A stretch of 7,077 bases of DNA from Candidatus Desantisbacteria bacterium CG1_02_49_89 (GTDB taxonomy: Bacteria; Desantisbacteria; UBA1551). Positions within the stretch are counted from its first letter, which is position 1, and each line of letters begins with the position of its first letter. The DNA is taken from the NCBI GenBank assembly GCA_001871075.1, contig MNUP01000120.1:5906-12982 (forward strand), written 5' to 3'. The translations under genes and the position numbers were made by a program. The notes under the pieces are model-generated. The model had not been told where the DNA came from, searched no databases, and saw nothing but the letters and a program-made list of their open reading frames with translations. This document shows positions 1-7,077 of the stretch, piece by piece.

Positions 1-28
1 TAAATATCTATATTTTCTCTGTTCTCTC

Positions 29-56
29 AATTTGAAATTTACAATTTACAATTTGA
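29..56. repeat. Four 7-bp tandem units (AATTTGA/AATTTAC)
   Basis: Four consecutive heptamers, AATTTGA, AATTTAC, AATTTAC and AATTTGA, lie in the gap downstream of the guaB3 stop codon. Nothing else is visible in bases 1-78, and no terminator hairpin is seen there. Confidence 0.8.
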
Positions 57-78
57 CTTTTGCAATGTATTTAGGAAA

Positions 79-1242
79 CTACTTGCCCATCCCGACCTTT
101 TGTTCACGCTGCCACGCCTTCCCTTCGCTTGTTATCGAACCGGCTATTATTATCTCGGTCAACTGCATTTCCTGCACGTTTTTCGCCCCGCACACGCCCA
201 TGCAGTTGCGCAGCGCTCCGAAAAGGTTCTGCGTGGCGTCGTCGAAAGAGGAAGGGCCAAGCAGTATCTCCTTCAGCCCTCCAATCACTCCCACTTTCAC
301 CCTTGTTCCGCGCGGAAGGTCCCGGTTTGGCATAGCCATTCCCCAGTGGAAACCCTTTCCCGGAGCTTCCTCAGCCCGCGCAAGCGCGCCGCCAATCATT
401 ACGGCGTCAGCGCCGCTGGCGAACGCCTTGCAGATATCCCCGCTCGTTGTCATGCCGCCGTCCGTTATGACAGAAACGTATTTCCTTTTTTCCCTGTAAT
501 AAAAATCCCTTGCCGCGGCAACGTCCGATGTCGCGGTTATCTGCGGAACGCCGACGCCCAGAACGCTGCGCGTGGTGCAGGCTGAGCCCGGGCCCACGCC
601 CACCAGCACGCCGTCAATCCCGGTGCCCATAAGCTCAAGCCCGACCTCGTATGTCACGCAGTTTCCGGCAATGACCGGGATGGGCTTCATATTCTTCACC
701 AGCTTTTTAAGGTCAAGCGCCTTTACGGCCCTTGAAATGTATTTGGTGGTAATGACCGTTGACTGCACCGCGAAAATATCCGCTCCTGCCGCTTTGCTCA
801 GCCTGCCGAACTCATCGGCGTTCTGCGGGATGCTTGAAACAGCCGCTATGCCGCCCTTCGCCTTTATCTCTTTTATGCGCTTTGTTATTAATTCTTTCTT
901 GATGGGCTGGGTGTAAAGGCCCTGGATTATCCTTGTTGCCTCTTCCGGGGTCGCGGCGACTATCCTGTCTATTATCTCCTGCGGCTCGTCATACCGGGTC
1001 TGGATGCCCTCAAGGTTAAGCACTCCGAGCCCGCCGAGTTTGCTCATAGCCACCGCGAACTTCACGTCCACAACGCCGTCCATGGCTGAAGCGATTATCG
1101 GAACCCTGAATTTAAAATTCCCTATGCTCCAGGAAGCGTCAACCTCGTTCGGATCCACGGTCACCTTGCCGGGAACAAGCGCGACCTCGTTAAAACCGTA
1201 TGCAACCCTTGCCTTCCTTCCCCATCCCACGAACATTCCCAT
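79..1242 (-). CDS. guaB3: GuaB3-type IMP dehydrogenase (no CBS domains)
   Basis: Predicted cytosolic enzyme that oxidises IMP to XMP with NAD+, the committed step towards GMP. The 387-aa protein is a single TIM barrel. Visible landmarks are the ASAMDG segment (residues 51-56), the catalytic-cysteine loop GPGSACTTR (217-225, Cys222), the phosphate-binding DGGMTTSGD (261-269), the GGALARAEEAPG stretch (284-295) and the flap-like LPRGTRVKVG (309-318). A GPSSFDDATQNL segment follows. The paired CBS domains that split the barrel of ordinary GuaB are absent, and length and C-terminus fit the GuaB3 branch. The start at 1242 is preferred over the ATG two codons inside because AGGGGG lies about 6 bases upstream. 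The gene has its own promoter (1391-1419) and a long leader. The family call is strong. The exact reaction is less sure, because GuaB3, GuaB and GMP reductase share this core. Confidence 0.9.
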   Translation of the reverse strand: MGMFVGWGRKARVAYGFNEVALVPGKVTVDPNEVDASWSIGNFKFRVPIIASAMDGVVDVKFAVAMSKLGGLGVLNLEGIQTRYDEPQEIIDRIVAATPEEATRIIQGLYTQPIKKELITKRIKEIKAKGGIAAVSSIPQNADEFGRLSKAAGADIFAVQSTVITTKYISRAVKALDLKKLVKNMKPIPVIAGNCVTYEVGLELMGTGIDGVLVGVGPGSACTTRSVLGVGVPQITATSDVAAARDFYYREKRKYVSVITDGGMTTSGDICKAFASGADAVMIGGALARAEEAPGKGFHWGMAMPNRDLPRGTRVKVGVIGGLKEILLGPSSFDDATQNLFGALRNCMGVCGAKNVQEMQLTEIIIAGSITSEGKAWQREQKVGMGK

Positions 1243-1276
1243 GCGTAACCCCCTGTATTAATTAGTGCAAAAGACA

Positions 1277-1373
1277 ATTATGAATTATGAGTTATGAATT
1301 ATGAATGAAGGAATATATTTAAATTGTCCCGAAGGGACACCTTGCCGTTGATTCATAATTCAGCATTCATAAC
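1277..1373. repeat. 7-bp tandem repeats and inverted partner in the guaB3 leader
   Basis: Four heptamers run at 1277-1304 (ATTATGA, ATTATGA, GTTATGA, ATTATGA). Inverted copies follow: ATTCATAATT at 1351-1360 is complementary to 1297-1306, and ATTCATAAC at 1365-1373 is complementary to 1291-1299. The arms can fold into a long AT-rich stem around the GC-rich hairpin at 1325-1339. All of it lies within the predicted guaB3 leader RNA. Confidence 0.7.
1325..1339. repeat. GC-rich hairpin TGTCCC-GAA-GGGACA
   Basis: A perfect 6-bp stem (TGTCCC with GGGACA) around a 3-base loop. No T-run follows on the minus strand, so it does not look like an intrinsic terminator. The same core recurs at 2703-2715, where the arm reads TTGTCCCAAAGGGA. 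Confidence 0.65.
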
Positions 1374-1390
1374 TATTACTATATTAAAAC

Positions 1391-1419
1391 AGTATATCAG
1401 TTATTAGAATAAATGTCAA
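1391..1419 (-). promoter_or_regulatory. Sigma-70-like promoter for guaB3
   Basis: Reading the minus strand, TTGACA (1419-1414) is a perfect -35 hexamer. After exactly 17 bases comes TATACT (1396-1391), a 5 of 6 match to the -10. Transcription should start near 1384-1385, giving a leader of about 140 bases before the guaB3 ATG. The -35 begins two bases after the transporter stop codon. Confidence 0.72.
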
Positions 1420-1420
1420 G

Positions 1421-2623
1421 TCAACTTATGACGCGCTGGGGGATAAGGCTTTTCTCAAACACCCAGGAAAGCGCGAAACCTGATATCACTATCAGGAACG
1501 CGATAAAGAAAGCGGTATTCAAACCCAGTGATTTCATCAGCCAGACCGCGACAAAGGGGGCGATAACTCCCCTTATTCCCATAAGATTATTGTAAATTCC
1601 GGTATCGATCTGGACCTTCTCGCTTGAATCCGCCCTCATGCAGACATATTTGAACCACGAGAGATCCCACCCGGCCGCGGCAAACGAGGAAAAAACCGCG
1701 GCAAGAAGCACGGACCATTTCTCCCCGACAAGGTACAGCAGCGGGGGCAGCGATATCAGCAGGAACGAGGCGCGCAGGCAGAGCATCGGCCCTTTGCGGT
1801 CGATGAACTTGCCCCAGAAATAATACGATACGATTATTGCCACGGAGGATGCAGCGCTCATGATCCCGACGAACGAAAGCGAAACTTTCAGCTTGTCAAC
1901 CAGAAATATGGGAGCAAGCGGCCCCAGGAGCAGGTTCCCGAACCCGGCAACGGAAATAATGCCCCCCATCTTCCATATGCCCTTGTCGGAAAACCAGTTT
2001 TTGAGCATCGCGCGCATTGGCAGCGGCTGCCTGTCTTTTACTTCTTCTTTCAGAGGTATGCGCTTGAACGTATTGAGAGAGATCAGGCCCAGGGCCGCGC
2101 CGATCGGAAAAACTATCTTAAAGCTGTAAGGGCCCCACATATCCATGAGCCATCCGCCCAGGAAGGCGGCAACCAGCGCCGCAAGGTTCGTCACAACCCT
2201 TGAGTAGCCCATGGTCCTCGCCCTTTCATCCTCCGGATATATCTCTTTCATTATGGCGCCGTATGCCGTGCCCACCATTGAACCCAGCAGGTTATAGAGT
2301 ATTACTATAGTGACAAGCAAACCGGGCTTGTAAACAAGGGGGGTCAGGAAAAAGAGAGAACGGGCAACCATGTTCGGCCAGTAGAAAAATTGCATCTTCC
2401 TGCCGAGTATGCTCAGGTAGGTCCAGAGGAACATCAGCAGCAGGCCGAAAGCAAAAGAGCTGGAAATAAGCGCCATCTGACCCGCGCTTGCTCCCAGCCT
2501 TCTGGCAACGACAGGGACAAAAGAAAGGACCATTCCGCTGAAGAACCCGAATATGAGCCCCGCAAGCGAATCGTAACGGTACGCAACCCTCGACTGTATT
2601 GAGATCTGCCGTTCGAATAACAT
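1421..2623 (-). CDS. Major facilitator superfamily transporter
   Basis: A 400-aa, very hydrophobic inner-membrane protein with about 11-12 predicted membrane segments in two halves, the usual MFS size. Hydrophobic stretches lie near residues 20-40, 46-70, 85-98, 101-120, 145-160, 168-183, 218-240, 248-270, 282-298, 304-322, 350-364 and 370-390. A central basic loop (about 187-215) separates the halves. GKFIDRKGP (271-279) looks like the second-half copy of MFS motif A (GxxxDRxGR-like). The segment PEDERARTMGYSR (130-142) is the charged loop often seen in MFS_1 members. The substrate cannot be read from the sequence. Its stop codon lies two bases before the -35 of the guaB3 promoter, so the two genes are tightly packed but probably separate transcription units. 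The ribosome binding site (AAGG about 8-9 bases before the ATG) is weak. Confidence 0.85.
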   Translation of the reverse strand: MLFERQISIQSRVAYRYDSLAGLIFGFFSGMVLSFVPVVARRLGASAGQMALISSSFAFGLLLMFLWTYLSILGRKMQFFYWPNMVARSLFFLTPLVYKPGLLVTIVILYNLLGSMVGTAYGAIMKEIYPEDERARTMGYSRVVTNLAALVAAFLGGWLMDMWGPYSFKIVFPIGAALGLISLNTFKRIPLKEEVKDRQPLPMRAMLKNWFSDKGIWKMGGIISVAGFGNLLLGPLAPIFLVDKLKVSLSFVGIMSAASSVAIIVSYYFWGKFIDRKGPMLCLRASFLLISLPPLLYLVGEKWSVLLAAVFSSFAAAGWDLSWFKYVCMRADSSEKVQIDTGIYNNLMGIRGVIAPFVAVWLMKSLGLNTAFFIAFLIVISGFALSWVFEKSLIPQRVIS

Positions 2624-2641
2624 CGTTTAAACCTTATAAAA

Positions 2642-2862
2642 AGTTTACAGAGTTTATATAGTTTACAGAGTTTGCATAGTTAAAAATTAAGCTTTGTAAA
2701 CTTGTCCCAAAGGGATCCCTTTGGGATAACCTGTGTAAACTTTGTAAACTGCTTTGATTAACCGCTGAATAGATTATCACCGTTTCGGAGACCCTTCGAT
2801 TAAGCAGTAATTCTCCGAGATTTGACTCTGTAAACTTGCAAACTATGTAAACTGTGTAAACT
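2642..2862. repeat. 9-bp repeat cluster (AGTTTACAn / nTGTAAACT)
   Basis: This fills most of the 243-bp gap between the PHP and transporter genes. At 2642-2677 four 9-mers run in tandem: AGTTTACAG, AGTTTATAT, AGTTTACAG and AGTTTGCAT. Inverted copies (TTGTAAACT, GTGTAAACT, TTGTAAACT) stand at 2694-2702 and 2733-2750. Four more inverted units, one of them 8 bp, lie at 2828-2862. The two flanks are complementary, so the gap can fold back on itself. Confidence 0.8.
2705..2726. repeat. 22-bp perfect palindrome
   Basis: TCCCAAAGGGA (2705-2715) is followed directly by its exact complement, TCCCTTTGGGA (2716-2726). Two more A-T pairs (2702-2703 with 2728-2729) extend it past one mismatch. The absent loop favours a dimer-binding site or cruciform over an RNA hairpin. 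Confidence 0.75.
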
Positions 2863-2866
2863 CTCT

Positions 2867-3661
2867 TTATAGGCGAACAAGACGGCGCTTGCGCGCGGAG
2901 AAGACGGCGATCTTCCTGTAGCCCACTCTCCTGATCAACGCTAAGGCTTTATCAAAGTCCCTTGCCACATCTCCCGGGGCGTGCGCGTCCGAGCCCAGGG
3001 TCACCGGAATGCCTTTTTCAAAACAGATCTTCAGCAGTTCCTCTGCCGGGTAAATTTCCTTAACAGGCCTGCGCAGGCCCGAAGTATTGATCTCCACGCA
3101 CATATCCTGCTTTTTAACCAGCCCTGCAAGCTTTTCATACAGGGCTGTCAATTTCTGCTTTGGCTTGTACCCGAACTTCTTTACAAGGTCCGCGTGGCCC
3201 ACGATGTCAAAAAGACCGGAGCTTACCATCCTGCACAGCTGGTCGAAATATTCTTCGTAGACCCGGTATACATCCCTTTTTTCCCACTCGTCCTTATGGT
3301 CAGGATGGTCGAAAACCCATTTACCTATGAAATGCGTAGAGCCGATGATGTAATCAAAGCTGTATCCTTTCAGCAGTTCCCTGGTTTGCTTTTCGATCTC
3401 GGCTGTGTATTCAACCTCTATACCGAGTTTTATCCTGATCTTTTTCTTATACGAGTTCCACAGTTCCCTTACCTTATTAATATAGGCAGGCAGGTCGTCG
3501 AAGCTCATGCTCAGATCAGGCGCAACAACATGGAAGAGCGGGAAATGGTCTGAAAACCCGATCTCGTCCATCTTTTTCGCGACCGCGGACCGCACGTATT
3601 CCTCCATTTCGCCTTCCGCGTGCCCGCACAGATCCGTATGTATGTGGTAATCTATGATCAT
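2867..3661 (-). CDS. PHP-domain phosphatase, histidinol-phosphatase (HisJ/HisK) family
   Basis: A 264-aa soluble metal-dependent phosphoesterase of the PHP fold. All expected metal ligand motifs are visible: DYHIHTD (4-10, His6 and His8), CGHA (12-15, His14), SDH (37-39), GIEVEY (80-85, Glu82), GSTH (107-110, His110), VGHADLVKKF (154-163, His156) and GSDAH (223-227, Asp225 and His227). The EINTSGLRRPVKEIYP stretch (190-205) is typical of the HisJ/HisK histidinol-phosphatase group, which converts histidinol phosphate to histidinol in histidine synthesis. No other his gene is in the window, and this family has many members of unproven substrate, so only the family is asserted. AGGTG lies 5 bases before the ATG. 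The gene ends in an arginine-rich tail (ARKRRLVRL) about five codons from the 9-bp repeats. Its upstream gap is filled by a palindromic element. Confidence 0.88.
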   Translation of the reverse strand: MIIDYHIHTDLCGHAEGEMEEYVRSAVAKKMDEIGFSDHFPLFHVVAPDLSMSFDDLPAYINKVRELWNSYKKKIRIKLGIEVEYTAEIEKQTRELLKGYSFDYIIGSTHFIGKWVFDHPDHKDEWEKRDVYRVYEEYFDQLCRMVSSGLFDIVGHADLVKKFGYKPKQKLTALYEKLAGLVKKQDMCVEINTSGLRRPVKEIYPAEELLKICFEKGIPVTLGSDAHAPGDVARDFDKALALIRRVGYRKIAVFSARKRRLVRL

Positions 3662-3677
3662 CTTTTCACCTGTTTAG

Positions 3678-3862
3678 AAAAAGGGGACCGGTGCGTCAAC
3701 TCATTAATTTGGCAGCTTTTGGATTATCGTAGGGCAAGGCTTTAGCCTTGCGTAAATTAATTCATTTATTCACCGCTGATATGTTTTGCAAACCTAAAGG
3801 TTTGCCCTACGAAAGCATAGGACTTTGCCTAATTACTGAGCTTCTTCGCCTGTCCCCTTTTT
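3678..3862. mobile_element. 185-bp palindromic REPIN/MITE-like element
   Basis: The element occupies 185 of the 202 bp between the merR-like and PHP genes. Its ends are exact inverted repeats, AAAAAGGGGAC at 3678-3688 and its complement at 3852-3862. The halves (3678-3751, and 3788-3862 read on the minus strand) align with nearly equal spacing. They share a CTCAnTAATT and GGCA block and then a GTAGGGCAA hairpin. There is no coding capacity, so if mobile it would need a transposase elsewhere. One end stops a base short of the merR stop codon, the other 16 bases from the PHP start. Confidence 0.6.
3728..3811. repeat. Inverted pair of GTAG-headed REP hairpins
   Basis: Copy one (3728-3751, plus strand) starts CGTAGG and forms GCAAGGC-TTTA-GCCTTGC. 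Copy two (3788-3811, minus strand) starts CGTAGG and forms GCAAACC-TTTA-GGTTTGC. The stems differ at two adjacent pairs, and both sides change together so that pairing is kept. A GTAG tetranucleotide before a palindrome, present as an inverted pair, is the architecture described for REP sequences of RAYT (REP-associated tyrosine) transposases. Confidence 0.72.
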
Positions 3863-3863
3863 T

Positions 3864-4214
3864 TTACTCTTTTTTCCTTACGATCTCACGCAGAGCTTCC
3901 AGCTGGTTTTTCAGTTTATTAATGGTCTCTTTATATCCGTTTTCCCTTGGGTTAACCGGTTTAGGCTCGGGTTCAAGCTTCAGTTCCTTCCTGAGCTTTG
4001 ATCTTGCGCCCGCAATGGTGTAGCCTTCATCGTAAAGGAGTTTCTTTATGCACAGGACCATCTTTACGTCTTCATTCCTGTAACGGCGCCTTCCCTTCTC
4101 CCTTTCCGGCTGCAAATGCTTGAACTCGGATTCCCAGTAACGCAGTATGTAGGATTTTATCCCGGTGAGTTTGCTCACCTCGGCGATCGTGTAAAACAAT
4201 TTTAGTTCTTCCAT
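3864..4214 (-). CDS. MerR-family transcriptional regulator without effector domain
   Basis: A 116-aa DNA-binding protein. The N-terminal winged helix-turn-helix is clear: YTIAEVSKLTGIKSYILRYWE (8-28), then the wing with GRRRYRNEDV (41-50) and the helix KMVLCIKKLLYDEGYTIAGARSKL (51-74). After a short linker rich in Pro and Glu (81-92), a helix of about 24 residues, likely a coiled coil for dimerisation, ends the protein. No ligand or metal-binding domain follows, and there is no cysteine pattern of MerR/CueR sensors. AGAGG lies 5 bases before the ATG, a good ribosome site. The HU gene is just upstream with a 68-bp spacer. In Proteobacteria a similar small MerR-like protein follows ihfA, so the pairing may be ancient. 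Targets are unknown. The dyad-symmetric repeats flanking the HU gene are candidate sites, by position only. Confidence 0.88.
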   Translation of the reverse strand: MEELKLFYTIAEVSKLTGIKSYILRYWESEFKHLQPEREKGRRRYRNEDVKMVLCIKKLLYDEGYTIAGARSKLRKELKLEPEPKPVNPRENGYKETINKLKNQLEALREIVRKKE

Positions 4215-4230
4215 ATTAACCTCTTTGTAT

Positions 4231-4284
4231 GATTACAGTGATTGTAAAATAGATTACAGTGATTATTTAAATATCACCGTAATC
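4231..4284. repeat. GATTACAGTGAT repeats, HU-merR gap
   Basis: Two direct copies (4231-4242 and 4252-4263, 21 bp apart) and one inverted copy (4273-4284, ATCACCGTAATC) lie between the HU and merR-like genes. On the minus-strand RNA the inverted pair folds into a 12-bp stem with one G-U pair, followed by TATTTT. A weak terminator for the HU transcript is therefore possible. Confidence 0.65.
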
Positions 4285-4555
4285 ATTCATTTATTAACAA
4301 ACGGAGCTCCGGGCTGGCGCGGAACGCGGGATATTTTTTCGCCTGCACCTGTATCCTTTCCCCGGTTTTCGGGTTCATCCCCCTGCGCGCCTTTTTATTC
4401 TTTATGTAGAACGTCCCGAAGCCCGAGAGTTTCACGTAATCCCCGCCTCCCATGGCGTTCGCTATCCCGGCAAGGAACGTATCCACCGCGGCTTTGGCAG
4501 CGTTATGCGTGAGCCCCGTCTCCATAACCTTTGCTATTATTTCTTTCCTTGTCAT
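4283..4555 (-). CDS. HU/IHF-family DNA-bending protein
   Basis: A 90-aa histone-like protein that acts as a dimer, bending DNA in the nucleoid. It covers the whole family: the helical N-terminus MTRKEIIAKV with THNAAKAAVDTF (16-27), then the signature GFGTFYIKNKKARRGMNP (45-62). The flexible arm carries the intercalating proline (Pro62) before KTGERIQVQAKK, and the C-terminus is AFRASPELRLLI. The arm GMNPKTGE reads more like IHF than classical HU, which usually has RNPQTG. AAGGAAG lies about 5-7 bases before the ATG. The gene has GATTACAGTGAT-type repeats on both sides and a TATAAT box upstream. The stop codon falls inside the last inverted repeat copy. HU and the IHF subunits cannot be told apart with certainty from one gene, so no symbol is given. 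Confidence 0.93.
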   Translation of the reverse strand: MTRKEIIAKVMETGLTHNAAKAAVDTFLAGIANAMGGGDYVKLSGFGTFYIKNKKARRGMNPKTGERIQVQAKKYPAFRASPELRLLINE

Positions 4556-4567
4556 TTTTACTTCCTT

Positions 4568-4705
4568 GATTACAGTGATTTCTAACTGATGATTACGGTG
4601 ATTATCAGAAGATGATTGCAGTGATTATAAATGAGATTTCGGCGATAAAGACAATTTAAAAAATAATTTACATCGCTGTCATCGTCTTCTTAAATCGCTG
4701 CCATC
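4568..4705. repeat. GATTACAGTGAT-type repeat array upstream of the HU gene
   Basis: Four direct copies start at 4568, 4591, 4614 and 4635 (GATTACAGTGAT, GATTACGGTGAT, GATTGCAGTGAT, GATTTCGGCGAT). Two inverted copies lie at 4672-4683 and 4694-4705 (ATCGCTGTCATC, ATCGCTGCCATC). Starts within each run are 21-23 bp apart, about two helical turns. The core ATTACnGTGAT is close to dyad-symmetric, as expected of a site for a dimeric protein. Confidence 0.68.
4624..4654 (-). promoter_or_regulatory. Possible promoter for the HU gene
   Basis: On the minus strand a perfect TATAAT (4629-4624) lies about 70 bases before the HU start. TTGTCT (4654-4649) upstream matches 4 of 6 bases of a -35, but the spacer is 19 bases, longer than ideal. 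The -10 overlaps one unit of the GATTACAGTGAT-type repeat array, so a protein bound to the repeats would compete with RNA polymerase. Confidence 0.35.
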
Positions 4706-4711
4706 ATTTTT

Positions 4712-5710
4712 TCAATGTTCGGGCTTGGCGTTCCGCATCATAAGCGCGCCGGCAACCGAGCGGGCCTTTCTTCCTCTGAAAAGCACGGCATAGACCTGTT
4801 CTGTTATGGGCATTTCGATCCTGTGTTTCTTTGAAAGCTGGTATGCCGATTCTGTTGTGCGTATTCCCTCAACAACCATAACCATCCGGGAAAGCGCTTT
4901 TGCGGGGGTAAGCCCCTTCCCCAGCATCTCGCCGTAATTGCGGTTCCTGCTGTGCCTGCTGATGCAGGTAGTTATCAGGTCCCCGATCCCGGTGAGCCCG
5001 GCGAAGGTCCCGGGCTTTGAACCCATTGCTATGCCAAGGCGGGAGATCTCGTGCATGCCGCGCGTCATCAATGCGGCCTTTGTGTTGTCCCCGAACCCCA
5101 GGCCGTCGCTTATACCGCAGGCAATCGCGATGATGTTTTTAAGCGCGCCTCCCAGCTCAACCCCGGCAACATCCGTATTTGTGTAAACGCGCAGGTTAGG
5201 GCCCAAAAAGACCTTCTGAACAATCCTTGCCTTTCTTATGTCTTTGCTTGCGGCAACAATGGCTGTCGGAATGCCGCGCACCACTTCTTCCGCGTGGCTG
5301 GGCCCTGATAGTATAACGACGTCATTCCGCGAGCCGGGAAGCTCCTCTGCTATGACCTCTGACATCCTCATCAGGGTCTTGTTCTCTATGCCCTTGGCAA
5401 CACTTACAAGTATTTTCCCTTTCAGATCAAGCGGTTTCAGCTTCCTGCACAGGCTTCTTATTATATGCGACGGCACCGCGAGCACGAGCAGTTCCGCGCC
5501 ATCAATAGCGGTTTCAATATCCGAAGTTATAAGTATGTCTTCCGGGATCCTGAAGCCCGGCACGAACCTGACGTTCTCCCTTTTTTTACGCAGGACATCC
5601 GCGTATTCGGGGAAGAACTCCCAGAGCGTAACCCTGTACCCATTTTTATGCAGGTGCAGGGCAAGGGTTGTTCCCCAGCTTCCCGCACCCAGCACAGCTA
5701 TTTTTTTCAT
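4712..5710 (-). CDS. gpsA: NAD(P)H-dependent glycerol-3-phosphate dehydrogenase
   Basis: Cytosolic enzyme reducing dihydroxyacetone phosphate to sn-glycerol 3-phosphate, the backbone for phospholipids. The 332-aa protein has the full family length. It shows the N-terminal dinucleotide-binding GAGSWGTTLA (8-17), VAKGIE (104-109) with conserved Lys106, SGPSHAEEV (135-143), GGALKN (187-192) with catalytic Lys191, GLTGIGDLITTC (238-249) with Asp244, SRNRNYG (254-260), VVEGIRTT (279-286) and MPITEQVY (300-307). GGAG stands 5 bases before the ATG, and the next codons (MKKIAVLG) give the standard N-terminus. No plsY is adjacent, although the two often pair. The upstream gap carries a 10-bp repeat run. 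The next gene downstream is the HU gene, 156 bp away. All key residues are present and the call is secure. Confidence 0.97.
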   Translation of the reverse strand: MKKIAVLGAGSWGTTLALHLHKNGYRVTLWEFFPEYADVLRKKRENVRFVPGFRIPEDILITSDIETAIDGAELLVLAVPSHIIRSLCRKLKPLDLKGKILVSVAKGIENKTLMRMSEVIAEELPGSRNDVVILSGPSHAEEVVRGIPTAIVAASKDIRKARIVQKVFLGPNLRVYTNTDVAGVELGGALKNIIAIACGISDGLGFGDNTKAALMTRGMHEISRLGIAMGSKPGTFAGLTGIGDLITTCISRHSRNRNYGEMLGKGLTPAKALSRMVMVVEGIRTTESAYQLSKKHRIEMPITEQVYAVLFRGRKARSVAGALMMRNAKPEH

Positions 5711-5717
5711 AAATACT

Positions 5718-5788
5718 CCGATGCAAACGGATTATTGCGGATGCAGACGGATAAAAGCATATCAGCCACGGATGAACACGGATGTACC
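5718..5788. repeat. 10-bp period repeat (CGGATnnnnn)
   Basis: Units CCGATGCAAA, CGGATTATTG, CGGATGCAGA and CGGATAAAAG run in exact 10-bp register. After one degenerate 11-bp unit come CGGATGAACA and CGGATGTACC. The run fills the gap upstream of gpsA and marks the edge of the AT-rich block to its right. Confidence 0.72.
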
Positions 5789-5807
5789 CTTCATATTTGA
5801 AAATATT

Positions 5808-6128
5808 TTAGCTTTTTTGGGGATTTTCCCATTCACCGCATTCCCTATCTTCGTCTAACCTTTTCTCAATATAATCACGATAATTCTTATCCGACAAAAA
5901 GCTTTTTGCTCTTTTAAAAAATTGACCACTTAATTTTTCTGAAATAAGCCATTGCGACTCTGCAGATTTTTTATCATTTATGTCAATGTTAAATTCTGAC
6001 AGAATCGCATTAACGTTATTAATAAACGAGGCTCTTGAAGAAATGCGATGCAGCGCCTTGATATAAAACTCTATTCCATCTGATACTACATAGAAATTAT
6101 ATTTCCGCCCCTTGATAATAGTTTTCAT
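5808..6128 (-). CDS. Hypothetical protein of unknown function (106 aa)
   Basis: I do not recognise this protein. It starts with a strand-rich segment (MKTIIKGRKYNFYVVSDGIEF, split here as residues 1-10 and 11-21). Mostly helical, charged sequence follows: an SSRASFINNVNAILSEF stretch (30-46), a KSAESQWLISEKLSGQFFKRAKSF region (54-77) and an acidic tail ending in EWENPQKS. There is no signal peptide, membrane segment or metal motif. It lies 28 bp after the DprA-like gene on the same strand, with a weak GAGA-type ribosome site, so the two are probably co-transcribed. Base composition is AT-rich like that gene and unlike gpsA and the genes beyond. Its size and position would suit an accessory partner of the DprA-like protein, but that is inference. 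Confidence 0.65.
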   Translation of the reverse strand: MKTIIKGRKYNFYVVSDGIEFYIKALHRISSRASFINNVNAILSEFNIDINDKKSAESQWLISEKLSGQFFKRAKSFLSDKNYRDYIEKRLDEDRECGEWENPQKS

Positions 6129-6156
6129 TAAGTATCTCTTTTTTGTTTATAAAAAA

Positions 6157-6966
6157 TTACTTCTTTTCATAATCTAACTTCAATTGCGTTGGTTCTTTAA
6201 TAACTGCTGGTTGTTCTTTGTTTGTCCTAACTTGTTCAATAACATTATAGCTGTTATCTATTTTTACCGCTAATTTTGCGCCGTTGTCATCAAGAAATTT
6301 TGAGACTGTTTTACGGTTAAATTGGGGGATACCGAGTTGATACAGATCACTGCATTCCTCAAGCTCAAGAGTAAAAACAGGTATTTTTGTTTCAACTAAT
6401 TTCTTAGCCGTGATATAAGTCTTGGAACCTTTGGGCCCATAAGGAATAAAAACAATGTCGGCAAGCATACAGGCAATCCAGTTCCTTCTCATAACGTTTT
6501 GGCGTGATTGTTTCTTGTCATCCGGTTCGCTTACGGAAAGCATAAGCAATTCGTTCTCTTTTGATCTTCTAAAAAATTCGTCTCTTTCCGGGAATTTATC
6601 CAAGGGCGGATAAAATCTATCAAGCAAGTAGGATTCATAACTTTCCGATTCTAACCCTTTCGCTGAAAAAAGAGTCACGGTCGTGTTTTTTCGAAAAAGT
6701 CCCAATCTAAAAATTTCGGTTTCAATAATGGAATGCCAGCTTCCGATGTAGTTCATTTCATATTCTCTTATGGTGAATAAAAGCTGATTAGTTTCCATTA
6801 AAGTAACACCGCCGCTTTCGTCTGAACAAATCACAGCCATAGTAAATTTATTTAAAAAATTCAAAGGACCAGAATAATATAATTTTGGCTGGTTATCAGG
6901 ATTAAGACGTTTTGCCAATTTTTCAGAATAAGTTTTATCTTTTGGGGATATTATTTTATGTTCCAT
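6157..6966 (-). CDS. DprA/Smf-like SLOG-fold Rossmann protein
   Basis: A 269-aa soluble protein that I read as a divergent DprA/Smf (SLOG superfamily) domain. PKLYYSGPLNFLNK (27-40) matches the DprA entry segment (LYY-G-L-LLN), and FTMAVICSD (41-49) stands where DprA has its AIVGSR strand. IGSWHSIIETEIFRL (74-88) resembles the GxHS--E helix of short DprA-like proteins. Next come TVTLFSAKGLE (96-106), a YPP (119-121), ELLMLSVSEP (139-148) and RRNWIACMLADIVFIPYG (160-177), equivalent to the RNRIIAGLS strand of DprA. GSKTYITAKKL and the strand PVFTLE (196-201) follow. The canonical SGLARGID motif is missing, so a standard competence role is doubtful. The C-terminal 65 residues are unmatched and there is no recognisable winged helix. 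AGGA lies 5 bases before the ATG, and the start overlaps the upstream gene by 16 bases, suggesting translational coupling. Composition is AT-rich. Confidence is moderate for the fold and low for any role. Confidence 0.7.
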   Translation of the reverse strand: MEHKIISPKDKTYSEKLAKRLNPDNQPKLYYSGPLNFLNKFTMAVICSDESGGVTLMETNQLLFTIREYEMNYIGSWHSIIETEIFRLGLFRKNTTVTLFSAKGLESESYESYLLDRFYPPLDKFPERDEFFRRSKENELLMLSVSEPDDKKQSRQNVMRRNWIACMLADIVFIPYGPKGSKTYITAKKLVETKIPVFTLELEECSDLYQLGIPQFNRKTVSKFLDDNGAKLAVKIDNSYNVIEQVRTNKEQPAVIKEPTQLKLDYEKK

Positions 6967-7076
6967 AGTTTTCCTACCTCAGAATCTATTTCCTTTTCTA
7001 TTTCAGAAATACCTGCATCTCTTTTAACACGATTATGCGCTTCTTCTGAAAGCTCTGCAAGCTTCATATGGATTTT
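6951..7076 (-). CDS. 3' end of an unrecognised gene (partial at right edge)
   Basis: An open frame enters from the right edge and stops at TAA 6953-6951, inside the start of the DprA-like gene. The visible residues, a highly charged, probably helical stretch, begin KIHMKLAELSEEAHNR and end EKEIDSEVGKLWNIK. An internal ATG at 7067-7065 would give a 38-aa peptide, but no Shine-Dalgarno sequence is visible in the ten bases before it. More likely this is the C-terminus of a longer protein starting outside the window. The 16-base overlap with the next gene and the same AT-rich composition suggest one operon. The AGGTAGGA serving the DprA-like gene lies within this coding sequence. Function cannot be named from about 41 residues. 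Confidence 0.5.
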   Translation of the reverse strand, partial: KIHMKLAELSEEAHNRVKRDAGISEIEKEIDSEVGKLWNIK

Positions 7077-7077
7077 A

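Follow-up and report, generated by a model that had tools for sequence, protein, structure and literature searches.

GTAG-tagged REPs combine a GTAG head with a stem of 6-13 bp and a TY loop, and they occur in alternative complementary stem subtypes and as head-out heterodimers (Di Nocera et al., 2013; PMC3733652), all of which recur in the hairpins described here; the heads GTAGGGCA and GTAACTCA are likened to those REPs by form and not by their 24 consensus sequences. The REPINs of Pseudomonas fluorescens SBW25 also consist of two inverted REPs around a short spacer and are linked to RAYTs, but there the doublet is the functional unit and single REPs are read as defunct remnants (Bertels and Rainey, 2011; PMC3116915), whereas single hairpins dominate in the genome studied here. 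Furthermore, compensatory changes in SBW25 keep the two arms paired together (PMC3116915), whereas here pairing is kept within each arm and broken between arms. The REPs of Group 3 TnpA-REP REPtrons in S. maltophilia Sm are alike in having 23 nt, a GTAG head, and an 8-bp perfect palindrome, but their loops have 3 nt in place of the 2-nt TT or TC found here (PMC8266576). Finally, the ends of TIRYT or TIRtron elements carry the motif GGGGWSAS (PMC3733652), and a GGGGWSAS-like outer inverted repeat also surrounds the present locus, with Y1_Tnp genes bearing such ends elsewhere in the genome.

The window, by which we mean the whole stretch of 7,077 nucleotides that was analysed (C6:5906-12982), belongs to a 2.48-Mb genome assembled in 150 contigs and 93.5% complete. 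Two facing 23-nt hairpins lie in it (Table 1), and direct reading together with a repeat search, which returned inverted arms at 3727-3751 and 3788-3812 with 84% complementarity, confirmed the stems and the two paired differences set out in the preliminary description. With the base before GTAGG included, the heads read CGTAGG at 3728-3733 and, on the minus strand, at 3811-3806, followed by stems at 3734-3740/3745-3751 and 3805-3799/3794-3788 that are perfect over 7 bp around the TTTA loop or, if the closing T-A is counted, over 8 bp around a TT loop. The arms differ at two stem pairs (G-C to A-T and G-C to C-G), and pairing is intact in both. The GTAG tetranucleotide that in GTAG-type REPs, exactly or nearly, directly precedes the palindrome is present in both hairpins, the stems and loops fall within the 6-13 bp and 2-4 nt of that class, and the fold is kept across copies; the inverted arrangement with outward heads and a short spacer, of which contig C3 holds a second case, is that of a REPIN. 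No Rfam match was found in the window. Judged by its sequence, the window pair has the form of a REPIN and is built from two GTAG-type REPs. The outer repeat ends just short of the end of the MerR gene, and the whole element thus fills the intergenic gap between that gene and hisJ.

Table 1. Features in and around the hairpin pair (window coordinates).
Feature	Position	Strand	Description
Histidinol-phosphatase gene (PHP, HisJ family)	2867..3661	-	Flanks element
Outer repeat, left arm	3678..3714	+	AAAAAGGGGACCGG...; TIR-like, one mismatch to GGGGWSAS
Left flank	3717..3728	+	TTTTGGATTATC; 12 nt, one change relative to second pair at C3
Left REP	3729..3751	+	GTAGG head, stem GCAAGGC/GCCTTGC, subtype AGGC, TTTA loop
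Spacer between the two REPs	3752..3787		36 nt, AT-rich
Right REP	3788..3810	-	GTAGG head outward, stem GCAAACC/GGTTTGC, subtype AACC, TTTA loop
Outer repeat, right arm	3826..3862	-	AAAAAGGGGACAGG...; TIR-like, fits GGGGWSAS
MerR-family regulator gene	3864..4214	-	Flanks element

The pair belongs to a repeat family, as had been predicted. Copies were located by pattern search and then read from the retrieved stretches, and GTAGGGCANNNCTTNAGNNNTGC has 38 exact matches in the genome, whereas its reversed form, used as a control, has none and 58 further genomes that were sampled contain none; the copies at C17:9782 and C26:76 have the same flanks at overlapping contig ends and are probably one, leaving 37 distinct copies of this GTAGGGC family. 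A broader pattern, GTARSKCA..TGM, gave 184 matches against 0 in the control, the bulk of them from a sister family, GTAACTCA..TGA. Stems throughout the genome fall into recurrent subtypes (AGGC, AACC and AGCC), and because the GTAGGGC copies span several stem types and are nearly all perfectly paired, the selection for the fold that the preliminary description had proposed is supported. The copies are many and mainly extragenic, as in other GTAG-type REPs, with 5 of 35 lying within long ORFs (150 aa or more), although 59% of the same loci consists of such ORFs. Most are lone hairpins: close inverted pairs number two among about 37 copies, in the window and at C3:27763-27850, and a wide inverted pair, 191 nt apart, lies at C49. 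The window pair thus has the REPIN form that was claimed for GTAG-headed inverted pairs, but such pairs are the exception in a family that does not occur mostly as doublets. Since singles are read as decayed REPINs in SBW25 (PMC3116915), this shortfall bears on the state of the family more than on the form of the window pair, and since most GTAGGGC copies are single, the pair may not be the mobile unit here. The two close pairs have their REPs and the left flank TTTTRGATTATC in common, and their spacers are weakly alike.

A RAYT gene had also been predicted, and a Y1_Tnp family search of the genome returned 10 matches, to which a search with a GTAGGGC-clade RAYT as query added one match at C57 and a fragment at C49; with singles and pairs counted genome-wide as well, the window pair proved not to be the sole one, nor was the genome devoid of RAYT-type transposases. 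Two RAYTs of 160 aa each, 86% identical, lie on C23, where the one tested scored 99.7 bits against NCBIfam NF047646 (cutoff 80), with an HUH motif and REPs on both sides. Arrays of GTAACTC REPs, with almost no other hairpins, lie on either side of both genes, and by this flanking sequence the intact C23 pair belongs to the sister head GTAACTC, not to GTAGGGC. The sole RAYT sequence found beside GTAGGGC copies in this genome is a relic at C49:3228-3410, with about 60 codons of the C-terminal part (43% identity) and one in-frame TAA stop, around which inverted GTAGGGCAAGGC copies stand at C49:3156-3178 and 3370-3392. We infer that this relic was the cognate GTAGGGC REPtron, although a fragment of this length does not establish its clade, scoring best against L222, which has another head type, and about equally against C23 and members of the GTAGGGC clade. 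At 93.5% completeness, the assembly may lack an intact cognate RAYT that the organism has not lost. Two further transposase loci were observed. A RAYT that the Y1_Tnp family search missed, at C57:16602-17003, has GTAGCTGCAGGGCTTGCCCTGC hairpins on both sides and is a separate REPtron, and a Y1_Tnp gene at C111:7597-7926 is preceded by three tandem GGAAGCCTCAACTTGTTGAGGGAGATCT units and followed by four CCCCAACAAGTTGGGGCGTCCTGAAA-like ones, which are palindromic and have no GTAG head.

In other genomes, too, RAYTs lie beside the window hairpin. We retrieved 80 RAYT relatives, and most of those examined have GTAA or GTAG hairpins within 500 bp. The two closest (L214 and L215) have GTAACTC heads, as C23 does, and GTAGGGCA REPs flank the RAYT loci L219, L221, L223, L224, L228, L231, L233, L244 and L272, several of which carry the exact window 23-mer GTAGGGCAAGGCTTTAGCCTTGC. 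This 23-mer lies beside RAYTs in Planctomycetes, WOR-3, Actinomycetes, Syntrophaceae and Acidobacteria, and the RAYT genes beside GTAGGGC REPs in other genomes are longer than the C49 relic. The link to a RAYT drawn in the preliminary description therefore stands in that the same REP flanks RAYTs elsewhere, but here the GTAGGGC-flanked RAYT is only a relic and the C23 genes are of the GTAACTC type. On a tree of 36 RAYTs with 11 head labels, assigned manually from the flanks (L233 and L244, with frames too short, were left out), head type requires 10 changes, the minimum being 10, against a shuffled mean of 26.2, and 0 of 200 shuffles were as low. The tree unites its seven GTAGGGC RAYTs in a single group (83/92), with hosts from WOR-3, Actinomycetes, Planctomycetes and a deltaproteobacterium, and C23 sits with the GTAACTC RAYTs. 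Because the hosts are not grouped by phylum, RAYT and REP seem to travel together. In this tree and these flanks, REP head type follows transposase clade across phyla, and this clear pairing extends what is known of REP/RAYT systems.

We consider it very probable that the window pair is a REPIN, a non-autonomous element that formerly relied for its copying on an HUH single-strand transposase (RAYT/TnpA-REP), with the C49 remnant as its putative source. The sequence-based support shown above consists of the repeat family, the perfect stems, the extragenic bias, the match to the REPs of one RAYT clade, and the RAYT remnant between copies. Under this model, the RAYT/TnpA-REP would recognise the GTAG head and the folded hairpin on single-stranded DNA and copy the REP pair, and the C49 RAYT would have been the source of the GTAGGGC family; with that source gone, the copies would by now be relics that no longer move, or that the sister RAYT cross-mobilises at a slow rate at most. 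The genome would thus display the state of a REP family once its source transposase appears to have decayed. The find itself is confirmed as a known kind, REP/REPIN, and is ordinary apart from an unusually strict arm-mismatch rule, being selfish DNA of a described type in about 37 hairpin copies whose probable spreading transposase is only a broken remnant.

The best of the alternatives, which we nevertheless regard as rather improbable, holds that a TIRYT transposase moves the whole unit at 3678-3862 as a TIR-type element, with the REP pair as a passenger or later insertion. The outer arms do carry AAAAAGGGGACMGG, and on C100 a Y1_Tnp gene of 231 aa is flanked by inverted AAAAAGGGGACGGG ends, but the arms are just 76% complementary, no transposase lies between them, and no outer repeat surrounds the other REP pair, at C3. 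The exact end motif, moreover, occurs at the window locus only, with 14 near-matches against 10 for a control. As a single degenerate copy with one mismatched arm, the outer repeat is classed as TIR-like only. AAAAAGGGGACMGG was also considered as an abundant genome-wide family and rejected (16 matches with at most one mismatch, control 10; exact in the window pair only). It is unlikely, too, that the intact C23 RAYT mobilises GTAGGGC copies today through a specificity covering both GTAACTC and GTAGGGC heads: hybrid forms are present (GTAACGC..TGC and GTAGCTC..TGA), the two families have stem subtypes in common, and some REPtrons tolerate changes in GTAG (PMC8266576), yet the hairpins beside both C23 RAYTs are almost all of the GTAACTC type and, in the tree, head tracks RAYT clade across phyla, with C23 among the GTAACTC RAYTs. 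We give very little credence to the proposal that the pair is kept as functional operon RNA (between the MerR gene and hisJ, as a terminator or to stabilise an mRNA end) and is not a mobile-element relic, since, although it sits between two same-strand genes, each arm folds into a short hairpin, and roles of this type have been proposed for REPs (PMC3733652), no terminator-like site was detected in 3600-3900, a search for a promoter role found no support, REP copies are dispersed across the genome with differing flanks, and neither the REP pattern nor this intergenic sequence was found in one genome of the same order, G001, whose main matches cover the flanking genes only, on separate contigs.

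The disagreement between the arms follows an unusually strict rule. Each of the 16 inverted GTAACTC pairs found in this genome combines one stem type with another, the differences being confined to loop-side stem pairs 4-6, with no identical-arm pair where 4.2 would be expected (P 0.006), and beside RAYTs elsewhere the arms show at least 3 differences in 41 of 44 pairs from 22 loci, near-identical pairs numbering 3 against 11.8 expected on reassortment (P 0.0005); both P values are too small because dimer copies share descent. The window pair obeys the same rule, so that its compensatory look reflects joined subtypes, and since these subtypes recur genome-wide, its stems are two subtypes and not the outcome of local mutation. 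The compensatory change within one pair that had been proposed thus gives way to a heterodimer that joins subtypes already present; heterodimers, like alternative stems, are known among REPs (PMC3733652). With DNA parameters and 4-nt loops, the window pair folds at -13.7 as two hairpins and -11.7 as a collinear long form, and without constraint it folds into a mixed long form of -15.7, a small gain over two hairpins; identical arms would give a long form at -26.4 or -24.2 against two hairpins at -14.8 or -12.6. By this computation, arm mismatch would remove the long-palindrome preference of identical arms, about 12 kcal/mol. The short hairpin is the form that TnpA-REP enzymes recognise (PMC8266576). 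The arms may differ at loop-side stem pairs because identical arms would make one long perfect palindrome, presumably a poor single-hairpin substrate and genetically unstable, whereas with loop-side mismatch both short hairpins could still form and the long palindrome would be avoided. The result is a testable rule, that loop-side differences between the arms are required if inverted REP pairs are not to become one long palindrome, but one that is not universal, since dimers with identical arms abound in some Pseudomonas (PMC3733652).

A more novel lead came from the loops. A cassette of about 28 nt, TCGAAGAYCCGCCARTYTTTAAGGAGGG, occupies the TT/TC loops of REP hairpins that vary in head and stem, where it follows the loop dinucleotide (for example L039 after 1523, C23:3649-3675 and C117:11687-11713), and in about 27 filled hairpins the loop is replaced by roughly 30 nt of TTTCGAAGACCCGCCAATCTTTAAGGAGGG and its variants. 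Filled hairpins have GTAAC, GTAGG and GTAGC heads and many stems, with one cassette orientation relative to the head, and 36 of 83 cassette cores have perfect arms of at least 7 bp, whereas shuffling the 3' flanks gave 3 such cores on average and 10 at most. Related cores are enclosed by the arms of further hairpin repeats (TCATTGC..GCAAT and CCTCTCCC..GGGAGAGG). The cassette was found in 0 of 385 sampled genomes (386 including this one), and we found no literature report of a comparable hairpin-loop cassette; long REP loops, some common to several families, are known in GTAG-3 and GTAG-14 (PMC3733652), and insertion sequences targeting REPs are known (PMC1525189). Tentatively, and with the odds against it, we suggest that the cassette entered REP loops as a tiny element targeting single-stranded hairpin loops and not a sequence; alternatively, already filled hairpins may have spread. 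The cassette might bring to light a mechanism for DNA insertion into hairpin loops.

Other small repeats were observed. A 56-57 nt form of the cassette with a further hairpin of its own (CCCGCCAAACTGACTGGCGGG), so that one repeat is nested in another within a REP loop, occurs at L038, L076, L159, L197 and L023. The perfect hairpin TCATTGCGACCCGCCAATATTCGTGGCGGGGAAGCAATC lies between the arms of the TCATTGC..GCAATC repeat in many copies (L145, L152, L156, L157, L160, L161, L166 and L167). The window itself contains the hairpins TTGTCCCGAAGGGACA and TTGTCCCAAAGGGATCCCTTTGGGATAA at 1320-1345 and 2700-2730, which probably represent another short hairpin repeat family, since a similar TTGTCCCAAAGGGAC lies beside a REP elsewhere (L024 flank), and loosely repeated words (AATTATGAATTATGAG; GTTTACAGAGTTTA; GATTACAGTGATT) recur in its intergenic stretches at 1281-1315, 2640-2700, 4230-4265 and 4565-4640.
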